64,000 nt of DNA, from positions 3,030,119 to 3,094,118 of the forward strand of contig CP051242.1 in assembly GCA_017795005.1 (NCBI GenBank), given 5' to 3'. The notes beneath the pieces are model-generated. The model was not told where the DNA came from and did not search any database. It worked only from the letters and a program-made list of their open reading frames with translations. How positions within the stretch are numbered: position 1 is the first letter of the stretch; each line of letters opens with the position of its first letter. Positions 1-64,000 of this stretch are shown here, piece after piece. Source of the stretch: Balneolaceae bacterium. Its GTDB lineage: Bacteria > Bacteroidota > Rhodothermia > Balneolales > Balneolaceae. The position numbers were made by a program, and so were the translations under genes.

Positions 1-839
1 AAAGTCTCCGACCAGAAACTATAATCATCCTGCACATCAATTAACTGAGTGGAAATCCTCATCTGAGTTCCTCCCAGACGTATACTACCAACAACAATCG
101 TTGAAACCTTAAGCTGATCTCCGATTTCTTTCAGGCTTAGCTTTTTGTTTTTAAAGTGGAATGATGAAGTACGAGAAGTAACCTTCAGCTCTTTGATTTT
201 GGTTAACGCGTTAATAACCTCTTCGGTGATACCATCACTTAAATATTCATTTTCGGAAGATGCGCTCAGGTTTTCGAAAGGAAGTACCGCAACGGACTTG
301 GTATTAGAAATTCGATCAGGAAGCCCTTCAGAAGTGGGAACTACAAGATCATCACCAGAAATGGCAAACACTTCCAATGCATCCGTAATGTTTTTGAACT
401 GAAAGCTCCCAAGAGAAGTCGTATTAAACTGAGTCTTGTTTTTGAGTTCTTTATTTATGTTTTCGGAAATCAGTACCGCACCTCCCTTGCTTATAGATTC
501 TACTCTTGCAGCAACATTTACCCCATCCCCAAAAATCTCGGTGCCATCGTAAAAGATATCTCCAAGATGGAGCCCGATTCTTACAGGTACCGTTATTTCT
601 CCTTTTCGAAAATCCTTTTGTAACTCAACTGCACAAGAAACCGCATCAATAGCACTGTCAAAAAAACTTAGTGTACCATCTCCGAAATACTGAACAATGG
701 TTCCATTAAAAGTCTGATGCTGTTCTTTAAAAACTTTTCGATGTTTCGCTCTGATTTCAACCGCAGCTTTTTCATCTTTCTGCATTAATGCAGAATACCC
801 CACAATATCCGTAAACATAATTGCTGCTAAGCGACGCAT
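1..839 (-). CDS. Class III adenylate/guanylate cyclase with TolB-like domain (3' end outside window)
   Basis: Read on the minus strand from ATG at 837-839; the frame stays open to the window edge, so at least 279 residues are encoded and the C-terminus is missing. Residues about 5-165 are a class III nucleotidyl cyclase catalytic domain: FTDIVGYSALM carries the first metal-binding Asp (D11), YFGDGTLSFF the second (D54), and FGDGVNVAARVE follows near residue 103. From about residue 181 (SVAVLPFENLS) a TolB/FlgO-like amino-terminal domain begins, continuing through ISDGITEEVINAL and VVGSIRLGG. Proteins of this build usually continue into TPR repeats. It probably makes a cyclic nucleotide in the cytoplasm; substrate specificity cannot be read here. 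It is divergent from the next gene, with 85 bases between them. Confidence 0.85.
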   Translation of the reverse strand, partial: MRRLAAIMFTDIVGYSALMQKDEKAAVEIRAKHRKVFKEQHQTFNGTIVQYFGDGTLSFFDSAIDAVSCAVELQKDFRKGEITVPVRIGLHLGDIFYDGTEIFGDGVNVAARVESISKGGAVLISENINKELKNKTQFNTTSLGSFQFKNITDALEVFAISGDDLVVPTSEGLPDRISNTKSVAVLPFENLSASSENEYLSDGITEEVINALTKIKELKVTSRTSSFHFKNKKLSLKEIGDQLKVSTIVVGSIRLGGTQMRISTQLIDVQDDYSFWSET

Positions 840-924
840 TTATTCAAACTAAAAAGAAAAGAATCTAGTTAACCATTATAGATTTTGAAACCCTAAAAAA
901 TCATTTCTCTAATTTTCCCTAACT

Positions 925-1338
925 ATGGAATCAACCTACATCTTCGTTTATGGACTCCTGAAATCAATGTATGATAATGAACCAGCTAAATTCATTCGTA
1001 AAAATTGCACTCTAGTAGATGAAGGATGGTTTCCCGGTACATTGATTGATATCGGTTCTTATCCTGGTGCTCTATTTAAACCTGAATCTGAATCAAAAGT
1101 ATTTGGTGAAGTTTATAGGATCGATAAAAACGAAACGGAATTGGTCGAGTTTCTGGATCATTTTGAGGGAGTAGGTAATCAATTTGAACAACCCAATGAG
1201 TATGTTCGGAAAGTAATTCCTGTTACTATGAAAGAGAGTTCGGTAAAGGCATCCTGCTATTTATACAATTGGAACTACGATAATCTAAAAGTGATTAGCA
1301 GTGGCAGATATAAAAATGCAAAAGGAAACAGAGATTAA
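925..1338 (+). CDS. Gamma-glutamylcyclotransferase-like (AIG2/GGCT fold) protein
   Basis: 137 residues, the usual size for a single-domain GGCT-like protein. The N-terminus has the substrate-loop motif FVYGLLK (family VYGTL), and FLDHFEG near residue 80 matches the conserved LDxxEG segment that carries the catalytic Glu. The family releases 5-oxoproline from gamma-glutamyl peptides or amines, but many bacterial members have no known substrate. ATG start. The next gene follows after two bases, so the two are probably co-transcribed. Confidence 0.75.
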   Translation: MESTYIFVYGLLKSMYDNEPAKFIRKNCTLVDEGWFPGTLIDIGSYPGALFKPESESKVFGEVYRIDKNETELVEFLDHFEGVGNQFEQPNEYVRKVIPVTMKESSVKASCYLYNWNYDNLKVISSGRYKNAKGNRD

Positions 1339-1340
1339 GT

Positions 1341-1751
1341 ATGACAGCCGGAGAAGAAGCGAAAAATAAATCCAGAATGGGACTTGGTTTCCTGGTTGGT
1401 ATACTCGGCGGTTATTTTGTTGTTGAAGTATTTGTCAGGTTGGGATATTCGATTGGTTTGTATGAACTTACATCAAAGACCAATATGAATTACCTGATAA
1501 GTATTGCTTCGGGGTTAGCTACGGGTATTCTCACCGTATTCATTAGCAAAGAGCGCCAATTAAGAATTCTGCTTTTTGTCGTGGGATCCTTATTAATCAT
1601 GGATCATATCGCTTTTTTCTCGAATACTAATTTCAGCCTTTCCAGGATGATTAACCGAATGTTGATTGATTTCAGTTTACTCTTTGGGGGCTTAATTGTC
1701 TATAAACTAATACAGAAACCACCTGCCCGCACATCTCCCGAAGAATTGTAA
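1341..1751 (+). CDS. Small four-helix membrane protein, function unknown
   Basis: 136 residues with about four hydrophobic segments (near 14-32, 47-66, 71-90 and 108-127) and polar, charged ends. I recognise no catalytic motif. It starts two bases after the stop of the GGCT-like gene, which supports translational coupling. An inner-membrane location is inferred from the hydropathy only. Confidence 0.55.
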   Translation: MTAGEEAKNKSRMGLGFLVGILGGYFVVEVFVRLGYSIGLYELTSKTNMNYLISIASGLATGILTVFISKERQLRILLFVVGSLLIMDHIAFFSNTNFSLSRMINRMLIDFSLLFGGLIVYKLIQKPPARTSPEEL

Positions 1752-1912
1752 TCGAAGGTCTTACTCTACTTAAAAGTCAATACCTACTTTGTGTATAATT
1801 CGATACCGATATAAGGTATTAATTACTGTTTTATATAAATTTAGTTGACTTCAATTCTTAATCAATTAACTTTTGGGATGCATAATGCTTATAACTAAAA
1901 ATGAGGATTGAA

Positions 1913-2323
1913 ATGAGTAATTCAGTAATTGATTCAAAAACACAAGAACATAATTTTGGGTTTTGGCCTGTAACCGAAAAAGTAAAAACAACCTTAAACC
2001 TGGTTGAGATATCAACGGGTAATTTTGGAATCACTTATGTCGCTTCGTACTCGGGAGTAAAAGATGGCAAAGTTAGTGGCGGACCTGTACCGATATCCGG
2101 AAATGGAGATCATACAGTAAATGAAGACCCGAAAGTAGTAGTTAAGATTTCTAATTACGCCGATTCCGGGACTCATATTTCAATGCATATTATTATTACT
2201 GTAGCAATTCCGGTATTGGGTACTAAAACGATTTTTGATGCAACTTTAGGTGGTGAATATAAACTTTCAGGGTGGACTGCTATTGTTAATCATATTTCAG
2301 AGATTTTTCAAAAATCAAACTAG
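1913..2323 (+). CDS. Hypothetical small soluble protein
   Basis: 136 residues from ATG 1913. An in-frame ATG lies at 1901, but the bases between (GAGG at 1903-1906) make a good ribosome binding site about six bases before 1913, so the second start is preferred. There is no signal peptide or membrane segment. The middle is rich in beta-branched residues and Gly (ITYVASYSG, VVVKISNYADSG, VAIPVLGTKTIF), suggesting a mainly beta fold. I do not recognise the family. It ends in a strong bidirectional terminator shared with the convergent ThuA-like gene. Confidence 0.5.
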   Translation: MSNSVIDSKTQEHNFGFWPVTEKVKTTLNLVEISTGNFGITYVASYSGVKDGKVSGGPVPISGNGDHTVNEDPKVVVKISNYADSGTHISMHIIITVAIPVLGTKTIFDATLGGEYKLSGWTAIVNHISEIFQKSN

Positions 2324-2335
2324 CAAAACTAATCT

Positions 2336-2363
2336 TAGGTTCTGAAATAAACTTCAGAACCTA
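2336..2363. terminator. Bidirectional intrinsic terminator
   Basis: Perfect 11-base arms (TAGGTTCTGAA and its complement) around a six-base loop, followed by TTTTATT on the plus strand. It lies between two convergent genes and overlaps the stop codon of the minus-strand ThuA-like gene. Confidence 0.7.
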
Positions 2364-3125
2364 TTTTATTCCCTTCCCGGTCGCTGCCCAGTAAATCCCA
2401 CCATACAACATTTCCATGAACATCATATCGGAAAAGGTTTCCGGCATATGTCCCATCGCATTGTAGTAAGATCTTCCTCCGTCAAATTCGTGATACCATG
2501 CTACCGGATGGAAATCCCCCATTCCTTCTTTTGGATTTTGATCCCAGTGTGGCTGAATTTCATACATGCTTTCATCGATGGATAGCAGATAGTTCAATCC
2601 TTCTACTTTTTCTTCGCCAAACGCATACCATTCATCAGTCCATAGATAGGACTCTGGTACTCGTTCCAATCCGGGAAATGAATCATCCAATACTGTAACT
2701 CTCGTTGTTTGATTGGCAGGGTGATGGGCAAACATTCTTCCCACAAGCTGTGTATACCATTCCCATCGGTATTCGGTATCTGAGGCGGCATGAATACCTA
2801 CATATCCTTTTCCAGACTGAATAAAAGCTTCCATATTCGCCTGTTCTTCATCACTTAAAACATTTCCTGTTGTACTCAGGAAGATGATTACATCATAACT
2901 CATCAATCGTTGTTGGTTGTTGAATACCCCTGAATTTCCCTGCCAATCCAGTTGAAACTGATGGCGTTGAGCCAGCTCTTTTAATGCATCTACTCCAACA
3001 CTAATAGATTGATGATGCCACCCACCTGTTTCAGTAAATAACAACGCTCTGAATTGTGGTTGGGCAATGGCTAATGCCGGTACAAATAGTACTACTGTTA
3101 AAAAAGAAAGAATAAATTTTCGCAT
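2361..3125 (-). CDS. Secreted ThuA-like domain protein
   Basis: 254 residues with a clear N-terminal signal peptide ending AIAQ near residue 21. The remainder is one ThuA-like (trehalose-utilisation) domain: a glutamine-amidotransferase-like fold marked by LLFTETGGWHHQSI, VIIFLSTTGNVL, GYVGIHAASDTEYRW and WYTQLVGRMFAHHP, and ending in the PVAWYHEFDGGRSYYNAMGH segment. Exported members are common in polysaccharide-degrading bacteria, where they are often fused to carbohydrate-binding or glucose-dehydrogenase domains. The catalytic role is not established. The divergent neighbour is a carbohydrate esterase. Confidence 0.8.
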   Translation of the reverse strand: MRKFILSFLTVVLFVPALAIAQPQFRALLFTETGGWHHQSISVGVDALKELAQRHQFQLDWQGNSGVFNNQQRLMSYDVIIFLSTTGNVLSDEEQANMEAFIQSGKGYVGIHAASDTEYRWEWYTQLVGRMFAHHPANQTTRVTVLDDSFPGLERVPESYLWTDEWYAFGEEKVEGLNYLLSIDESMYEIQPHWDQNPKEGMGDFHPVAWYHEFDGGRSYYNAMGHMPETFSDMMFMEMLYGGIYWAATGKGIK

Positions 3126-3271
3126 GACTCCAATTTTAATAAGTGATTGTCGGAGTGTAGGTAAAAAAAAGTTACTCCGCTAGATAAATTCATCTGCCGC
3201 AACACCTTCACTTTGAAACTTCTTCCGAATTCGGTTTCTTAAGCAAATTCATGTCACTAACCAACCGATTT

Positions 3272-4813
3272 ATGAAGAATTACATATCCCTCCTCATCTT
3301 TGCTTTATTCCCTTTTATTGTTTCTGCACAAAATGATGTTGACGATACAGCTTATCCAACCCTTAGAACCTTCACTACCCAGGAAGATCACGCAAACATG
3401 ATGGAACAATTGGGAATAACTGAGCTTCGTCCGGGACCTAGTGGCAATCCTTCCGCACCAAATGCTGCCAATTATGATCCTTCCATCGCAGATCCTTGTC
3501 CTGAACTGCCTGCTTTAATGGTTACTGACGATGGGAAAAAAGTAACTAGTCCGGCAATCTGGTGGAATCAACGCCGACCAGAATTAATTGAGGGCTTTGA
3601 GAAAGAGGTATATGGCAGAATTCCGGAAAATGTACCAGATGTAGACTGGAAAGTGGAAATTGTTGACAACGAGTGGATCGGAAGAATTCCGGTAGTTGCA
3701 AAAAAAGTTACAGGTTACGTTGATAATAGTGCATACCCATTAATCGATGTGGAAATCGAAATGATGGTTGTAACACCTTCTAATGTAGAAGGTCCCGTTC
3801 CGGTGTTAATGATGTTCGGCAATCCTCGCTTTCCGGCACCAGCTCAGCCTAACCGCGATGACCTGGAAACCATCAATGAATCATTCAAAGCAGCCATGAT
3901 CAAAAATGATCCTGCAATGAAAGAAATGTTTGAAAAATATCCCGCTTATCAACCCATTCAAGCCGGACAAAGCGGTCCAAACTGGTGGGCTCCTGCTCCA
4001 AATGGTGATTCTCCGGGAAGTGAACAACTTTTAGCAAACGGCTGGGGGTATGCAACCATCAGTCCTGCAAGCATCCAGGCCGACAATGGCGCCGGATTAA
4101 CGAGAGGGATTATCGGATTGACCAATAAAGGACAACCCCGAACTCCGGAACAATGGGGATCTCTTCGTGCGTGGGCTTGGGGTGCCGCCCGCGGACTTGA
4201 CTATCTTGAAACCGATGAAGATGTAGATGCAACCAAAGTAGGAATTGAAGGAGTTTCCCGATATGGAAAAGCGGCTTTGGTTACCTTGGCGTTTGAGGAT
4301 CGTTTTGCTGTAGGATTGATTGGTTCCTCCGGAAAAGGTGGGGCTACCTTACACAGACGTGTATTTGGCGAAGCAGTGGAAAATATTACCGGTTCCGGTG
4401 AGTATCACTGGATGGCCGGAAATTATCTGAAATATGGAGCTGAACAATCCGAATTCGGAAAAATGACAGGCTGTGATATTCCGGTGGATTCTCATCAACT
4501 GATTGCAATGGCTGCACCACGACTCACCTTCATTAGTTATGGAATCCCCGAAGAAGGCGATGCGCTCTGGCTGGATCAGGTTGGTAGTTACCAGGCAAGC
4601 ATTGCGGCACAACCCGCCTTTATCTTGTTGGGTGCAGAAGGACTTGGAAAATCTAACGATTATATGAATGAAGTGATGCCTGAACCCCAAACCAACTTAA
4701 TGGATGGTGAACTCGCCTGGCGACAACATATTGGAGGACATACAGACCAACCCAATTATCAATACTTCATTCCCTGGGCGAGTGAAAAGCTGGGGTATGA
4801 AGTAAAACGGTGA
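3272..4813 (+). CDS. Secreted glucuronoyl esterase-like hydrolase (CE15 type)
   Basis: 513 residues from ATG 3272, where a good signal peptide begins (MKNYISLLIF, cleavage after VSAQ); the upstream in-frame ATG at 3251 would put charged residues ahead of it. The alpha/beta-hydrolase core has the nucleophile elbow GVSRYGKAAL with Ser329, the CE15 form (GCSRxGKGA) rather than GxSxG. It is followed by a Gly-rich SSGKGG segment and a C-terminal HIGGHTDQPNYQYF holding the likely catalytic His. Family members cleave 4-O-methyl-glucuronoyl esters linking xylan to lignin. Substrate and periplasmic or extracellular location are inferences from the family. Confidence 0.75.
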   Translation: MKNYISLLIFALFPFIVSAQNDVDDTAYPTLRTFTTQEDHANMMEQLGITELRPGPSGNPSAPNAANYDPSIADPCPELPALMVTDDGKKVTSPAIWWNQRRPELIEGFEKEVYGRIPENVPDVDWKVEIVDNEWIGRIPVVAKKVTGYVDNSAYPLIDVEIEMMVVTPSNVEGPVPVLMMFGNPRFPAPAQPNRDDLETINESFKAAMIKNDPAMKEMFEKYPAYQPIQAGQSGPNWWAPAPNGDSPGSEQLLANGWGYATISPASIQADNGAGLTRGIIGLTNKGQPRTPEQWGSLRAWAWGAARGLDYLETDEDVDATKVGIEGVSRYGKAALVTLAFEDRFAVGLIGSSGKGGATLHRRVFGEAVENITGSGEYHWMAGNYLKYGAEQSEFGKMTGCDIPVDSHQLIAMAAPRLTFISYGIPEEGDALWLDQVGSYQASIAAQPAFILLGAEGLGKSNDYMNEVMPEPQTNLMDGELAWRQHIGGHTDQPNYQYFIPWASEKLGYEVKR

Positions 4814-4937
4814 GGTGGAGGGAGGATTGGGTGCTAAAGTTAAATGAATAACCTTATCAACTGGTTCTTTCCCAATCATCTACTTCTAACCAGTCAGTTA
4901 ATCGGAAAAGTAAAAGGATAATTAAACAGGCGCATCA

Positions 4938-7900
4938 GTGTTTCAGAACATTATTGACTCCCATATTAAAAAGTTAAAAAGAGAATTTTCTAATGAATCA
5001 TTAATTGTTTATAAAGGGTTTCCTCCTTTATTTGTAAAGAAATTATCCGAGGAATTTAATTCCTGGGATATGATTTCAAGTTGGTATGATAATGCCCTTA
5101 TGATTATACCAGAGAAAGTTGAGTCAGAAATAAATGACCTGCTATCAAAATTATTGGGATCAAAAGAAGGAGTACTTGTATTACCCCATGAGATTTGCTT
5201 TCCGGTCTCCAATGCAATTGACCTGAGTATACTTAAACGTAAGATTGTTGTAATTACTAATACTCTATTTCAGCAATTTCCAAAAACAGTCCAAATAAAC
5301 CTCTCTGATCTTGAGAGTGAGTTAAAAATAACTGATGATGAAGATCAGAGATTATTTAATCAGTTTTATGCTAATTCAGTATCCAGAAGTAACTTATTCC
5401 TTGTAGAATATCCAGATTTACCAGAAAAATTATCTGGCATTATTGAAAAGAGAAGTTTAACTGACAATTTTGATTATAAAGATATTAGCCTTTCTGATTA
5501 CGACGGAGTTGAATCTGCAGATGATATAAAAGTGGTATTCCGATCATCTGATTCTACTTATGATAAACTAAGGGATGAAATATTTTGGGGCGAATTTGAG
5601 TCAGATTTGATTCTTGTACTTGATGGAGAACCTGATTCATTTGATGGAGCTAAAAAAGATGAGATTGCTGCTTTAGTTCATTTATTTGAACATTCGCCCA
5701 ATACTTTAAAGATTGAGATTGATCAAACTGATGAAGATTTAGTTTTTAGGGATGATTTTTCTGAAATATTGAATATTCACTGGGGATCAAAGTCATTTAG
5801 GGATATAAACTTCTACAAGAACCCGTCTTCAGGAAATAGAGTGCATAATGTAAGCCAAGGAGCTGTAATTGAGGAGATTGTATCACAATCTGAGTTGGCT
5901 CATCAAGGAGGTGTCTTTAAAGACATTTTTCTTACTGCTCCAACAGGTGCCGGAAAATCTGTTCTGTTTCAAATACCAGCAATATACTTAGCTGAAAAAT
6001 TCAATGCGGTTACAATTGTAGTTTCACCATTGAAAGCCTTAATGAAAGATCAAATTGAGGGTTTAAAATCTCGAGGGATTTATAATGTAGCTTATATTAA
6101 TTCAGATATTTCGCTTGTCGAAAGAAATAGTATAATCGAAGAAATACGAGAAGGTAAAATCTCTATACTCTATCTTTCTCCCGAGTTATTACTTTCATAC
6201 TACTTAAACCATTTTATTAGCAATAGAAAGCTTGGATTACTTGTAGTTGATGAAGCCCACCTTGTTACCACATGGGGGAGAGACTTCAGGGTTGATTACT
6301 GGTTTTTAGGGAATTACATAAAGAAATTAAGAAAGTATCACGATTCGAAATTCCCTGTACTTGCTGTAACTGCAACAGCAGTGTATGGAGGCCCAGATGA
6401 TCTTGTATTTGAGACCGTTGAAAGTCTAAATATGCAAATGAGGAGATTGTTTATAGGTAATATTCGAAGAAAGGATATAAGTTTTGAAGTCAATCAAGTT
6501 GACTACAAGTCTTCCTATGAAATAGAACGTAAGCAAAAAACCATTGATCAAATTGTTCATTTTATCGAAAACGGGACGAAAGCTATAGTTTATTTTCCAT
6601 GGACAAATCAAATTCGTGAAATTCAGATATCACTTCCTGAAGAGCATCGCCATAAAGTTAAAATGTATTATGGGAATGTTAGTAAAGAAGAAAGAGCAGA
6701 AGTATTGGAGGGTTTTCGGGATGGTGATCTAAAAGTTGTTTTAGCCACAAAAGCTTTTGGAATGGGAGTTGATATCAGTGATATAGAAGTTGTATATCAT
6801 CATGCTCCCTCAGGAAATCTTTCTGATTATGTTCAGGAAATAGGAAGGGTTGCAAGGAAAGATGAAATTAATGGACTTGCCAAAGTTGATTTTTCTTCCA
6901 AGGATTTAAAATATACTAAAATCCTTTATGGACTGTCAGCTATTCGTCAATGGCATGTATATGGTGTTCTTGAAAAACTTTTTAGGGTGTATAGATTAAA
7001 AAAGAATCGAAACTTCCTAATATCAGTAGAAGACTTTAAGCACATCTTTAGCGATCAAATGAGTGATGATGCAATTGAGCAAAAAGTTAAAAGCAGTCTA
7101 CTTTTGATCGAAAGAGATCTGATTGCTAAGTACCAGTATAATGTTATTATTGTTCGTCCTAAGTCCCTTTTCTCTACAGTATATGTCCTAGTTAAAAGAG
7201 AAGTTAAAAGTGATTTTGTTTCCAAATATGGTAAATATGCCAATGAAGTTAAGTTAGACCGAAGAGAGAAAACTGTGTTCCTGAGGGGCGCGGAAGTAAA
7301 AAGAAGGGATAAACGAACGATTTTCAGTTTTAAATTAGATCGGCTTTGGGAAGATCAATTCTCAGACGAAAGTTTTCCAAAAATTAAGAGAGACTTTTTC
7401 GAGCAAGATCTATTTGGTGAATTGAATAAAGGAATATTTCCACAATTCCGGATTCAAATAAATCTTAACCAATCACCTAAAGAGACTATGAGGCTAATGA
7501 AAGATTATTTTAAAGCTCTTGAGCAATCCTTTTTAGATCTTGGATCAAGTTTTTTTACCAAACGCGAGCTTTCTTCTTCTCTAAAGGTCATGATAGAAGA
7601 TAAAAGTTTACGTGATAGATTTGCAGATTTATTAACAGCAATTTTTAGTTCAAATAGAGCTTTACATGGAAGAAATGCTATAAAGGATGACCTGTGTTTC
7701 TTACAAAAGAAAAGAGATGGCCATGAATTGAAATACAGGATTTTCAGTACTCAGTATTCAAATATTAAGGAGAGAATTGAAAGACAGTTTACAAAGATGT
7801 TTTTAATGGATAACGATCGTGAATACGAAGACTACATTATTATTGATCCAATCAAATCAAAAATCTATCACAATATTGCATATTTAATTGAAAGCTTTAA

Positions 7901-8162
7901 TTTAGGAACTTTTGAATTTGATGGAGGAAGAAATCCTCAGCTATTTATAAGAATTAATGACCCAAATAAAATTGAATACTTATTAACTAATGAGTATTCC
8001 AATACGTTAATCAAAGACATTCAAAATCGTCATGAAAGCTCTATGAAAATTATGGAGCATTTCTTTTTAAATGAGTTTGATACAACCCAGAGATGGGACT
8101 TTATAGAAAACTATTTTTTGGGGTATGATATGATTGACAATGAGAATGATTCTAATTATTAA
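4938..8162 (+). CDS. Large orphan superfamily 2 DNA helicase, RecQ-like
   Basis: 1074 residues from GTG 4938; the frame has no ATG before residue 39. Residues 1-325 are unlike anything I recognise. The helicase core follows: Walker A APTGAGKS (334-341), VSPLKALMKDQ, DEAH (438-441), LAVTATA (about 475-481), FGMGVDIS and motif VI QEIGRVAR (633-640). The order and motifs resemble RecQ, but the cysteine zinc site and typical HRDC region after the core are absent; instead about 420 charged residues follow. The DNA is visibly richer in A+T than its neighbours and the gene stands alone between unrelated genes, which suggests acquisition. A role in DNA repair or phage defence is possible but unproven. 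Confidence 0.75.
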   Translation: MFQNIIDSHIKKLKREFSNESLIVYKGFPPLFVKKLSEEFNSWDMISSWYDNALMIIPEKVESEINDLLSKLLGSKEGVLVLPHEICFPVSNAIDLSILKRKIVVITNTLFQQFPKTVQINLSDLESELKITDDEDQRLFNQFYANSVSRSNLFLVEYPDLPEKLSGIIEKRSLTDNFDYKDISLSDYDGVESADDIKVVFRSSDSTYDKLRDEIFWGEFESDLILVLDGEPDSFDGAKKDEIAALVHLFEHSPNTLKIEIDQTDEDLVFRDDFSEILNIHWGSKSFRDINFYKNPSSGNRVHNVSQGAVIEEIVSQSELAHQGGVFKDIFLTAPTGAGKSVLFQIPAIYLAEKFNAVTIVVSPLKALMKDQIEGLKSRGIYNVAYINSDISLVERNSIIEEIREGKISILYLSPELLLSYYLNHFISNRKLGLLVVDEAHLVTTWGRDFRVDYWFLGNYIKKLRKYHDSKFPVLAVTATAVYGGPDDLVFETVESLNMQMRRLFIGNIRRKDISFEVNQVDYKSSYEIERKQKTIDQIVHFIENGTKAIVYFPWTNQIREIQISLPEEHRHKVKMYYGNVSKEERAEVLEGFRDGDLKVVLATKAFGMGVDISDIEVVYHHAPSGNLSDYVQEIGRVARKDEINGLAKVDFSSKDLKYTKILYGLSAIRQWHVYGVLEKLFRVYRLKKNRNFLISVEDFKHIFSDQMSDDAIEQKVKSSLLLIERDLIAKYQYNVIIVRPKSLFSTVYVLVKREVKSDFVSKYGKYANEVKLDRREKTVFLRGAEVKRRDKRTIFSFKLDRLWEDQFSDESFPKIKRDFFEQDLFGELNKGIFPQFRIQINLNQSPKETMRLMKDYFKALEQSFLDLGSSFFTKRELSSSLKVMIEDKSLRDRFADLLTAIFSSNRALHGRNAIKDDLCFLQKKRDGHELKYRIFSTQYSNIKERIERQFTKMFLMDNDREYEDYIIIDPIKSKIYHNIAYLIESFNLGTFEFDGGRNPQLFIRINDPNKIEYLLTNEYSNTLIKDIQNRHESSMKIMEHFFLNEFDTTQRWDFIENYFLGYDMIDNENDSNY

Positions 8163-8239
8163 GTATAAGATATTTATTTTCAACCCACATAAGATTACTT
8201 ATTGAATACAATAAGTTAGATCAACGTATCTCTCCCTAC

Positions 8240-8400
8240 AGATGCTGAATCAAGTTCAACATGACAACAATTAAGTTGTATGAGGATAAAAAATAATCCT
8301 GGCCGGGAGCTTTTGGTTCTTTTGGCGGTTCAAAAGAACAAGCGAATAAATAATAACCCAATGTGTATTCGTAAGATCCTAAAACGAGTTCAGGATGACC
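8240..8400. repeat. Composite intergenic repeat with two 26-base direct repeat ends
   Basis: The 305-base gap between the helicase and the PaiB-like gene holds no gene. Bases 8240-8265 and 8374-8400 are related direct copies (AGATnCTnAAnCnAGTTCA then ATGAC), with a GGCCGGGAGCTTTTGG segment between them. Short open frames here on both strands are repeat translation, not genes. A further relative lies at 9169-9198. Such elements are dispersed in many copies in Bacteroidota-like genomes. Confidence 0.6.
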
Positions 8401-8467
8401 AAAAATCTTTACTACTGTCGGCAATTAATTATATAAGTTACAATGTCAAAAAAATAATAAACCAAAA

Positions 8468-9076
8468 ATGTACGCTCCTTCCCCTTTTAAAATAGATGAT
8501 CCGGATTTTATTGAAGCCTTTGTCAAGAAAAATAGCTTTGCTACAATTATATCATCAACAGTATCATATCCATTAGCTTCCCATACTCCATTATTAATTC
8601 ATAAAACTGATTCAGGGTATACACTTTCAGGGCATCTGGCTAAAGCTAATAAGCATACAAAAGCCTTCCAAAACGGCATGAAAGTGCTCGCTATTTTTCA
8701 GGGAGCACATGGATATATTTCTTCGTATGCCAAAGACCCCGAAAAAATGAGCTTACTACCTACGTGGGATTATCAATTGGTTCACGCTCATGGAGAACTG
8801 AAGGTATTGTCTGACGATGAATTAAGATCATTTATGCATACACTGACCAGTACTATGGAGCTTAATCAACCAAAAAAAATGGATCTAACTTCATATCCGA
8901 AAAACGATCTGGACCAAATGCTAAAACGAATTATTGGATTTCAAATTGAGGTAAAAGAATGGTTCGGTTGCTTCAGGATGAATCAGAACAGAACTCCCGA
9001 AATCAGAGAGAACATCAAGAGCCATAACAAAGACAATCCTGAGCTTGTAAAAGCCATTGATGAGGCGAATTCTTAA
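8468..9076 (+). CDS. paiB: PaiB-family FMN-binding protein
   Basis: 202 residues, normal for the PaiB family (split-barrel FMN-binding, annotated as negative transcriptional regulator). Diagnostic segments appear in order: MYAPSPFKIDD at the start, SHTPLLI, LSGHLAKANKHTKAF, VLAIFQGAHGYISSY and PTWDYQLVHAHGEL, then a C-terminal IIGFQIEVKEWFGCFRMNQN. The usual SPxWY after YIS is altered to SYAKD. Bacillus PaiB is linked to repression of sporulation and protease genes, but the molecular role elsewhere is uncertain. The gene has its own ATG and stands alone after the repeat-filled gap. Confidence 0.8.
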   Translation: MYAPSPFKIDDPDFIEAFVKKNSFATIISSTVSYPLASHTPLLIHKTDSGYTLSGHLAKANKHTKAFQNGMKVLAIFQGAHGYISSYAKDPEKMSLLPTWDYQLVHAHGELKVLSDDELRSFMHTLTSTMELNQPKKMDLTSYPKNDLDQMLKRIIGFQIEVKEWFGCFRMNQNRTPEIRENIKSHNKDNPELVKAIDEANS

Positions 9077-9168
9077 CAGAATTAATCCGGCATTGGCGTT
9101 ATGGAGGAATAGCAGATATTCATTACAGCTTAAGAGAAGCAAAAAGTTAGGAACGAAATTATCCAATT

Positions 9169-9198
9169 AGATCCTTCGGAAGTATCCTCAGGATGACC
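9169..9198. repeat. REP-like intergenic repeat copy
   Basis: AGATCCTTCGG, a seven-base variable part, then TCAGGATGACC. The ends match the 26-base repeats at 8240-8265 and 8374-8400. It sits in the gap between the PaiB-like gene and the convergent AAA ATPase gene. Confidence 0.5.
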
Positions 9199-9250
9199 TG
9201 AAAAAGCTATTACTCTACATTCGAAGTTCTTTATTCGGTGTTCAATATTC

Positions 9251-10963
9251 TTAACCCACCCGAAACTTCAATTCCTCTATTTTTATCAGGATTTCGTTTC
9301 GGTCCATTTCGCGGTAGCGTTCCGGTAGTAATGCTTTTGAAGTACATTCAATTACTGCATTCAGTGTTTGAAGCTCCACTTCTTCCGGATAAGTAGGTGG
9401 AATGAAATCGGATAGTGCTTCATCGAGTATTTCAGGAGTGACTTTCTTTTTTCCTTCAGCAGCCGCCCGGAATTTAGCCCTGGTCAATGCTGCTTCCATA
9501 TCTGCACCGGAAAAGGTTTTGAAACCTTCTTCAATAATTGCAGGAATATACTCTTCCGTCATCTGAAGTCCGGTTTTCTTTTTCATGGCGTTAAATAACT
9601 CCACTCGTTCTTCATTGGTATGAGGTGGGAATAATGCCAGATGTTCTTCCGCTCTACCCTGTCGCTTTAAATCGATAGGCATAAGATCAGGGCGTGCTGT
9701 CATCAGGAACCAGACAATCCGACCTCTGTTACTGGTATCACTCATAAAGGTAGCGATCTGAGAGAAAACACGGCTGGAAACTCCACTATCTCCGCTCGAA
9801 CTACGATCTCCTAAATAAGCGTCCGCTTCATCAATCATCACAGCAACCGGCGACATTGCCTTTAGAATTGATAAAATCTTTTCCAGATTTCCTTCGGTAA
9901 CCCCTTGCCACTGACTTCTGAAGTTTTTGAGTTTTACCATCGGGATACCTACTTCGGTAGCAAAACAGGTCACCAGAAACGTTTTACCCGTTCCAACAGG
10001 ACCGCAAACTAAATATCCCATTGGCATTACGTCCTGTCGACCTTCTTTCAAGGCTTTTACTGCTTTTCGAAGGTGCTCTTTAACGTGTTTATGTCCGGCT
10101 ACATTATCAAGCGAATATGGAGTTTCAATGAATTCAAGTAATCCATATGCTTCCGCTTCTATAAGTTCTTTCTTATTCTCAGCTAAGCCTTCGAAAGTAA
10201 TTTTCTCTTTATTTTCTCGTGCATTTGAAAGCACACTTCTGACATTCACATAATTTAAACCTGCTGTTTGCTGGGCAATTATCTCAGGTTTTACGGCCGA
10301 AATACTTTTGAAATCATCATTGCGAGTTTCAAACTTTATGAAGTCTAATCGGTCTTTCTCCCCTGGAATAGTAATCTTGATATCCGTTGTATAAGGATTT
10401 TGAACCAGTGTTTTATTGAGATCAGCAAGATTCTCCGTGATTAATACCGTTGTAAAATCAGAGGCAAGAAACATAGGATCATGTGCCCAGCGGGAAAGGT
10501 ATACAAGAGAAGTACGATCTTCATTTCCGGTCGAGCCTGTATCACTCATGGGGATGATTGTCTCAGCATAATCAATAATCAGAGCTACGCTTTTTTTCTG
10601 ATCTAACCTTAGACGGAAATATTGTTCTAATAAAGAGAAAACACGTACAGGATCCTTCGGCATCTTATTAGCATAATCGGTTCCAACTAAACTGTCTCTT
10701 CCTGCTACTGCCTGATTAAAATCTGCCTGCGAATCTTTATCTCTAAAATATATTCCTGATGCCCGGTCATAAAAAATCACATAATCACGAGCGCCAAAAA
10801 ACTCATCTGATAAAAATGTTTTAAGTCGATTAAATTCAGTTCCTTCATCGTTTTTCAAAGGCACTAAATCGTGCACATTACCATGTAACAAAAAAGTGTT
10901 GATGGTACGACTTAAGTATTTTCTTGCAAATTCCTGCGACCAGACTGGATAATTATCAAACAT
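9251..10963 (-). CDS. AAA ATPase with degenerate N-terminal AAA domain (Ycf46-like)
   Basis: 570 residues. Residues about 20-200 look like an inactive AAA module: a Walker B-like VALIIDYAE at 126-134 is present but no Walker A. The second module is active-looking, with Walker A GPVGTGKT (321-328), Walker B VAVMIDEAD (373-381), a sensor-1-like VWFLMTARPDL, and an arginine-finger region around LKRQGRAEEH. This arrangement matches Ycf46-type AAA proteins found in cyanobacteria and other bacteria, whose substrates are poorly known. It is cytoplasmic (no signal or membrane segment) and is the last gene of a minus-strand run that includes the PspA cluster. Confidence 0.75.
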   Translation of the reverse strand: MFDNYPVWSQEFARKYLSRTINTFLLHGNVHDLVPLKNDEGTEFNRLKTFLSDEFFGARDYVIFYDRASGIYFRDKDSQADFNQAVAGRDSLVGTDYANKMPKDPVRVFSLLEQYFRLRLDQKKSVALIIDYAETIIPMSDTGSTGNEDRTSLVYLSRWAHDPMFLASDFTTVLITENLADLNKTLVQNPYTTDIKITIPGEKDRLDFIKFETRNDDFKSISAVKPEIIAQQTAGLNYVNVRSVLSNARENKEKITFEGLAENKKELIEAEAYGLLEFIETPYSLDNVAGHKHVKEHLRKAVKALKEGRQDVMPMGYLVCGPVGTGKTFLVTCFATEVGIPMVKLKNFRSQWQGVTEGNLEKILSILKAMSPVAVMIDEADAYLGDRSSSGDSGVSSRVFSQIATFMSDTSNRGRIVWFLMTARPDLMPIDLKRQGRAEEHLALFPPHTNEERVELFNAMKKKTGLQMTEEYIPAIIEEGFKTFSGADMEAALTRAKFRAAAEGKKKVTPEILDEALSDFIPPTYPEEVELQTLNAVIECTSKALLPERYREMDRNEILIKIEELKFRVG

Positions 10964-10980
10964 CGTATTTACTTCGTAAT

Positions 10981-11084
10981 AAATTCCAAATTACAATCAA
11001 CAAATTACAAACAAGTTCCAATATTAAAGAATGGTATTGAAATTTGTTAATTGTTTGAATTATGGAATTTGGGTTTTGGAATTT
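10981..11084. repeat. A+T-rich inverted repeat, possible scar of an IVP-like insertion
   Basis: Left arm 10981-11021 (AAATTCCAAATTACAATC and on) and right arm 11036-11084 (ending GGGTTTTGGAATTT) are imperfect inverted copies. The wording resembles the sequence flanking the four-helix-bundle gene at 50851-51198. No gene lies between the arms. Confidence 0.4.
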
Positions 11085-11091
11085 CTAATTC

Positions 11092-12366
11092 TTACTCAAT
11101 AAGAATCAGCTTTACCGTTTCAATTCTGCTTTGAGTCGCTTTACTAATAATGAATTTTTTATCCTCAATTAGCACCTCTTCGTTCACGGTAGGAATGCGC
11201 CCCAAATAATTTATTATGTAGCCCGCTACGGTATCGTACTCCGAAGGTTCCACAGGAAGTGTAATTTCCTCAAACTTAGCTACCAACTCAACAATTTCCA
11301 CGTTTCCTGAAATCACAAAAGTATTAGTAGAAAGTTTTTTCATGATTTCACTGTCTACATCATGTTCGTCCTGAATATCTCCTACTACCTCTTCAAGTAA
11401 ATCTTCAATCGTAACCATACCGGCAGTTCCACCATATTCATCTAGAACAATTGCAACAGACATATTAGATTGGCGGAATTCAGTGAGCAAATCCTTTGAT
11501 TTTTTACTGTATGGAACAAGTTTAACAGGTCGTATAATCTCATTCAGAGTTTTTGGCTTATTGAAGAGATCGTATGCAAACACAACTCCAATCACATCAT
11601 CAATGGAATCCTGGTAAACGGGAAGTTTGGAGTGTCCTGATTTAATGAATAAATCCAATACCTCATCCAAAGAAGTCTTCTTATCAACCGCTTCAATTTC
11701 AATCCTTGGGATCATCGAGTCCTTAACTCTTTTCGTAGAGAGTTCTAACACGTTGTGCAGAATTTCTGAATCATCCTGATCGATATCTTCACTTCCTCCA
11801 CTTTCTCTCAGTTCTTTGAAAATTAGCTCTACATCCTGCCGACGATAAAGTGAAACTGCTTCTTCAGCGTCTGCTACTAACCATTTAATAAGAACATTAG
11901 AAGAACTGTTTGCCACCGCAATGAGCGGGCGAAGCAAATAATAGCAAAATCTCAGTGGGATAGCTATGATACTAACCATCACATCAGCCTGAGCACGGAA
12001 AATCGCCTTTGGCAAAATCTCACCAAAAATCATAATCAGCACAGAAGCTATTATTGTCTGAACCAGTAAAATCTGAAAATCTGTTGGTGTATGACTAAAC
12101 CATGCTTCAGAATAGCCTATTATTGGATTTACCAAAAAAATAGCCATTAAGGTAGCATAGAGAACATTTATGATATTATTCCCTACAAGAGTTGTAGTTA
12201 TAAAAGTCTCGGGATTACTCTTAAAGAACTCAAGAGAATTTGCAATGAAGTTATTTTTCCGGGATGCAACCTCAAGCTTAAGCTTATTAGCCGTTACAAA
12301 GGCTATTTCAGACCCTGAAAAAAAACCACTTAAGAATATGGTTGCAACGATTAGGAGCCATTCCAT
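11092..12366 (-). CDS. CNNM/CorC-family membrane protein (DUF21, CBS pair, CorC_HlyC)
   Basis: 424 residues, typical of the HlyC/CorC transporter family. Residues 1-190 form the DUF21 transmembrane domain with FLSGFFSGSEIAFVT at the start, TTLVGNNIINVLY and IFGEILPKAIF. A CBS-domain pair covers about 205-330 (DSMIPRIEIEAV, SGHSKLPVYQDS, VLDEYGGTAGMVTIEDLLEEVVGDI), and a CorC_HlyC domain the last 80 residues (VAGYIINYLGRIP). Relatives transport or sense Mg2+ or Co2+; some Bacteroidota relatives (GldE) support gliding, but no gliding gene is nearby. Confidence 0.85.
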   Translation of the reverse strand: MEWLLIVATIFLSGFFSGSEIAFVTANKLKLEVASRKNNFIANSLEFFKSNPETFITTTLVGNNIINVLYATLMAIFLVNPIIGYSEAWFSHTPTDFQILLVQTIIASVLIMIFGEILPKAIFRAQADVMVSIIAIPLRFCYYLLRPLIAVANSSSNVLIKWLVADAEEAVSLYRRQDVELIFKELRESGGSEDIDQDDSEILHNVLELSTKRVKDSMIPRIEIEAVDKKTSLDEVLDLFIKSGHSKLPVYQDSIDDVIGVVFAYDLFNKPKTLNEIIRPVKLVPYSKKSKDLLTEFRQSNMSVAIVLDEYGGTAGMVTIEDLLEEVVGDIQDEHDVDSEIMKKLSTNTFVISGNVEIVELVAKFEEITLPVEPSEYDTVAGYIINYLGRIPTVNEEVLIEDKKFIISKATQSRIETVKLILIE

Positions 12367-12445
12367 AATTATTTGGCTCCTGTTTTTTTATGATTTGATA
12401 TGCTACCCGATGGAGGCTCGTCGCTCATTAACGAAAAATTAGTTC

Positions 12446-13225
12446 CTATTTACCGGAGAAATTCGGCTTACGTTTCTCCATAAATGCCGAAGTTCCTTCC
12501 TTAAAATCAGCAGTGTTGAACAAATCTCCAAATAGATTTGCTTCCATTTCATAACCTGAATCATTTCCTGCTTCTTTCACGGCTAATATAGCATTTTTTA
12601 AAGCCAGAGGTGCCTGTTTTATCATTCCCGAAAGCATTTTTTTTGATGCTTCTGAAATGTCTCCTTCCGCTATACTATTTATCAACCCTAATTGAAATGC
12701 TTCTTCGGCCTTTACAAAGCGACCAGACATGATTAACTCTAATGCTTTTGAGTAACCGACAAGTTTTGTTAATCTTTGAGTACCACCGTAACCAGGAATT
12801 AATCCCAGACTTACTTCGGGTAATCCTAAGACTGCTGCTTTGGAAGCAACTCTGAAATGACATGAAAGTGCCAACTCAAACCCTCCTCCTAACGCATACC
12901 CATTTATAGCTGCAAGTACCGGAATAGACAAATCTTCTATTTTTTGAAATACTTTATGTCCTCTTTTGGAAAGTTTAGTGGCTTGCTCTTTATCAAAATC
13001 TGCAAATTCTTTGATATCGGCGCCAGCAACAAAGGCTTTTTCTCCTGAACCTGTAATAATGAGTGCTCGAATAGATTCATCTTTTTCAATTTGATCCAGA
13101 GCAGAATCAAGTTCTTCAAAAACCTGATTATTTAGTGCATTTAATTGTTTAGGACGATTGATGGATATAGTAGCGATTCTGGAATCTTCTACTTCCAGAA
13201 TTAGCATTTCAAAATCTGAACTCAT
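12446..13225 (-). CDS. Enoyl-CoA hydratase/isomerase (crotonase)
   Basis: 259 residues, standard length. The oxyanion-hole segments AGADIKEF (68-74) and GYALGGGFELAL (109-120) are intact, and both catalytic glutamates of true hydratases are present: E117 in GGFELAL and E137 in LPEVSLGLIPGYGGTQRL. It should hydrate trans-2-enoyl-CoA, possibly crotonyl-CoA, in fatty-acid or butanoate metabolism. It begins three bases after the end of the 296-residue PspA-cluster gene, so it is probably in that transcript although its chemistry is unrelated. Confidence 0.85.
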   Translation of the reverse strand: MSSDFEMLILEVEDSRIATISINRPKQLNALNNQVFEELDSALDQIEKDESIRALIITGSGEKAFVAGADIKEFADFDKEQATKLSKRGHKVFQKIEDLSIPVLAAINGYALGGGFELALSCHFRVASKAAVLGLPEVSLGLIPGYGGTQRLTKLVGYSKALELIMSGRFVKAEEAFQLGLINSIAEGDISEASKKMLSGMIKQAPLALKNAILAVKEAGNDSGYEMEANLFGDLFNTADFKEGTSAFMEKRKPNFSGK

Positions 13226-13228
13226 GTA

Positions 13229-14119
13229 TTATTCCCTGACTCTTTTCTTTTGATCTGTTTCTGAAGTTAGGTCATCAGAAAGTTCATCCAAAATAGAATC
13301 AAAATCCAGTTCGGTCTCCCATTCGGTAGTATATTCGGGAAGTATATCCTGATCCAGGTCATCGATAAGTTGTGAAGTTTCATCAACTTCGGTTAGAAGA
13401 TTATCTAACTGGAAACCAATCTCTTCTGGATTACTCATTGTCATAGACTGCTCGTAAATATATCTGACAGCATCTTCAATAGTTTCGAGATGAGTTTCAC
13501 ATACTAAATATTTTTCTTTAGCGATCTTAAATTTCTGGAGACGCTTCTGCATGATAGCAACACGTCGGGATTTAGTTCGCTTTAGCTTTTCAGATTCAAT
13601 GCTTTTGATTTCTTCAATCTGTCGTACTACCTCTTCTTTCAAATTGGTTTCCAAAGAGGTGTTCAGATAAACCTCATATCGCTTAATCAAATCTAAAAGC
13701 GTTAAATAATTTCCAAGAAGTTCATCGATTTTCTTACCAATATTATCCAACAAGCCTTGTGAACTGTAAGGTAGTTTTTCAAAATTCTCCTGAACTAACT
13801 GGGCAAGATGTTTAAGTACTAAAAACCTTTTTTGGCTGGCTGAATCAAGTGACTGAAATAAATCTTTTTCATTACTTGAAGCGTGGCGTTCTTTAATTTT
13901 TTTAAGTTCCACTTTTTTTCTGAATCGGGGAAGTTTTGGAACAACTCCCAGATACATAAGCTCAACCCCGAATACAGTAGAGAGTAGAATATTCGAAATA
14001 TCAACACTCATACTACTAAAAAAAAGTGCCCCTAACGTGGAAGCTAAAAGTACCCCAAGATTTATGGGATTCAGGAATGCTTCCCTTGTATAATTAATAT
14101 TTAATTCGTCTGTCGACAT
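13229..14119 (-). CDS. Two-TM coiled-coil membrane protein of the PspA cluster
   Basis: 296 residues. Two close hydrophobic segments (about 18-37 and 38-57) are followed by about 240 mostly helical, charged residues with coiled-coil character and an acidic tail (DELSDDLTSETD). I recognise no named domain. Its ATG shares one base with the stop of the upstream half-PspA gene (TAATG), so translation is coupled. The position suggests a membrane anchor or receptor for the PspA-like proteins, which is an inference from context only. Confidence 0.65.
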   Translation of the reverse strand: MSTDELNINYTREAFLNPINLGVLLASTLGALFFSSMSVDISNILLSTVFGVELMYLGVVPKLPRFRKKVELKKIKERHASSNEKDLFQSLDSASQKRFLVLKHLAQLVQENFEKLPYSSQGLLDNIGKKIDELLGNYLTLLDLIKRYEVYLNTSLETNLKEEVVRQIEEIKSIESEKLKRTKSRRVAIMQKRLQKFKIAKEKYLVCETHLETIEDAVRYIYEQSMTMSNPEEIGFQLDNLLTEVDETSQLIDDLDQDILPEYTTEWETELDFDSILDELSDDLTSETDQKKRVRE

Positions 14120-14583
14120 TAACTTTTATCTGAGGAATCTTCGTTATCCGAAGCATCCTCTTTTTTAGTTCCAATTGTTTTTTCTGCGTGAATTTCTTCG
14201 GCATGTTTTTCAATTTCCGAATACAGCATACCCATTTCAGCTTTTACTTGTTGCAAGGTTTGTTTGGCTTTTTGCTTTTTCATTTCAGAATCAAGCTCTT
14301 CTTGCTTTAATTTCCCTGCTGCTGTCGAAGTATCGTCTTCATCCAGACTGTCCATTGCCACATCCAAACGAGCTTCTACATTGGTAACTTTGTCTTTTAC
14401 TTTACCCAAAAACTCATCTACTGATTCCAGAAGATTGTCGGCATTCATGTTATTCAATGCCTGTGCAATCTTACCTTTTTGTTCAGTCTGTTTTAAACGT
14501 TCCTTAGCCTCTTTAATACGTCGGTAATGATCCTTGTATTCTTCCTTAAGGCGTTCGCGTTCTTGTTCACTTCGGGTACTCAT
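14119..14583 (-). CDS. Half-size PspA paralogue (C-terminal half only)
   Basis: 154 residues, highly charged and helical. Residues from about 38 match the C-terminal half of the adjacent PspA in order: KIAQALNNMN against KIADTLEQFE, NVEARLDVAMDSLDE against NEARMEIALDSIDT, and QQVKAEMG against EQFKLEMG. The N-terminal membrane-binding helix and first long hairpin of PspA are missing. It begins 12 bases after pspA ends. It looks like a partial duplication that was kept, perhaps as a regulator or co-assembly partner of PspA. Confidence 0.7.
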   Translation of the reverse strand: MSTRSEQERERLKEEYKDHYRRIKEAKERLKQTEQKGKIAQALNNMNADNLLESVDEFLGKVKDKVTNVEARLDVAMDSLDEDDTSTAAGKLKQEELDSEMKKQKAKQTLQQVKAEMGMLYSEIEKHAEEIHAEKTIGTKKEDASDNEDSSDKS

Positions 14584-14595
14584 TGTGGCAACCTG

Positions 14596-15342
14596 TTAGC
14601 TTTTCTCTTTGTTGCCAACTGATTTCGTAGGAGCAGCTTCTTCTTTGGCTGGTTCTTCATCGATAGAAATTGATCCTGATGACTCTCCCATCTCAAGCTT
14701 GAATTGCTCTACAAGCTCATGAGCTCGAATTTTCTCTGCATTTGCTTCAATCTCCATAGTTTGAGTATCAATGCTGTCTAAGGCAATCTCCATACGAGCT
14801 TCATTTTTTGCAGATTCTTCATTAAGTCTGGAGATCATTTCATCATGAGTCTGATCTATGCCACCTACTTCAAACTGTTCAAGTGTATCAGCAATTTTAG
14901 CTTGCCATTCTGCACGTTCGCTTGCGCGTAGTGCTTCTTTAGCTTCCTGAATTTTTCTGTCTTTTTCACGCATAAAGACTTTTTTCACCTTCAGTGCTTT
15001 TTCATAAGCACGTTCTGCAAATTGTAACTGATCTTTAGAGTGAACAATCGTTTCTTTAGCTTTTTCAAGCTGAAGAGCATAACCTTCTGCTATATCATCT
15101 CTTCCAGCTTTAATCGCAGATTTAATTTTTGATGTAAGATCAACAATTTGTTTTTCATTGCGCTTAACCTCTTTCTGGAGCATAATCAGGTTTGCTTTCA
15201 CAGTAGCAATATTCTCATTCATCTGAGGAATCTGATCATTCAGTTCGCGAATATTTTGCTCTAAAATTAATTTTGGGTTCTCCATGGAGCTTATTACTCC
15301 ACCGAACATTGATTTGAGTGCGCGAATAAATCTTTTAAACAT
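14596..15342 (-). CDS. pspA: PspA/IM30 (Vipp1) family membrane-stress protein
   Basis: 248 residues, close to the usual 220-260. It starts with the amphipathic membrane-binding helix MFKRFIRALKSMFGG and ENPKLILEQNIREL, followed by the long coiled-coil hairpin and the conserved C-terminal helices (SERAEWQAKIADTLEQ, NEARMEIALDSID), ending in an acidic, charged tail. The family forms ESCRT-III-like polymers on the inner membrane that stabilise it under stress. No pspF, pspB or pspC lies here; instead a half-PspA and a two-TM coiled-coil protein follow. Confidence 0.9.
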   Translation of the reverse strand: MFKRFIRALKSMFGGVISSMENPKLILEQNIRELNDQIPQMNENIATVKANLIMLQKEVKRNEKQIVDLTSKIKSAIKAGRDDIAEGYALQLEKAKETIVHSKDQLQFAERAYEKALKVKKVFMREKDRKIQEAKEALRASERAEWQAKIADTLEQFEVGGIDQTHDEMISRLNEESAKNEARMEIALDSIDTQTMEIEANAEKIRAHELVEQFKLEMGESSGSISIDEEPAKEEAAPTKSVGNKEKS

Positions 15343-15415
15343 GGTTTTTACCGTAAATTTTATGCCCTTTTATATCAGGAACTAAGTTAACTGATTATTA
15401 TCGTAATTCAACATG

Positions 15416-16759
15416 CTAAAGCTCAAATGCCCTTGTGCCTTCGCTGTCGCAAACATGAGTTACCAGAAGTTCCGGTTCCGGTTGCTCAACGCTGATCTTA
15501 ACTGCTCCGTATAATTGTTTCGTCACGGTTTCGATCGTGGCTGGCTTGTTCGTGTATCCGGTCAAAATTGTTTCACCTTTCAAAATTTTGTCGCCAACTT
15601 TCTTTTTTAATGATATACCTGCTGTCGGATCGATGATATCCTCTATACTTTTTCTTCCAGCACCCAGCTCTAAAGATCCCATTCCTATTTCATAAGAATT
15701 CATGGACTTGATAAAACCTTCCTCTTCACTTTTCAGCTCAAATTCGTATCTGGCTTTTGGATATTGACCGGGATTCTTAATCACAGATGAATCTCCTCCC
15801 TGTTCCTCAACAATATCTATCCACTTCTGAAAGGCTTTTCCATTACTTATTGTTTCTTCACTTTTTTTAATTCCTTCTTCCACGCTTCCGGCCTTTCCTC
15901 CTAAATAAATCATAGTTCCCGAGAGTAAATTTGAAAGTTTCATAATATCATCAGGACCCTCTCCACGAAGTGCATTAACACACTCTTCTACCTCGAGCCA
16001 GTTTCCGATATTAAATCCTAAAGGTTGATTCATATTAGTGAGGTATGCAATAGTTTTCTTTCCAAATCTTTCACCAATTTCTACCAACTCTTCAGCTAAC
16101 TCAGTTGCATCTTCCACAGTTTTCATAAAAGCGCCGGAACCGTATTTTACATCAAGGACCAAAGCATCTATTCCCTCCGCCAGCTTTTTACTCATGATGC
16201 TTCCTGCGATATAGGGGATAAACTCTACTGTAGCTGTGACATCCCTAAGTGCATATAATTTCTTATCTGCCGGTGCGATTTCCTTTGTCTGACCTGCCAA
16301 TACCAAATTATGTTTAGAAATTATCTCAATATATCGATCAAGATTCATATCGGTATAAAAACCCGGTATAGACTCGAGTTTATCTAAGGTTCCTCCGGTG
16401 TGTCCAAGTCCACGACCGGAAATCATCGGAACCGGAACCCCAACCGAAGCAACCACAGGCGCAAGAATCAATGATAGTTTATCACCTACACCTCCAGTTG
16501 AATGTTTATCCACTTTTTTTCCGGGGATACCAGATAAATCTACCACGATTCCTGAATGTAGCATAGAATCAGTAAGCGCAGTTGCTTCCTCCATATTCAT
16601 TCCATTCAGAAATCCAGCCATCAAAAAAGCACTGATCTGGTAGTCTTCAATCTCATGATTTGTGTACGCTTTAATGAGATAATGAATCTCATCACTCGTA
16701 AGACTTTCTCCGTCTCGTTTTTTGCGAATAAGTGAAACTATGTTATACTTGGAACTCAT
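15416..16759 (-). CDS. deoA: Thymidine/pyrimidine-nucleoside phosphorylase
   Basis: 447 residues from ATG at 16757-16759 (MSSKYNIVSLIRKKRDG); an in-frame ATG 18 bases upstream would add MTYTWS, which family members lack. The phosphate-binding signature KHSTGGVGD is at 85-93, followed by SGRGLGHTGGTLDKLE. It catalyses phosphorolysis of thymidine, deoxyuridine or uridine to base plus (deoxy)ribose-1-phosphate in nucleoside salvage. The C-terminal PYNP domain is present (VGDKILKGETILTGY). Whether it is strict thymidine phosphorylase or the broader Bacillus type cannot be decided by eye. Confidence 0.9.
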   Translation of the reverse strand: MSSKYNIVSLIRKKRDGESLTSDEIHYLIKAYTNHEIEDYQISAFLMAGFLNGMNMEEATALTDSMLHSGIVVDLSGIPGKKVDKHSTGGVGDKLSLILAPVVASVGVPVPMISGRGLGHTGGTLDKLESIPGFYTDMNLDRYIEIISKHNLVLAGQTKEIAPADKKLYALRDVTATVEFIPYIAGSIMSKKLAEGIDALVLDVKYGSGAFMKTVEDATELAEELVEIGERFGKKTIAYLTNMNQPLGFNIGNWLEVEECVNALRGEGPDDIMKLSNLLSGTMIYLGGKAGSVEEGIKKSEETISNGKAFQKWIDIVEEQGGDSSVIKNPGQYPKARYEFELKSEEEGFIKSMNSYEIGMGSLELGAGRKSIEDIIDPTAGISLKKKVGDKILKGETILTGYTNKPATIETVTKQLYGAVKISVEQPEPELLVTHVCDSEGTRAFEL

Positions 16760-16812
16760 AGACCAAGTATAGGTCAATTCAGCATTATTTTCTCACTTTA
16801 ACCTGATTTTCT

Positions 16813-17925
16813 TTGATCAAAGTAATTGCCGATCAAAATCTGTACAGATTGAAAGAATTTCTTCCTGATGAGGTTGACTTAACAACCTATGATCCGGCAG
16901 AAGGACTACCGGATACTTCAGGTTATCAGGCATTGCTTATCAGAACAGTTTCTAAACTTAATCCGGAAACTTTTCCAAAACTTCCCTCATCGCTAACATT
17001 TGTCGGAACCGCATCCTCAGGAAGTGATCATGTGGATAAAGAATACCTTAAATCACACAATATCCAATTTGCTGATGCATTGGGTAATAACTCAAGAGCA
17101 GTTGCTGAATATGTGATGACCGCATTGCTCATTTGGAGAGAAGAAAAAGGAAAGAAACTGGAGGAACTTACGTATGGTGTAATTGGAGTTGGACATGCGG
17201 GATCAGCGGTAGCAAATATTCTACATGATTTTGGGTTAAAAACAGTGCTATATGATCCTCCAAGAGCAAAGCGAAACCCAGACTTTGTCTCCGCTTCAAT
17301 AAAAGATGTTCTAAATTGCGATGTTCTTACTTTTCATACACCGTATTTAGAATCAGGAGAATCCGCTACAAGATATTGGCTGGATAAGGAGAAATTGTCT
17401 GGAAGAAATTTTGAACTGATTATCAATGCTGCACGAGGTGGTATCATTGATGAAGCAGCTGTTTATTCTGCGATGAAATCCGGTTCTGTTAAAGATGTGA
17501 TTATTGATGTTTGGGATAATGAACCTGACTTTAATCCGAATCTAGCTTCACTTGCTTTTATCGCTACTCCTCATAATGCAGGACACTCAGAGCAATCCAA
17601 GTTAAATGCCAGCAAAATGATTTGTGAAAAATTGTGCTCTTTTTTTGGATTGACCTTCCCTCCCACAGAAGGATTGTATTCCGTTAAAGAACTCAATCCC
17701 GCGCATTTGAAATATTCGCTCACTGATTGGCTCCTGAAACTGCATCCCATTAAAGAATACGATGCTGCACTCAGAGACTTAGCTCATCGCCCGGATAAAA
17801 CCACGTTGTTTGCCAAACTCAGAACCGATCGTCCTTATCGGTATGAATATGGGTTTATAAAACTTGATGAAGAGTTTTTGAATGGCTTTGAAGAGTTGAA
17901 GAAACTGGGGGTAAAAAGTATCTAA
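16813..17925 (+). CDS. pdxB: Erythronate-4-phosphate dehydrogenase
   Basis: 370 residues from TTG 16813. It belongs to the D-2-hydroxyacid dehydrogenase family: an NAD-binding loop in YGVIGVGHAGSAVA, catalytic Arg in INAARGGIIDE, Glu in DVWDNEPDF, and His in ATPHNAGHS. The HNAGHS wording, the N-terminal IKVIADQNLY and a C-terminal dimerisation extension point to PdxB rather than SerA. It oxidises 4-phosphoerythronate in the DXP-dependent pyridoxal-phosphate pathway. Divergent from deoA. Confidence 0.85.
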   Translation: MIKVIADQNLYRLKEFLPDEVDLTTYDPAEGLPDTSGYQALLIRTVSKLNPETFPKLPSSLTFVGTASSGSDHVDKEYLKSHNIQFADALGNNSRAVAEYVMTALLIWREEKGKKLEELTYGVIGVGHAGSAVANILHDFGLKTVLYDPPRAKRNPDFVSASIKDVLNCDVLTFHTPYLESGESATRYWLDKEKLSGRNFELIINAARGGIIDEAAVYSAMKSGSVKDVIIDVWDNEPDFNPNLASLAFIATPHNAGHSEQSKLNASKMICEKLCSFFGLTFPPTEGLYSVKELNPAHLKYSLTDWLLKLHPIKEYDAALRDLAHRPDKTTLFAKLRTDRPYRYEYGFIKLDEEFLNGFEELKKLGVKSI

Positions 17926-17946
17926 TCTCTTTTTTACGAGAAAAAA

Positions 17947-18091
17947 TCTGTCCCTCTTTGGAGAGGGACAGATTCATGCGCTTGCGTATGAATCAGGGAG
18001 GGGACAGCACTGGTTCCTGAATTAGTGCCACCACCGTCCTCCCTCTGAGCCCAAACAAGTTTGGACTCTGTCTCCCTCCAGCGGGAGACAG
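17947..18091. repeat. Array of five adjacent imperfect hairpins
   Basis: Within the 288-base gap after pdxB, five inverted repeats follow one another almost without spacers. 17947-17972 has perfect 11-base arms and a TTGG loop; 17971-17994 has 11-base arms with one G-T pair; about 17994-18047 is a longer imperfect stem; 18047-18068 has 10-base arms with one mismatch; 18068-18091 has perfect nine-base arms. No coding frame fits. It resembles a REP/BIME or small non-autonomous element and could also stop transcription. Confidence 0.55.
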
Positions 18092-18213
18092 TTCTTACTT
18101 GCCAAATTAAAGAAAATCATCGGAACGGATTTATTCTCACTTCGGGTCGTGGAATATTCCGCTCACCATTCTAATGTCGGATTCTTTTAAACTCTTTGTT
18201 TAAATTAACTCAA

Positions 18214-18491
18214 ATGAGTAAGAGAAAGAAATTACTTAAGTCAGTAAAATATGAGATCGAAGAACTTGATAAAATTATTCGTTCCTGGAATTTGATTGCG
18301 TGGGCTAATAAAGGTGAGTTTGAATCTCTAGCCTCAAACTCGTTGGTCATCTATATCAAAATGCTGATCAGGATAAAATAGAAAGGGTTTTGAACAGCAA
18401 ATTAATTGTTACTTATGGTTTGGATATAAGCCCAAAAGATTCTATCAAATTTACCAAAGAGATATTTAATTGGTGGAAAACAAAAAACTAA
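18214..18491 (+). pseudogene. Frameshifted small hypothetical gene
   Basis: From ATG 18214 (MSKRKKLLKSVKYEIEELDK) the frame runs to about 18338, in ESLAS, and then stops early at 18381. Adding one base in the AAA run near 18339 joins it to a second frame (KLVGHLYQNADQDK onwards) that continues sensibly to TAA at 18489-18491, giving about 92 residues rich in charged helices and ending in IFNWWKTKN. Either a real one-base deletion or an assembly error has split the gene. I cannot name the family; a loose resemblance to small DUF1871-like proteins is only a guess. Its end overlaps tatD by four bases. Confidence 0.45.
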
Positions 18492-19249
18492 ACTCCGAAC
18501 AATTCCCTGGCAACCACACTCGTCTTCTCCACTACTTCTTCTAAACTCATCTCGAAAATATCGGCGAGTTTCTTTACCGTAAATTTCATGAAGGCGGGTT
18601 CGTTACGCTTACCTCTTTTTGGTGTTGGTGATAAATAGGGAGCATCCGTCTCAAGAACCATTTTATCCAGAGGAAGTTGAGCTACGGTTTTATCTACTCC
18701 CCCATTTTTAAAAGTAACCACTCCCCCAATCCCAAGATGAAGTCCCATATCTATTGCTCGTTTGCCTTCATCCACCGTTCCGTTAAAACAATGCCAGATT
18801 CCTGTTAATCTACCATCCTGTTCTTTTTCAATAAGATTCAATAAATCGGAAGTACTCTCTCTGTTATGCAAAATGATTGGGTTTTGTACTTGTTTTGCAA
18901 CTCTGCAATGAATTCTCAAGCTTTTCTTTTGCAGTTCTACAAAATCAGTACTCCAATAATAATCCAACCCTGTTTCTCCTACACCATAACAATCATCCTT
19001 CACACATAAATTATAAAGTTCCTCTGCAAAGTTTTCGCCGACATTTCCTTCCACATCACACGGATGAATGCCAGCCATTTTATAAAAAGTTATTCCCGGA
19101 TAACTAAGCTTTTCCATTTCTATGATTGAGCCAAAATCGATAGCAGGCATAAAAATTGATTCTATCCCAACTTCGGCTGCCCGAGCCATAACTTCCGCTC
19201 TGTCTTCATCAAACTGAGATAAATAAATATGTGAATGGGTATCAATCAT
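18488..19249 (-). CDS. tatD: TatD-family metal-dependent hydrolase/DNase
   Basis: 253 residues, standard for TatD. Metal ligands of the TIM barrel are visible: DTHSHIY at residues 3-9, Glu in GETGLDYYW, His in ILHNRES, His in IWHCFNG, and Asp in LETDAPYLSP. Members act as 3'-5' exonucleases or deoxyribonucleases. It is divergent from nagB. The region upstream of nagB therefore also holds its promoter. Confidence 0.88.
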   Translation of the reverse strand: MIDTHSHIYLSQFDEDRAEVMARAAEVGIESIFMPAIDFGSIIEMEKLSYPGITFYKMAGIHPCDVEGNVGENFAEELYNLCVKDDCYGVGETGLDYYWSTDFVELQKKSLRIHCRVAKQVQNPIILHNRESTSDLLNLIEKEQDGRLTGIWHCFNGTVDEGKRAIDMGLHLGIGGVVTFKNGGVDKTVAQLPLDKMVLETDAPYLSPTPKRGKRNEPAFMKFTVKKLADIFEMSLEEVVEKTSVVARELFGV

Positions 19250-19304
19250 ACTGTCTCACCTAACTTTTTCTCCTGCATTATGTTAAGAAATTATTTTTGG
19301 CTGC

Positions 19305-19321
19305 ATTATGACCGTCATAAT
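19305..19321. promoter_or_regulatory. 17-base perfect palindrome upstream of nagB, candidate operator
   Basis: ATTATGAC-C-GTCATAAT is a perfect inverted repeat lying 72 bases before the nagB start. It follows TATTTTTG at 19292-19299, which fits the TAnnTTTG -7 element of Bacteroidota, so the palindrome would cover the transcription start. The GntR/LacI-type regulator encoded beyond nagB (21334-22422) is the obvious candidate binder. No second copy was seen by eye in the locus. Confidence 0.45.
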
Positions 19322-19393
19322 ATGTATTTGTCCACTATTACTTTTATTTTTCCTACTCCACCAAAGTATAAGTTTAACCTAACTAACACCTGT

Positions 19394-21331
19394 ATGTCAA
19401 CTACTCCTCATATTCTTCCTGAATTTGAAAAGTATGAAAAAGTCCCTACTAAAGTATTTGAAACTGCTAAATCTGCTTCTGTTTATGCAGCAAATGAGAT
19501 TGCTGATTTAATCCGTAAAAATGATGCAGAAGCAAAGCCTACAGTTTTAGGACTTGCGACCGGCTCAACCCCGACCCAGATGTATGATGAGCTAGTAAGA
19601 ATGCATAAAGACGACGGACTTAGTTTTAAAAATGTGATCACTTTTAATCTTGATGAATACTTCCCAATGGAGCCGGAATCCATTCATAGTTATGTTCATT
19701 TTATGAACGAGTATTTATTTGATCATATAGATGTTAAAAAGGAGAATATTCATATTCCTGATGGTACGTTAGCCAGAGAAGATGTGTATGATTTTTGTGA
19801 GCAGTATGAGAAAAAAATAGAGTCCTTTGGAGGTTTGGATATTCAGGTTTTAGGTATTGGAAGAACTGGTCATGTTGGGTTTAACGAACCTGGTTCATCA
19901 ATAACCTCTAAAACACGGTTAATTGCGTTGGATAGTCTAACAATCCTGGATGCTGCTAGTGGTTTTTTTGGTGTTGAAAACGTACCTCGAAGGGCAATAA
20001 CAATGGGCGTCGGTACCATAATGAAAGCTAAAAGAGTGCTTTTAATGGCTTGGGGAGAAGGCAAGGCAAGTATTGTTAAAAAAGCAATTGAGGACAAGGT
20101 AACTTCTCAGATTCCAGCCACATTCCTACAGGAGCATCCTAATGCCGAGTTTCTTTTAGATGAGGCCTCTTCAGCAGAATTGACCCGTAGTAAAACTCCA
20201 TGGTTATTAGGTCCAATTGAGTGGGATAGCCAAAAGCTGAAAAAAGCTGTTGTTTGGTTAAGTACTGAGTTGAATAAACCTATACTCAAGTTAACAGATG
20301 AGGATTATAGCGAACATGGAATGAACGATATTCTTACTGATATCGGACGAGCTTATAACGTAAATATTCGAATTTTTAATGAAATCCAACATACCATTAC
20401 AGGATGGCCTGGTGGAAAACCAAATGCAGATGACTCAAACCGACCTGAGCGTAAGTCTCCTCACCCAAAAAAGGTAATTATTTTCAGTCCACATCCGGAT
20501 GATGATGTAATTTCAATGGGTGGTACTTTTATACGACTTGTAGATCAGGGACATGAGGTGCACGTAGCATACCAGACATCTGGGAATATCGCAGTCTTCG
20601 ATGATGAAGCAATCAGGTTTGCAGATTTTGTATCTGACTATCATCAAAAATTTGGACTTAAAGATAAAGAGTCGGCAGATTTATTTGAAAAAGTTAGAAA
20701 ATCAATTTTAAATAAGACTCCGGGCGAAGTTGACTCAGACGAAGTAAAAACGATCAAAGGGATGATCAGAAGAGGAGAAGCAAAAGCTGCTTGCAGATAT
20801 GTTGGAATACCTGATGAAAATATACATTTCCTTGATTTACCCTTTTATGAAACAGGTAAAGTAAGAAAAAAGCCAATCGGACCAGAAGACATCGAGATTA
20901 CGAAAGAAATCATTCGGAAAATAAAACCTCATCAGATTTACGCTGCCGGAGATCTTTCTGATCCTCATGGAACTCATAGAGTTTGTCTTGATGCCATTTT
21001 TGAGGCATTGAGAGAATTAAAGAACGAACCATGGATGAAAGATTGCTGGACCTGGCTTTATCGTGGAGCATGGCAGGAATGGGATATCGAAGATATTGAA
21101 ATGGCTGTCCCATTAAGTCCTGAGGAAACCGACCGTAAACGAAAAGCCATTTTTAAGCACCAATCTCAAAAAGACAGACCTTTATTTCCTGGTACTGATA
21201 AAAGAGAATTCTGGCAGCGTGCGGACGACCGAACCCAGCTTACTGCTAAAATATATGATGATTTAGGTTTAGCCGAGTATGAAGCAATGGAAGCTTTTGT
21301 ACGGTGGAAAGAGCTGGATTACTATCAATAA
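19394..21331 (+). CDS. nagB: Glucosamine-6-phosphate deaminase fused to a PIG-L/LmbE deacetylase
   Basis: 645 residues from ATG 19394; longer starts would add a segment absent from the family. Residues about 15-280 are NagB-like: GLATGSTPTQMYDEL, TFNLDEYFPM and GIGRTGHVGFNEPGSS. The Asp of the classical DGH motif is Thr158 here, as in other long Bacteroidota NagB-like proteins I remember. From about 360 a LmbE/PIG-L domain begins, with the zinc motif SPHPDDD at 365-371 and GTHRV further on. NagB converts glucosamine-6-phosphate to fructose-6-phosphate plus ammonia; the second half may deacetylate the N-acetylated precursor. It heads the amino-sugar locus and probably is cytoplasmic. Confidence 0.88.
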   Translation: MSTTPHILPEFEKYEKVPTKVFETAKSASVYAANEIADLIRKNDAEAKPTVLGLATGSTPTQMYDELVRMHKDDGLSFKNVITFNLDEYFPMEPESIHSYVHFMNEYLFDHIDVKKENIHIPDGTLAREDVYDFCEQYEKKIESFGGLDIQVLGIGRTGHVGFNEPGSSITSKTRLIALDSLTILDAASGFFGVENVPRRAITMGVGTIMKAKRVLLMAWGEGKASIVKKAIEDKVTSQIPATFLQEHPNAEFLLDEASSAELTRSKTPWLLGPIEWDSQKLKKAVVWLSTELNKPILKLTDEDYSEHGMNDILTDIGRAYNVNIRIFNEIQHTITGWPGGKPNADDSNRPERKSPHPKKVIIFSPHPDDDVISMGGTFIRLVDQGHEVHVAYQTSGNIAVFDDEAIRFADFVSDYHQKFGLKDKESADLFEKVRKSILNKTPGEVDSDEVKTIKGMIRRGEAKAACRYVGIPDENIHFLDLPFYETGKVRKKPIGPEDIEITKEIIRKIKPHQIYAAGDLSDPHGTHRVCLDAIFEALRELKNEPWMKDCWTWLYRGAWQEWDIEDIEMAVPLSPEETDRKRKAIFKHQSQKDRPLFPGTDKREFWQRADDRTQLTAKIYDDLGLAEYEAMEAFVRWKELDYYQ

Positions 21332-21333
21332 TG

Positions 21334-22422
21334 TTATTTAATAATCAACTTCGGTTCAATTAATATCCTAGACTGTACTTTATATTCTGATTCATTGAAT
21401 ACTTTCCTAAAATTATTAAATAAGACTTCACCAAAATTCTTTGAATCAATTCCTATTGTACTTAGTGAACCATCTTTTAGCTGACTTTCTTTAACATTAC
21501 CAAAACCCAAAATTGATATTTCTTTTGGGATTGCATACCCTTTTTTGATTAGAGCATTTTTAAAACCACGTGCAACCTCGTCATTTGAAGCAAAGACTGC
21601 ATCAACTTCTGAATTTGAGAGATCAAGTATTGCTCCGATATTGAAACCATCCTCATAAGTTGAACCTTGGTTTTTAAAAGAATTTCTTATCACAATACAC
21701 CTTCCTTCGGCATCTTGTTTTTTTAGCTCATGTAAAAAACCTTCTAATTTCAGATCATCTGATTTATACCCATTCTCATCCAGAACAACACAAACTTTTT
21801 TTCTGGACTTCTTTAATAGTTCTTTCGCAGCCATTCTGCCTACTTTATAATTATCAATGGTTATTATTGGTATTTCAGAGTCATATATATCATGACAAAA
21901 AAACGCAGGGACTTGATCTAAAATTCTTTTATAAAGCTTTACGCCATATACAGTTTTTCTTGATGTACCTAATATCAAACCATCCACTTCGTTATTTGTG
22001 AGTAATTTTGATATTAATTCTTCATGGTCATTTATGTTTTTAGAAACATGCATCACAAGTTCTTTGCCCAACTTTTCAGTAAGCGTTTTAACCTCAGTAA
22101 GTATGTCGAAGAAGTTAGCGTCGTTATAATTTATTAGAGCAAAAACAATTTTATTGCTAGGTATTTTTTTATTTTTTTCGAAATCCAAATGGTTTTTATT
22201 CACAAATGTTCCTTTTCCAACCCTACTCACCAAATACCCTTTTTCGTTAAGAAGCTGCATTGTTTTCTTAATTGTTGACATACTAACATTGTACATCTCA
22301 GTAAGCTGTAGAAAATTTGGAAGACGTCCGCTTCTTCCAAAATGGTTATTTACAATCTTATCAATAAGATCTTCTGTGATCATTTCGTACAGGTGTTTAT
22401 CGGTATCGTCTTTATTGATCAT
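21334..22422 (-). CDS. GntR-type winged-helix regulator with LacI-type sensor domain
   Basis: 362 residues. The N-terminal 75 residues are a GntR winged helix (LYEMITEDLIDKIVNN, RLPNFLQLTEMYNVSMSTIKKTMQLLNEKGYLVSRVGKGTFV). Residues about 90-362 are a periplasmic-binding-protein-like effector domain (VDGLILGTSR, DAVFASNDEVARGFKNALIKKGYAIPKEISILGFG). This combination is typical of sugar-responsive AraR-like repressors. It is convergent with nagB, two bases apart, and divergent from the phosphodiester glycosidase gene, so it likely controls both directions in response to an amino sugar or muropeptide. Confidence 0.85.
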   Translation of the reverse strand: MINKDDTDKHLYEMITEDLIDKIVNNHFGRSGRLPNFLQLTEMYNVSMSTIKKTMQLLNEKGYLVSRVGKGTFVNKNHLDFEKNKKIPSNKIVFALINYNDANFFDILTEVKTLTEKLGKELVMHVSKNINDHEELISKLLTNNEVDGLILGTSRKTVYGVKLYKRILDQVPAFFCHDIYDSEIPIITIDNYKVGRMAAKELLKKSRKKVCVVLDENGYKSDDLKLEGFLHELKKQDAEGRCIVIRNSFKNQGSTYEDGFNIGAILDLSNSEVDAVFASNDEVARGFKNALIKKGYAIPKEISILGFGNVKESQLKDGSLSTIGIDSKNFGEVLFNNFRKVFNESEYKVQSRILIEPKLIIK

Positions 22423-22655
22423 TATTAATTTTATACGATTTTAATTTATTCCAATCCGCTGATAGTATGAGACCTGTCTGTCTTGAAATCAACTGTTTTT
22501 TATAAAAAAAATTCTTCAACTAAGTGATTATTTTACAGCTGTTTTCAGGTAGCTATCTTACTCCATTCTACGTTTTCCAATTTCTTAACTGTGCGAAAAT
22601 TTTTTTTACATTTTATGTATACTTATGATCTTTATGCTTCTTGATTTAAAGCACT

Positions 22656-22683
22656 GATTCAGGTATCTAATTACATCTGAATC
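22656..22683. promoter_or_regulatory. Inverted repeat directly before the phosphodiester glycosidase start
   Basis: GATTCAG at 22656-22662 and CTGAATC at 22677-22683 form seven-base arms around 14 bases, ending two bases before ATG 22686. It could be an operator for the neighbouring regulator or an RNA hairpin that hides the start region. The rest of the 263-base divergent gap (22423-22685) shows no gene. Confidence 0.35.
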
Positions 22684-22685
22684 TT

Positions 22686-24368
22686 ATGAAAACCAAAGTA
22701 ACTCTTATACTATTTTTATATTTAATTCCTACGGCTTTCTATTTGGAAGCTCAGGAAATTACCTGGACCGAAAAAACGGAATCCGTTTCACTTCCCGAAG
22801 GTGTGCGTTTTTTTGAAGGAATAAGAGCAAATCCAGCTTTCAAAGGGTGGTATTTTGAAGTGGATATGAATAACTCAAACATCGCTTTGGTTCCTTACGT
22901 TGCTGAAGGTGGGACAGAAACCATCTCAAATTTTGCAGCCCGTAAAAATGTATTTGCAGCTATAAACGGAGGTTACTTTGGAGGAGGAGTTAGTTATTCT
23001 ACTTTAGTACAACCAGGTTTGATTCCGGCACAAAATGTACCTTCTGTAACCCGAAATTCAAGTTCTTATCCTGTTATTCGAAGCATGTTTGGAATTAAGA
23101 AAAATCGTAGTATGGCAGTTGATTGGATTTACCATTTTGGTGGAGGTTTCGAAAACCTTTTCAGATTTGATTTACCCATGGAGTATACTTCTTCCAATAA
23201 TGCTCCACTCCCCGCACCAGTAAAAGAAGATGGAGAACTGTACGAAGATGCTTATCTGGGTGTAGGTGGAGGTCCTGTTTTGGTAAAAGGAGACACTTCC
23301 ATGGTTACCTATGATCAGGAAATATTTTGGGGTTCTGGTGTTGGCTTAGATAACTCAGACCCAAGAACTGCTGCAGGATACACCTCCGAAGGAAAAGCTA
23401 TATTAATGGTAATTGATGGAAGGCAAGGTTCTGTTTCTACAGGAGTAAGTTTAACAGAGCTGGCAAATATCATGATTGATCTGGGAGCTACAGAAGCAAT
23501 TAATCTGGATGGAGGTGGTTCCAGCCAAATGGTAATTGGAGACTCATTAGTAAACCGACCAAGCGGAAGTTTCATCCAGCGACCAGTTGCGACCTTTCTT
23601 GCCATAGTTGATGCCGATTCAATCCCTACCATACCTGCTGTTGGTTACGAACAAATTATAGATACCGGTGATACCTCCAGTGTTGAAATAAGTGATGGCT
23701 GGATACAATCAGCTAATGCAGGTTATTATGGCGATACACCTTCTATTATTACTTTAGGTGGAGATGGTTCTAATACAGTAAGCTTTACTCCTGATTTACC
23801 GGAATCTAATCTATATGAGCTGTATGGATGGTGGGTTTCATCATTCAATCGGAGTAAGAAAACTGCTTATATCGTTCATCATGAAGAGGGAATTGATACT
23901 GTCTTTGCTGATCAAAGCACAGACAACTCTCAATGGATAAAACTTGGAGAGTTTCGTTTTTCTGGAACTGCTTCAGATAAGGTTGTAGTATCAAATACAG
24001 GTGGAGACACTAATAATTACGTAGTTGCAGATGCAGTTCGATTTGTAGGAATAGAAGAAATAATCAATTCTAATGAAGAAGAAGATATTGCAAGCATGTT
24101 TCGGTTAGATCCCACTTATCCTAATCCTTTTAATCCCAGCACCAATATTAGTTATCAACTGCCGGTTCACGGTAATGTTACGGTTGAGGTATTCAATATT
24201 AATGGGCAACATATCCAAACACTATACACCGGGAATCAGCAACAAGGCAACCATAATCTAACCTGGAATGCATCAAACATTTCCAGCGGTATTTATTTTG
24301 TGAAAATTGATTTTCAAACTCCATCTAATCATTTCAGTCAGACTCAAAAAATGACTTTAATAAAATAA
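22686..24368 (+). CDS. Secreted phosphodiester glycosidase (NAGPA domain), golvesin-like domain, type IX tail
   Basis: 560 residues. A signal peptide (cleavage near LEAQ, residue 22) is followed by a NAGPA-type domain: VFAAINGGYF, RTAAGYTSEGKAILMVIDG, and ATEAINLDGGGSSQMV. These enzymes remove GlcNAc or related sugars from phosphodiesters. Residues about 315-460 look like a golvesin/xanthan-lyase C-terminal-like beta domain (IDTGDTSSVEISDGW to VVADAVRFVG). The last 83 residues, from YPNPFNPSTNI to MTLIK, form a type IX-style sorting tail, so the protein is probably surface-bound or released. It is the first gene of a plus-strand run with AmpG. Wall teichoic-like or sugar-phosphate substrates are possible. 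Confidence 0.82.
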   Translation: MKTKVTLILFLYLIPTAFYLEAQEITWTEKTESVSLPEGVRFFEGIRANPAFKGWYFEVDMNNSNIALVPYVAEGGTETISNFAARKNVFAAINGGYFGGGVSYSTLVQPGLIPAQNVPSVTRNSSSYPVIRSMFGIKKNRSMAVDWIYHFGGGFENLFRFDLPMEYTSSNNAPLPAPVKEDGELYEDAYLGVGGGPVLVKGDTSMVTYDQEIFWGSGVGLDNSDPRTAAGYTSEGKAILMVIDGRQGSVSTGVSLTELANIMIDLGATEAINLDGGGSSQMVIGDSLVNRPSGSFIQRPVATFLAIVDADSIPTIPAVGYEQIIDTGDTSSVEISDGWIQSANAGYYGDTPSIITLGGDGSNTVSFTPDLPESNLYELYGWWVSSFNRSKKTAYIVHHEEGIDTVFADQSTDNSQWIKLGEFRFSGTASDKVVVSNTGGDTNNYVVADAVRFVGIEEIINSNEEEDIASMFRLDPTYPNPFNPSTNISYQLPVHGNVTVEVFNINGQHIQTLYTGNQQQGNHNLTWNASNISSGIYFVKIDFQTPSNHFSQTQKMTLIK

Positions 24369-24380
24369 AGGATCAGGCTT

Positions 24381-25670
24381 ATGGCATCTCTTACAGAATT
24401 CAAAAAAAATCCCTGGTCCTGGATACCAACATTATATTATACACAAGGTATTCCCTATGTATTGATTGTTACTGTTTCTGTAATAATGTACAAAGACCTT
24501 GGAGTTTCTAATTCCGAGATTGCTTTCTTTACCAGTTTGCTTTCTCTTCCCTGGGCTTTCAAGCCTGCATGGAGTCCATTTATAGATATTTATAAAACTA
24601 AAAAGTGGTGGACCTACTTTATGCAAGGTATCATCGGAATAACATTTGCAGGTGCTGCATTGACTCTTAGCACTCCCTACTTTTTTGAAGCTTCACTTTT
24701 CTTTCTTTTTGTAGCAGCATTCTGTTCTTCTACACATGATATTGCTGCTGATGGGTTCTACATGTTAGCTCTATCAGACGATAAACAGTCCTTCTTTGTA
24801 GGTATCAGATCCACTTTTTTCAGATTAGCAATGATTAGCGGAGAGGGTTTATTTGTCGTACTCGCGGGTATTATTGCTACCAGAACAGGTAGCTCATCTT
24901 TTTCATGGATATCCATACTTGGGATTGTTGCAATATTGATGTTCTTAATGTCATTTTATCACAAATTTATACTTCCCGAACCTGCTGAAGATATAGCAGT
25001 TAAGAACGAAGGAGAATCACCATTTAATGCTGTTTGGAAGACTTTCGTTGATTTTTTCAAGAAAGAACAAATAGTGCTGGCGATCTTATTTGTATTATTA
25101 TATCGACTTGGAGAAGGGCAATTAGTAAAATTAGCAGCTCCTTTCTTATTAGATGTGAGAGATGCTGGCGGTCTGGGACTTTCTGTAACTGATGTAGGTA
25201 TTATAAATGGAACTTTTGGATTAATAGCGTTAACACTTGGTGGAATTCTGGGAGGGATTGTTATTTCAAGACATGGATTAAAAAAATGGCTATGGCCAAT
25301 GATCATAATAATGAACCTTCCTAATGCAGCTTATTGGTATTTAGCAGCTACACAACCTGAATCATATTTACTAATAAGTTCACTTGTAGCCATTGAGAAA
25401 TTCGGATATGGGTTCGGCTTTGCTGCATTCCTTATGTATCTGATTTATATTGCAAGAGGTTCTTACAAAACTGCACACTATGCTTTCGGAACAGCTTTAA
25501 TGGCTTTAGGTATGTCTCTTTCAGGTGCTGTAAGTGGTTTTATTCAGGAATCGGTTGGTTATGAACAATTCTTTATCTGGGTTCTTATTTCTTCAATCCC
25601 AATTTTCATTATTACTCCTTTTGTAAAGATTGAAGCGGACTTTGGTAAAAAGAAAGCCGTGGAAGAATAA
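24381..25670 (+). CDS. ampG: AmpG-like major facilitator permease
   Basis: 429 residues with about twelve hydrophobic segments. The N-terminus, NPWSWIPTLYYTQGIPYVL, and the LPWAFKPAWSPFID segment after TM2 are characteristic of the AmpG muropeptide permease family, as is the STHDIAADGFYMLAL stretch. AmpG imports GlcNAc-anhydroMurNAc peptides from the periplasm. It sits 12 bases after the phosphodiester glycosidase gene, with amidases and NagZ nearby, which fits wall recycling. A GlcNAc or chitooligosaccharide permease is the alternative. Confidence 0.82.
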   Translation: MASLTEFKKNPWSWIPTLYYTQGIPYVLIVTVSVIMYKDLGVSNSEIAFFTSLLSLPWAFKPAWSPFIDIYKTKKWWTYFMQGIIGITFAGAALTLSTPYFFEASLFFLFVAAFCSSTHDIAADGFYMLALSDDKQSFFVGIRSTFFRLAMISGEGLFVVLAGIIATRTGSSSFSWISILGIVAILMFLMSFYHKFILPEPAEDIAVKNEGESPFNAVWKTFVDFFKKEQIVLAILFVLLYRLGEGQLVKLAAPFLLDVRDAGGLGLSVTDVGIINGTFGLIALTLGGILGGIVISRHGLKKWLWPMIIIMNLPNAAYWYLAATQPESYLLISSLVAIEKFGYGFGFAAFLMYLIYIARGSYKTAHYAFGTALMALGMSLSGAVSGFIQESVGYEQFFIWVLISSIPIFIITPFVKIEADFGKKKAVEE

Positions 25671-25781
25671 TCTATCATCGTATTAAGAATCAAAATATTA
25701 ATCCCTTAAATTAATCGTTTAAGTACAATCACAAGGTCTTAGATTGAAATACACAATCGTATCTAATAGAATATCAAAACT

Positions 25782-26741
25782 ATGAATTCAAAGATTTTCA
25801 CTTCTTCAACACTTCTTTTGTTATCGGTTTTAACTCCTTTCCTGGTTCAGGGACAGCCAAGAGTGGTAGGTGAACCTGAAGTACTTATTTCTTCAGATGA
25901 AACTATTTTCATGAAGCCACTTTGGTCTCCTGATGGTTCTTCTCTGGCATTTACCTCTACCCGGCATCAGGGAATCTGGGTTGCCGAAGCTTCCGGAGAT
26001 AATATGCAGCAAATAACCGATAAGAATGCAGGATACGGTTTCTCCTGGTCTGCCGATGGGAAGTCTTTACTAACAAGAGTTTCAGAATATGAGAATAGAA
26101 GACAAAAACATGCCATAAGTATTTTTTCAATAGAAAATAAAGCCCAGCAGTTGCTAACAGAATTTCGAAATGATATGCCTGCTACTCCTCAATGGGCTGA
26201 TTTTGACCGGCAAGTAGTCTTGATCACCGATGAATCAGTTGAAGCATTTGATACCGGTAAAGAAATTGGAACCAGAGAGAAAATGACTACTAACAAGCTA
26301 TTCTATGTTCTGAAATCAAATAAATTGGCTGCTGGTATGATTCCAACAAATAGCACCGAAGACATCTCCCCTTTTGATGACGCTCAATATCTTAATCTTG
26401 AGGTATCCCCTGATGGTCAAAAACTTTCCTTCGAAATCTATGGAGGAAACTTATTTGTAATGAATATTGATGGGACCGGACTTGTAGATCTTGGTAAAGC
26501 AAATAGAGCAAAATGGTCTCCGGATAGCCGGTACGTAATTGCTATGGTTGCTGATGACGATGGACATGAATATACAAAATCTGATCTTGTTGTATTTAGT
26601 ATTGATGGAACCCAAAAAATTAATATGACACAATCTTCAGACATAGTAGCTATAAATCCTTCATGGTCTCCTACTGGTAACCGAATTGCTTTTGATAACC
26701 CAAGAGATGGCAACATCTATGTACTTTCAATTGAGTACTAA
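25782..26741 (+). CDS. Secreted TolB-like beta-propeller (PD40 repeats)
   Basis: 319 residues with a signal peptide (cleavage after LVQGQ, near residue 25). At least four PD40/WD40-like units are visible through the repeated motifs WSPDGSSLAFTS, WSADGKSLLTR, VSPDGQKLSFE, WSPDSRYVIAM and WSPTGNRIAFD. It has no catalytic site and probably is a periplasmic or surface binding or scaffold protein. The position between the AmpG gene and a secreted amidase suggests a role in the wall-fragment locus. Confidence 0.75.
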   Translation: MNSKIFTSSTLLLLSVLTPFLVQGQPRVVGEPEVLISSDETIFMKPLWSPDGSSLAFTSTRHQGIWVAEASGDNMQQITDKNAGYGFSWSADGKSLLTRVSEYENRRQKHAISIFSIENKAQQLLTEFRNDMPATPQWADFDRQVVLITDESVEAFDTGKEIGTREKMTTNKLFYVLKSNKLAAGMIPTNSTEDISPFDDAQYLNLEVSPDGQKLSFEIYGGNLFVMNIDGTGLVDLGKANRAKWSPDSRYVIAMVADDDGHEYTKSDLVVFSIDGTQKINMTQSSDIVAINPSWSPTGNRIAFDNPRDGNIYVLSIEY

Positions 26742-26778
26742 TTTTAAATCTGCCTAATTTTCAGTGTATATGTTGTCT

Positions 26779-29271
26779 ATGAAAACTTATCTCATATTAA
26801 TTTTAACTGCCTCACTTACGATCCTTAATGCTGTAAAAGCACAAGAAATTACAGGGCTTGACGGTTTCAGCCTTTTTCTTGATCCCGGTCACAGTCAAAC
26901 TGAAAATGAGGGGCTTTATAATTATTCTGAAGCGGAAAAGGTTCTACGCGTAGGTTTAGAACTCAGGAGATTACTTCTTACTTATACAGATATCGATACA
27001 GTTTATATAAGCCGTACTAACGACCTCCAGCAAGTTTCTCTTTCACAACGAACAGACCTTGCCAATTTTCTTGCCCCTGATTTTTTCCATTCTATTCACA
27101 GTAATGCTGGTTCTGCCTCAACAAATAATACACTATTCTTACATGGCGGATGGAGAAAAGATGGTCAAACAGTTGAGAAAAATCCAGCGGGTGGAAAGGA
27201 TATGGGAGATATTATGGAAATAGTTCATACCGCAGCAATGAGGATTCCTACTATTGGTAATTATGCTGACAGAACTTTTTACCAGGGATTCCCGACAAGT
27301 CACACCAATCAATGGCCCTATTTACATGTAAACAGAGAAACCAATATGGCTTCAGTCTTGAGTGAATCTGGCTTTCATACTAATCCCACCCAACAACAGA
27401 AAAACCTGAATACTGAATGGAAGCATATGGAAGCAATGTCTTTCTTCTGGGTTATGCTTGAATATCTTGATGTTGAAAGACCAACAGTTGGTATTGGAGC
27501 GGGTTTAATTACGGATGCTGATAATGATTTACCTATAAATGGGGCAACCATTTCTATCGGAGATTCAACGTATACTACCGATACAGATGAATCTTTATTT
27601 GATCAATACTCAGCATTACCAAATGCTCTTAGAAACGGATTCTACTATATAACCGGATTGCAACCAGGTCAAGCTGAGCTGATCGCCACAGCAGATGGAT
27701 TCTATTCAGATACGGTGGAAATTAACATCGATTCGACAGATTTTACTTTTACTGATGTTGCTCTAATTTCAAGTGTACCCCCATTTATTTTGTCAAATTC
27801 TGTTGGAAATGACAGCCTTATCAATCCAGGAGAAGATTTGGTTCTACAATTCAGTCGTTCTATGAACACTCAATCTGTAGATGAAGCCCTGAGTTTCTTT
27901 CCGGAAGTGGAATATTCCTCAAGTTGGAATAGTAATGGAACTGAACTCAGCATTAATACAACCAGTTTAGAATTTATTAGTAATTACACTCTTACCATCG
28001 ACTCAACTGCTTCCGACAATTCAATTTATGAACATTCATTGGATGGAAATGGTAATGGTGAAAGCAATGGTGATTTCGTTCTCGATTTTGAAACTGGTCA
28101 GGAAGATATAAATGCTCCCGTTATTACAAGTATCTATCCGGATGGGGTCAGACCTGACGGACTTTGGCCAATTGCCAGCATTTCATTTGATGAACATCTT
28201 GATACTACTAAAATTGATAATTCTACTGTACAGATTAGAATAGGTACGTACTCAGTTCCCGGCGTTGTAAAATATTACACTGTAGATGAAAAAAGTGTGC
28301 TAAACTTTTTTCCATCCGAGCGCCTTGAGCCAAACAAATTTTATAAACTGCAATTTGATGGTAGTATTAGTGATACTGCAGGTAATAGCTTGGGGAAAAA
28401 TGTTTTACGTACATTTCAAACTCCTAACTTTGAGTATGTTAATGCGACTGAAGTCGACGATTTTGAAGGAGGAATTAATTCCTGGTGGCAACCTTCACAA
28501 AGTGGTAGCACAACTGGTTATTTAGCCGAAGAAACAATCATTTCGGTAACGGATAAAACCCTAAATCTCCTCACTGAAAGTTCTCAGGCTATGCAACTAA
28601 ATTATGGTTGGGATACTACTTCAGCTGAAAACCTTATTCGTGAATACAGAAGTGTTGGACTCCCCAGATTTGGAAACCAGAGATTTGTTCAGTCTTATAT
28701 ATTTGGCGATGGAAGCGAGAATCTTTTCAGATTTATGATTAGAGATGGAAGTAATCAACTTGAAGGGAGTAGCTGGCAAACTATCGATTGGATTGGTTGG
28801 AAATTGGTGACCTGGGATTTAGCGCAAGATAGCGTAATTGCCTGGGTTAACGGAAACGGATCAATTAACGGAAATAGCTATGTCGATAGCTACCAATTAA
28901 CATATAAAAAAGGTGGAGCTGTAACCGGAACCTTAATCTTTGATGACTTCCGTGTAGTGGACAAAGGACTTCCAACTTCAACAGAAGAAATAGATTCAAA
29001 TTTACCTGTTCGGGTTGAGCTTTCGCAAAACTATCCCAACCCTTTTAATCCAACAACCAGTATAAACTTTGGATTGCCGGAAAATGGTGATGTCAGCCTT
29101 AAAATATATGACATGCTTGGCAGAGAAGTGGCTGTGTTATTTGATGGGGTTAAAAAACAAGGTTATCACAGCATTACATTTGATGCATCTGCACTGGCAA
29201 GTGGAGTATATATTTATCGCCTAAATACTAATACCGGGGCTATCACAAAAAAAATGACTCTCCTTAAATAA
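26779..29271 (+). CDS. Secreted N-acetylmuramoyl-L-alanine amidase with Ig-like domains and type IX tail
   Basis: 830 residues from ATG 26779, where the signal peptide begins (MKTYLILILTAS, cleavage near VKAQ); a GTG at 26764 is less likely. Residues about 25-225 are an Amidase_3 domain with zinc ligands in FLDPGHSQTENEG, the Glu of YSEAEKVL, His in HSIHSNAG and the catalytic Glu of LSESGFHTNP. A carboxypeptidase-regulatory-like insert and Ig-like/SbsA-like repeats follow (PVITSIYPDGVRPDG, FDEHLDTTKID). The last 79 residues run from YPNPFNPTTSI to MTLLK. It should cut the amide bond between MurNAc and the stem peptide, outside the outer membrane. It ends in a hairpin terminator. Confidence 0.85.
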   Translation: MKTYLILILTASLTILNAVKAQEITGLDGFSLFLDPGHSQTENEGLYNYSEAEKVLRVGLELRRLLLTYTDIDTVYISRTNDLQQVSLSQRTDLANFLAPDFFHSIHSNAGSASTNNTLFLHGGWRKDGQTVEKNPAGGKDMGDIMEIVHTAAMRIPTIGNYADRTFYQGFPTSHTNQWPYLHVNRETNMASVLSESGFHTNPTQQQKNLNTEWKHMEAMSFFWVMLEYLDVERPTVGIGAGLITDADNDLPINGATISIGDSTYTTDTDESLFDQYSALPNALRNGFYYITGLQPGQAELIATADGFYSDTVEINIDSTDFTFTDVALISSVPPFILSNSVGNDSLINPGEDLVLQFSRSMNTQSVDEALSFFPEVEYSSSWNSNGTELSINTTSLEFISNYTLTIDSTASDNSIYEHSLDGNGNGESNGDFVLDFETGQEDINAPVITSIYPDGVRPDGLWPIASISFDEHLDTTKIDNSTVQIRIGTYSVPGVVKYYTVDEKSVLNFFPSERLEPNKFYKLQFDGSISDTAGNSLGKNVLRTFQTPNFEYVNATEVDDFEGGINSWWQPSQSGSTTGYLAEETIISVTDKTLNLLTESSQAMQLNYGWDTTSAENLIREYRSVGLPRFGNQRFVQSYIFGDGSENLFRFMIRDGSNQLEGSSWQTIDWIGWKLVTWDLAQDSVIAWVNGNGSINGNSYVDSYQLTYKKGGAVTGTLIFDDFRVVDKGLPTSTEEIDSNLPVRVELSQNYPNPFNPTTSINFGLPENGDVSLKIYDMLGREVAVLFDGVKKQGYHSITFDASALASGVYIYRLNTNTGAITKKMTLLK

Positions 29272-29283
29272 ATATTAAAACTT

Positions 29284-29309
29284 AAAAGCGCTTTATAGCG
29301 CCTTTTTTT
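29284..29309. terminator. Intrinsic terminator between convergent amidase genes
   Basis: AAAA then GCGCT, a four-base loop, AGCGC and CTTTTTTT on the plus strand. It ends the plus-strand run from 22686 and also faces the convergent amidase gene that ends at 29308. Confidence 0.7.
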
Positions 29310-31125
29310 ATTTATCGGGTTGATCAGAAATAGTTTCTAGATATCCGTATTCCAGATAAAATTGTTCCAAACCTTTTACCATTTCTTCCGCAACACTAAC
29401 TTGAAAATCTTTATTATTTAATAGAATTTCCTCATCAGGATTTGAAAGGAAAGCAGTTTCAACAAGTACACTTGGGAATTCTGTGGGCTGATTAAGAGTG
29501 AAATTAAAATTCCCGATTAATCCATAATCATCAAGCCCTAAACTCATAAAACGGGCGTACATAATTTCTGAAATTGACTTAAAAGCTATATGCTTATATA
29601 GAATTCCAGCCCCTTTTATCCTTAATGGGTCGCTTCCATATCCTATAGAATTAGCATGAATACTTATCAAAACATCTGCTTCAGTATCCATTACTTTATC
29701 CCATCTTTCAGCCATATATACATATTGGTCATCGTCTCTGGTCATTACAACGGTAGCACCTTGCTCTTCCAACATTGACTTAAAAAGTTCCGATATCTGA
29801 AGATTTATCACTTTTTCCATTGTTCCTGCGGCTCCTAAAGCACCCAAATTTGAACCTCCGTGTCCGGCATCAACAGCTATAACTCTCCCCGAAAGAGGTC
29901 TGGTAACATCTTTAATAACAGGAGGTCTTCTTATCTTTATTTCTAAATTCGAACCCAATCCGTACGAAAGACCATAGCCCCAATTTTGGCTGTGTTCGAG
30001 CTCAATAATTAATCTAAAACGATCATTTTCAACTTGTCGCCAATCCACATTTTTTATCCCATGAGAAGTGAGATACTTAATCCTCCAATTAGTATTCGAT
30101 GTAGCACCAAATATGTCTACAATAATTTTGTTAGGATCTAGCTCCTGATAAGAAATATATGGCAGTTTCTCAGAAAGAGTGAGCCGGATTAAATCAGAGT
30201 CTTCGTTTCCGGAAATTCGAATAGTACCTGTTAAGGAAGATGCGACTGGAATATTTTCATCAAGAAGTTCTACAAATCTGGTTGGAATCCATGCATCCAA
30301 ACTCTCAGATAACCGAACCTTGTAGGCGTTATTCTGTTTTCCAACAATATTTAATTTAACACCTTCTTCTAGATATCCATGTCTTGCCCCACCTAAGCGG
30401 TCGGTACCTAAGCCTACATTCAGATATGCTTTGTCGGCTACTACTTCTCCTACAATAGGGGTTTTCAAAAAACTTACTTTGCCAGGAACTACTTTCTTAT
30501 GGTACCCAAAAAGCCCTTTCTTAATTTTAACAACTATCTTTAGATCTTTTCCAAAATCATTTGGTTTTACAATGTAGGTTCCACGATAAATACCTTTGAG
30601 GCCATCACTTAAGTCCTCATCAAGTTCCTTCATCTTTATATTTCCAGTAACACCATTCACACTGAAGTATGCCTGTTGTCCAGGTTTACCCCGAAATTGA
30701 ACCGTAAGGGTCTCCCCATTCTCGAGCCATAAATCACCTTCCGGTTCCATTTTATAGTCCGAAATGGCTTTTTTTGTATATTCGACTCTCTCTTCAACCG
30801 GACGTATCAGGTACATTGTTTTTGACAGAGATTCTCCACTCCTCTCAACTCTGAATTCAATCAGTGTGGTGTCTTCTTCATGTTGAATCATGTCGATAAA
30901 AGCTCCACTTGAATAAACTTTAACTTCATTGCCATTTACAAAGGCTTTTGCTTCCGGGTGTGTATTCGCCGCTACTCTGTATCTTGAAAAAGAATACATA
31001 ACGGTATCTTCTTCAGGAATTACAATATTAAGATATAACGAATCTGTAGTAAAGCTGTTTTGTTGAGCAATTGCTCCTGAGTTTATAAATAACAGGCTTA
31101 AAAAAAGTACCCCAAATTTCTTCAT
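29308..31125 (-). CDS. Periplasmic N-acetylmuramoyl-L-alanine amidase with AMIN domain
   Basis: 605 residues: signal peptide (cleavage near AIAQ, residue 21), a long N-terminal beta region of unclear family, an SH3-like segment near 235-290 (AYLNVGLGTDRLGG, KVRLSESLDAWIPTRFVEL), an AMIN-like domain near 300-395 (IRLTLSEKLPYISYQEL, IIVDIFGAT), and a C-terminal Amidase_3 domain with VDAGHGGSNLGALG, the Glu of MEKVINLQ, VLISIHANS and LVETAFLSN. All zinc and catalytic residues are present. It lacks a sorting tail, so it likely stays in the periplasm. NamZ is the gene just upstream (5 bases), so both are probably expressed together. Confidence 0.87.
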   Translation of the reverse strand: MKKFGVLFLSLLFINSGAIAQQNSFTTDSLYLNIVIPEEDTVMYSFSRYRVAANTHPEAKAFVNGNEVKVYSSGAFIDMIQHEEDTTLIEFRVERSGESLSKTMYLIRPVEERVEYTKKAISDYKMEPEGDLWLENGETLTVQFRGKPGQQAYFSVNGVTGNIKMKELDEDLSDGLKGIYRGTYIVKPNDFGKDLKIVVKIKKGLFGYHKKVVPGKVSFLKTPIVGEVVADKAYLNVGLGTDRLGGARHGYLEEGVKLNIVGKQNNAYKVRLSESLDAWIPTRFVELLDENIPVASSLTGTIRISGNEDSDLIRLTLSEKLPYISYQELDPNKIIVDIFGATSNTNWRIKYLTSHGIKNVDWRQVENDRFRLIIELEHSQNWGYGLSYGLGSNLEIKIRRPPVIKDVTRPLSGRVIAVDAGHGGSNLGALGAAGTMEKVINLQISELFKSMLEEQGATVVMTRDDDQYVYMAERWDKVMDTEADVLISIHANSIGYGSDPLRIKGAGILYKHIAFKSISEIMYARFMSLGLDDYGLIGNFNFTLNQPTEFPSVLVETAFLSNPDEEILLNNKDFQVSVAEEMVKGLEQFYLEYGYLETISDQPDK

Positions 31126-31130
31126 AATTG

Positions 31131-32387
31131 TTAATCGTATAGATAATATTGTTGTGATTTTTTTCTGAATGATTCCACGTCTTTGTTTAAATAATCCCGA
31201 ATATCATCCACTTTATAAGATTCCATAAAACGTTTCCTTACTTCATTTGAGCCTGATACCTTATCAAACATTGACCAACGGTTTTCTCCTAGTTTGAAAA
31301 TATCTGTATCGGGGTAAAGCTCTTTATGGACTTGCATAAAGTAATACTGTAAAAGCATAAGCTCAGCTTTAGTATAGTCGTTAAAATGAATCTGTACCCC
31401 ATGCAAGGTTTTCCCCTGATCTCTTCCATAAAACGGTTTGAATACTATTGGTCTGAATTCCACACCAGGTATCTCCAGGGCGTTCATTTTTTCTGCTAAA
31501 GCCCTTTCCTCAATCCATTCTGCTCCAAATAACTGAAAAGGGAGAGTGTACCCCACTCCTTCCGAAAAAACACCCAATTCTCCCATTATTCCAGTAGCTA
31601 CATAAAAATAGGCAGAGTTTGCATTAGGTATATGTGGAGAGGTTGGAATCCAGTGAAGCCCGGTTTCCTCAAATGTCATAGAACGATCCCATCCTTCCAT
31701 TTCAACTACTGAAAGAGATACTTTTTTACCATTTCCCAACCAACCTTCATTATTAATCATTTTTGCTACTTCTCCAGGAGTAAGTCCATACACATATGGA
31801 ACAGGGTATTGACTTACGAAAGAAAAATAGCCTTCCTCTGCTAGATTACCTTCAATTTTATTACCTCCAAGTGGATTAGGACGATCTAAAACCACAAACT
31901 CTATTCCTTCTTCGGCTGCAGCTTCCATCGCCAGTCCCATAGTACTTATATAAGTATAAGATCGAACACCTATATCCTGGATATCGTAAACTAAAACATC
32001 CACACCACTGAGCATTTCTTTAGTAGGTTTTCTCGTTCTTCCATATAAAGAATAAACAGGCACTCCTGTCACCTCATCTGTATAGTCATCAACTTTATCA
32101 CCGGCAGCGATTTCCCCTCTTGCACCATGTTCAGGGCCATATAGAGCCACCAATTCTACCTCATCCGCTTCAAATAAAATATCAATAGTAGGCTTCAGAT
32201 TATAGCTTAGCCCTGTCGCATTGGTAATTAGTCCTACTCTCTTTCCTTTTAGCTCTGAGAAATCATTTTCAACTAATACATCTATTCCAGTTTTCACTCT
32301 GGTTTGTGAGATTTTTTCCTGTGCACAAGCTTCAAAGGAAAATCCGATAAGCAAAAGTAAAATTATTAAACCCGAACTTTTTGTCAT
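31131..32387 (-). CDS. namZ: Exo-beta-N-acetylmuramidase NamZ (DUF1343, GH171)
   Basis: 418 residues with an N-terminal signal segment (LLLLIGFSFEACAQ; the Cys could be a weak lipobox). The DUF1343 hallmarks are in order: GKRVGLITNATG, ALYGPEHGARG, GVPVYSLYGRTRKPT, YDIQDIGVRSYTYISTMG, VLDRPNPLGG, YVYGLTPGEVA, TSPHIPNANSAYFYVATG, and EGVGYTLPFQLFGAEW. Bacillus NamZ (YbbC) removes MurNAc from non-reducing ends of peptidoglycan chains, and ybbC-ybbD pairs it with NagZ; here nagZ is the divergent neighbour, 91 bases away. Confidence 0.88.
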   Translation of the reverse strand: MTKSSGLIILLLLIGFSFEACAQEKISQTRVKTGIDVLVENDFSELKGKRVGLITNATGLSYNLKPTIDILFEADEVELVALYGPEHGARGEIAAGDKVDDYTDEVTGVPVYSLYGRTRKPTKEMLSGVDVLVYDIQDIGVRSYTYISTMGLAMEAAAEEGIEFVVLDRPNPLGGNKIEGNLAEEGYFSFVSQYPVPYVYGLTPGEVAKMINNEGWLGNGKKVSLSVVEMEGWDRSMTFEETGLHWIPTSPHIPNANSAYFYVATGIMGELGVFSEGVGYTLPFQLFGAEWIEERALAEKMNALEIPGVEFRPIVFKPFYGRDQGKTLHGVQIHFNDYTKAELMLLQYYFMQVHKELYPDTDIFKLGENRWSMFDKVSGSNEVRKRFMESYKVDDIRDYLNKDVESFRKKSQQYYLYD

Positions 32388-32478
32388 GAGTGATTTTATT
32401 AGATTGAGTATAATTGCAATTTAAACTATCTGATTTTTACTATTTGTAAGTAATTATAAAAAGGAATTAAGACTACTT

Positions 32479-33543
32479 ATGCCACTAAAGAATTATGACT
32501 TTTATGACCTTAGCTTGAGAGAAAAAATAGCTCAATTATTTCTCATTGGTTTCCACGGAAATATAGTTTCCAAAGGTTCTGAAGTTTGGAATATGATTCA
32601 GAAGTTTAAGCCGGGAGGTGTTATTCTTTTTGATAAAGACATGGTAAATCATCAGCCTGTTCACAACATAAAATCTCCTGAGCAGGTAACGAAGCTCACT
32701 GAAAGTTTACAAAATGCCACAAAAATCCCATTATTAATTGGAGTAGATCAGGAAGGAGGATTAATTAATCGATTAAAAACTGATTATGGTTTTCCTGAGA
32801 CAAGATCTCACCAAAAACTTGGAGAAATTGATAATAAAGAAACTACTTTTAATGAAGGAAAACATATTGCTTCTATTCTTTCAGAATGTGGTATTAATAT
32901 TAATTTTGCCCCATGTGTCGATTTAGCTATTGAAAAGGAAAGTTCAATAATCGCAAAAAGAGAGCGGTGTTTTGGAGAAAATTCTGATCAGGTTATTAAA
33001 CACGCCAGAGAGTACATTAGTGGACATCATCAAAAAAAGATTCTTACAGCATGTAAACATTTTCCGGGGCATGGTAGTGCGAAAGGTGATACCCATGCCG
33101 GTTTTGTAGATGTTACCGAAACATGGACAATAGATGAATTAAAACCTTATACCGCACTTATTAGTGAAAATCTTTGCCCGGTAATTATGACTTCCCATAT
33201 CTTCAATAAGAACTTCGACGAAGACCTTCCTTCAACATTATCAGAGAAAACGATTACAGGTTTACTTAGAGATAAAATTGGATTTGAAGGAGTTGTAATT
33301 TCGGATGATATGCAAATGAGGGCTATAAGTGACCATTATAAACTTGCAGAGTCACTTAAACTTGGTTTAAATGCCGGTCTTGATATGTTCTGCTTCGGAA
33401 ATAATTTACTTTTAGAGCAAGTAAGTTTAGATGAAGCTATTTCTGCTGTAGAAGAGTTGATAGCACTTAAGAAGATTCCTGAATCAAGAATAGATGAATC
33501 GGTGCAAAGAATACTGAACCTAAAGAAAAATTGGATTAGTTAA
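32479..33543 (+). CDS. nagZ: Beta-N-acetylhexosaminidase NagZ (GH3)
   Basis: 354 residues, single-domain GH3. Key residues are in place: GVDQEGG at 88-94, KHFPGHGSAKGDTHAG with the Asp204/His206 general acid-base dyad, and the nucleophile Asp276 in VISDDMQM. There is no signal peptide, so it acts in the cytoplasm on imported GlcNAc-anhydroMurNAc or GlcNAc-MurNAc, releasing GlcNAc. Divergent from namZ; its end overlaps the convergent kinase gene by eight bases. Confidence 0.87.
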   Translation: MPLKNYDFYDLSLREKIAQLFLIGFHGNIVSKGSEVWNMIQKFKPGGVILFDKDMVNHQPVHNIKSPEQVTKLTESLQNATKIPLLIGVDQEGGLINRLKTDYGFPETRSHQKLGEIDNKETTFNEGKHIASILSECGININFAPCVDLAIEKESSIIAKRERCFGENSDQVIKHAREYISGHHQKKILTACKHFPGHGSAKGDTHAGFVDVTETWTIDELKPYTALISENLCPVIMTSHIFNKNFDEDLPSTLSEKTITGLLRDKIGFEGVVISDDMQMRAISDHYKLAESLKLGLNAGLDMFCFGNNLLLEQVSLDEAISAVEELIALKKIPESRIDESVQRILNLKKNWIS

Positions 33544-34387
33544 GTTTTTTGAGATGGTTCTCTACTAGTCTCTCTAATGGCTTTCTAATGACTACTGATA
33601 GTGTCATCCCTCTTTCCTTTAATACTTCTTCCAGTATAATTTGATAGACAGAAGCAATAGACCCTACAAATCCAATTCCCAACGTTTTGCTTTCTTCAAA
33701 ATAGGCTAATTGTTTATCAGCAAAGGCTTCAAAACCTTTTTTAACCATTTGCTGGATATATGGATGTTCTTTATACGTTCCTATAATCCTGGAGTAGGAA
33801 GCAACGAATCTATTCGCCTGGGGTTCTTCATATACTTTATGTAGTATTCCTTCCAGGTTCATATCAGAAGTTTCTTCTAATGCTTTCCTAAGGTCAGATG
33901 GCATGGTTTTGTAGTAGTACCCGTTTAATATTCTTTTCCCGAAATAACCACCACTACCCTCATCACCTAATACAAATCCCAATGAAGGAATACCTTTTTC
34001 GATCTTTACTCCATCAAAAACACATGCGTTTGAACCGGTTCCCAATATGCAGGCTACACCCTTAGTTTCACCAAAACAAGCAATTGCAGCCCCTAACAAA
34101 TCGCTTTCTATAAATATATCAGCCTCTTTAAAATTCTCTCTTATGGCATTTGCAAGTATCGCTTTTCTGGATTCATTTCCGCTACCAGATCCGTAAAAGT
34201 AAATCTCATCAATACGAGTTTCTCCTAATTGTTTCTTTACCCCTTCTCTTATAGCTTCTGATAATTGACCAAATGTTCTGAAATAGGGATTTAAACCATC
34301 ACTGGTACAGAACTTTTGCTCTCCGGATTTATTTATAAGGACCCATTCTGTCTTGGTTGACCCGCTGTCTGCAATAAGAATATTCAT
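33536..34387 (-). CDS. BadF/BadG-type amino-sugar kinase (GlcNAc/MurNAc kinase-like)
   Basis: 283 residues from ATG at 34385-34387 (MNILIADSGSTKTEW), preferred over a TTG 21 bases upstream. It shows the ASKHA phosphate motifs IADSGSTKTEWVL and ACILGTGSNACVFDG plus GFVLGDEGSGGYFGKR. This is the N-acetylglucosamine kinase branch of the BadF family, to which MurK (acting on MurNAc and GlcNAc) belongs. It would phosphorylate sugars released by NagZ and NamZ for the downstream deaminase. Confidence 0.78.
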   Translation of the reverse strand: MNILIADSGSTKTEWVLINKSGEQKFCTSDGLNPYFRTFGQLSEAIREGVKKQLGETRIDEIYFYGSGSGNESRKAILANAIRENFKEADIFIESDLLGAAIACFGETKGVACILGTGSNACVFDGVKIEKGIPSLGFVLGDEGSGGYFGKRILNGYYYKTMPSDLRKALEETSDMNLEGILHKVYEEPQANRFVASYSRIIGTYKEHPYIQQMVKKGFEAFADKQLAYFEESKTLGIGFVGSIASVYQIILEEVLKERGMTLSVVIRKPLERLVENHLKKLN

Positions 34388-34476
34388 ACAAATTTTTTCT
34401 TTTTTCAAAGATAGTTAACCCATTATTTCATTACCAACTTGGATGCTTTTTTAATTACATTCCTTGAATAAATTTT

Positions 34477-35643
34477 ATGATCATGACTTCAATTAGTGGC
34501 ATTTCTTCCGGCAAAAGACTCATCTCTTTAGACTTTTTCAGAGGAGCAACAGTAGCAGCAATGATTTTGGTGAATAACCCGGGATCATGGTCTCATATTT
34601 ATGGTCCTCTAAAACATGCTGAATGGCATGGATGGACACCAACAGATCTCATTTTTCCATTCTTCCTGTTTATTGTAGGAGTTTCAATTGTACTCGCATT
34701 TACAAAGGCAAAAGCTAAAGGTGCTTCTGATAAAGATCTTTTAAACAAGACATTAATCCGGGCATTAAAAATTTTTGGATTAGGTCTTGCTCTTGCGGCT
34801 TTTCCATACCTCATTTTTAGTCCGGAATTAGGCATTCATTCAAATTTGTTGGATATCCGTATTCCTGGAGTCTTACAACGGATTGCTATTTGTTATGCGA
34901 TAGGAGCAGTGCTGTTTCTGTATACCAGACCTAAAACTCAAATGATTACCCTAGGATCACTTTTAATTGGGTATTGGGTAATCATGGAATTGATACCTGT
35001 TCCGGGACATGGTGCCGGAGCAATTGACAATCCTGATTCTAATTTAGCAGCATTCATAGATCAGATGATTCTGGGATCACATATGTGGAAAGAAACATGG
35101 GATCCTGAAGGACTTCTAAGTACAATTCCTGCTATTGGAACCACTTTATTGGGTATTTGGACGGGTAGAATGTTAGTCGCTGATCATTCTTCGGAAGAAA
35201 GCAGAACACTCGAGTTTTTTAAGTGGGGTTTTATCTTAATAATTATTGGTTACTGCTGGAGTTGGGTATTTCCTATAAATAAAAATATCTGGACGAGTTC
35301 CTATACCTTACTTACCGGTGGACAAGCAATGTGTATTTTTGCATTATGCTATTGGTTCATTGATGTAAAAGAAGGAACCAAATTTACAGATTGGGGGGTC
35401 GCATTTGGCATAAACGCTATCACAGTCTTTTTCCTTAGTGGTATTATAGGAAGACTGGTTATTCTGATCAGATTCAATATCGATGGGGAGTCCGTTGCTT
35501 TAAAAACCTGGCTATTCAATAATGTATTTAATCTTATAAACTCACCAATTAATGCCTCCATCCTTTATGCAATAGTATGGATTATACTTTTCTGGGGATT
35601 AGCACATTGGATGAAAAAGCGGAATCTTATTATTAAGGTTTAA
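34477..35643 (+). CDS. nagX: NagX-like membrane acyltransferase (heparan-alpha-glucosaminide N-acetyltransferase family)
   Basis: 388 residues with about ten membrane segments. The signature RLISLDFFRGATVAAMILVNN, HAEWHGWTPTDLIFPFFLFIVG and PGVLQRIAICYAIGA matches the DUF5009/HGSNAT family. Members transfer acetyl groups across the membrane to glucosamine. In other bacteria nagX lies in GlcNAc-use clusters, as here. A second ATG two codons on is possible. It ends 15 bases from the convergent phosphoesterase gene. Confidence 0.8.
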   Translation: MIMTSISGISSGKRLISLDFFRGATVAAMILVNNPGSWSHIYGPLKHAEWHGWTPTDLIFPFFLFIVGVSIVLAFTKAKAKGASDKDLLNKTLIRALKIFGLGLALAAFPYLIFSPELGIHSNLLDIRIPGVLQRIAICYAIGAVLFLYTRPKTQMITLGSLLIGYWVIMELIPVPGHGAGAIDNPDSNLAAFIDQMILGSHMWKETWDPEGLLSTIPAIGTTLLGIWTGRMLVADHSSEESRTLEFFKWGFILIIIGYCWSWVFPINKNIWTSSYTLLTGGQAMCIFALCYWFIDVKEGTKFTDWGVAFGINAITVFFLSGIIGRLVILIRFNIDGESVALKTWLFNNVFNLINSPINASILYAIVWIILFWGLAHWMKKRNLIIKV

Positions 35644-35657
35644 AAGAATATCTAAGA

Positions 35658-36698
35658 TTAATTTTTCTTTTTATTATCAAAATTAATTTCTGCCTTGTAT
35701 AGGCTATCCTGTACCTGCTCAAATTCTTTTCTCTCAAGAATTCTTTGTTCTTCTAAGGTATCATTTGGGTCTAATTTGTGTTCCCAATCATAGACGACAG
35801 CTTCCCAACTGATAATATCTTTTTCACCAAGAGTAAGTACAGTATATCCGGGTTCAAAACCCAGCCAATTCCCACCCCACCATGCAGCAGAAGCTGACTG
35901 AGAAGTAATGTACCAAACATTATTAAACCTAAAATCTTCGCTCATATGTGTATGACCCTGAAGAAGAGCTTTAACACCATGCCGTTCAAGTATAAAACGT
36001 AAATCTCTGTTATCCTTTAGAACTAAATGGTTCATAGATTTGAGCTCTTGATCAGCATTTATTTGCCCCATATGGTTAAATGCTGCATAATGAGAAACAA
36101 CTATAGTGGGTATTCCTTTATGCTTTCCGAGATCATGTCTTAACCAATCAAGTTGCTCCTCTCCAATTCTCTGTTCGTAAGCAGGCCCGTGTTCAGCTTC
36201 GATTTCATGAATAGAATTGAGCACAACAAAATGCCACCCCTTATGATTGAATGAATAATAATCAGCATCCATCCCCAAAGCATCCATTATAAATTTTTTA
36301 CCAATTCCGGAATGATTTGAAGGAACTTTACGCCTCGACGAAAGTCCAAGAACGTCGTGATTACCCAGGCAGGGATAGTAGGGCATATTAAGTTCTGAAC
36401 TTATTTCTCTGAAAAGAGATATTTGTTCTTCGTAATCTTCCATTTCGGTATATAGACCATCAAATACCATATCTCCACCCATTAAAACTAATTCGGGTTT
36501 TATAGAAAGGTTATTAATAGACTCAATACATTTCTGATACCCTTTTGCTCCTTGTCTTTTAGATGTTACATGGCTATCAGTAAGATGTACTATACTGAAA
36601 TGTTCTTCATTCGATTCCTTACTACTTGAAAGAATAGTTCCAAGACCAAAAGAGCCTAAACCAAGATTTTTAAGAAAACCTCTTCTTCCTGTTTTCAT
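35658..36698 (-). CDS. Tat-exported calcineurin-like phosphoesterase
   Basis: 346 residues. The N-terminus MKTGRRGFLKNLGLGSFG has a twin-Arg motif and a short hydrophobic core, typical of Tat export. The metallophosphoesterase ligands are all visible: VHLTDSHVT, LMGGDMVFDG, LGNHDV, VVSHY and LLQGHTHMS. It starts inside the last four bases of the GHL10 glycosidase gene (ATGA overlap), so the two are co-translated. The substrate is unknown; a sugar phosphate or phosphodiester outside the cytoplasm would fit the locus. Confidence 0.83.
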   Translation of the reverse strand: MKTGRRGFLKNLGLGSFGLGTILSSSKESNEEHFSIVHLTDSHVTSKRQGAKGYQKCIESINNLSIKPELVLMGGDMVFDGLYTEMEDYEEQISLFREISSELNMPYYPCLGNHDVLGLSSRRKVPSNHSGIGKKFIMDALGMDADYYSFNHKGWHFVVLNSIHEIEAEHGPAYEQRIGEEQLDWLRHDLGKHKGIPTIVVSHYAAFNHMGQINADQELKSMNHLVLKDNRDLRFILERHGVKALLQGHTHMSEDFRFNNVWYITSQSASAAWWGGNWLGFEPGYTVLTLGEKDIISWEAVVYDWEHKLDPNDTLEEQRILERKEFEQVQDSLYKAEINFDNKKKN

Positions 36699-38689
36699 TT
36701 TATTAATGTCATTACACGATGCAATGAACCTGAAGAAGTGTTCAACCTATATATATATATACCAGAAGATAGATCTGAGGCATCAAACCGGATGGTATGA
36801 TCTCCGGCATTTCTATTTTCCTGTACCAATGTAGCCACTTCTCTTCCTAATAAATCAAATACTTTAAGTTCTGTAAAACCTGATTCAGTAAGAGTAAATG
36901 TTATATTTGTACTCGGATTAAACGGATTTGGAAAATTCTGTTCAAGACTTAGTTGGGAAGGACGATCTTCACTAAATTCAGTACTTACAACTATTCCACC
37001 TTCTACAGCAATAGTCGGCTCGCTTTCAATATTATTTCTTGAAACTGCAGTAACAAAATACCAATGACTATTATCGGAAGGAGGTGCAATATCTGTAAAA
37101 GAGGTTTCTCCGGTAATTCCGACAAGGTTGCTGATAATCTCCATTTCAGAACTCTCATCAGGATTTACAGACGAGTCTACCCTATAGATAGCATACTTTA
37201 AGAGTGTATCAACATGACCGGAGCTACTTATTTTAGCAATCACCTCATCAGAAGGTCTGTCCCAGGATAAATTAAATATATATTCCGTTTCAGAATCCCT
37301 TTGAACAATTAGATTTTCTGGTGAAGAAGGTGCCGTTGTATCTTTCCATGCCATTACAGGCTGTAATGCAGGGTACCGATAAAAGTTATTTTTTAAGGAA
37401 TCAGCAAAGCCTTTTGAGCTATAAGTAGTAACGTTGCTTGATCTGAAAAATACACTTCCCGAAATTTTTTCATTATTTCTGTTATGTCGAACTTGTCGTG
37501 GGATTTCATTTTCACCAAACAAAGTGCCTGTAAAAGTGCTACTGCTTGACCGATATAAGCCATGTCCGGGGTAAGTATGAAGGTCGTTTTCATATGCCTG
37601 ATCTGCCCACCAATCAGCTAATGCACCATAATCTTGTCCGGTTCCAAATCTGCTGAATGCCCAGTATAGTTGGGGGGTAATGTAGTCGATTGTTTTAGTT
37701 TCTAACCAGGCAATGGCATCTCCATAAATTACGCTATAAGCATCCATTCCACTTATTCCGGAAGGAGTACCATTTTTCCAAATACCAAAAGGACTTATTC
37801 CAAATTTGACCCATGGTTTTACTTGTTGGATTGAATCGTATAATGCTTCTACAAAAATATCTATGTTATTCCTTCTCCAATCACCTTTATTTTCAAAACC
37901 TCTCGGATACATCGCAAAAGTTTCATCATCTAACGATTCATTATTATTGCTCGCCATCTGGTTTGGAGGATAAGGATAAAAATAATCATCAAAATGAATC
38001 CCATCTACATCATACCGGTTCACAACATCCATAACTACCTGAACATTATAGTCTATTACTTCAGGTAACCCCGGATTCATAATTGCGATTGCATCATTTA
38101 ATACCAGTAACCATTCCGGATTTTTATTGGCCACATGGAGCGAATCTCTTTCTGAAGTACCAGAAGATTTTTCAAGTATGGTTTCATTTTCATATCTCTT
38201 CAAAAAGGGTTCTAAACTTTCGTATTCAACTCCGGAAATTTGTGAATTTATTTTTTGAGTAAAATCACCTGGTATGGTTCTCATTGCTCTGTAAGGATTC
38301 AGCCATGCATGTAACTCCATACCTCTTTTATGCGCCTCTTCAATCACAAATGCTAATGGATCCCAATAAGGGTCTGGCGCTTTTCCTTCTTGTCCGGTTA
38401 CATATCTTGACCAAGGTTCAATGTCGGAATCATATAAAGCATCCCCTTCTGTTCGAATCTGAAAGAATAGTGCATTGATACCAGCTTCTTTCATATCGTC
38501 TAATCTATCCTGTAAACTTGATTTTTGAAATCGGACCTGAAGTCCGCCCGAGGCTGGCCAATCAAGGTTTATTACTGTTGCCATCCAGGTTGCTCTGAAT
38601 TCATTTTTAGGAGGATCTGATTCCTGTGCACTCAAGCTAATTGAAAGAAGAGCTAACAGAGTAAGAATCGGTAATTTCCTGAACCACAT
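36695..38689 (-). CDS. Secreted GHL10-family glycosidase (DigH-like) with FN3 and type IX tail
   Basis: 664 residues with a signal peptide (cleavage near LSAQ, residue 21). Residues about 28-400 form the GHL10/DUF187 barrel: FRATWMATVINLDWP, DDMKEAGINALFFQIRTEGDALYDS, MELHAWLNPYRAM and YDVDGIHFDDYFYPYP with the probable catalytic Asp. An FN3-like domain follows (about 450-550) and an 88-residue sorting tail from FPNPFNPSTNI to MTLIK. The E. coli relative DigH cuts stem-peptide-free glycan strands. With amidases in the same locus, denuded peptidoglycan is the likely substrate. Confidence 0.82.
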   Translation of the reverse strand: MWFRKLPILTLLALLSISLSAQESDPPKNEFRATWMATVINLDWPASGGLQVRFQKSSLQDRLDDMKEAGINALFFQIRTEGDALYDSDIEPWSRYVTGQEGKAPDPYWDPLAFVIEEAHKRGMELHAWLNPYRAMRTIPGDFTQKINSQISGVEYESLEPFLKRYENETILEKSSGTSERDSLHVANKNPEWLLVLNDAIAIMNPGLPEVIDYNVQVVMDVVNRYDVDGIHFDDYFYPYPPNQMASNNNESLDDETFAMYPRGFENKGDWRRNNIDIFVEALYDSIQQVKPWVKFGISPFGIWKNGTPSGISGMDAYSVIYGDAIAWLETKTIDYITPQLYWAFSRFGTGQDYGALADWWADQAYENDLHTYPGHGLYRSSSSTFTGTLFGENEIPRQVRHNRNNEKISGSVFFRSSNVTTYSSKGFADSLKNNFYRYPALQPVMAWKDTTAPSSPENLIVQRDSETEYIFNLSWDRPSDEVIAKISSSGHVDTLLKYAIYRVDSSVNPDESSEMEIISNLVGITGETSFTDIAPPSDNSHWYFVTAVSRNNIESEPTIAVEGGIVVSTEFSEDRPSQLSLEQNFPNPFNPSTNITFTLTESGFTELKVFDLLGREVATLVQENRNAGDHTIRFDASDLSSGIYIYRLNTSSGSLHRVMTLIK

Positions 38690-38713
38690 AAAAAATATTT
38701 GTTAGTTAAAACC

Positions 38714-38740
38714 AAAAAGGCAGCATAAAGCTGCCTTTTT
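38714..38740. terminator. Strong bidirectional intrinsic terminator
   Basis: AAAAAGGCAGC, an ATAAA loop, then GCTGCCTTTTT: perfect 11-base arms with A and T runs at both ends. It closes the five-gene TonB operon on the minus strand before the GHL10 gene begins. Confidence 0.8.
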
Positions 38741-38758
38741 GAACGGTTAAATAAAATA

Positions 38759-40153
38759 TTATTTAATTAACGTCATACGGTTAGTTAAACGTACGTTGTT
38801 AGTTTGAAGTATGTAAACATACACACCTGATGATAAATTAGATGCATCAAAAGTAACTGTATGCTCACCTGCACTCATTCTTGAGTTTACAAGAGAAGCA
38901 ACCTCTCTACCAGTTAAATCATAAACTTTCAATGAAACCTGACCAGGCTCATTAATCTCGAATGCGATATTAGTAGTTGGGTTGAATGGGTTTGGATAGT
39001 TCTGATCCAATCTAAATCCTTCCGGAGTTCCACTCAATCTTTCTTCTTCATTAGAGATAAGATTAGGATTTGAGAACTTCTGAACATCAACTACAGTTTC
39101 AGCTCCACTAAATACAGCAACATAGGCAACAGAACCATCTGCAGAGAAATCCATACCACGAGGACGAGCATTATCGAATCCTGCGGCAACATCTGCTCCA
39201 GCTACCCATCTGATACTGTCTAACGGAGCTTCGTTTTCAGTACCAAGATCAGCCGGGTCAAAAGCGTACCATGTTTGAGGATTATAAGGTTCACTTGGAA
39301 CATCATTCAACGACCCTGAACCTACCCATAGATAACCAGTTGTAGGATGTACATCAAAGCTTTCTGAACGAATGCCTCTTAATACGGTATCAGGAGTGGC
39401 GTTGAATCCACTGAACTCATCAGGACGAGTATACTTTAATACTACGCCATTTGTATATCCTGCCCACCAAATGGTATTACCATCAGCTGACACCTGAAAA
39501 TCTCTTGAGAAACTTCCAGTCATTGTTAACACTGTTTCCGGGTTTTCAAGATTTGAGTCATATTTTACTATTGGAGCATCAGTAGCTACTACAGCACTCA
39601 CATATACATTACCTGCTGCATCAACAGTTGCTTCAGTTAAAGATCCAATATCCGGAGCTACTTTAGCCATAGCCTGTCCGGTAACATGGTTTACTTTGAA
39701 AACTGTATTCCATTGAGAAATAATGATATTTCCTTCATGATCAGTTTCAATACCACGACCAGAACGAGTATCATAGCCACCAGCTCCATCATTTAAACTT
39801 GGATCCCAGAATCTACCTAATGTATCGTTTGGAGTAGTGCCATCTGCCCATTCTAATACAAGAAGTGGTGAGAAAGATGCAGGAGTACCATCAGCGTTGT
39901 ACACATAGATTGCACGAGTTGATAGTGTATCAGGTATACCATCATCTCCCAAATCTCTATTCATTATAATTGTTTCAGTTGAACCAAATGGTTGCATCCA
40001 AACTTTTCCTTCCCCATCCACGGCTACACCATGAATTTCTGCAATCGCATCTGTTCCAAATGCTACCCAGGTATCATCGTGTACCCATTGTGCGCTTGCC
40101 ATAGCAGGGATAAGTAATAGTCCTAGAATGGCTATTAATTTATTAATCTTCAT
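38759..40153 (-). CDS. Secreted beta-propeller protein with type IX tail
   Basis: 464 residues with signal peptide (MKINKLIAILGLLL, cleavage near ASAQ). Residues about 25-370 contain repeated blades of the type GVAVDGEGKVWMQPFG, TVDAAGNVYVSAV, QVSADGNTIWWAG, DVHPTTGYLWVGSG and DFSADGSVAYVAV, as in NHL/SMP-30-like propellers. The last 78 residues start at YPNPFNPTTNI and end MTLIK. It is the last gene of the TonB operon, followed by a strong terminator. It probably sits on the cell surface as a binding partner; no active site is evident. Confidence 0.75.
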   Translation of the reverse strand: MKINKLIAILGLLLIPAMASAQWVHDDTWVAFGTDAIAEIHGVAVDGEGKVWMQPFGSTETIIMNRDLGDDGIPDTLSTRAIYVYNADGTPASFSPLLVLEWADGTTPNDTLGRFWDPSLNDGAGGYDTRSGRGIETDHEGNIIISQWNTVFKVNHVTGQAMAKVAPDIGSLTEATVDAAGNVYVSAVVATDAPIVKYDSNLENPETVLTMTGSFSRDFQVSADGNTIWWAGYTNGVVLKYTRPDEFSGFNATPDTVLRGIRSESFDVHPTTGYLWVGSGSLNDVPSEPYNPQTWYAFDPADLGTENEAPLDSIRWVAGADVAAGFDNARPRGMDFSADGSVAYVAVFSGAETVVDVQKFSNPNLISNEEERLSGTPEGFRLDQNYPNPFNPTTNIAFEINEPGQVSLKVYDLTGREVASLVNSRMSAGEHTVTFDASNLSSGVYVYILQTNNVRLTNRMTLIK

Positions 40154-40220
40154 AAGTATTTCTCCTTATTGTATCTGTTTATCTATAGATTATCAGTTTA
40201 TTGTTGATTATTTGTGTTTT

Positions 40221-41492
40221 TTAAAATCCGAATATACCTGATCTTGTTCGATCATACATATCCAGAAAATTAATACTCGTTTCATCTCCTTGTATCGCTA
40301 CGACTGCGTATCTATCATCTCGCCAAGTAATGCTGTAAGCTCCAGGCTTTAACATGCCGGGGTATAATTCCTGATGGTTTCCATTTGGGAAAACACGTAC
40401 AATGTTAGGTTTTTCAACTCCGGAAACTTCCGGACCGGTTGTAATTAACAACTCTCCATTTGAAGCTAATACCATTGATGAAACAGTTCCATTATAGTTC
40501 GAACCAAAATCAAAGTATAACTCACCTGCTCCAATATTCCCACTACCATCAATAGTAAATTTCCAAATTTCCTGACTCCCATCAATTGAGCCGCCAACAA
40601 AAAGTTCATTTGTGGCGCTATGAAAAGCCACAGAAGAAAGTTGCCCTGCAAATGGGAATATAGTTTCTGACCCGCCAGGACTAGCTGCATTGAATCGGTG
40701 AATATTATCACTATCAAAACCTACAACCCATAAAAATCCGTTATTATCAAAAACCATATCCCGAATTTTAAAAGAAGCGGCCGATGATGCTACCCAAACG
40801 GTCTCTCGAAGTCCATCGCCAAATGTTTTTTGAAAAATAGCCCGAATATTTTGCTGACTCATAAGCAGGATACCTCCCGGACCAACTTCAATATCCGAAT
40901 AAGCCTCAAACCTCATGGTAACATTTGTTGGAGCTCCATCACCGGGTGCACGTACCGTATCTGTAGTAACTGTTCCATCAGGAGATATTCTTCTATATCT
41001 GGTTACATTATTAGTGGTAATAATTGAATAGATGTTATTTTGGCCATCAATTGCTACCGGAGAAGTGGGAGCATCGTCCACAGTTAAACCAGGATATACT
41101 CCAAACGGTTGAAATAAATCATACTGGAAGGCATCGCTAAAAAACTCAGCTCCTCTTACAGAAACTCGAACATCTAAATCATCTCCCCAAGTTGTTCCAG
41201 GTCTAACAACAAGTTCAGTTTTAGAGGCGCTTAATACCACTCCGGGAGATCCACCAAAATTTACTGTTAAACTATCTGATTGAGTTGCAAAATTAGTACC
41301 TGAAATAATTACAGAATCCACCCCTGCCAAATATCCATTTGCAGGAGAAATTGAAGAGATTGCCGGTTGTGGACGGGATGATTCGTAGTCAGGATTATAT
41401 ACGCTAATACTATCTTTACACGATAAAATTAGCACAGCAGTAATTATTACTATTTGAGAAAAAGATATGTTCATAGATTTCATTATCGACAT
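40221..41492 (-). CDS. IPT/TIG-domain beta-propeller lipoprotein
   Basis: 423 residues. A signal sequence ends in a lipobox VLILSC with Cys25, so it is probably a lipoprotein. Residues about 42-125 are an IPT/TIG immunoglobulin-like domain (PAISSISPANGYLAG, VIISGTNF, VNFGGSPG). The rest is propeller-like (DINGQNNIYSI-type blades, FDNNGFLWVVGFD, LASNGELLITTG). Lipoproteins with this pairing are common beside SusC-like receptors and often bind the ligand on the surface. It lies 67 bases before the sorted propeller gene and starts two bases after the PorV-like gene. Confidence 0.75.
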   Translation of the reverse strand: MSIMKSMNISFSQIVIITAVLILSCKDSISVYNPDYESSRPQPAISSISPANGYLAGVDSVIISGTNFATQSDSLTVNFGGSPGVVLSASKTELVVRPGTTWGDDLDVRVSVRGAEFFSDAFQYDLFQPFGVYPGLTVDDAPTSPVAIDGQNNIYSIITTNNVTRYRRISPDGTVTTDTVRAPGDGAPTNVTMRFEAYSDIEVGPGGILLMSQQNIRAIFQKTFGDGLRETVWVASSAASFKIRDMVFDNNGFLWVVGFDSDNIHRFNAASPGGSETIFPFAGQLSSVAFHSATNELFVGGSIDGSQEIWKFTIDGSGNIGAGELYFDFGSNYNGTVSSMVLASNGELLITTGPEVSGVEKPNIVRVFPNGNHQELYPGMLKPGAYSITWRDDRYAVVAIQGDETSINFLDMYDRTRSGIFGF

Positions 41493-41494
41493 TC

Positions 41495-42502
41495 TTAAAA
41501 TCCTATTTGCGCTCCAAAACGGTTAACTTCTCCAAATACTCCAAACTTTGTATATGAATAATCAATGCTTAGCGTTAGCCCACCTACTGGTTGCTTCAAG
41601 CCAAATCCAAAGTTGAAGCTTTCTTCATCTGTTGGGAATCCATACCCCCCTCTGATTTGAAATCTTTCCATAAAAGCATATTCTAAACCAAATAGGAGTT
41701 GCTCGTCAAAATCTCTTGGACGATTTGCGTCGATACTTACCAGTAGTGAATGAGTATCTTTATCTAAGTCAGTAAGATCCAGCACATCCATCGATATACC
41801 GATCTTAAAAGTAAGTGGTAATTCTGAAGACTCTTCGTCATACTCAATTTCAGGAGAGAAATTCCTTAGCGCCATTCCAAATTGTAAACTTTCAAAACCT
41901 GTTTTATACAAAACTCCAAAATCAAGTAAGCCAGTTGATGCCATATAAGATTGAAAATCATAACCTCCTGATCCATCCAACCCAACTGCAACAGAGCCCA
42001 GATCTTGTCTGCTATATCTGAAATTTGCTCCAACAGAAAATTGATCTGTAACTGCATTTGCGTAGGATATTCCAACAGCAAAAGCTGTTGGGTTAATTGT
42101 TCCTACATCAGAATATCCGCGTTCGTTAGTCTCATCTACCACTGTTGCGATTATATCACCATAATCTACTGATATTGCGTTGAAGCCAATCACCCCAAAT
42201 TTTCCATCAAACGGTTTGTATACAAAAGATGCTGAATTATGATTTATATCAGCAATCCACTGAACAACTCCTGCTGTAGCAGTATAACTACCATTGATAT
42301 TTGCCATTGTAGCCGGGTTATATAAAGCGGAATATCCTCCCATTTCTACGGAGGTAACAGCATCAGCCATACCCATTGCTCTTGCTGAAGGAGAAACAGA
42401 AAGAAATTTCATACTCGTTTGTGCACGTTTCTTTTGAGCAAACCCAGTGTCTACAATTAGAAAGCTTAAAAGAAATAATATTATTGCTTTATTGAATTTC
42501 AC
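41495..42502 (-). CDS. PorV/PorQ-family outer-membrane protein
   Basis: 335 residues with signal peptide (cleavage near GFAQ, residue 22). The conserved start of the PorV/PorQ family follows: MKFLSVSPSARAMGMADAVTSV, then YNPATMANI, and a series of amphipathic beta strands ending in FGVFGEVNRFGAQIGF, consistent with a FadL-like barrel. PorV works with the type IX secretion machinery in Bacteroidota. Here it is inside a TonB-receptor operon, so it may serve the local secreted proteins. Spacing is eight bases downstream of the 704-residue gene. Confidence 0.78.
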   Translation of the reverse strand: MKFNKAIILFLLSFLIVDTGFAQKKRAQTSMKFLSVSPSARAMGMADAVTSVEMGGYSALYNPATMANINGSYTATAGVVQWIADINHNSASFVYKPFDGKFGVIGFNAISVDYGDIIATVVDETNERGYSDVGTINPTAFAVGISYANAVTDQFSVGANFRYSRQDLGSVAVGLDGSGGYDFQSYMASTGLLDFGVLYKTGFESLQFGMALRNFSPEIEYDEESSELPLTFKIGISMDVLDLTDLDKDTHSLLVSIDANRPRDFDEQLLFGLEYAFMERFQIRGGYGFPTDEESFNFGFGLKQPVGGLTLSIDYSYTKFGVFGEVNRFGAQIGF

Positions 42503-42510
42503 TTCAACAC

Positions 42511-44625
42511 CTATAATATGATTACGATTTTTCTTAATGCTTCTCTTCCGAATTCTTCATCCGTTGGATCTTCATTAATAATTCTGGCTATATAAATTCC
42601 ACTTACAACACGCTGGCGGGAATTTGTTCTTAAATCCCAATACTCATCCCCACTACCGTTTGTATGTTCAATAGTTCTAATCAGTTCACCAATTTCAGTA
42701 TATATTTCAATAGTACATCTACCAGGAATTTCATAAAAAGCTATTCTATCTCTTCCAGTTTGATCTAAAAGCAGATTATTGCTGATATTTGGGTTATAAG
42801 GGTTAGGAACAACTCTAATTTCTTCCATTGCCTCACCTGCCTGACGTAGCAGCCTCGCAGGGTCGTAACTTTGAGAGTAATAACGATTACTTATTAGATT
42901 ATTTCCCGTTGGAGTTAGGCCTGTACCGTCTGCATTAACCCCACCAACACTAACAATGTAATAAAAGTAATCCCTACCCCTGATTGGAGTATCTAACAAA
43001 TAAGCACTTGGATTTTCGGCCCTCGCAGCATCTCCATCATTTAACATAAATTCATCAGGACCTGCTTCATAAAGTAAACGATATGTGCTGTCTACTCTCC
43101 CTGCGGCTCTGTAAATCCTAAAACCTTCGAGGTTGCTCATATCCCCTGTATATTCCCAATCTAATTGGACTCCATCGCCTGCGGAATTTACATTAAAAAT
43201 ACTTGGTGGCTCAGGAGCGTGAGGAATAGAATACGCAGATCTATAGTTTTCAATTGCTCGTTCAAACGTTTGGAAAAGCGAATCTCTTCCCTGGAAAACA
43301 ACCATATTTTTTTGCTCAGCAGAAATTACTCCGTTTTTGAAATCGGCGCCGGTACTAGCAGCTAAATCCCTGGAAATCCCACTTGAACCTTCAGCAATAA
43401 CAATAGTAATACTATCTCCAAAAGCTAAATCATATGGTCCATATCCATAGGTGTAAGCCTGCCCCCCTCCTTGTCCTAATGAAGGGTCTCCGGAAGGATT
43501 AAAGAATCCTGCATCTCCACTAGGCTCAACAACATAGGCATGTCTGGGAGTTATTCTCCCTTTACTCATCATCTCATATTCTTGCTCCATTTTTACTGCA
43601 TCGAAGGGATCGTTGTTGAAGTAAAGTGGGTCATCGTTATGTTCATATGACATAGTAAATGGCTGATTAGGATCATCAACAGTATTAGAAACAGAAGTTG
43701 GTGCCTGAAGAGTTACAGTGCCTACAAAATGATAGGCACCCAATCTACCAGTAGTGTCTTCGGGAGCCAAAAATCCTCCTGTTGTATTTGGAACAAAAAT
43801 AGGAGCTCCCACGTTATCATAATCCACATCCGAGTTCGGCCAGAAACCATGCCATGCAAAAGAAGCTCTGAAATTCTCCGGTTCTTCCGGTCTCCAGCCA
43901 TCCCCACGCTGATCGTTCATGGTATTTATACCCCATCCGGATGCGTTACCAATAGTATAACGAGTAGCCCTAATAGGAGCCATTCTGTTTAAAAAGTATG
44001 GGATAAAACCTTCCAAATTTTGACCCGGCAGCTCAATATCTGAATCGGAATCCGTATTACCTGTATTTACAAAGGTATATTCAAGTACATGATAATTATC
44101 ATGGTATTGTTGAGAAAACTGTTTTACCGTTCTTTTTACCGTCACACCTATCAAAGTGTTTACTACGGTTCTTATTTCTCGGTCAGCATCGATTGTCGGA
44201 TCTACTCTGTCGTTAGAAGCATCTTTAGCAAAAGACTGGAGTCCATCCACAAAAACCTGAGGTGGAGCGAATTTACTAACTGTTTCCATGCTTACAGGGT
44301 AAAATTCCCCAAGTCCTGTCACCCTTGGTCCTACGTGAACTACTCTCCTGCTCCAGGTAGTGTTTCCATCGTTAAAATCCCTCACTCCAAGCCAAAAGCC
44401 TTTCATAGCCATAGCATCCTGACCAAGATATATCGCAGGCCATTGCCATCCACCTTGTTGAGCATCTATAAAGCCACTTTCAATTTCCGAACCTATGCTA
44501 GCGTAGTAATTATGGAAAGATCCTGCTGCTAACCATCTATTTTCAACTTGTGCAAAAGAATCTGTTACAAACCCAATAGACAGAACTAAAAGAAATAAAG
44601 ATTTATATAAACTCTTATTTATCAT
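42511..44625 (-). CDS. Large secreted protein with FN3 and FlgD-like C-terminal domain
   Basis: 704 residues with signal peptide (cleavage near DSFAQ, residue 26). I recognise no catalytic domain in the N-terminal 460 residues, which are rich in aromatic and Asn/Asp residues. A fibronectin-III-like domain lies near 475-590 (PPSIFNVNSAGDGVQLDWEY, GFRIYRAAG, FYYIVSVGG). The C-terminus (VVPNPYNPN, then FYEIPGRCTIEIYTEIGELI and VSGIYIARI) is FlgD-like and related to the sorting tails, but it ends KIVIIL rather than MTLIK. It follows the TonB receptor gene by 25 bases, the place a SusD-like partner would normally occupy. Confidence 0.7.
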   Translation of the reverse strand: MINKSLYKSLFLLVLSIGFVTDSFAQVENRWLAAGSFHNYYASIGSEIESGFIDAQQGGWQWPAIYLGQDAMAMKGFWLGVRDFNDGNTTWSRRVVHVGPRVTGLGEFYPVSMETVSKFAPPQVFVDGLQSFAKDASNDRVDPTIDADREIRTVVNTLIGVTVKRTVKQFSQQYHDNYHVLEYTFVNTGNTDSDSDIELPGQNLEGFIPYFLNRMAPIRATRYTIGNASGWGINTMNDQRGDGWRPEEPENFRASFAWHGFWPNSDVDYDNVGAPIFVPNTTGGFLAPEDTTGRLGAYHFVGTVTLQAPTSVSNTVDDPNQPFTMSYEHNDDPLYFNNDPFDAVKMEQEYEMMSKGRITPRHAYVVEPSGDAGFFNPSGDPSLGQGGGQAYTYGYGPYDLAFGDSITIVIAEGSSGISRDLAASTGADFKNGVISAEQKNMVVFQGRDSLFQTFERAIENYRSAYSIPHAPEPPSIFNVNSAGDGVQLDWEYTGDMSNLEGFRIYRAAGRVDSTYRLLYEAGPDEFMLNDGDAARAENPSAYLLDTPIRGRDYFYYIVSVGGVNADGTGLTPTGNNLISNRYYSQSYDPARLLRQAGEAMEEIRVVPNPYNPNISNNLLLDQTGRDRIAFYEIPGRCTIEIYTEIGELIRTIEHTNGSGDEYWDLRTNSRQRVVSGIYIARIINEDPTDEEFGREALRKIVIIL

Positions 44626-44650
44626 ACTTAATTATTTTTCGAGCTTTTTA

Positions 44651-47600
44651 CTAAAATGAAAATCTAAACCCAAACCGGATTGTGCGAGGGTCAAGAAAGT
44701 TAAAGAATTGTTGATTAGGCATATCTATATATGCTTTATCATCCAGCACTTTATTCACGAACCCCCGGTCTGCTGCTACATAACTACCGTTCATATACTG
44801 GAAATACTCACCGGTTTGAGTGTCATAATACAACGCTCTCGTATTTGGGTCGGTAATAGTATTTAAATCAGATGTTGCTTCAATAGGTACATATGCAACA
44901 TCTGCAGGTCGATAATCTCCTGGTTTATCACTACCTGGAACACGGGAGTTTGCAAGCCCGATTTCTTCAAGTTTTCCAGCAGGAAGGTGCAGAGATGCCA
45001 TATAGTTCAGGTAATCGGTACCATCAATCAAGCCTGAGTTTTCAATATTAAAGTTTCTGATATTTAACACGTTAGATATATCTGCAAAGAAGCTAACACG
45101 AGATCGGTTATCAAATTCAAAGTTTCTAGTAAATCTTAAATCCGTCCCCCAAGAATCTTTATACCTTAAGTTATCTACAATTCCAGGGATTGAACCTCCA
45201 CCGGTATAGGTAAACAAATATCCTCTTCTCCAAGTAACTAATGGTACAATTTGCCATCCGCCAAATGGGTGCACCCCCATAAACTCAGGTCCTAAATCAG
45301 ATGGAGTTTGGAAGAAAAGTTGTAATCGAGCAAAAGGTCTTGGAGTTGGTCTTGCTATATCATTATCACTAGTTAGGCGTTCATATTGGCGTTGGTCAAA
45401 TGGGTTTTGATATTGCTCGAGCGTTCCAAAAATTCCTCTGGACTGGATATTATAGGTATAGTTTATTTCACCCCAGAAAAATTTCCCTCTTTGCTTTCTG
45501 AAGGTAAGTTCTAACCCACGAGTGTCACGATATACAAACGGACGACTTATGCTGTAACTGGCTCCTGAACGGTCTACAAAAGTCTGCAACGCAGGGTCAT
45601 TGGAGGTGTCTTTATAGTATCCACTTATTCGCACCAAATATTGATCAAATAAACTTTGTTCAAAACCTAATTCATACTGAACATCACGTGGTAGTTTATT
45701 CTGAGGAGTACCAATTCGAGTAACTGTATTCGTGAAAGGCTCTATTCTTACTAAATATAAGTTTTCAGGATCCGGTAACTGAACAGAATGCCCGTAATTA
45801 AAAAAGAATTTACTTGTTTCTGTAATAGGAAATGAAACTCCAAGTCTGGGAAGTAATACAACTTGTGGTTTTACGTCTGAGGTTGCAGCAGTATCAAGAG
45901 CGGATGCGTTTCCGGGTGCGAATAATTGAGTGTAAGGCTCATAGTCATACCACTCTATATTTGGATCACTATAAGTAAATCTTAAACCAACGTTAGCAAT
46001 CATTCCACGAAATTCCAGCTTATCCTGAACATATGCAGAAAAACGAATTGGAGTAGTGTCCCAAACCGAGCGGGTTCTTCCTGCCTGAAGATTTCTATCA
46101 AATGAACCGTAATTAACACGGCTTCGTGTACGAGCAAACTCAAAACCTGCTTTAACCAGATTAACTCTATCTACCTGACTTGTGATACTTCCCCGAATGG
46201 TAAGATCTGAAACTTCGCTACTATCTCTGGAAGTACTCATCCCAATACCCATTCTCATCCCTGAGGCAACCCCAAAAGAAGTTGACTCAAAGAAACCAAA
46301 AGGAGCCTCATCAAAATCTACTCCTCCAATAGTAACTGCCGGAGAAGTATCTCTGAAATCTCCCGGATTTGTACTATTCCTTGAAAAATAATTGTTGATC
46401 TGAATTTCGTAAAATGTATTATCGGTTAGTGAATGAGTAAACTCTGCACCAATATTTGAACTTACTCTTTCAGTGGGTGCCCAGTAATCACTGGCATAAA
46501 TCCGGGTATCAATAAAGCTAACTCGATCCATTGCACTTGCAATTCCTCCGGGTGACACAAAAAAACCGGGATTACCAGCCTGACTGGCCCCAGTACCTGT
46601 TTCACGACTATAAAGTCCATCAATAGAAAGCTTCATACCAGGGCCAACATTACTGGTTAATCTGGTCTGAAAAGTAGTTTGCTTATATCGATCTCTGGAA
46701 AGAGGTACCATATACATAGTTTGTGTTTCCCGAAATGAACTACTAAATCTTAGGTCACCAAGCTTATCGCTTAAGAATGGAACGGGTCCTCCAAGAGTTA
46801 AATCAATCTCATAATCCGGGTCTGAAATCACAAAATCTTTTCTGTGCTGCCATAAAAAAGCTTGTTGTGCTGCTTCCGGTGATAAATCATTCGTTGGATC
46901 ATTATCTGCCAGGAGTCCCTGAGAATAAGCGTTCCAACCTTCAAAGGAAGGGTAACTTTCCTGGGTGTACTGATCCCAGGCACCATTATTGGTTCCTGTC
47001 CAGGCAACTGCATCATCCAAATAAGGTCTTAACCAATACGAGTTTGGGTCATTAATTCTCTGTCCAACATTTTTTGGTTGTGGTGGGGTAACTCTTATTA
47101 ATCCATCCAAAGAATATCCATCCGCACTACCTTCTTTACTCGAAACATTAATAAGACCTGATCTGAGATTACCATATTCGGCATTAAATCCACCTGTTTG
47201 AACCTGTACAGATTGAATGGATGTAACACTAATTCCTGTAAATGCGCTGTTATCCCTGCCGGATCGTAAGGTAAAACCATTCAAATTAAAAGCTACTTCG
47301 TCAGAACCACTACCTCTGATACTCAGTCCTTCTACACCAGCTTGTAATCCAATTACCTGAGTAACACTTGCAACGGGTAATGCATCAATATCTTCCCTAC
47401 TTATTAGTGCCTGACTGGATGAAACATCTTTTTTTACTACAGGCTGCTCTGCTACTACTACAATTTCTTCACCTTCAATTGCCTCTTCGTTCATTACAAT
47501 ATCAACATTAGTAGTCAAATCAATATTAACTTCGACATTTGAAATTACTACTGTACTAAAACCTACAAAGGAAGCTCTAATGGTGTAGGTACCTGGTTCA

Positions 47601-47794
47601 ACATTTAAAATTTGATAATACCCATCTAGTTCAGAAGCATTTCCTTTAGTTGTTCCCTGAATGATAATTGTAACTCCCGGTAAAGGCTCCCCCTCAGAAT
47701 CCGTAACAAACCCGGCAATCTTTCCAGTCTGGGCGAATAATGTATTAGAGAAGAATAAGAGAAGAAGAAAAAATAGTAGCTTTTTTACGACCAT
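44651..47794 (-). CDS. SusC-like TonB-dependent outer-membrane receptor
   Basis: 1047 residues: signal peptide (MVVKKLLFFLLLLFFSN, cleavage near LFAQ), a carboxypeptidase-regulatory-like domain about 24-105 (GKIAGFVTDSEGEPLPGVTI), a plug domain about 120-225 (VVKKDVSSSQALISREDI, GLSIRGSGSDEVAFNLNG, GGFNAEYGNLRSGLINV), and a long beta barrel ending in an aromatic strand, TIRFGFRFSF. It imports large substrates with TonB energy. It is the first gene of the operon 47794-38759. The adjoining wall-degradation genes suggest peptidoglycan fragments or glycans as cargo. Confidence 0.87.
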   Translation of the reverse strand: MVVKKLLFFLLLLFFSNTLFAQTGKIAGFVTDSEGEPLPGVTIIIQGTTKGNASELDGYYQILNVEPGTYTIRASFVGFSTVVISNVEVNIDLTTNVDIVMNEEAIEGEEIVVVAEQPVVKKDVSSSQALISREDIDALPVASVTQVIGLQAGVEGLSIRGSGSDEVAFNLNGFTLRSGRDNSAFTGISVTSIQSVQVQTGGFNAEYGNLRSGLINVSSKEGSADGYSLDGLIRVTPPQPKNVGQRINDPNSYWLRPYLDDAVAWTGTNNGAWDQYTQESYPSFEGWNAYSQGLLADNDPTNDLSPEAAQQAFLWQHRKDFVISDPDYEIDLTLGGPVPFLSDKLGDLRFSSSFRETQTMYMVPLSRDRYKQTTFQTRLTSNVGPGMKLSIDGLYSRETGTGASQAGNPGFFVSPGGIASAMDRVSFIDTRIYASDYWAPTERVSSNIGAEFTHSLTDNTFYEIQINNYFSRNSTNPGDFRDTSPAVTIGGVDFDEAPFGFFESTSFGVASGMRMGIGMSTSRDSSEVSDLTIRGSITSQVDRVNLVKAGFEFARTRSRVNYGSFDRNLQAGRTRSVWDTTPIRFSAYVQDKLEFRGMIANVGLRFTYSDPNIEWYDYEPYTQLFAPGNASALDTAATSDVKPQVVLLPRLGVSFPITETSKFFFNYGHSVQLPDPENLYLVRIEPFTNTVTRIGTPQNKLPRDVQYELGFEQSLFDQYLVRISGYYKDTSNDPALQTFVDRSGASYSISRPFVYRDTRGLELTFRKQRGKFFWGEINYTYNIQSRGIFGTLEQYQNPFDQRQYERLTSDNDIARPTPRPFARLQLFFQTPSDLGPEFMGVHPFGGWQIVPLVTWRRGYLFTYTGGGSIPGIVDNLRYKDSWGTDLRFTRNFEFDNRSRVSFFADISNVLNIRNFNIENSGLIDGTDYLNYMASLHLPAGKLEEIGLANSRVPGSDKPGDYRPADVAYVPIEATSDLNTITDPNTRALYYDTQTGEYFQYMNGSYVAADRGFVNKVLDDKAYIDMPNQQFFNFLDPRTIRFGFRFSF

Positions 47795-48132
47795 ATTTTA
47801 TTGCTTTAGTTGCCGAATAAAGTTGTCTAATCAAGCAATCTGATCACTGCCTTTGATTGTGTTTATCATAGTATAAAATTATATGCTACATTGGAAAACG
47901 AAAAGCGATTTTTTGAAAAAAAACCGGATATTTTTACATCTCAATACTTTTTTATTAAAATAATGGGGTAAAATTTTTTATTTAAATTCTATTCACTTAT
48001 GTTGTTGGGTTACAAAGTTTGCAAATACCTTTCTTTCAAGTCTCTAGAGCCCTTTTTTTATTTCGAATTATGCATATTATGCTTATTGGAAAGCGCGCTT
48101 AAAAATTAATTTTCAACCGATTTTGTGCGAGC
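47795..48132. other. Divergent intergenic region, no gene seen
   Basis: 338 A+T-rich bases between the TonB receptor and tryptophan dioxygenase genes. It must hold both promoters. I see only short inverted repeats, for example AAGCGCGCTT near 48093 and AAAATTAATTTT just after it, and no convincing coding frame, RNA gene or riboswitch. Confidence 0.4.
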
Positions 48133-48912
48133 ATGAAGCTTACTTATACCAGTTATCTGAAGATTGATGAACTAACTACTCTTCAGGATTTAAAATCTAA
48201 TCCCCCAGAACATGATGAAATGCTCTTCATCATTATTCATCAAACGTATGAATTATGGTTTAAGCAGATACTACATGAATTTAGTAAGCTTCGAAGAGAA
48301 CTCGAATCCGGTAACACCTGGAATTCTGTAAAAACGCTACGTCGGATTCTTACGATTATGAAGACATTGGTTTCTCAAGTGGATATTCTTGAAACCATGA
48401 CCCCATTAGAATTCAACAGCTTCAGGGCGTTTTTAGGGCAATCGAGTGGATTTCAGTCGCTTCAATTCAGAGAGATAGAAATTATATGTGGACTAAGGCT
48501 CCCCCTGATGATTGAAGCACATAAAGACAATCCTAAACATATAGAAATTCTTGAAACCAGAATGCAAGAATCTACTTTATGGGAAAGTTTTGGAATGTAT
48601 CTATCCAAAAAAGGATTTTCTGTACAACCCAAACGAGAAAATGAAATTGGGTTGATGTTTAATCCATCGGATGAAATTCAAAAAACGCTTATTGAAGTTA
48701 TGCAAACGGAACCCGAATTGGCTTTAGTTTGCGAGTTATTTGTGGATTTTGATGAAGGTTTGCAGGAATGGAGGTATCGTCATGTTAAAATGGTCGAACG
48801 AACTATTGGAAGAAAAAAAGGTACCGGTGGATCTCCTGGGGTGAAATACCTGAAAACAACTACAAATCATGCCATTTTCCCGGATTTATGGGCTATCAGA
48901 TCAGAGTTTTAA
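48133..48912 (+). CDS. kynA: Tryptophan 2,3-dioxygenase
   Basis: 259 residues, slightly shorter than the usual 270-290. Diagnostic segments: HDEMLFIIIHQTYELWFKQILHE near residue 29, EFNSFRAFLGQSSGFQSLQFREIE, the probable haem ligand His in WRYRHVKMVERTIG, and TGGSPGVKYLKTT near the end. It opens the indole ring of tryptophan to N-formylkynurenine. A kynureninase-like gene lies 0.7 kb downstream, with a broken membrane-protein gene between. No kynurenine formamidase is seen here. Confidence 0.92.
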   Translation: MKLTYTSYLKIDELTTLQDLKSNPPEHDEMLFIIIHQTYELWFKQILHEFSKLRRELESGNTWNSVKTLRRILTIMKTLVSQVDILETMTPLEFNSFRAFLGQSSGFQSLQFREIEIICGLRLPLMIEAHKDNPKHIEILETRMQESTLWESFGMYLSKKGFSVQPKRENEIGLMFNPSDEIQKTLIEVMQTEPELALVCELFVDFDEGLQEWRYRHVKMVERTIGRKKGTGGSPGVKYLKTTTNHAIFPDLWAIRSEF

Positions 48913-48990
48913 TATTGATTTATTAACTTTTCCTTTCTTTTATATAGTTTAAGCTTTTTAAAATAAGGCTTTAACTAATTTGGGTATTAA

Positions 48991-49518
48991 AATGAAATGT
49001 CCAAACTGCGGGGAAACTCCTGTAACACTGAAAGATTCATTTATCATTAATAAAGAAAAAATTCGGGATGCCCGAGTTTAAATCCCCTTTTTATATCTAC
49101 TTTTCTCTCTTTCATTTTACTACCATTACTCTAATCTGGGCTTTCTATTTTAATTATGATCAAATAATGGGGGAAACACCCTTTTTTTTTAGATGTAGTA
49201 ATCGCAATTGGAATATTAGCTATAATTGTAATTGGTGCTTCAAAAATAGCTATCGAATATCGTTACTTGATTATATATGATCCTAAAGATGCTGTTGAAG
49301 TTGATAAGAAGACCTCTCTGCTCGGTTTCATACTTTTACTAGCTTACGCTGTTCTGATTATTTTTGGGTTTGGATATCTAAATGAATTTGTATTAGAACA
49401 AAAATTCAGCACCACGCTTATTTTAATTACCATAATTACCTATCTAACCATTACGATTGCTATCGCTTTCCTTATATACAAGGTTATGATTCATGATAAA
49501 GCTAAACCTGTTGAATAA
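48991..49518 (+). pseudogene. Zinc-ribbon membrane protein gene broken by two homopolymer frameshifts
   Basis: ATG 48991 starts MKCPNCGETPVTLKDS and stops at 49080. Removing one A from the six-A run at about 49056 joins it to the frame FGMPEFKSPFYIYF with a hydrophobic segment. Removing one T from the nine-T run at about 49182-49190 joins that to LDVVIAIGILAIIVIGASK and on through DPKDAVEVDKK to the stop at 49518. The joined product would have about 175 residues: a CPNCG half-ribbon and four membrane segments. Two extra bases, both in homopolymers, mean either real decay or sequencing error. Function unknown. Confidence 0.55.
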
Positions 49519-49549
49519 TTAATGTGACAAAGAACGATAGCTGTTCTAT

Positions 49550-49567
49550 TTTGATTTCGAAATCAAA
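49550..49567. promoter_or_regulatory. 18-base perfect palindrome before the kynureninase-like gene
   Basis: TTTGATTTCGAAATCAAA lies 21 bases before ATG 49589. A weaker inverted repeat, AGAAC-N7-GTTCT, is at 49531-49547. Either could be an operator or part of a terminator for the upstream gene; no long T run follows, which favours a regulatory site. Confidence 0.4.
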
Positions 49568-49588
49568 TGATAAACCCATATTTGATAC

Positions 49589-50776
49589 ATGTCAGAAATC
49601 AATCAGCTTGCAGAACGACTCATTCCTCATTATTCACATTTTGATGTAGCAAATCGCTTACTCTTTACGGGACATTCTCATCAAGCATGGCCAGATGTTG
49701 CCCGGGAAGGTCAAACCGAATACTTCGATGTTTGTGCTCAGGATGTAGATACGAAGTGGGAAAAGTCTTTCGAGAAAACTGAGATTCTAAGAAATTACCT
49801 TCGGGAATATTATGATGACCCTAATGGATATTATTGCAGAGAGGAAAGCACCCACTTTTTGATGGTGAGCTTACTAAGTAGTTTTGATTTAAAGAATAAA
49901 CCAAAAATTATTACTACAGATGGTGAGTTTCATTCGATGGATCGTCAACTTCGCAGATTGGAAGAAGAAGGGCTTGAAATAGTAAGCGTACCTACCGATC
50001 CGGATGAATCTTTTGCTCAGCGTATCATTGAAGAAATTGATAAAATTACCTCTGCAATTATGCTGTCCCGGGTATATTTCCAGACAAGTCTTATCAATAC
50101 CCACCTTTCGGATATTGCTGCTGCTGCAAGAATTCAGGGAATTCCAGTGATTATTGATGATTATCATGGCACAAATGTAGTTCCACTATCGATCAGAGAA
50201 CAAGGACTCGAAGACTGCTTTATTTTAATAGGTGGATATAAATATCTGCAGTGGGGCGAAGCAAATTGTTTTCTTCGTTTTCCCGAAGATTGTGAACTTC
50301 GTCCTGTTGTAACCGGCTGGTTTGCTTCGTTTAGCACCCTTGAACATCCCCGCAATAATGATCCTATTCAATACGATAGATCTGACCAGCGATTTGCCAG
50401 CGCAACGTATGACCCCTCTTCTCAATTCCGCGCAGCTAAAGTAGTCGAGTTTTTTCAGGAGCATGGCTTAACACCTGATGTACTTAGAAAACAATATGAA
50501 TCACAGGTCGCCTTACTTCGGTCACTTTTTATGGAAAAGGATTTTAATCCTGAGCTAATCAAACTCACTCACAATGAACCACTCTCAAGAAATGGCGGTT
50601 TCCTTTCTCTTACCTCACCAAAATCCAGAGAAATAAGAGCTGATTTACTTTCGAGGGGAATTTTTACGGATGCCAGAAATGAAATCCTGCGCTTAGGGCC
50701 TGCTCCTTATATTAAAGAAAGCCAAATTGAAGCCGTGGTTGAAGAACTTGAACACTCCATAAAAAATATTTTGTAA
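49589..50776 (+). CDS. kynU: Kynureninase-like PLP-dependent enzyme (aminotransferase class V fold)
   Basis: 395 residues, close to the usual 410-420 of kynureninase. Visible features: RLLFTGHSHQAWP at the N-terminus, PKIITTDGEFHSMDRQLRRLE, PVIIDDYHGTNVVPL with the PLP-contacting Asp and His, and the Schiff-base Lys in ILIGGYKYLQWGEAN (kynureninase: CSYKYLNxG). It would split kynurenine to anthranilate and alanine, or hydroxykynurenine likewise. The tryptophan dioxygenase gene nearby supports the assignment; a related class V enzyme is the alternative because several motifs diverge. Confidence 0.72.
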   Translation: MSEINQLAERLIPHYSHFDVANRLLFTGHSHQAWPDVAREGQTEYFDVCAQDVDTKWEKSFEKTEILRNYLREYYDDPNGYYCREESTHFLMVSLLSSFDLKNKPKIITTDGEFHSMDRQLRRLEEEGLEIVSVPTDPDESFAQRIIEEIDKITSAIMLSRVYFQTSLINTHLSDIAAAARIQGIPVIIDDYHGTNVVPLSIREQGLEDCFILIGGYKYLQWGEANCFLRFPEDCELRPVVTGWFASFSTLEHPRNNDPIQYDRSDQRFASATYDPSSQFRAAKVVEFFQEHGLTPDVLRKQYESQVALLRSLFMEKDFNPELIKLTHNEPLSRNGGFLSLTSPKSREIRADLLSRGIFTDARNEILRLGPAPYIKESQIEAVVEELEHSIKNIL

Positions 50777-50850
50777 GGAATTTGGATTATACTGGTCTCA
50801 CATAGATGTAAACCTCAAAAATCCAAAAAAAAATTCCAAACAAAATACAA

Positions 50851-51198
50851 ATGCCGACCTATGATCTTGAAAATAGAACCTTAATTTTTGCTAAAGATGT
50901 TCGAAGTTTCATTAAGAAAATTCCAAAAACACTTGGCAATACTGAGGATTCGAGGCAATTAATTCGATCTTCAGGTTCGGTTTGTGCAAATTACATTGAA
51001 GCGAATGAATCTATTGGAAAACGAGATTTCAAGATGAGGATCCGAATTGCACGGAAAGAAGCTAAAGAAAGTAGATATTGGCTAGAGCTCTTGGATATTC
51101 AAGAAGATTCGATGTTGCTTAACGAAAGGGCAAGATTGATTAATGAATCAACTCAACTTTTAAAAATTCTCTCTTCAATATTGGTTAAAAGCGCTTGA
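50851..51198 (+). CDS. Four-helix-bundle protein (23S rRNA intervening-sequence protein family)
   Basis: 115 residues. The family pattern is clear: LENRTLIFAKDVRSFIKKIP, DSRQLIRSSGSVCANYIEANE and DFKMRIRIARKEAKESRYWLEL, in four helices. Relatives are encoded inside 23S rRNA intervening sequences or stand alone between A+T-rich repeats; a structural relative, Avd, assists diversity-generating retroelements. No reverse transcriptase is nearby. Flanking sequences on both sides (AAATTCCAAACAAAATAC upstream, GAAATTTGTTTGAATTTTG downstream) are inverted relatives of each other, so the gene looks like a small inserted unit. Confidence 0.8.
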   Translation: MPTYDLENRTLIFAKDVRSFIKKIPKTLGNTEDSRQLIRSSGSVCANYIEANESIGKRDFKMRIRIARKEAKESRYWLELLDIQEDSMLLNERARLINESTQLLKILSSILVKSA

Positions 51199-51279
51199 TA
51201 TTTAAGTTTTGAAATTTGTTTGAATTTTGTGTTTCGATATTTGTTTTTTCAAAAAAAACAATTTTGCATTTACATATAT

Positions 51280-51293
51280 CGAACATATATTCT
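51280..51293. promoter_or_regulatory. Possible LexA-like box upstream of recA
   Basis: CGAACATATATTCT resembles the Gram-positive-type SOS box (CGAAC-N4-GTTCG) in its left half but only partly in the right half. It lies 81 bases before the recA ATG. Weak evidence; no lexA gene is in the window. Confidence 0.2.
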
Positions 51294-51373
51294 TTTTGGA
51301 TTTTAGAGTGACACAGGTTGACACCCTCCCTGCTTAACTTTTGGGAAATAAATTTTAAAAACAGGTAACAATC

Positions 51374-52420
51374 ATGGCTGACAATAATAAATTAAAAGCA
51401 CTCGACATTGCAGTAGGACAAATCGAAAAACAACACGGTAAAGGAACCATTATGAAATTGGGCGACGATGCTCATCAGGATGTAGAAGTGATATCCACAG
51501 GTTCTATAATGGTAGATTATGCACTTGGGGTACAGGGTGTACCAAGAGGTAGAATTACAGAAATTTATGGTCCTGAAGCGAGTGGTAAAACTACATTAGC
51601 TCTTCAGGTAATTGCTCAGGCTCAAAAAAATGGAGGCTATGCTGCTTTTATTGATGCAGAACATGCTTTTGATCCACGATACGCCCGAGCACTTGGAATC
51701 AACACCGAAGAACTTTTGGTTTCGCAACCAGATAGTGGTGAGCAAGCTCTGGAAATTACGGAGACATTAATACGCTCAGGCGCATTAGATGTTATTGTTG
51801 TGGATTCTGTTGCCGCTCTTGTGCCACGTGCCGAACTGGAAGGTGAAATGGGAGATTCACATATGGGTTTACAGGCAAGGTTAATGTCCCAGGCACTAAG
51901 AAAAATTACCGGTATTGTTAATAAAACTTCTACTGCCTGTATTTTCATCAATCAAGTTCGTGAAAAGATTGGCGTAATGTTTGGTAATCCTGAAACTACT
52001 ACCGGTGGACGAGCACTTAAATTCTATTCTTCCGTACGTTTGGATATTCGCAGAATTGGCGCTCTCAAAAAAGCAGATGAAGTCATTGGAAACCGAACTA
52101 AAGTGAAAGTGGCAAAAAATAAAGTCGCTCCCCCATTCAAGGTGGTCGAATTCAATATTATGTATGGTAAAGGGATTTCAAGAATTGCTGAAATCCTGGA
52201 TCTGGCAGTTGATTACGATATCATTCAAAAACGAGGCAGTTGGTTCCGATATGATGGAGAGCCAATCGGTCAGGGAGCTGATTCTGCAATGCAATTTCTG
52301 GAAGAAGACTCAGAATTGTGTGATAAGATTGAAAAACTTGTCCGCGACAGGTTAAGAGGTATTGTTCCTCAGGAAAATGCAGAAGAGAAAGCTGAAGAAA
52401 AAGAAGCTGAGGTTGCATAA
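51374..52420 (+). CDS. recA: Recombinase RecA
   Basis: 348 residues. Walker A GPEASGKT is at 66-73, followed by [39 protein letters not shown] (Walker B region), [30 protein letters not shown] and an acidic C-terminal tail ([15 protein letters not shown]). It forms filaments on single-stranded DNA for strand exchange and SOS induction. recX follows and overlaps its end. Confidence 0.97.
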
Positions 52421-53102
52421 ACCTGAGAAAAAAGTTCAATTTGAAGAGGAAGTAGCTAAACTACTTCCTTCTTCTATTTCTGAAATTAAGGTTCAAAAGA
52501 AAAATTCTACCCGCTTTTCCCTGTTTGTAGATAACCAGTTTTTGGTTGGGGTTTCTGATTCAACTCTTTCCAAGTTGAATCTTAGGATAGGTAGCACAAT
52601 CACATCTGATTTACTGAAGGATATCCTTCAAAAAGAAAACTATTGGGCAATTAAAGAATATTGTATCCGGTTACTTGGAAGAAGGGATCATGCGCGAAAC
52701 GAATTAAAAGTTAAAGCTCGGAAGAAAGGTTTTTCATTGGCAGAAATTGAAAATGTTCTGGATGAGCTTTCCCAAAAGAACTATATAAACAATGCTTCTT
52801 TTGCCAAAAAATTTGCTCGAGACAAATTCAAGTTTAATAAATGGGGTGCAAATAAGATCAGAATTGAATTAATCAAAAAAAGTATTCCAGAAAAAGATAT
52901 CCAAACTGCCCTTTCTGAAATACCAATTTCTGATCAAATCGAATCAATCAAAAAATTGGTTATCAAGAATAAGAGAAACTTCTTAAGAGCTGAGCCATTT
53001 AAAAGAAAAAAGAAAATCTTCGATTTTCTATTGCGAAAGGGCTATGATTCAAATACTATTCTAAAAGAAATGACAACACTATTGGAATTAATCCCTGAAT
53101 GA
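52377..53102 (+). CDS. recX: RecX-family regulator of RecA
   Basis: About 241 residues from ATG 52377, inside the last codons of recA in another frame; a TTG at 52413 would be a shorter start. The start is uncertain because the first 25 residues are only lysine-rich sequence. The RecX helical repeats are recognisable: [55 protein letters not shown], and [15 protein letters not shown]. It likely restrains RecA filament growth. It overlaps the next gene by four bases (ATGA). Confidence 0.82.
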
Positions 53103-54196
53103 AAAACATCACCCTTGAAAGAGTAGTACGATTTGCTATAGGAGTAACCGCTCTCGGTGTGCTTGGATTGATTTTATACAACTACAGTACTCTTATTGCA
53201 TACCTGATTCTTGCAATGATACTGAGTTACATACTTGACCCAGTTGTGAACCGACTTCAAAGGATGGGTTTAAACCGAACTCTTGGAATTACACTTACAC
53301 TGTCAGCTGTAATTTTGTTTGTAGTCTATGTCTCGACGAATGTAATACCAATTTTTGTAGCTGAAATGATTGAACTCACTAATTCTTTAAATATTGAGAA
53401 CATCCAAAGAATTGCCAGCCAGGTTGAGAATCGATTAGCTAGTGAATATGAGTTTATTCCGGATAATTTTTTAGAAGAGAAAGTATCAGGGGTTATTATA
53501 GAACTATTTGATTTTGGAAGACTATCTACCGTATTAAGTGATGTTGTTGGAGTGTTTACAAATATTTTTTCAGCAGTACTTGTGGTTCCTTTTGCTGCTT
53601 TTTTCTTTCTAAAAGACGGAACCAAAATAAGAAGAGACCTCCTTACATTAGTACCCAATAAATACTTTGAAACTTCTCTTACCCTGATTGATAAAATCGA
53701 GAAGAGACTGGGATTATATTTCAGAAGTGTATTATTACAGAGTGTTCTTGTTGCGTTTTCCTCGTGGTCTACCCTTTCAATTGCAGGATTAGACAACTCT
53801 TTATCAGTTGGAATTTCGGTTGGAATTGCAAATACTATCCCTTATTTCGGACCAATTATTGGGTATTTATTATCCATTATTGTTTCAATTATTGAAACGG
53901 GGGATTTTTCACTGGTATTAGTTTGTATAATTGCAATCTTCATTGTTCAGATGCTTGATAACCTTGTCTTTCAGCCATTTTTGTTTTCAAGGTCAGCAGA
54001 TATGCACCCTGTTGCTATCTTGTTTATTATTTTGATCGGTGCTGAAACTGCTGGATTACTCGGCATGCTTGTTGCCATACCTATAGCTACGGTCATTAAA
54101 ATTACTATTAATCAGGTTTCCTGGAGCTTTAACAATTATCAGGTATTCAGAATCCAGGCTCCTCCACCCCATCCGAATCCACCTCAAATTCCTTAA
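53099..54196 (+). CDS. AI-2E/PerM-family membrane permease
   Basis: 365 residues with about seven to eight hydrophobic segments. The family pattern includes LAMILSYILDPVVNRLQRMG after the first pair of helices, FAAFFFLKDGTKIRRDLL, the amphipathic YFRSVLLQSVLVA segment, and the closing IANTIPYFGPIIGYLLS, DNLVFQPFLFSRSADMHPVAILFIILIGAETAGLLG. The family exports small solutes such as autoinducer-2 or acts as an Na+/H+ antiporter; the substrate here is unknown. It is translationally coupled to recX. Confidence 0.85.
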   Translation: MKNITLERVVRFAIGVTALGVLGLILYNYSTLIAYLILAMILSYILDPVVNRLQRMGLNRTLGITLTLSAVILFVVYVSTNVIPIFVAEMIELTNSLNIENIQRIASQVENRLASEYEFIPDNFLEEKVSGVIIELFDFGRLSTVLSDVVGVFTNIFSAVLVVPFAAFFFLKDGTKIRRDLLTLVPNKYFETSLTLIDKIEKRLGLYFRSVLLQSVLVAFSSWSTLSIAGLDNSLSVGISVGIANTIPYFGPIIGYLLSIIVSIIETGDFSLVLVCIIAIFIVQMLDNLVFQPFLFSRSADMHPVAILFIILIGAETAGLLGMLVAIPIATVIKITINQVSWSFNNYQVFRIQAPPPHPNPPQIP

Positions 54197-54268
54197 AACT
54201 CGAACTGCGTATAGGTTAAAGTTTTCCTATCTTTAAAGGCATTTCAGAAAAGTCAAAATTAAGTCCTT

Positions 54269-54856
54269 TTGAAGAATATCGTTGTTTTTGCCTCAGGTTC
54301 AGGCTCAAACTTCCAATCAATTATAGATGCAGTTGAATCGGGAAATTTAAGTGCCCGTATTACCGGACTTATCTCAAATAAACCAGGCACCAAGGCTTTA
54401 GATCGTGCCTCATCTCATAATATTCCATGGGTAATACTTTCTGAAAATGATTTCGGTTCTTATGAAGAATATTCAGAAATTTTACTTGCACAACTTTTAG
54501 AATGGGATGCTCAATTACTGGTACTTGCCGGTTTTCTTCGTAAAATACCCTCAAACGTAATCGGAGCCTATCAAAACAGAATATTAAATATTCATCCTTC
54601 ACTTCTTCCTAAGTATGGAGGAAAAGGTTTTTATGGAATTAATGTACATCGTGCAGTTATTAAAGCGGGTGATGTAGAAACAGGTTGTACTATCCATATT
54701 GTATCTGAGAATTATGACGAAGGCCCGATTCTTGATCAAGCCAAAATTCCTGTTCTTGCTGATGATACACCCGAAAAATTAGCCGCACGTGTCCTGCAGA
54801 AGGAACATATTTTATATCCAAAAGTAATTTCAGATTATCTTAAAACACTTGACTAA
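54269..54856 (+). CDS. purN: Phosphoribosylglycinamide formyltransferase
   Basis: 195 residues from TTG 54269 (MKNIVVFASGSGSNFQSI), the usual length. The P-loop-like GSGSNFQ, the folate-site LVLAGFLRKIP, catalytic NIHPSLLPKYGGKGFYG and the Asp in ENYDEGPILDQ are all present. It formylates GAR with 10-formyl-tetrahydrofolate in purine synthesis. purH starts one base after its stop. Confidence 0.92.
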   Translation: MKNIVVFASGSGSNFQSIIDAVESGNLSARITGLISNKPGTKALDRASSHNIPWVILSENDFGSYEEYSEILLAQLLEWDAQLLVLAGFLRKIPSNVIGAYQNRILNIHPSLLPKYGGKGFYGINVHRAVIKAGDVETGCTIHIVSENYDEGPILDQAKIPVLADDTPEKLAARVLQKEHILYPKVISDYLKTLD

Positions 54857-54857
54857 C

Positions 54858-56432
54858 ATGGCATTAAAACCACTCACTTCTCTTCCTGAAACACCCCTTA
54901 AAATTAAACGCGCACTACTTTCTGTTTCCAATAAAGAGAAGCTAATAGAGTTAGCCACCGCTCTTGATAGTGCAGGAGTAGAAATAATCTCAACTGGTGG
55001 TACCGCTAAAGCAATAGCTGATGCAGGAATACCCGTTAAAGATGCTTCTGAAGTTACCGGTTTTCCTGAATGCTTAGATGGAAGAGTCAAAACTTTACAC
55101 CCAAACATCCATGGAGGAATATTAGCAAGAACCAGCTATGTTCCGGATAATGATGAGTTAAAAGAGCTCGGGATTGACCCAATTGAGTTAGTAGTTGTAA
55201 ATCTTTATCCATTTAAAGAAAAAGTTTCTGAGCCTGACACATCTCCGGCCACCGCTACCGAGTTTATCGATATTGGCGGACCAACTATGATAAGAGCAGC
55301 AGCTAAAAACTTTGCTCATGTTTGTATTCTTTCGTCTCCTGATCAATATGATTCTTTTATTAAAGAGATTTCTTCTGGTGATGGCATTAGTTTTTTTACC
55401 CGAAAAAATTTAGCAAAAGATGCTTTCATGCATACCGCTGATTATGATTCGGCTATATCAAATTATTTCGATAGTATCACTAATCAGGAACCTTCTACTC
55501 AGTTTAACATTTCGCTTCCTTTGTCACAGGAGTTGAGATATGGTGAAAATCCACACCAAAAAGCAGCTGTTTATGGGACTCAAAAGGAAATAATCGATTG
55601 CTTTCATGGTAAGCAACTAAGCTATAATAATTATCTGGATGTTGATGCCGCTCTTAATATTATATACGATTTTAAAAACGATCTGCCTGGTTGCGCGATA
55701 ATTAAACATACGATTCCATGCGGAGTTGGAATTGGAGATACCCTAAATCAGGCTTATGAAAAAGCATTTAGTACCGATACCGTATCACCGTTTGGTGGAA
55801 TTGTAATCGTAAACCAAGAGCTTGATTTAGAAACAGCGCAATCAATTGATAAAATATTTACTGAGATTATTATTGCTCCTTCTTTCTCCAAAGAAGCCGA
55901 AGAATTACTTATCCAAAAGAAAAACAGACGATTAATCAGAATTAAAGAAACCCTTAATTCTGATTCTAAAACTACTTTCAGATCTATTTTCGGTGGATTA
56001 CTAAAGCAGGATTCTGATACGGAACCTTTTGTAGAATCGGAGTTTAAGGTAGTAACATCACGAAAACCTACTAAAGCTGAAATGCAGGATTTATTGTTTT
56101 CATGGAAAGTAGTAAGACATGTAAAATCTAATGCCATTGTATATGCAAAAGATGGAAGAACTCTTGGTATTGGATCTGGACAAACAAGCCGTGTAGATTC
56201 ATCCGAAATTGCTGTTGCTAAAGCAAAGAAAGAAGGATTGAGTTTAGAAGGATCTGCTATTGCTTCAGATGCTTTTTTCCCATTTTCTGATGGAGTTGAA
56301 GCTGCAGCGGAAGCTGGTGTCACAGCCGTAATTCAACCAGGTGGCAGTATTCGTGATGAGGAAGTAATAGCTAAGGCAAATGAGTTTAATATGACTATGA
56401 TTTTTACAGGAAAACGTCATTTTAAACACTAA
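54858..56432 (+). CDS. purH: Bifunctional AICAR transformylase/IMP cyclohydrolase
   Basis: 524 residues from ATG 54858 (a TTG nine bases upstream lies within the purN stop region). The N-terminal MGS-like cyclohydrolase domain is marked by RALLSVSNKEKLIELATAL, GVEIISTGGTAKAI, GRVKTLHPNIHGGILA. The transformylase domain has RYGENPHQKAAVY, KHTIPCGVGIG, SPFGGIV and SDAFFPFSDGVEAAAEAGV. It carries out the last two steps of IMP synthesis. Paired with purN. Confidence 0.95.
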   Translation: MALKPLTSLPETPLKIKRALLSVSNKEKLIELATALDSAGVEIISTGGTAKAIADAGIPVKDASEVTGFPECLDGRVKTLHPNIHGGILARTSYVPDNDELKELGIDPIELVVVNLYPFKEKVSEPDTSPATATEFIDIGGPTMIRAAAKNFAHVCILSSPDQYDSFIKEISSGDGISFFTRKNLAKDAFMHTADYDSAISNYFDSITNQEPSTQFNISLPLSQELRYGENPHQKAAVYGTQKEIIDCFHGKQLSYNNYLDVDAALNIIYDFKNDLPGCAIIKHTIPCGVGIGDTLNQAYEKAFSTDTVSPFGGIVIVNQELDLETAQSIDKIFTEIIIAPSFSKEAEELLIQKKNRRLIRIKETLNSDSKTTFRSIFGGLLKQDSDTEPFVESEFKVVTSRKPTKAEMQDLLFSWKVVRHVKSNAIVYAKDGRTLGIGSGQTSRVDSSEIAVAKAKKEGLSLEGSAIASDAFFPFSDGVEAAAEAGVTAVIQPGGSIRDEEVIAKANEFNMTMIFTGKRHFKH

Positions 56433-56541
56433 GTTTTCATCTAATTTATTGTGTATTTAATCATTCGCAAATAGAGTCTCAATATTGTATTTTCCATCCA
56501 AAATTTTATCAGCACTAACATCAACCTTATAACTAATTAAA

Positions 56542-57609
56542 ATGTCAGATCGGTTTGGTATTCCATCCCCAAAATCAGCAAAAAAACCACCTAAAAAGGG
56601 TCTTTTCGATTTTCTGTATACTGATATTGCTATCGATTTAGGGACGGCAAACACGTTGATTTACTCTCGTGGTGAAGGGATTGTCTTAAATGAGCCTTCG
56701 ATTGTTGCTCTCAACCAACAGGATACTCCCGTTGCAACAGGACATGAAGCCCGGTTGATGCATGAAAAAACCCACCGTAAAATCAGAACAGTTCGACCAT
56801 TAAGAGATGGTGTAATTGCCGACTTCGAGGTAGCCGAACAAATGATCCGTGGGATGATCAAAAAAGTGAAGATGAAATGGTATGCCCAAACAAGACAAAT
56901 GGTAATTTGTGTACCTAGCGGAATAACCGAGGTAGAGCGAAGAGCTGTACGCGATAGTGCTGAACATGCAGGTGCCAAAGAAGTGCACTTGGTTGACGAA
57001 CCTATGGCAGCAGCTATTGGGATAGGACTTGATGTTCATGAACCCGTTGGAAATATGATTGTAGATATCGGAGGAGGAACCACCGAAATAGCCGTGATTG
57101 CACTTTCTGGTATTGTTTACGCTCAATCAGTGCGACTTGGTGGAGATGAATTAAACGACGACATCATAAATTACTTCCGAAGAAACCATAATCTTTTGAT
57201 TGGTGAGAGAACTGCTGAGAAAATTAAATGTGAGATTGGATCTGCTGCCCCTCTTGATGAAGAACTTGAGATGATTACCAAAGGGCGTGATTTAGTAAAT
57301 GGAGTACCAAGAACAAGACACATTACATCCAAAGACGCTAGAGAAGCAATGGCAGAATCAGTGAATACGATTGTAGAATCTATCACAAAATCACTTGAGC
57401 AAACTCCTCCTGAACTATCTGCAGATATTCTTGACCGTGGGATCATGTTAACAGGCGGTGGTGCGCTTCTAAAAAATCTTGATAAACTTATCATGGAAAC
57501 TACAGATCTTCCGGTTCATATTGCCGAAGACCCTTTAACAGCTGTTGTTAGAGGTACCGGTGCTATTTTAGAGAATCTGGAGTATTACAGACCTGTGATT
57601 GATTCCTAA
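56542..57609 (+). CDS. mreB: Rod-shape actin homologue MreB
   Basis: 355 residues. Actin-fold phosphate loops are evident: IAIDLGTANTLIY near residue 31, MIVDIGGGTTEIAVIALSG, and GIMLTGGGALLKNLD. It forms membrane filaments that guide the elongasome. It is the first gene of the mreB-mreC-mreD-mrdA-rodA operon, and the 109-base gap before it is plain A+T-rich DNA likely to contain the promoter. Confidence 0.97.
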   Translation: MSDRFGIPSPKSAKKPPKKGLFDFLYTDIAIDLGTANTLIYSRGEGIVLNEPSIVALNQQDTPVATGHEARLMHEKTHRKIRTVRPLRDGVIADFEVAEQMIRGMIKKVKMKWYAQTRQMVICVPSGITEVERRAVRDSAEHAGAKEVHLVDEPMAAAIGIGLDVHEPVGNMIVDIGGGTTEIAVIALSGIVYAQSVRLGGDELNDDIINYFRRNHNLLIGERTAEKIKCEIGSAAPLDEELEMITKGRDLVNGVPRTRHITSKDAREAMAESVNTIVESITKSLEQTPPELSADILDRGIMLTGGGALLKNLDKLIMETTDLPVHIAEDPLTAVVRGTGAILENLEYYRPVIDS

Positions 57610-57623
57610 TGGATTGATATTGA

Positions 57624-58466
57624 ATGCGATTTAGAGTATTTAAAGTTGAAAATGCTACAGATTACATAATTACTGCCCTTCTACTTGTTTGCGCACTCTC
57701 TATTGCTATAAACCGTCATCAGGGTGGAATAAATTCTCTTCGCCAATTTTCTATTACTGTTGTAAGTCTTCTTGAAGAACCTTTGTCAAATATTCGGGTT
57801 TATAGACAGGCTTTAAATACTAACACTTATCTTCAACGTCAGAATATTCTGTTGCAGGATGAACTGAGCCGCTTAAGAGCAATTGAGCAAGAAAATAATG
57901 AGCTCCGCAAACTCTTAGATTTTCAGGATCAAAGCGAATTTAACCTTAAGCCTATTACATTTGTTAGTAAAGAGCTTACCGGACAAAATAATAGTTTTAC
58001 TATTGACGCTGGATACCGAGATGGGATTAGTTCAGGAATGCCGGTAGTTACATCTGATGGGCTTGTTGGTAAAGTTGTACTTACGAGCGGTTATTATTCA
58101 CAAGTAATGCCCTACTTTAATAATTTTTTTAGGGTAAGTGCTCGCGTTTTGGAAACCAGATCTACCGGTATTGTTAGTTGGACTGGTGAGAATATGTCCG
58201 AGTTGGTAATGGATTTTGTACCGAAAACAGTCCTCGTAGATTCTGGATTTGTAATCGAAACCTCTGGATTTGGAAATCAATTTCCAGGAGGAATTCCAAT
58301 TGGGACAGTGATTAGAACAGAAGAAGAACCGGGAAAAGATACTCAACGAATATTTCTGGAACCATATGCAACACTCTTTGATGTAGCAGAAGGCTTTGTT
58401 ATCACCTTCCAACCAGACTCTGCTATTCAAAATCTTAACGAAGGATACAACGAATTATTCAGATGA
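57624..58466 (+). CDS. mreC: Cell-shape protein MreC
   Basis: 280 residues: a short cytoplasmic start, one membrane segment (about 13-32), a coiled coil (about 60-95, NTYLQRQNILLQDELSRLRAIEQENNELRKLL) and the beta-rich MreC domain (SFTIDAGYRDGISSGMPVVTSDGLVGKV, GGIPIGTVIRTEEEPG). It links MreB to the penicillin-binding proteins in the periplasm. It ends with an ATGA overlap with mreD. Confidence 0.92.
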   Translation: MRFRVFKVENATDYIITALLLVCALSIAINRHQGGINSLRQFSITVVSLLEEPLSNIRVYRQALNTNTYLQRQNILLQDELSRLRAIEQENNELRKLLDFQDQSEFNLKPITFVSKELTGQNNSFTIDAGYRDGISSGMPVVTSDGLVGKVVLTSGYYSQVMPYFNNFFRVSARVLETRSTGIVSWTGENMSELVMDFVPKTVLVDSGFVIETSGFGNQFPGGIPIGTVIRTEEEPGKDTQRIFLEPYATLFDVAEGFVITFQPDSAIQNLNEGYNELFR

Positions 58467-58933
58467 ACAGAGATTTAGTTAAAGATATCGGACTTGGATT
58501 GATCTTTGTTGTTGCACAAGTGCTTTTCTTTCAGCACTTATCAATTTTTGGTGTGACTGCTGACCCAATTACGTTTTATTTATTATGGTTAGTCTCAAAA
58601 TATAGCCGGCCTCAATTACTATTCTTAGCAGCTCTTTTTGGTCTGCTTCAGGATGCTTTTTTTGATTTTTGGGGAATGTATATGTTCTCTAAAACTCTTC
58701 TGGTTTTTTTGTTCTACAGCTTCGTAAAGCGTCGATCTGAAATCCAATTGCTTCTCTGGCAGATTTTCTTATTCATTCTAATTGCAGCACTAATTCATAA
58801 TATAATTTTTATTGGATTAAGCAGTTTCTTTGATGCGTATGCCACGAATTATAATCCGGTTTTATTTGTGATTGGAAATGCGGTATATACTTCTGTGGTA
58901 GGAGCATTAATCTTTGTTTTCAGAGTTAAATAA
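58463..58933 (+). CDS. mreD: Rod-shape membrane protein MreD
   Basis: 156 residues with about five membrane segments, matching the small MreD family in size, hydropathy and position (FFQHLSIFGVTADPITFYLLWLVSKY; LFGLLQDAFFDFWGMYMFSKTLL). Sequence conservation in this family is low, so the gene order carries much of the assignment. It starts within the last codon of mreC. Confidence 0.85.
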   Translation: MNRDLVKDIGLGLIFVVAQVLFFQHLSIFGVTADPITFYLLWLVSKYSRPQLLFLAALFGLLQDAFFDFWGMYMFSKTLLVFLFYSFVKRRSEIQLLLWQIFLFILIAALIHNIIFIGLSSFFDAYATNYNPVLFVIGNAVYTSVVGALIFVFRVK

Positions 58934-58935
58934 TC

Positions 58936-60774
58936 TTGTATAAAAACCAATCAAATAGGACGAGAACCTCCATTCGTTCACTACAAGTGATAATGGTGGG
59001 ATTATGCCTTGTAGTACTCAGTAGGGTTTTTTATCTCCAGATTATTCAATATGAAACTTACGCTAGTTTAGGTGAAGAGAATTCCATCCGTCAGGAATTT
59101 GTAAGTCCAGCAAGAGGGTTGATTTATGACAGATATGGAACCCTAATAGTCGATAATGAACCTATTTTTTCCATAACTGTAACACCTTCCAATTTTGATG
59201 AAGGAAAAATACCTTTACTGGCAAGCTTACTTCAAGTACCAGACAGTGTAATAGGAATTAGAATAGATGAAGCACAAAGGTATTCCTGGTATCGTACATC
59301 TCCTTTGTTAACAGATGTAGACTTTGAAACTTTCTCATTGATTCAGGAAAATATCTGGCAATTACCCGGAATTGGTCATCAAATTGAAAGTAAGAGACAC
59401 TATCCTACCGACATGATTGCCTCTCACATTTTTGGTTATCTGCGTGAAGCCGACAGACAGGATTATGAAAAATCTGAAGATTTGCGGCTTGGAGACAAAA
59501 TTGGAAAAAGCGGTCTTGAGATGATCTACGAAAACTCTTTACGTGGAGATTTAGGAGTGGAATTCTTAAAAGTGAATGCATACGGTCAGTCCCTTGGAAA
59601 TTATGAAGGAGAACGCTCTGGAAGGAATCCGGTACAAGGCGCCAATATTATTACAACGATAGATGCCGAACTTCAGGCATTCGTAGAAGACTTAATGCAG
59701 GATAAAATTGGTGCTGTAGTTGCTATGGATCCAAATACCGGAGAAATTTTATCTTTGGTAAGTTCTCCTCATTATGATGTAACCCGGTTAGCAGGCCGAT
59801 TAGACAGAGATTACTGGGTTCAAATTAATTCTGACACAACCCGCCCTCTTTTCAACAGAGCTATTTCAAGCCGTCAACCTCCCGGTTCAACCTTCAAACC
59901 ACTCATGGGAATTATCGGACTTCATTTAGGCTATGTTACTCCCGAAACAGAAATAAAGAATACCGGAGGTTATCGTAGAGGCCGTTTATACAGAGATATA
60001 GCACCACTTGGAGACTATGATCTCGAAAAGGCGATTACCTACTCTAGTAATACTTACTTCTATGCACTAATGGATAGAATGAGTACACAGGGCGATTTTA
60101 ACAACTGGAGCAACCTTGTTAAGGATTTTGGACTTGGTGTTCCGAACGGCATAGATTTACCTAGCTCAACAACAGGAATTATTCCTGATAGTTCCTATAT
60201 GGATAGAAGGTTTGGTAGAAGACAATGGGGGCTTGGAGACTTAATTAATCTTGGAATTGGGCAAGGAGTAATTTCAGTTTCTCCACTTCAGGTTGCTCAA
60301 ATGACAAGTTCAATAGCAAACGGAGGATTTAGAATTAAGCCTCATCTTGTACATTCCACTCAGGAAAGTGATGGTACAGTAAGATATACCCCAACTGTTC
60401 ATGAGAAAATATCATGGGTTAAAGATGAATACCTTGAAGTTGTTAAATCCGGAATGAAAGGAGTAGTCCAGGAAGGAAGTGGAAGGCTCTACGCCAAAAC
60501 CGAGATTATCGATTTAGCAGGAAAAACTGGTACCGCTGAAAACCCTCACGGATTCAGCCACGGATGGTTTACTTCATTTGCCCCATATGATAACCCTGAA
60601 ATAGTTGTAACCGTATTTTTGGAAAATGCAGGGTTTGCTTCTACATCAGCTGCACCCATAGCCTCACTCGTTCTTGAAAAATATCTTACACGCGAGATAA
60701 ATCGCCCTTATACCTATAACTATGTGAAAAACTGGGTACCTAAAGAAGATAATTCACAAGAGGTAGCAGAATGA
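58936..60774 (+). CDS. mrdA: Penicillin-binding protein 2 (elongation transpeptidase)
   Basis: 612 residues from TTG 58936, two bases after mreD. One N-terminal membrane anchor (about 17-36), a dimerisation domain (PARGLIYDRYGTLIVDNEPI), and the transpeptidase domain with the three active-site motifs STFK (in RQPPGSTFKP), SSN (TYSSNTYFYALMD) and KTGTAE. It cross-links peptidoglycan during side-wall growth with RodA, encoded next. Confidence 0.95.
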   Translation: MYKNQSNRTRTSIRSLQVIMVGLCLVVLSRVFYLQIIQYETYASLGEENSIRQEFVSPARGLIYDRYGTLIVDNEPIFSITVTPSNFDEGKIPLLASLLQVPDSVIGIRIDEAQRYSWYRTSPLLTDVDFETFSLIQENIWQLPGIGHQIESKRHYPTDMIASHIFGYLREADRQDYEKSEDLRLGDKIGKSGLEMIYENSLRGDLGVEFLKVNAYGQSLGNYEGERSGRNPVQGANIITTIDAELQAFVEDLMQDKIGAVVAMDPNTGEILSLVSSPHYDVTRLAGRLDRDYWVQINSDTTRPLFNRAISSRQPPGSTFKPLMGIIGLHLGYVTPETEIKNTGGYRRGRLYRDIAPLGDYDLEKAITYSSNTYFYALMDRMSTQGDFNNWSNLVKDFGLGVPNGIDLPSSTTGIIPDSSYMDRRFGRRQWGLGDLINLGIGQGVISVSPLQVAQMTSSIANGGFRIKPHLVHSTQESDGTVRYTPTVHEKISWVKDEYLEVVKSGMKGVVQEGSGRLYAKTEIIDLAGKTGTAENPHGFSHGWFTSFAPYDNPEIVVTVFLENAGFASTSAAPIASLVLEKYLTREINRPYTYNYVKNWVPKEDNSQEVAE

Positions 60775-62021
60775 GTAATGTAAGAGACTTTAACTGGTCG
60801 GTAGCTTTTGCCTGGTCTTTGTTAACCATTATTGGGCTTTTCGCAATTTTTAGTGCTACACAAGGACCAGTTTCTGAATTTTTGCCTGGATATATCCAGA
60901 ATAATTTTTTTAAACAATTAGGGTTTGTTGTAGTTGGTCTTTTAGTAATGATCGGTGTTCAGTTTATTTCTCCAAGATCACTACTTCAATTATCATTTGT
61001 ATTTTACTTTTTTGGGATCATATTAATGATACTTACACTCCTCTTCGGTTCGGAAATTAATGGAGCTAAAAGCTGGTTCAGCATAGCCGGATTTGGGATT
61101 CAGAGTAGTGAATTAATGAAAATCGCTACTATTCTTGCTGTTGCAAATTACCTAACAAGTCGCCGTAATATTTCAGCAGAGAATATAAGATATGCACTTA
61201 TTTCAGTGATTATTATTCTGATTCCAACAGGATTAGTAATTGCTCAGAATGATTTTGGAACAGCAATTATATTTCTCGCTCTCATTCCTGTTATGCTATT
61301 CTGGTCTGGACTTCCTTATGGAGTTTCATTATTTATTATATCTCCGGCAATCATTTTATATTTAACTGTTTTAGGTTGGCAATTAGGCCTTTTATCTGCG
61401 TTAGTTTTAACCGGACTGATATTCTTCATACAACGAAGAACCTGGTTAACAATTACTTCTTTCGTTACCGGAATTTTAACTGTTGTGGGAGTTCAACTTG
61501 CATTAAGTCAGGTATTGCAACCACACCAAATTGCCAGAATAACTGCATTTACTAATCCATCTTTTGATCCTACCGGAGCAGGTTGGAATGTGATTCAAGC
61601 CAAAACTGCTATTGGATCAGGTGGTATTATGGGGAAAGGATTTCTAGAAGGTACACAAACACAACTACGATTCCTGCCCGAACAATGGACAGATTTTGTT
61701 TTCTGTGTTATCGGCGAAGAGTTTGGATTTATAGGGGCTGGGTTAGTGATTTTCACCTTTGGATTTCTTTTTATCCGACTTCTTAATATGGCAGGTAACC
61801 ACAAGCATCCTTTCGCTCAGTTAGTAACTGTTAGTGTAGTTGCAGTCTTTTTTATACACTTTTTTATTAATGTTGGAAGCGCAACAGCTTTGCTTCCTGT
61901 AATTGGTATTCCTCTACCCTTTGTGAGTTATGGAGGTTCAGCATTTCTAACAAATACACTTATGCTGGCAATTTGTTTGAATATGGATTTTCATAAACGA
62001 GAATTCAGTATTTATCGCTAA
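60771..62021 (+). CDS. rodA: SEDS glycosyltransferase RodA
   Basis: 416 residues with about ten membrane segments. SEDS features include FGIQSSELMKIATILAVANYL, PTGLVIAQNDFGTAIIF (with the essential Asp), GKGFLEGTQTQLRFLPEQWTDFVFCVIGEEFGFIG and LPFVSYGGSAFLTN. It polymerises lipid II for the elongasome. It overlaps mrdA by four bases (ATGA) and the convergent rnhB gene by four. Confidence 0.95.
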   Translation: MSNVRDFNWSVAFAWSLLTIIGLFAIFSATQGPVSEFLPGYIQNNFFKQLGFVVVGLLVMIGVQFISPRSLLQLSFVFYFFGIILMILTLLFGSEINGAKSWFSIAGFGIQSSELMKIATILAVANYLTSRRNISAENIRYALISVIIILIPTGLVIAQNDFGTAIIFLALIPVMLFWSGLPYGVSLFIISPAIILYLTVLGWQLGLLSALVLTGLIFFIQRRTWLTITSFVTGILTVVGVQLALSQVLQPHQIARITAFTNPSFDPTGAGWNVIQAKTAIGSGGIMGKGFLEGTQTQLRFLPEQWTDFVFCVIGEEFGFIGAGLVIFTFGFLFIRLLNMAGNHKHPFAQLVTVSVVAVFFIHFFINVGSATALLPVIGIPLPFVSYGGSAFLTNTLMLAICLNMDFHKREFSIYR

Positions 62022-62635
62022 CTGCTTTTTGTGTATTTCTTAATAGTCCCCAAAGAAAAACTTAATCGATGGTGTTCAGTAATTCCGAAAGAGTTTAATG
62101 CATTTTTATGATGTGGGGTTGGATAACCCACATTGCTTTCCCAGCCAAATTCAGGAAATTCCTCAGCTAATTCTTTCATCAAATTATCTCTGTATACCTT
62201 TGCCAAGATTGAAGCGGCTCCAATACTTAACGACTTATCGTCGCCTTTAGTAACACAAGTATAGGGTATTAATGATGCTGAATATTTATTACCATCGACC
62301 AATAAATAATCTGGTTTTGCATTTTCAGTCTCAGCACATTTTTGCATTGCAGCTATTGAGGCCCAAAGAATATTAAGTTTGTCGATTTCCTGAATGCTCC
62401 CTTCCTGAACTGTCCAAAACAAAGCTTCTTCTTTTATTATAGCAGCAAGCTCTTCTCTTTCTTTTTCGGGAATAGTTTTACTATCTCTTACTCCATCTAT
62501 CCCAGAACCTGGTTTAAGTATAACACCAGCAGCTACTACAGGACCTGCAAGACAACCCCTACCAACTTCATCTAGCCCCATTATTCTGTTAAATCCTTCG
62601 CTCCATAACTGGTTTTCATATTTCAATCTGTCCAT
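62018..62635 (-). CDS. rnhB: Ribonuclease HII
   Basis: 205 residues, normal size. Active-site acids are visible: Asp22 and Glu23 in IMGLDEVGRGCLAGPVVAA, Asp in YLLVDGNKY and Asp in GAASILAKVYRDNLM. It removes RNA from RNA-DNA hybrids and single ribonucleotides from DNA. Convergent with rodA, and divergent from the VWA gene. Confidence 0.94.
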   Translation of the reverse strand: MDRLKYENQLWSEGFNRIMGLDEVGRGCLAGPVVAAGVILKPGSGIDGVRDSKTIPEKEREELAAIIKEEALFWTVQEGSIQEIDKLNILWASIAAMQKCAETENAKPDYLLVDGNKYSASLIPYTCVTKGDDKSLSIGAASILAKVYRDNLMKELAEEFPEFGWESNVGYPTPHHKNALNSFGITEHHRLSFSLGTIKKYTKSS

Positions 62636-62713
62636 AAAAAAATATAGGACTTCCTTTATTCAGAATGGAACTGTTTAGTTAAAACTTATATTCTTTTATG
62701 AAACCAATTTCTT

Positions 62714-63826
62714 ATGAATTTTAAGTATTTCGAATGGGATGAACGTTATAATTCTTCAAAAGGGAAGAATTCATTCGATACATTATGGGACTTATTCCAG
62801 CAGCTACTCACAATTGCAAGTGGTGATGTTCAACAATCAATCCGTTGGCTTACCGAGCTTGATAAGGAATACAAAATTACTGACCAGTTTGATGATGACT
62901 ATTCGATTGGTGATTTCATCAATGAGCTAAAAGAACGTGGATATATTGATGATGGAGGTCAGAGTGGTCAACTGGAGATGACGAAAAAAGCGGAGCGAAA
63001 CCTTAGAAAAAAATCTCTGGAAGAAGTCTTTAAGAATCTGGAAAAAGGCGGAGTTGGAGATCATAAGACTCAACATTCAGGAAGAGGCTTAGAACGGCAA
63101 CCCGAAACCAGAAGGTGGAATAAGAATGATGATGTAGGGCAAATTGATAGTGTAAATACTATGCTCAACATGTTAAGACATAGTTCATTGGATAGTTTTG
63201 AGTTACAGGAAGATGACCTTCAAGTCTATGAAACTGATCATTATACCTCTGTAGCCACCGTTTTACTGATAGATCTAAGTCATTCTATGATTCTATATGG
63301 AGAAGACCGAATTACTCCGGCTAAGAAAGTGGCTATGGCACTTTCGGAATTAATAATGAATAATTATGCTAAAGATTCTCTTGATATAGTAGCCTTTGGT
63401 AATGAAGCCTGGCAAATATCTGTCGAAGATCTCCCTTACCTGAAAGTTGGTCCCTATCATACAAATACAAAGCAAGGATTGGAAGTAGCTCGACACATCC
63501 TTCAACGACGTAAATATGCTAATAAACAGATTTTTATGATTACTGATGGGAAACCATCGTGTATGATTGAAAATGGAAGATTGTATAAGAATAGCTTTGG
63601 GCTGGACCGAAAGATTGTAAATAAAGTACTTGACGAAGCAGTAAAGTGCCGAAGAGATAAAATCACGATCACTACTTTTATGATTGCCAGCGATCCATAT
63701 CTACAAAGTTTTGTTCGGGAGATGACTGAAGCAAATAAAGGAAAGGCTTATTTTGCATCTTTGGATGACTTAGGAGGGTATATTTTTGAAGATTACATCC
63801 AGAACAGAAAGAAAAATGTGAGATAA
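62714..63826 (+). CDS. VWA-domain protein
   Basis: 370 residues, cytoplasmic. Residues about 1-165 are charged and helical with no domain I recognise. Residues about 178-360 form a von Willebrand A domain with the MIDAS start VLLIDLSHSMILYGED, the middle LDIVAFGNEAW and IFMITDGKPSCMI. Proteins like this often work with a MoxR or Mg-chelatase-type AAA ATPase; a partner could lie beyond the window, as none is visible here. The gene ends at a terminator. Confidence 0.8.
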   Translation: MNFKYFEWDERYNSSKGKNSFDTLWDLFQQLLTIASGDVQQSIRWLTELDKEYKITDQFDDDYSIGDFINELKERGYIDDGGQSGQLEMTKKAERNLRKKSLEEVFKNLEKGGVGDHKTQHSGRGLERQPETRRWNKNDDVGQIDSVNTMLNMLRHSSLDSFELQEDDLQVYETDHYTSVATVLLIDLSHSMILYGEDRITPAKKVAMALSELIMNNYAKDSLDIVAFGNEAWQISVEDLPYLKVGPYHTNTKQGLEVARHILQRRKYANKQIFMITDGKPSCMIENGRLYKNSFGLDRKIVNKVLDEAVKCRRDKITITTFMIASDPYLQSFVREMTEANKGKAYFASLDDLGGYIFEDYIQNRKKNVR

Positions 63827-63829
63827 AAA

Positions 63830-63857
63830 AAAGCCCAAACATTATTGAATGGGCTTT
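63830..63857. terminator. Bidirectional intrinsic terminator
   Basis: AAAGCCCA and TGGGCTTT form eight-base arms around a 12-base loop, with A-rich sequence before and TTTAAAATA after. It separates the VWA gene from the convergent OmpH-like gene. Confidence 0.7.
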
Positions 63858-63876
63858 AAAATAGAGTTAAATCTAT

Positions 63877-64000
63877 TTAGAACATTCCAAGTTCATCCAT
63901 TACTGCCTGAGTAATATCATACTTAGATTGAAAGTCATCTGAAGCATAAAGAATAACTAAGTCTCCAGTACTAGTAGTAGTGTTAAGTACATAACCAAGC
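63877..64000 (-). CDS. OmpH/Skp-family periplasmic chaperone, C-terminal fragment
   Basis: Only the last 41 codons are in the window (stop at 63877-63879). The frame reads LGYVLNTTTSTGDLVILYAS, then SKYDITQAVMDELGMF. The C-terminal pattern of a hydrophobic VLYAS strand followed by DIT-V---L is typical of OmpH/Skp proteins, which hold unfolded outer-membrane proteins in the periplasm. The start and signal peptide lie outside, so the call rests on a short segment. Confidence 0.55.
   Translation of the reverse strand, partial: LGYVLNTTTSTGDLVILYASDDFQSKYDITQAVMDELGMF

Follow-up and report, generated by a model that had tools for sequence, protein, structure and literature searches.

What would half of a PspA do next to a whole one? 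This question is raised by a stretch of Balneolaceae DNA (the window, 64,000 nucleotides, numbered here from its first letter) in which pspA (14596..15342, minus strand, 248 aa, PF04012 at 60 bits) is the sole PspA gene of the genome and is followed by a small gene, here called half-pspA (14119..14583, minus strand). The source genome is a single 3.75-Mb contig. The half-pspA gene starts with ATG and encodes a 154-aa paralogue of the C-terminal half of PspA. It lies on the same strand as pspA, 12 nt beyond the stop codon that ends at 14596, in agreement with a preliminary description that had placed it right after pspA, and it overlaps the start of the next gene (13229..14119, encoding a 296-aa protein) by 1 nt.

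The half protein is homologous to the C-terminal half of PspA

Homology was assessed using pairwise and profile comparisons. BLASTP aligned the half protein to residues 129-245 of the neighbouring PspA, at 30% identity over 127 aa and with E=1e-10. The Smith-Waterman score of the pair was 141 while 1000 heptad-preserving shuffles, used as the control, gave means of 54-58 and a maximum of 103 (z = 9-11). The score against the adjacent 296-aa coiled-coil protein was just 55, and the match to PspA was therefore well above the level of unrelated coiled coils. At all 32 loci compared, PspA gave the half protein a better score than the coiled-coil protein did. The preliminary description had proposed that only the C-terminal half of PspA aligns, and this was borne out by a Smith-Waterman score of 139 for the C-terminal half of PspA versus 42 for the N-terminal half. 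Profile-profile alignment of the two families with hhalign gave a probability of 99.4% (E 2.4e-21) with homology confined to PspA residues ~128-222, versus 0.3% for the half family against the coiled-coil family encoded by the third gene. Judged by sequence comparison, the half protein and PspA are related by common descent over helix 4 and helix 5.

Searches for known families returned little. The half protein had no PF04012 match in Pfam at E<=1, and Pfam, NCBIfam and PDB sequence searches gave chance-level matches only. Foldseek and VIA searches with a model of the half protein found no PDB match, although such searches are uninformative for three isolated helices. An Rfam scan of window positions 13000-16900 found nothing. 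The half-pspA gene had a dN/dS of ~0.04 against its nearest relatives, indicating purifying selection on the gene. The gene probably arose when the Rhodothermia pspA was duplicated and the copy lost its N-terminal half.

The half protein keeps the C-terminal helices of PspA without helix 0 and the hairpin

AlphaFold2 predicted helices at residues 3-45, 48-86 and 90-134 of the half protein followed by a disordered tail. The helix at residues 3-45 (14449..14577, minus strand) corresponds to the last part of PspA helix 3 by AlphaFold2 and alignments and carries a motif specific to half proteins, ERLKEE(Y/E)KxH(Y/L)RK. The helix at residues 48-86 (14326..14442, minus strand) is the equivalent of PspA helix 4 and contains EARLDVAMDS, and the helix at residues 90-134 (14182..14316, minus strand) is the equivalent of PspA helix 5 and contains KAKxTLxQxKxEMG, both assigned by AlphaFold2 and profile alignment. 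The profile alignment showed the helix 4/5 sequences of the half protein and PspA to be closely alike. A KTIG motif at residues 135-138 (14170..14181, minus strand) opens the disordered tail. The N-terminus of the half protein (MSTRSEQERERLKEEYKDHYRR) is conserved and strongly charged, with no equivalent of helix 0. The helix 1-helix 2/3 hairpin is missing as well, the alignment beginning near residue 128 of PspA. The sequence and profile comparisons and the predicted helices all back the earlier account of a half-size PspA paralogue that lacks the membrane-binding N-terminus.

In the related protein Vipp1, helix 5 plugs into the hairpin of the neighbouring subunit (PMC8281802). The half protein retains the plug (helix 5) without the socket (hairpin), which makes capping of a PspA polymer a reasonable idea. 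In one family (f8) the half proteins are 117-138 aa long and have no helix-5 segment, and keep a KTIG or KTFG motif (loci L192-L195, L073 and L225). Docking through helix 5 is therefore not general.

The half gene is part of a cassette found across Rhodothermia

A survey of relatives for the pair of genes found pspA, half-pspA and the gene for the 296-aa coiled-coil protein with two transmembrane (TM) segments in this order and on one strand at 107 of the 119 pspA-bearing Rhodothermia loci, and most relatives had two adjacent matches, PspA and the half protein. Named hosts of the cassette included Balneola, Gracilimonas, Rhodohalobacter, Fodinibius, Rhodothermales and Salinibacteraceae. The half protein was not found outside the class Rhodothermia in the sampled Bacteroidota. 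The few weak matches of the half profile there were rejected as half proteins, being PspA or unrelated proteins (e.g. a 1110-aa ORF of locus L209). The PspA proteins of other Bacteroidota score far higher against the Pfam model and belong to a different branch. Within the class the half gene was lost in four lineages, as judged from the tree.

The surroundings of the cassette are also conserved. An enoyl-CoA hydratase-like gene (12446..13225, minus strand) and a gene for a CNNM/CorC-type transporter (11092..12366, minus strand) are conserved neighbours. Across window positions 11092-16777 (minus strand), nucleoside phosphorylase, enoyl-CoA hydratase and CNNM-type transporter genes flank the triad, and these three genes were also found around the triad in most of 20 loci from across the class.

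The third cassette gene (13229..14119, minus strand) encodes a 296-aa protein that is predicted to have an N-terminal TM hairpin followed by long helices and that belongs to no Pfam family. It was present in all 49 Rhodothermia genomes and in none of 149 other Bacteroidota. The gene was retained in three lineages that lost the half gene (f3, f6 and f20) and was gone too in a fourth (genome G006). Structure comparison of its product gave many BAR and F-BAR matches at Z 8-10, below the value of ~13 that is typical of helical bundles. These matches are suggestive, and we do not claim a BAR identity on them. The possibility that it is itself a PspA paralogue was not supported, profile comparison giving just 3.5%. 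The protein is a likely membrane-side partner.

PspA and the half protein share a short tail motif

The disordered tails were searched using the pattern [KR][TS][ILV]G. The motif was present in all 36 aligned half-protein tails, with 0.4 expected from shuffled tails, and in 28 of 36 PspA tails, with 0.3 expected. In the PspA of the window it reads KSVG (residues 240-243; 14614..14625, minus strand). Among ORFs of the same loci, 114/118 of those for PspA or the half protein had the motif within their last 45 aa, versus 8/600 of the others. Together the shuffles and this ORF background rule out a chance feature of the tails. Both Thr and Ser were found at motif position 2, where the search pattern itself admits only T or S, with Lys or Arg before it and the rest conserved. 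A scan of the source genome with a KTIGR-like DNA pattern gave 22 matches versus 53 in the reversed control, and the motif is thus not enriched genome-wide at the DNA level. Elsewhere in the window, the ORF at 48133-48912 (plus strand) has RTIG near its C-terminus (ERTIGRKKGTGGS), which appears to match by chance and to be a different motif, a catalytic one.

Motif copies were also counted per pair. The 109 pspA-half pairs included 12 with no motif in PspA, and in every one of these the half protein had two copies; both proteins together had at least two in 108 of the 109. Pairs with a motif-less PspA form few clades, so the pattern is no more than suggestive. The third gene product was also considered as a ligand of the motif and is an unlikely one, as family f3 has lost the motif and still has the third gene.

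A two-domain AAA+ ATPase is lost together with the motif

The gene third beyond the downstream neighbour of half-pspA, in the same cluster of the window, encodes a 570-aa AAA+ ATPase (9251..10963, minus strand) that we propose as a candidate remodeller of PspA polymers. The protein has a degenerate first AAA domain, in which alignment shows that the Walker A motif is lost, and an active-looking second domain. The second domain contains the Walker A motif GPVGTGKT (9980..10003, minus strand, by alignment), pore loop 1 FRSQWQG (9902..9922, minus strand) and VMIDEAD. The core residues were invariant in 17 homologues, including the pore-loop tryptophan W352. The ATPase of the window has both Walker motifs, A and B, and an aromatic residue in its pore loop. 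Among PDB entries its best matches were archaeal VCP-like ATPases and Cdc48. Pfam gave no MIT match at E<=1 and the N-terminal half aligns as a degenerate AAA domain; a divergent binding domain may still be present. In a sample of the phylum, all 49 Rhodothermia genomes and none of 147 other Bacteroidota had the N-terminal half. Outside Balneolales the ATPase gene lies far from the cassette or on other contigs.

Presence of the motif and of the ATPase was then compared across a sample of the class. Both were present in 96 genomes and neither in 6, one genome had only the motif and none had only the ATPase. Repeating the search with an ATPase query derived from f3 upheld the absences and added one more genome with neither (G044), giving a total of 7. 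The single exception (G111), with the motif and no ATPase found, is a draft that is 92% complete in 220 contigs. Family f3 (except G042) and genome G006 have lost the half gene, the motif and the ATPase and have kept PspA; the loci with this joint loss are L199-L202 (f3) and L203 (G006). In families f6 and f20 the half gene is gone but the PspA motif and the ATPase are both kept, indicating that the ATPase tracks the motif and not the half gene. The genes between the cassette and the ATPase position are still present in f3 and, as the ATPase is remote from the cassette outside Balneolales, the pattern is not merely one of linkage. Five genomes with no detectable PspA (G016, G017, G022, G053 and G083) were also without the ATPase, some of these assemblies being small or fragmented.

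On the PspA tree there were two changes of the motif and three of the ATPase, and both motif losses coincided with ATPase losses. The length-weighted chance of both coincidences was ~0.0015. This value comes from only two independent co-losses, a number with which an independent-pairs sign test is unable to reach significance, and the co-loss test is partly post hoc since the ATPase was chosen for it because it lies in the cluster.

Candidate roles of the half protein

The strictly conserved motif shared with PspA, the loss of helix 5 but not of the motif in f8 and the co-loss of motif and ATPase point to the half protein as a putative adaptor for ATP-driven remodelling, in so far as a role can be read from sequence. 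The reading that we prefer, tentatively and with a probability of roughly 0.4, is that half-PspA is an accessory ESCRT-III-like subunit that gives docking motifs to a Vps4-like ATPase. Half-PspA would use its helix 4/helix 5 segment to enter the PspA polymer. It would neither bind the membrane nor extend the lattice, because helix 0 and the hairpin are absent, and would contribute one or two copies of KT[IVL]G in its tail beside those on the PspA tails. The two-domain AAA+ ATPase (9251-10963) may use these tails to dock or as points of entry, and would extract PspA subunits so that the polymer is remodelled or recycled, by analogy with ESCRT-III tails and Vps4. Against an accessory subunit stands the finding that f6 and f20 manage without the half gene.

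Half-PspA could instead act as a cap or dominant-negative subunit, its helix 5 occupying the hairpin of the terminal PspA subunit so that growth stops and rod length is limited, with the motif secondary. The close likeness of helix 4/5 in the two proteins and the absence of helix 0 and the hairpin are what such a cap would be expected to show. However, the f8 half proteins have no helix 5 and still have the motif, and a cap leaves both the near-invariant motif and its co-loss with the ATPase unexplained. Capping of PspA polymers, which the preliminary description had put forward, is possible and less well supported than the ATPase-adaptor role, and we consider it unlikely as the main function. 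We are more doubtful that half-PspA is a scaffold tying PspA to the TM coiled-coil protein as a substitute for PspB/PspC with no dedicated ATPase role. The adjacency of the three genes in one order at 107 loci would suit a scaffold, as would a third product with a predicted N-terminal TM hairpin and long helices, but f3, f6 and f20 retain the third gene without the half gene, so that the half protein is dispensable for it, and the motif tracks the ATPase and not the third gene.

The motif could just as well be used by a kinase or another partner instead of the ATPase. One form of this explanation is that KT[IVL]G is phosphorylated and that a Ser/Thr kinase governs the assembly of PspA and half-PspA. 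The alternation of Thr and Ser at motif position 2 would fit, bearing in mind that the pattern allows only T or S there, and corynebacterial RsmP offers a precedent as a PspA homologue that regulates cell shape via phosphorylation, as described in PMC11237479. No kinase was linked to the motif in this analysis, however, and phosphorylation does not predict the co-loss of the ATPase, making this specific form rather improbable. Least probable by far is that the half gene is a decaying pspA duplicate with no function of its own. Its loss from four lineages is what decay would produce, but the low dN/dS (~0.04), retention of the gene class-wide and a conserved N-terminal motif specific to half proteins all speak against it.

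Relation to known systems

Compared with the PspA/IM30/Vipp1 family (PF04012), the half protein has a homologous end of helix 3, helix 4 and helix 5 and is encoded directly behind pspA. It differs in having no helix 0, no hairpin and no Pfam match, and in carrying an N-terminal motif specific to half proteins and KTIG once or twice in its tail. ESCRT-III and Vps4 offer the closest comparison for the adaptor reading. In both systems the polymer is built of helical subunits whose disordered C-terminal tails carry short motifs, and an AAA+ protein and an accessory paralogue accompany it. In ESCRT-III, accessory subunits such as Did2 coordinate Vps4. The differences are that sequence scans found no MIT domain in the ATPase of the window and that its best match is Cdc48/VCP-like and not Vps4-like. 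The KT[IVL]G motif is also unrelated in sequence to MIMs. For PspA itself, a weak ATPase activity of its own has been discussed, and the AAA+ protein PspF is absent alongside some PspA proteins (PMC11746142).

Related neighbourhoods are already known in passing. Ravi et al. 2024 (PMC11237479) describe in one sentence of the main text a Bacteroidetes PspA and Snf7 (CBH24266.1) with a third coiled-coil gene. The likeness lies in pspA with coiled-coil neighbours, and theirs is probably the same cassette. We take CBH24266 to be a Salinibacter ruber M8 accession. Searches of the main text of that paper found no C-terminal-half paralogy, tail motif, class-wide distribution or ATPase link. It does note that PspA in some clades is accompanied by a protein that has two AAA domains and in which the N-terminal domain is inactive, and suggests ATP-dependent remodelling (PMC11237479). 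As far as the main text shows, that protein (AEY64321.1) resembles the Rhodothermia ATPase in its degenerate first domain, active-looking second domain and link to PspA. It differs in coming from other clades, the Rhodothermia ATPase seldom lies beside pspA outside Balneolales, and the two were compared by architecture. Literature searches on PspA in Salinibacter, Balneolales and Rhodothermales gave no further description. The literature searched, which covered few subscription journals and no supplements, contained no account of the half paralogy, of the tail motif, of the triad across the class or of the joint loss of motif and ATPase. The earlier observation is confirmed and extended, and the tail motif is added to it.

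A wider reading, which we hold less firmly than the adaptor role itself, is that Rhodothermia may possess a complete ESCRT-III/Vps4-like machine made up of PspA, a half-PspA that tunes the number of motifs, a TM coiled-coil partner and a Cdc48-like ATPase that would read the KT[IVL]G code. For the disassembly of bacterial ESCRT-III-like polymers, the half-paralogue, the tail motif and the co-lost AAA+ ATPase together name a concrete candidate machine.
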